A stretch of DNA of 6,169 nucleotides from Actinomycetales bacterium (GTDB lineage: Bacteria; Actinomycetota; Actinomycetes; Actinomycetales; Actinomycetaceae), in contig JALHDK010000178.1 of the NCBI GenBank assembly GCA_022838965.1, positions 1 through 6,169 on the forward strand, written 5' to 3'. The notes below the pieces were generated by a model, which was not told the origin of the DNA, made no database searches, and saw only the letters and a list, made by a program, of their open reading frames with translations. Shown piece by piece: positions 1 to 6,169 of this stretch. Made by a program: the position numbers and the translations under genes. The number at the start of each line of letters is the position of its first letter. The stretch's first letter is position 1.

Positions 1-620
1 GCCCAGTGGTTGTTCTGCAGGAAGAACAGGACCGGTGCCTCGGCCGAGGAGGCGAAGACGAGCGCCTCGTTGACGTCGCCCTGGGAGGTGGCGCCGTCGC
101 CGAAGTAGACCACCACGGCCTCCGACCCGTCCGCGATCCCGCGACGGCGGTCCTGCTGCAGGCCCATCGCATGTCCGACGGCGTGCAGCGAGTGCGCACC
201 GATCACGAAGGTGTAGATGTGGAAGTTGTGCGCCCGGGGGTCCCATCCGCCGTGGCGCGTGCCCCGGTAGACGGGGATGATCTCCCGCAGATCGAGACCG
301 CGGACCTGCGCGACCCCGTGCTCCCGGTAGGAGGGGTAGACCATGTCGGCGGCCGGTGTGGCCATCGCCGAACCCACCTGGGCCGCCTCCTGTCCGAGGC
401 TGGGCACCCAGAGCCCGAGCTCGCCCTGACGTTGGAGGCTTGTGGCCTCGCGGTCAAAGGCGCGGGTGAGCACCATGTGGCGGTACGCAGCCCTCAGCTC
501 GCTCGGGGTGAGTTCGGAAGCGAAGCCCGCGATCTGCTCGGGTGTGGCGGGGTGGGCCAGCTCCGGGTCGGGCGTGATGCGCTCGCCGGTGGGGCTGAGC
601 AGTTGCAGGGTCTCTGTCAT
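1..620 (-). CDS. pdhA: 2-oxoacid dehydrogenase (pyruvate or branched-chain) E1 component, alpha subunit; C-terminal part outside window
   Basis: Cytoplasmic TPP-dependent E1 alpha subunit; with E1 beta it decarboxylates a 2-oxo acid and passes the acyl group to the lipoyl E2. Only residues 1-206 are in the window; the frame runs off base 1. The complete TPP/Mg signature is visible: GDG at 174-176, then 26 residues to NN at 203-204. Other family stretches are VPSLGQEAAQVGSA (72-85), YPSYREHG (95-102) and AHSLHAVGHAMGLQQD (142-157). The ATG at 618-620 has an AGGAGG four bases upstream on the minus strand, which fixes the start. About 45 N-terminal residues precede the conserved core, normal for actinobacterial members. 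Substrate cannot be decided from this part: PDH (pdhA) and branched-chain (bkdA) E1 alpha look alike, and E1 beta and E2 would lie beyond base 1. The upstream palindromes suggest repressor control. Confidence 0.93.
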   Translation of the reverse strand, partial: MTETLQLLSPTGERITPDPELAHPATPEQIAGFASELTPSELRAAYRHMVLTRAFDREATSLQRQGELGLWVPSLGQEAAQVGSAMATPAADMVYPSYREHGVAQVRGLDLREIIPVYRGTRHGGWDPRAHNFHIYTFVIGAHSLHAVGHAMGLQQDRRRGIADGSEAVVVYFGDGATSQGDVNEALVFASSAEAPVLFFLQNNHW

Positions 621-631
621 GGGGCCTCCTT

Positions 632-663
632 ACCTACGACAGCGTAGGTTACGTTTCCGTAGG
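632..663. promoter_or_regulatory. Tandem palindromic operator, TACG-N4-CGTA type, upstream of the E1 alpha gene
   Basis: Two overlapping dyads of the same design are visible. The first is perfect: ACCTACG (632-638), ACAG, CGTAGGT (643-649). The second has core TACG (650-653), TTTC, CGTA (658-661), and its right half extends to CGTAGG (658-663). The half-site CGTAGG occurs at 643 and 658, and its complement CCTACG at 633, so the dyad centres are 15 bp apart. The element sits directly upstream of the E1 alpha ribosome-binding site and covers its candidate -10. Dyads of this size are typical TetR-family operators; the identity of the regulator is inference. It could also influence the divergent gene at 797, but it is about 120 bp from that gene's promoter. 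Confidence 0.7.
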
Positions 664-670
664 GGCGGAA
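641..670 (-). promoter_or_regulatory. Candidate promoter of the E1 alpha gene
   Basis: On the minus strand a TANNNT-type -10 hexamer, TACGCT, lies at 646-641, inside the first palindrome. A weak -35-like TTCCGC lies at 670-665 with an 18-bp spacer. The predicted start point near 634 would give a short leader containing the AGGAGG. The -35 is a poor match, so only the -10 carries weight. Overlap of the -10 with the dyad is what one expects of repression by occlusion. Confidence 0.4.
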
Positions 671-783
671 TTGGTGGTTGCCGACAAAGTTGCCGCCCTC
701 TGCTCGTCGCCCGGCACGACCTCACTGGCACCATCGCACAAACGGGCCTGTCCGCGCCGGTCGGCCGGTGCCCGCCGCCAGCC

Positions 784-789
784 TAGACT
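784..789 (+). promoter_or_regulatory. -10 element of a probable leaderless promoter for the YwiC-like gene
   Basis: TAGACT matches the actinobacterial TANNNT -10 and ends 7 bases before the GTG at 797, so transcription would begin at or next to the start codon. No Shine-Dalgarno sequence precedes that GTG. No good -35 is visible in the GC-rich stretch around 760-766. Confidence 0.5.
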
Positions 790-796
790 GGTCGCC

Positions 797-1600
797 GTGA
801 CTGAGCGAGCATCGACGCCGCGGCGCCGCAGGCGCTCGCCCGGATGGATTCCCGACCAGCACGGCGCGTGGGCGATGATCACGATACCCGCCCTCACCGG
901 GGTCGTGGTGGCCGGATGGGCGTGGGTGCACCTTCCGTTGCTGATCTTCTGGTGGTTGGGTTATCTGGCCTTCCAGGCGGGCGCGCTCTGGCTGAGGTCC
1001 CGCCGCCGGACCCGCTACCTCCCGCCGTTGCGCGCCTACGCGCTGCTGGCGGCTCCGGCGGGCATCGCCACGCTGGCGATGAGGCCAGCCCTCGCCCTCT
1101 GGGCGCCGGTGTTCGCCCCGCTGGTCGGGATCGCGGTGTGGGCCGCGCACTCCCGCCGCGAGCGCGGCCTCCTCAACGACTCGGCCACGGTCCTGGCGGC
1201 CGTCCTCATGCTGCCGGTCGCCTTCAGCGCGGCCGCGCCGCTGGAGGACCCGCGCTGGCCGTGGGTGTGGACCGTCACCGCCATCCAGCTCGCCTACTTC
1301 TGGGGCACCATCCCCCACGTGAAGGCCCTCATCCGGGAGCGGGACAATCCCGCGTACCACCGGTTCTCGACGGCGTACCACGTGGTTCTCGCGGTGGCAC
1401 TGGGGACGGTCACCGTCCTCGGCGGCCTCCGGGAGGCAGCGTTCGATGGCTGGTTCATCACCGCGGTGTGGGGAGGACTCGCGGTCCGGGCGGCGTGGAT
1501 GCCGGCACATCAGCGCCGGACGGGGCCGCTGCGTCCCATGGTCATCGGCCTGACCGAGGTGGCCTTCTCCCTGCTCGTGGCGTGGGCGCTCCTGGCCTGA
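797..1600 (+). CDS. YwiC-like family integral membrane protein
   Basis: A 267-residue polytopic membrane protein of unknown biochemical role, recognised as YwiC-like (named after Bacillus subtilis YwiC). After an Arg-rich cytoplasmic tail (residues 9-13) comes the family motif P-D-Q-H-G-A-W (19-25). About nine hydrophobic segments follow, roughly at 27-44, 47-66, 81-96, 98-117, 129-147, 157-172, 192-210, 218-236 and 247-266. Other conserved-looking polar stretches are RERGLLNDSA (121-130), YFWGTIPHVKALIRER (167-182) and RPMVIGLTE (246-254). The frame stays open upstream to 671. The GTG at 797 is preferred because the motif begins soon after it and a -10 hexamer lies just upstream; the extra 42 residues would be unlike the family. 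The gene stands alone, divergent from E1 alpha and convergent with the aminotransferase. I assign no substrate. Confidence 0.82.
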   Translation: MTERASTPRRRRRSPGWIPDQHGAWAMITIPALTGVVVAGWAWVHLPLLIFWWLGYLAFQAGALWLRSRRRTRYLPPLRAYALLAAPAGIATLAMRPALALWAPVFAPLVGIAVWAAHSRRERGLLNDSATVLAAVLMLPVAFSAAAPLEDPRWPWVWTVTAIQLAYFWGTIPHVKALIRERDNPAYHRFSTAYHVVLAVALGTVTVLGGLREAAFDGWFITAVWGGLAVRAAWMPAHQRRTGPLRPMVIGLTEVAFSLLVAWALLA

Positions 1601-1617
1601 CCGGCGTGGGCGTCAGG
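1596..1617. terminator. Possible bidirectional terminator hairpin between convergent genes
   Basis: CCTGAC (1596-1601) and GTCAGG (1612-1617) form 6-bp arms around a 10-base loop. With a one-base bulge the stem extends by GGC/GCC on the outside. The arms contain the stop codons of both facing genes (TGA at 1598-1600; TCA at 1613-1615). There is no T-tract, as is common for actinobacterial terminators, so function is inference. Confidence 0.35.
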
Positions 1618-2794
1618 GCCGCTTCCACTCACGGAGCAGCCGGATCACCACGTCGTTCGCCTCCGGCTCGGCAATGGTGACGCGGACGCCGTCGCCGGCG
1701 AAGCCCCGCACCAGCACGCCGGCGTCGTTGGCGGCATCGACGAACGCCATCGTGTCCGGCCCGAGGGCGAGCCAGAAGAAGTTGGCCTCGGTGTGCGGGA
1801 CCTCCCAGCCGCTCCGCCGCACCGCCTCGAGGACGCGGTCCCGTTCCGAGACGGTCTCGCTCACACGGTCGAACAGTTGCCGTTCGAGCCGCAGGGACTC
1901 CACCGCGGCCCGCTGGGCCAGCGCGTTCACCCCGAACGGCGTGGACACGGCGCGCACGCCGGCAATCACCGCCGGGTCGCCGACGGCGTAGCCCACGCGC
2001 AGCCCGGCGAGGCCGTACGCCTTGGAGAAGGTGCGCAGCAGGATCAGGTTGGGGTGGTCCCGCAGGGCGGCGACGCCGTCGACCACGTCAGGGTCGCGGA
2101 CGTACTCGATGTACGCCTCGTCGAGCACCACCAGCACGTGACCGGGGACGGCGGCGAGGAAGTCACGGAACTCGGCGTCCCGCAGGGCGGGGCCGGTGGG
2201 GTTGTTGGGTGAACAGGTGAGCACCACCCGCGTCCGCTCCGTGACGGCCGCCGCCATCGCGGGCAGGTCGTGGCGCGCGTCCGCGGTGAGGGGCACCCGC
2301 ACCGAGGTCGCACCGGACACCTGCACGGCGATCGGGTACGCCTCGAAGGAACGCCACGGATAGACGACCTCGTCACCGGAGAGGCAGGCGGCGGAGAGCA
2401 CATGCGCGAGCGCCGAGACGGACCCGTTGGCGCACATGACCCGGTCCGCGGCGACTCCCAGCTTCCGCGCGATGGCCTCGGTGAGTTCCACTGCATACAT
2501 GTCCGGGTAGCGGTTCACGTCGGCGGCGGCGTCGGCGATCGCGGCGAGGACGCCGGGGAGCGGGTGGGCCGGATTCTCGTTCGAGGACAGCTTCCACAGC
2601 TGCCGACCGTCACCGCGCGCTCCGGGGACGTAGGCCGGGAGGGACGCGATGTCCGCGCGCAGCCGCGGCCGCTCACGGCGCGCGTGGGGGCTCTCAACCT
2701 CCGGCGCCGGCCCCGGGGGAACCGGATCAGCCTCCACGTCCTTCCCCCTGGACGCCTTCTTGCCATTCTTCGCAGCGGACTTCCCCTGTGCCAT
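1613..2794 (-). CDS. pat: PLP-dependent aromatic amino acid / histidinol-phosphate aminotransferase (Pat/HisC2 type)
   Basis: A 393-residue fold-type I aminotransferase, cytoplasmic, moving an amino group between an amino acid (aromatic or histidinol phosphate) and 2-oxoglutarate. Visible landmarks are SSNENP (70-75), VNRYPD (93-98), the Pat-like YPWRSFEAYP (145-154), SPNNPTG (195-201), LDEAY with cofactor Asp225 (224-228), and TFSKAYGLAGLRVGYA, in which Lys258 should be the Schiff-base lysine and Arg266 a phosphate ligand. Substrate-carboxylate Arg371 lies in GVRVTIA. WRSFEAYP and PAYVPG (53-58) resemble mycobacterial HisC2/Pat more than biosynthetic HisC; this is from memory of the family. 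No other his genes are nearby, which favours the aromatic role. Before the conserved core (LRADIASLPAYVPG, from 45) is a 44-residue Lys/Pro-rich extension. The ATG at 2794 is one candidate start; an in-frame GTG at 2737 (374 residues) has AGGGGG six bases upstream and is a real alternative. Confidence 0.9.
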   Translation of the reverse strand: MAQGKSAAKNGKKASRGKDVEADPVPPGPAPEVESPHARRERPRLRADIASLPAYVPGARGDGRQLWKLSSNENPAHPLPGVLAAIADAAADVNRYPDMYAVELTEAIARKLGVAADRVMCANGSVSALAHVLSAACLSGDEVVYPWRSFEAYPIAVQVSGATSVRVPLTADARHDLPAMAAAVTERTRVVLTCSPNNPTGPALRDAEFRDFLAAVPGHVLVVLDEAYIEYVRDPDVVDGVAALRDHPNLILLRTFSKAYGLAGLRVGYAVGDPAVIAGVRAVSTPFGVNALAQRAAVESLRLERQLFDRVSETVSERDRVLEAVRRSGWEVPHTEANFFWLALGPDTMAFVDAANDAGVLVRGFAGDGVRVTIAEPEANDVVIRLLREWKRP

Positions 2795-2806
2795 GGGTAC
2801 AGCATG
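2795..2806 (-). promoter_or_regulatory. Weak -10-like element just upstream of the aminotransferase ATG
   Basis: On the minus strand CATGCT (2806-2801) is followed by six bases and the ATG at 2794, the same geometry as the leaderless-type starts at 797 and 5146. It has one mismatch to TANNNT. A GAGGGG lies 12 bases before the ATG, rather far for a ribosome-binding site. The call is tentative and competes with the GTG start at 2737. Confidence 0.3.
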
Positions 2807-2833
2807 CCCCTCGCACGCCACCGATCGCGATGC

Positions 2834-2838
2834 AAGGA
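2834..2838 (+). promoter_or_regulatory. Ribosome-binding site of the small holin-like gene
   Basis: AAGGA ends eight bases before the ATG at 2847 and selects that start over the open frame running in from upstream, which lies antisense to the aminotransferase. Confidence 0.6.
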
Positions 2839-2846
2839 TCGTCCGC

Positions 2847-3224
2847 ATGCGATTTGTGATCCGACTCATCGTCAACGCCGTGGCCATCTGGGTGGCCGCC
2901 TGGCTGCTCCAGGGGCTCAACCTCGTCGAGACGGGGGACACGGCCCGCCAGATCCTCTCACTCGGCGTCGTGGCCCTCATCTTCACGCTCGTGCACATGG
3001 TCGTGAAGCCCGTCGTGGCCGTGCTCTCGTTGCCGCTGTACATCCTCACGCTCGGGCTGTTCCACCTCATCGTCAACGCCCTCATGCTGCTGCTCACCGG
3101 CTGGCTCTCCACCCGGATCGGGAGCGGACTCGAGGTGGACGGGTTCTGGTGGGCCATGGCCGGGAGCATCGTCATCTCCATCGCCTCGTGGCTCGCCTAC
3201 GTGGTGATCCCCGAGCCTCGCTGA
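2847..3224 (+). CDS. Small four-helix membrane protein, phage-holin-4 superfamily (mycobacterial type)
   Basis: A 125-residue, very hydrophobic inner-membrane protein. Segments are predicted at about 5-22, 36-52, 55-87 (long, possibly one helix plus a re-entrant part) and 103-121. The family stretch VKPVVAVLSLPLYILTLGLF (53-72), followed by VNALMLLLTGWL, is typical of the family annotated 'phage holin family' or 'mycobacterial 4 TMS phage holin'. These are ordinary chromosomal genes across actinobacteria and many other bacteria. Nothing phage-like (endolysin, structural genes, integrase) is near, so lysis is not implied. AAGGA upstream supports the ATG. It is divergent from the aminotransferase (52-base gap) and convergent with the hydrolase (7-base gap). 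Molecular function is unknown. Confidence 0.87.
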   Translation: MRFVIRLIVNAVAIWVAAWLLQGLNLVETGDTARQILSLGVVALIFTLVHMVVKPVVAVLSLPLYILTLGLFHLIVNALMLLLTGWLSTRIGSGLEVDGFWWAMAGSIVISIASWLAYVVIPEPR

Positions 3225-3234
3225 CGGCCCGTCA
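3222..3234. terminator. Short palindrome containing both stop codons of convergent genes
   Basis: TGACG (3222-3226), GCC, CGTCA (3230-3234) is a perfect 5+5 dyad. Its left arm starts with the stop of the holin-like gene and its right arm ends with the complement of the hydrolase stop. It is too short to be a convincing terminator by itself, and some symmetry follows automatically from facing TGA codons. Confidence 0.2.
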
Positions 3235-4722
3235 CCGGATCCCCAGTCCCAGGTGCCGCGCCGCCTCGAGGAACTCCCTGCCGCGATCGGTGCGCGCGAA
3301 CTCGAACGTGTACACCCGGGCCATCGCGTCCTGCTCGTTCCACGCGGCCGCGGCACGCAGCTCGGCGTCGAGGGTGGCCACTTCGCCACCATCGGCCACC
3401 GCCTGTGCGTAGGCGGCGCCGTAGGTGCGCAGATCGTGCGCTCCGAACAGGGCGGTGTGGGTGGGTGCGCTGAACTGCACCGTGAGCTGGTTGGCGTTGT
3501 TCGTGTTGGCCAGGCCGTCGAGGGCGGGGATCCAGTCATCGAGGTTCTCCATGCGGATCACGGGGACGTCGGCGGGCACCCCTGTCACCTGCCCCACCGG
3601 GGATCCCAGCGTGACCACGCCGGCCACGTCGAACTGCGCGTTCACCGCGGGATCGGCGGCGAGTTCCGCGGCCACGATGCCCCCCTGCGAGTGCCCCGCC
3701 AGGACCAGGGTGTCACCGGGCTCCACCGGAGCCATCCGCAGGGCCTGCTTCGCCGCGAGCAGCAGATCGCTGTGCTCGCCCCCCATCAGTTGCAGGTTGG
3801 AGAGGTGGTCCTGCGGGTTGGCGGAGAAGAACAGCTCCCGCGTCCCCGGGATGACCACGGTCCAGGCCCGGGTGCCGTCCCTCCGCTCCTGCGCCACCAG
3901 CTCGATCCGTCCCACCCCGGTGGCGCTGGACGCGGCAGCCGCGCCGGACAGCCGCCGCACGACGTCAGGGACGCCGCGCAGCGGCGGAACCGCTGTCGCC
4001 GCCCCGATCGGCACCGTCATACCCGTCATCACCGTCCAGTCGCTGATCGTCGCGCTGTGCCGCGCCCCGGTCAGGGGATCCCGCGCCCACACCGCGACAG
4101 TGCCGCTCACGTGGTCCAGCCCGAACACGTCGAGCAGGCTGGAGGCGAGGTAGGGGACCGGTGCCGTGCCCCCCGCGGCGGGGACCGCCCCCACGATCCG
4201 CCCGGTCGGGTTGACCAGCGGGCCGAGGGTGGTGGCCGCTCCCGTGGGGTGCGGGACCGCGAACCTCCCCGTCAACACCCGCCACCACAGTCCGGCGGAC
4301 GTCCAGCCCAGGCGGGTCACCAGGTCGAGGGGGTGGGGCCCGGGCACCGGCCCCACCCAGGACCGCACCTCGCGACACGCGGTGTGCTCGGCCTCCTCGT
4401 AGACGGCGATGGCCCGGCCGACGCGCTCCCGCAGGTCCTCCACCTGCCCTTCCAGCGCGGCCAGCGAGACCGGACCCACCTCGACGCCGTCCAGCGCGGC
4501 CAGCGCCGCGGGGCCGGTGAGCGGGGCGAGCGTGTCGCACAGCATCACCACGGCCCGCGCCCGGGCCGCAGCCGCCCGCGCGGCCCGGACCGCCCCGACG
4601 GCGTCGTTCAGGAGCGTCAGCAGGGTGCGCAGGTGGCCGAGGTCCACGGCGGTGCGTCCGCCCAGAACATGCACGGTCAGGCGGGGGGCACCCGGATCGT
4701 CCCTCCGCGGGTCCCCCCTCAT
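3232..4722 (-). CDS. Alpha/beta hydrolase (lipase/esterase-like) with N-terminal helical region; possible type VII secretion substrate
   Basis: A 496-residue two-part protein. The C-terminal part (about 270-496) is an alpha/beta hydrolase: TVVIPGT (288-294), the nucleophile elbow GHSQGG (343-348) with Ser345, VVTLGSPVG (369-377), an acid candidate Asp395/Asp396 in LDDWIPALDG, and His428 in AHDLRTY. Residues 12-118 are Ala/Leu/Arg-rich and look like helices broken near 66-86. They end in Y-x-x-x-E (Y108-E112), a pattern used as the C-terminal secretion signal of Esx/PE proteins. No Sec or Tat signal or membrane segment is seen. Its only cysteines, C62 and C116, are in the N-terminal part. Residues 120-270 are Gly/Pro-rich and unrecognised. 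The ATG at 4722 overlaps the TGA of the preceding gene as ATGA, implying coupled translation; the frame is open far upstream but there lies under other genes. Substrate is unknown. The hydrolase call is firm, the secretion role inference. Confidence 0.8.
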   Translation of the reverse strand: MRGDPRRDDPGAPRLTVHVLGGRTAVDLGHLRTLLTLLNDAVGAVRAARAAAARARAVVMLCDTLAPLTGPAALAALDGVEVGPVSLAALEGQVEDLRERVGRAIAVYEEAEHTACREVRSWVGPVPGPHPLDLVTRLGWTSAGLWWRVLTGRFAVPHPTGAATTLGPLVNPTGRIVGAVPAAGGTAPVPYLASSLLDVFGLDHVSGTVAVWARDPLTGARHSATISDWTVMTGMTVPIGAATAVPPLRGVPDVVRRLSGAAAASSATGVGRIELVAQERRDGTRAWTVVIPGTRELFFSANPQDHLSNLQLMGGEHSDLLLAAKQALRMAPVEPGDTLVLAGHSQGGIVAAELAADPAVNAQFDVAGVVTLGSPVGQVTGVPADVPVIRMENLDDWIPALDGLANTNNANQLTVQFSAPTHTALFGAHDLRTYGAAYAQAVADGGEVATLDAELRAAAAWNEQDAMARVYTFEFARTDRGREFLEAARHLGLGIR

Positions 4723-4967
4723 CCCGGGCCTGCCGTCCACGCGCGGCACTCGCCGGCGAACGTCGCCAGCCGCTCCTGCGCACCGCGCAGTTCCCGCTCC
4801 ACGGCGTGCCCGGTCACGATCACGGCGTCGCGCGCGTCCCGGTAGTTCCGGGCCGCGTGGCCCGCCCACGTGGCGGTGTCCGCGCCGCGGAGCCGCGCGA
4901 GGGCGACGGCGAGCTGGTGGCGCGCCTCGCCCGCGGCGTGGACGGCAGTGGCCGGGTCGGTGATCAC
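4719..4967 (-). CDS. WXG100/ESAT-6-like small helical protein, partner of the hydrolase
   Basis: An 82-residue protein with two predicted helices (about 5-28 and 37-75) around a W-x-G turn at W34-A35-G36, followed by A38, A39 and Y42. This is the W-x-G-x-A-A-x-x-Y/F pattern of WXG100 proteins. It lacks a signal peptide, is all-helical and has one cysteine (C74). Length fits the family (about 80-105 residues). No Y-x-x-x-D/E follows its second helix; that motif is on the hydrolase instead, the division of labour seen in PE/PPE-type heterodimers. The GTG start at 4967 is set by GAGGAGGA ending three bases upstream. Its TGA overlaps the hydrolase ATG, so the two proteins are probably made together. 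The family call rests on a short motif and predicted helicity, so another actinobacterial helical-hairpin family is possible. Confidence 0.68.
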   Translation of the reverse strand: MITDPATAVHAAGEARHQLAVALARLRGADTATWAGHAARNYRDARDAVIVTGHAVERELRGAQERLATFAGECRAWTAGPG

Positions 4968-4990
4968 GGTTCCTCCTCAGGGACGTCCTG

Positions 4991-4996
4991 ACGCTA
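4991..4996 (-). promoter_or_regulatory. Candidate -10 element of the WXG-like/hydrolase operon
   Basis: TAGCGT on the minus strand (4996-4991) fits TANNNT. It would give a start near 4984 and a leader of roughly 17 bases carrying the GAGGAGGA ribosome-binding site. No clear -35 is visible in the GC-rich stretch upstream. Confidence 0.4.
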
Positions 4997-5044
4997 CGGG
5001 AGCCCGGGCGCGCGGGTGCGACGGCGGGGCCAGGCTGTGGACAC

Positions 5045-5064
5045 CGACTCCCTGGCGGGAGTCG
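5045..5064. repeat. Perfect inverted repeat in the divergent promoter region (possible operator)
   Basis: CGACTCCC (5045-5052) and GGGAGTCG (5057-5064) are perfect 8-bp arms around TGGC. The dyad centre is about 87 bases from the GTG at 4967 and about 91 bases from the ATG at 5146, midway between two divergent transcription units. A second, looser dyad overlaps it: GTCGCC (5061-5066) and GGCGAC (5078-5083). A shared repressor or activator site is plausible but not shown. Confidence 0.45.
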
Positions 5065-5133
5065 CCTGTGGGATTCCGGCGACGACGCGGACGACGCTCT
5101 GTGCGGGACGGCGAGTCCTCCCCGGTGAGCCGC

Positions 5134-5139
5134 GAGACT
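5134..5139 (+). promoter_or_regulatory. -10-like hexamer of a probable leaderless start for the kinase gene
   Basis: GAGACT ends six bases before the ATG at 5146, and no Shine-Dalgarno sequence is present. The string AGACTGG is shared with the promoter at 784. It has one mismatch to TANNNT. Confidence 0.4.
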
Positions 5140-5145
5140 GGGTCC

Positions 5146-5949
5146 ATGACCGCTTTCCGCAAGTCCGGCTCCCCCGCGGCGATCGAGTCCGAGGCCGCAT
5201 CCCTGCGCTGGCTGGCCGCCGCGACGCGCGACGGCGGCGCGCCCGTGGTGCCCCTCCTCGCCACCTCCCCCGGTCACCTCGAGACCCGCCGGTTGCACGT
5301 CACTGCCGCCACACCGGCGGCCGCCGAGGTGTTCGGGCGCCGACTGGCGTCCACCCACGCCGCGGGTGCCGCGTGGTGGGGCCAGGGCCCCCCGGGCCTC
5401 GCCGACTCCCGCCTCGCGGAACTCGCCCATCCCATCATCACCACCGCGGCCGCGGCGCCCGGGTCCTGGGGCGAGTTCTTCGCCGACCTGCGGATCCGCC
5501 CCTACCTGCGTCTCGCCCGGGACCGGGGTGCGCTGTCCGCGACCGAGGTCCGGGTCGTCGACGCCGTGCTGGAACGGCTGGCGAGCGGCACCTTCGACGC
5601 CCCGCAGCCCGGACGATGCGGGGCGGTGGCGCGGCTGCATGGCGACCTGTGGGGCGGGAACGTGCTCTGGGCGGATGACCACCCCGAGGCCGCGGGCGAG
5701 GTCGCAGGGGTCCTCATCGACCCGGCCGCGCATGGCGGGCACGCCGAGACCGACCTGGCGGAACTCGCGCTGTTCGGATCCCCGCACCTGGACCGCACCC
5801 TGGCCGCGTACGGGGAGGTCTCCCCCCTGGCGGAGGGCTGGCGGGAGCGGGTCCCCCTGCACCAGCTGCACATGCTCACGGTCCACGCCGCCCTGTTCGG
5901 GGGCGGCTACGGCCGCCGGACGGTCGCAGTGGCCCGCCTGTTCCGGTGA
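5146..5949 (+). CDS. Fructosamine kinase / ketosamine-3-kinase family protein
   Basis: A 267-residue cytoplasmic kinase of the aminoglycoside phosphotransferase-like fold. Family members phosphorylate sugar-amine adducts (fructosamines, ribulosamines) on proteins or free amines, destabilising the glycation adduct. Landmarks are FRKSG at 4-8 (ATP-binding Lys6), the catalytic loop HGDLWGGNVLW (165-175, catalytic Asp167 and metal-binding Asn172), IDPAAHGGHAETDLAEL (191-207, DPA replacing DFG), and the family C-terminus WRERVPLHQLHML (232-244) with FGGGYGRR (251-258). The protein begins at the lysine strand and lacks the Gly-rich loop and first strands seen in longer members such as E. coli YniA. 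I recall short actinobacterial members starting similarly. The frame is open upstream to 4870 but that part overlaps the divergent gene, so the ATG is preferred. The GGHA where relatives often have GGHRE is a small deviation. The usual actinobacterial neighbour, a low-molecular-weight tyrosine phosphatase, is absent here. Confidence 0.87.
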   Translation: MTAFRKSGSPAAIESEAASLRWLAAATRDGGAPVVPLLATSPGHLETRRLHVTAATPAAAEVFGRRLASTHAAGAAWWGQGPPGLADSRLAELAHPIITTAAAAPGSWGEFFADLRIRPYLRLARDRGALSATEVRVVDAVLERLASGTFDAPQPGRCGAVARLHGDLWGGNVLWADDHPEAAGEVAGVLIDPAAHGGHAETDLAELALFGSPHLDRTLAAYGEVSPLAEGWRERVPLHQLHMLTVHAALFGGGYGRRTVAVARLFR

Positions 5950-6113
5950 CCCCCCGCGTCCACTTGCTGCCATGACAGGTATTTGGCCCGGTCGCGGGGG
6001 CTCACGCGGCCCGGCGCCCTGCTTGAATGGTCCCAGCGGCAGGGGCGAGTCTCCAAAGGAGGGTTGGACGCCCGCCCATTCCCGCCTCCTGGACGCAGAC
6101 GCTGGGCGTCCAC
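5950..6113. other. Gene-free region with successive inverted repeats and an isolated Shine-Dalgarno-like sequence; possible structured RNA
   Basis: No convincing coding frame is seen. On the plus strand there are two stem candidates: CCCTGC (6017-6022) with GCAGGG (6039-6044), extendable through a one-base bulge, and TGGACGCCC (6065-6073) with GGGCGTCCA (6104-6112). Between them AAAGGAGGG (6055-6063) is a near-perfect anti-16S sequence with no ATG or GTG at usable distance. It could pair either with CTCC just upstream (6051-6054) or with CCTCCT (6085-6090). A terminator-like hairpin follows at once. The arrangement could be a small RNA, a leader/attenuator for a gene beyond the window, or chance in GC-rich DNA. 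I recognise no known riboswitch or Rfam family. Confidence 0.3.
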
Positions 6114-6161
6114 CGGACACCCGGCCGGGCTTCCGCTCCCGATTCCCCGGCCGGGTGTCCG
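6114..6161. terminator. Strong intrinsic-terminator-like hairpin
   Basis: Perfect 16-bp arms, CGGACACCCGGCCGGG (6114-6129) and its complement (6146-6161), surround a 16-base loop. On the plus strand the stem is followed by the pyrimidine run TTCTCTCC. It is the strongest dyad in the window. It lies 164 bases after the kinase stop, so it may end kinase transcripts, a small RNA encoded in between, or a minus-strand gene beyond the window edge. Confidence 0.72.
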
Positions 6162-6169
6162 TTCTCTCC

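Follow-up and report, generated by a model that had tools for sequence, protein, structure and literature searches.

Two overlapping reading frames, one for a small helical protein and one for a hydrolase, raise the question of whether their products are exported together, and by which machinery. They lie in the window, i.e., the whole stretch of 6,169 nucleotides analyzed here (contig JALHDK010000178.1 of an Actinomycetales bacterium). Esx-type pairs carry W-x-G on one chain and YxxxD/E on the other, and a sequence-only reading of the window had interpreted the two genes as encoding a type VII-secreted protein with its partner, exported by an ESX system encoded elsewhere. The features needed for the argument are as follows.

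4719-4967, minus strand: ORF of the 82-aa Esx-like WxG partner, with a GTG start
3232-4722, minus strand: ORF of the 496-aa hydrolase with a putative N-terminal type VII-like targeting domain, with an ATG start
4719-4722, minus strand: ATGA, the stop/start shared by the small ORF and the hydrolase ORF, which recurs in the locus of the closest relative (L001)
4971-4978, minus strand: Shine-Dalgarno-like sequence GAGGAGGA, 3 nt upstream of the GTG of the small ORF
4860-4868, minus strand: W34-A35-G36 of the small protein, in the inter-helix turn (sequence and AlphaFold2 model)
4357-4671, minus strand: EspC/WXG100-like helical N-domain of the hydrolase, about residues 18-122 (PF10824 score and model helices)
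4387-4401, minus strand: Y108-E-E-A-E112, the YxxxE motif of the hydrolase (sequence and family alignments)
3277-4110, minus strand: alpha/beta hydrolase domain, about residues 205-482
3679-3696, minus strand: GHSQGG nucleophile elbow (S345), residues 343-348, invariant in 12 of 12 aligned sequences
5146-5949, plus strand: fructosamine-kinase-like gene, divergent beside the pair
2847-3224, plus strand: convergent gene matching PF04020, next to the hydrolase

The layout proposed in the sequence-only reading, with the ATGA overlap of the two ORFs, was verified in the sequence, and the motifs that it named (W34-x-G36 in the small protein, Y108xxxE112 and GHSQGG in the hydrolase) are all present. 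It had also stated that neither protein bears a Sec/Tat signal; a simple hydropathy scan, which is not a signal-peptide program, is in line with this, having detected no signal-like hydrophobic stretch in either protein (best 19-mer Kyte-Doolittle mean of 0.74 within hydrolase residues 1-40 and 0.60 for the whole small protein). The other neighbors in the window are a hisC-like aminotransferase gene (minus strand), a YwiC-like gene (plus) and a pyruvate dehydrogenase E1-like gene (minus). No ESX genes were recognized within these 6 kb, the Rfam search of the window yielded no match, and neither the small protein nor the hydrolase reaches the cut-off of any NCBIfam family.

For the small protein, an AlphaFold2 model (five-row alignment, mean pLDDT 85.2) predicts a hairpin of helices 5-27 and 37-79, with W34-A-G36 placed between them. 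The protein has no Pfam match, the cut-off of WXG100 (PF06013) included, and its three database homologues, besides the window's own entry, are named hypothetical or uncharacterized. Among 42 aligned partners from related loci, Pfam matches at E<=0.01 are to WXG100 (7/42), EspA_EspE (4/42) and PPE (2/42); the Trp is invariant in this set by selection, as the search required a tryptophan. The alignment comprises 41 of the 51 partners described below plus that of L097 (those of L064, L069, L078, L079, L081, L083, L095, L096, L107 and L115 are outside it, some being near-duplicates and some doubtful). The top three matches of the partner profile in the PDB are EsxB (E of 0.007-0.01), and in a profile-profile comparison the partners match the lone WXG100 proteins of related genomes weakly (53%, 45 columns). 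The Foldseek/VIA matches obtained with the hairpin lack specificity and are mixed helical proteins, with weak fold matches to a chain of the TelA-LXG/LapA complex (E 1.7) and a chain of PE5-PPE4-EspG3 (E 3.5).

Scanned alone, the N-domain of the hydrolase exceeds the cut-off of the EspC model PF10824 (25.6 versus 23.5 bits), whereas the whole hydrolase scores 20.2 bits, under the cut-off, as do its other whole-protein Pfam matches; EspC matches at E<=0.01 were obtained for 6 of 16 N-domains. When the pair was searched against type VII profiles, as the earlier reading had recommended, one chain was placed and the small protein matched none. Three N-domain helices are predicted (residues 28-62, 70-82 and 87-122), and YEEAE falls within the last of these, not behind its end. 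A YxxxE-like motif was found in 27 of 31 N-domains. In the family alignment of 12 sequences, its Y108 and A111 never vary and E110 hardly does; in the set of 16 N-domains the Y and A of the motif are invariant and the E is conserved in at least 90%. The profile-profile comparison with the lone WXG100 proteins (80%, E 1.4e-5, 91 columns) aligns YeEAE on YaEAE, and when the N-domain profile was run against the 204 genes of 12 loci chosen for linkage (see below), all five matches at E<0.001 were WXG100 proteins; the N-ends of the hydrolases in these loci were not detected by it, and 38 of 69 hydrolase matches lack an N-domain match. In the PDB, the same profile retrieved EsxB (6j19, 3fav and 1wa8; E of 0.02-0.05), aligned over most of its length. 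It should be noted that this search is not clean: 8qae, a designed coiled coil, scores best (E 9e-11), and the Esx chains are interspersed with helices derived from spike proteins and with further coiled coils. The LXG/TslA type does not apply to the hydrolase, which has no LXG match in Pfam at E<=1 and bears its helical domain at the N-terminus; PE/PPE matches are absent from Pfam results as well.

The enzyme part is a candidate lipase/esterase. A lipase fold is recognized, and GHSQGG, S345, D396, D402 and H429 are invariant in all 12 aligned family members (P0014 was excluded), so that a GxSxG elbow with invariant Asp and His is evident from the alignment. A plasmid search produced one partial match in Arthrobacter (33% of the query, 32.9% identity). 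When the hydropathy of residues 115-200, between the targeting domain and the enzyme, was compared over 12 homologues, two stood out, P0011 and P0012, with hydrophobic 19-mers (means of 2.4 and 2.0) that might touch the membrane; this segment is weaker in the window hydrolase.

The pair is conserved. In the closest relative, a metagenome-assembled Actinomycetales genome (L001), the hydrolase is 59% identical and the pair has the identical ATGA overlap (small ORF at 316-561, hydrolase from 558). We examined 62 loci, i.e., the window, L001 and 60 further regions, which represent 61 of the 87 hydrolase-positive genomes, taken roughly best-scoring first; two loci end at contig ends. A WxG-type ORF lies upstream of the hydrolase in 51 of the 62 (L095 and L115 being doubtful members) and was not found there in the other 11, and the exact W-x-G is present in 32 of the 62, with genes taken from a home-made caller that missed or mis-started some. 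The corresponding numbers for control genes from the same loci are 70/447 (16%) and 9/447; the excess of exact W-x-G is highly significant (Fisher, 1.5e-25). Because L001 keeps the pair with its overlap and the WxG ORF is enriched over control genes, the pair is not a chance arrangement. In seven loci (L065, L069, L073, L080, L082, L083 and L096), a second, weaker hydrolase-family match lies within a few kb of the main match, in most cases covering the enzyme part alone.

Gene order around the pair is common to the window and L001, and the neighbors are alike in L057, too. The fructosamine-kinase-like gene is divergent beside the pair in both close relatives (L001, 3-230; L057, 9255-10055), and upstream of other loci a fructosamine kinase and a small phosphotyrosine phosphatase are suggested by antisense readings. 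That the exported lipase is an antibacterial toxin, rather than a housekeeping lipase of the envelope, is a minority option to which we give perhaps one chance in four: S. aureus secretes an antibacterial lipase, TslA, by its type VII system (PMC10730906; PMC11217815, as far as the accessible text of both goes), and the hydrophobic 19-mers of P0011 and P0012 could meet a membrane, whereas the gene next to the hydrolase is convergent, PF04020-matching and no evident immunity gene, and the identical neighbors in the window, L001 and L057 are unlike those expected of polymorphic toxin loci.

Export itself can be approached through co-occurrence. The hydrolase is matched in 87 of 119 relatives of genome G001. 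A WXG100 gene is present in 86 of these 87, compared to 12 of the 32 hydrolase-negative genomes (p 2e-13, kinship ignored). As a marker for the ATPase, the EccC model TIGR03924 alone was discarded as unspecific (118/119 genomes and 9/14 controls). The replacement, a profile of 14 rows, still matches FtsK in every genome, therefore E limits were applied. ATPase matches at E<1e-80, a limit chosen after the scores were known and one that mixes compact ATPases with many long or partial matches, are found in 82/87 hydrolase-positive versus 7/32 negative genomes (p 1e-14, kinship ignored), so that, for the test of co-occurrence with eccC genes that the sequence-only reading had proposed, the hydrolase is seen to track ATPases of EccC/EssC type. 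Near-whole-length matches to the compact ATPase described below occur in 37/87 versus 0/32 (p 8e-7); in one negative genome, G003, the compact-ATPase profile is matched by two pieces on different contigs. WXG100 and T7-type ATPases are themselves associated (p 6e-17 over 119 genomes, kinship ignored). At the class level (246 genomes), 46 of the 47 that have a hydrolase match above 40 bits also have WXG100, compared to 118 of 199 others. The hydrolase is matched at any score in 92 of the 246; 45 of these score under 40 bits and are grouped with the 199.

Homologues in genomes lacking EccC had been named as evidence against export. Five hydrolase-positive genomes (G031, G033, G082, G084 and G103) have no ATPase match at E<1e-80. 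One of them, G082, has canonical EccC and EccB; three, G031, G084 and G103, have the hydrolase and WXG100 with ATPase matches at the FtsK level only, in genomes of unknown completeness. These associations also bear on a reading without export, namely an esterase that stays in the cytoplasm, its helical N-domain being regulatory and the small co-expressed protein a regulator or antitoxin, with the W-x-G there by coincidence. In favor of it, export is a prediction from sequence, the small protein has no Pfam match, hairpin folds are common, and the N-domain profile picks up designed coiled coils; however, Esx families are indicated for each of the two chains, and the hydrolase co-occurs with WXG100 and T7-type ATPases, which makes the cytoplasmic reading quite improbable.

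The question of the motor is then which system these ATPases belong to. A canonical ESX as the general partner of the pair was rejected: EccB, found in 18 of the 119 genomes, does not track the hydrolase (11/87 positive versus 7/32 negative, p 0.25). In related genomes there is a second class of EccC matches above the FtsK background, and we examined 14 such loci. Their ORFs are of 896-1391 aa, with an N-terminus that is FHA-like by alignment, membrane segments, and EccC/EssC-type ATPase modules. Three of these compact ATPases were compared to family models; FtsK_SpoIIIE is over the cut-off in 3/3 and FHA in 1/3, whereas the EssC and EccC models are well under the cut-off in 3/3. A histidine-kinase-like gene (as read) is close by in the 14 loci and a WhiB-like gene in 10/14. 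No ESX cluster was recognized at any of them, nor a giant envelope protein or Ser/Thr kinase from the protein starts as read, without a family search.

Fifteen relatives, all hydrolase-positive, were picked from the 37 with a near full-length compact FHA-type ATPase. EccB and cut-off-level EccC were found in none of the 15, nor was any YukD/EccD-like gene, and no mycosin exceeds the cut-off, with weaker subtilase-like matches in 12/15. In the six that have ATPase, WXG100 and hydrolase on one contig, the nearest two are 144-989 kb apart. For WXG100, G001 and G002 have one match each, and a GroEL-like gene is close to the WXG100 gene in 12 of the 16 loci examined (L117-L132). In 15 aligned WXG100 proteins (the gene of the 16th locus was not called), Y82 and E86 are invariant, a YxxxE again. 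The groEL-side WXG100 gene often adjoins a gene whose protein starts with a PQWL motif. The closest relatives probably have as their motor a lone, compact ATPase of FHA type instead of a canonical ESX cluster, and their likely export system is dispersed, with seemingly no more than a compact ATPase gene and a WXG100 gene left.

In more distant genomes, the hydrolase family is linked to ESX-like clusters. Twelve loci were selected for the closeness of hydrolase, WXG100 or ATPase matches and are illustrative, giving no estimate of a rate. In five of them (L134, L136, L137, L140 and L141), a hydrolase-family gene lies in or near an ESX-like cluster, with WXG100 genes and multi-TM proteins interpreted as EccD; four of the five have an EccC-like ATPase (1325-1763 aa), and L134 has mycosin-like genes. 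In L134, L136 and L137, the hydrolase is one gene away from a gene of the WxG type or a WXG100 gene. In L135, L138 and L139, the hydrolase adjoins a WxG-type gene, 10-12 kb from the groEL-side WXG100. At L134 (2516-4833), the hydrolase bears W-T-G and its small neighbor does not, as if the roles of the chains were swapped. Four other loci from hydrolase-positive genomes (L142, L143, L144 and L133), with long EccC/EssC-like ATPases (1445-1552 aa) and WXG100-like genes close by, resemble clustered T7SSd-like loci.

Such linkage raises the alternative that the pair is a substrate of a normal clustered ESX or T7SSd-like system, depending on the host, and that the lone ATPase of the relatives has another function and tracks it by descent only. 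Consistent with this are the 11 hydrolase-positive genomes with EccB, several with canonical EccC/EccB, the long ATPases of L142-L144 that adjoin WXG100-like genes, the 8 of 37 compact-ATPase genomes that also have EccB or cut-off-level EccC, and the association statistics, which were computed without correction for phylogeny or genome completeness. Conversely, the 15 picked relatives have the hydrolase and, at the cut-offs used, none of the cluster markers, and among 22 genomes with only an FtsK-level ATPase match, 19 are without both WXG100 and the hydrolase and 3 have both. We consider this alternative unlikely. The type VII interpretation of the earlier reading is largely supported: the hairpin with W-x-G at its turn, the EspC/WXG100-type N-domain and its YxxxE-like motif all agree with it. 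Its claim of an ESX system elsewhere stands with respect to a co-occurring, unlinked EccC/EssC-type ATPase and has to be corrected with respect to ESX, because the closest relatives likely use the lone FHA-type ATPase as motor and the occurrence of EccB is independent of the pair. To its description of the pair as stand-alone, away from eccC clusters, it has to be added that the pair is frequent among relatives and that some genomes have the hydrolase near ESX-like genes.

Known systems resemble the pair in part. PE-PPE lipases, such as LipY, fuse a type VII targeting domain to a serine hydrolase, and the window hydrolase has the same kind of fusion; unlike LipY, it has no PE/PPE match, and the PPE model is touched by only the two partners mentioned. 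With EsxA-EsxB heterodimers and EspC-type T7SSa substrates, the pair shares helical hairpins and W-x-G plus YxxxD/E, and with EspC also the N-domain score above that model's cut-off. It differs in that the EspC-like chain ends in a C-terminal lipase-like enzyme, the partner is weakly WXG100-like in sequence, and no ESX gene accompanies it in the 6 kb. TslA (T7SSb) and LXG proteins with small Lap partners are similar in combining a type VII lipase, a helical targeting domain and a small helical partner; in the accessible text on TslA, the targeting domain is C-terminal and there are two partners, whereas the window hydrolase has an N-terminal domain and one partner. T7SSc-j were defined from EssC gene neighborhoods (PMC11217815, accessible text). 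The T7SSd components given there are TsdA, TsdC, TsdD, TsdH and TsdI. The set of the relatives is like T7SSd, so described, in its Actinomycetota host, FHA-domain ATPase and WXG100, and a ubiquitin-like protein is likewise not found (15 relatives examined); unlike T7SSd, the ATPase (ORFs of 896-1391 aa, 14 loci) and WXG100 are not clustered. No T7SSd-type cluster (WXG100, FHA-ATPase, TsdD, TsdH, TsdI) was recognized at the 14 ATPase loci, as judged without a family search for TsdD/H/I. The word "hydrolase" is absent from the main text of that paper in the form accessible, and the lipases in its accessible passages are reverse, TslA-like toxins. Accessible parts of other reports describe Actinotignum schaalii with a second eccC elsewhere (PMC5720513), a WXG100 gene up 31-fold in stationary Bifidobacterium longum (PMC9415070), and a clustered system in B. 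choerinum (PMC4965825). In the literature covered, mostly titles and the openings of abstracts with few subscription papers, we recognized no account of a dispersed arrangement or of this hydrolase pair.

Taken as a type VII lipase with an Esx-like partner, the pair is probably exported by a dispersed and very small system. The 82-aa hairpin protein would pair with the helical N-domain of the hydrolase, and W-x-G of the one together with Y-x-x-x-E of the other would form a composite export signal. An EccC/EssC-type ATPase would carry the folded heterodimer through the membrane; once outside the cytoplasm, the serine hydrolase at the C-terminus would work as a lipase/esterase. The candidate motor among the closest relatives is the compact ATPase of FHA type, whose position is fixed and not linked to the pair, while a single WXG100 gene lies at another site, in many cases close to groEL; for the window, we infer its motor from these relatives. 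A stronger version is more tentative, and we hold it to be somewhat less likely than its negation: a conserved, minimal dispersed T7SS, with the compact FHA-type ATPase as the sole dedicated translocase gene and WXG100 and the WxG/EspC-type lipase pair at separate sites, missed because surveys search for clustered genes.

Should this be true, type VII export would work with far fewer dedicated genes than in the clustered systems described, and would do so in bacteria that seem to carry only a stray WXG100 gene. A conserved lipase-like enzyme would be named as its likely cargo, and these bacteria would offer a small natural system in which to test what type VII translocation minimally needs and what W-x-G and YxxxE contribute to it.
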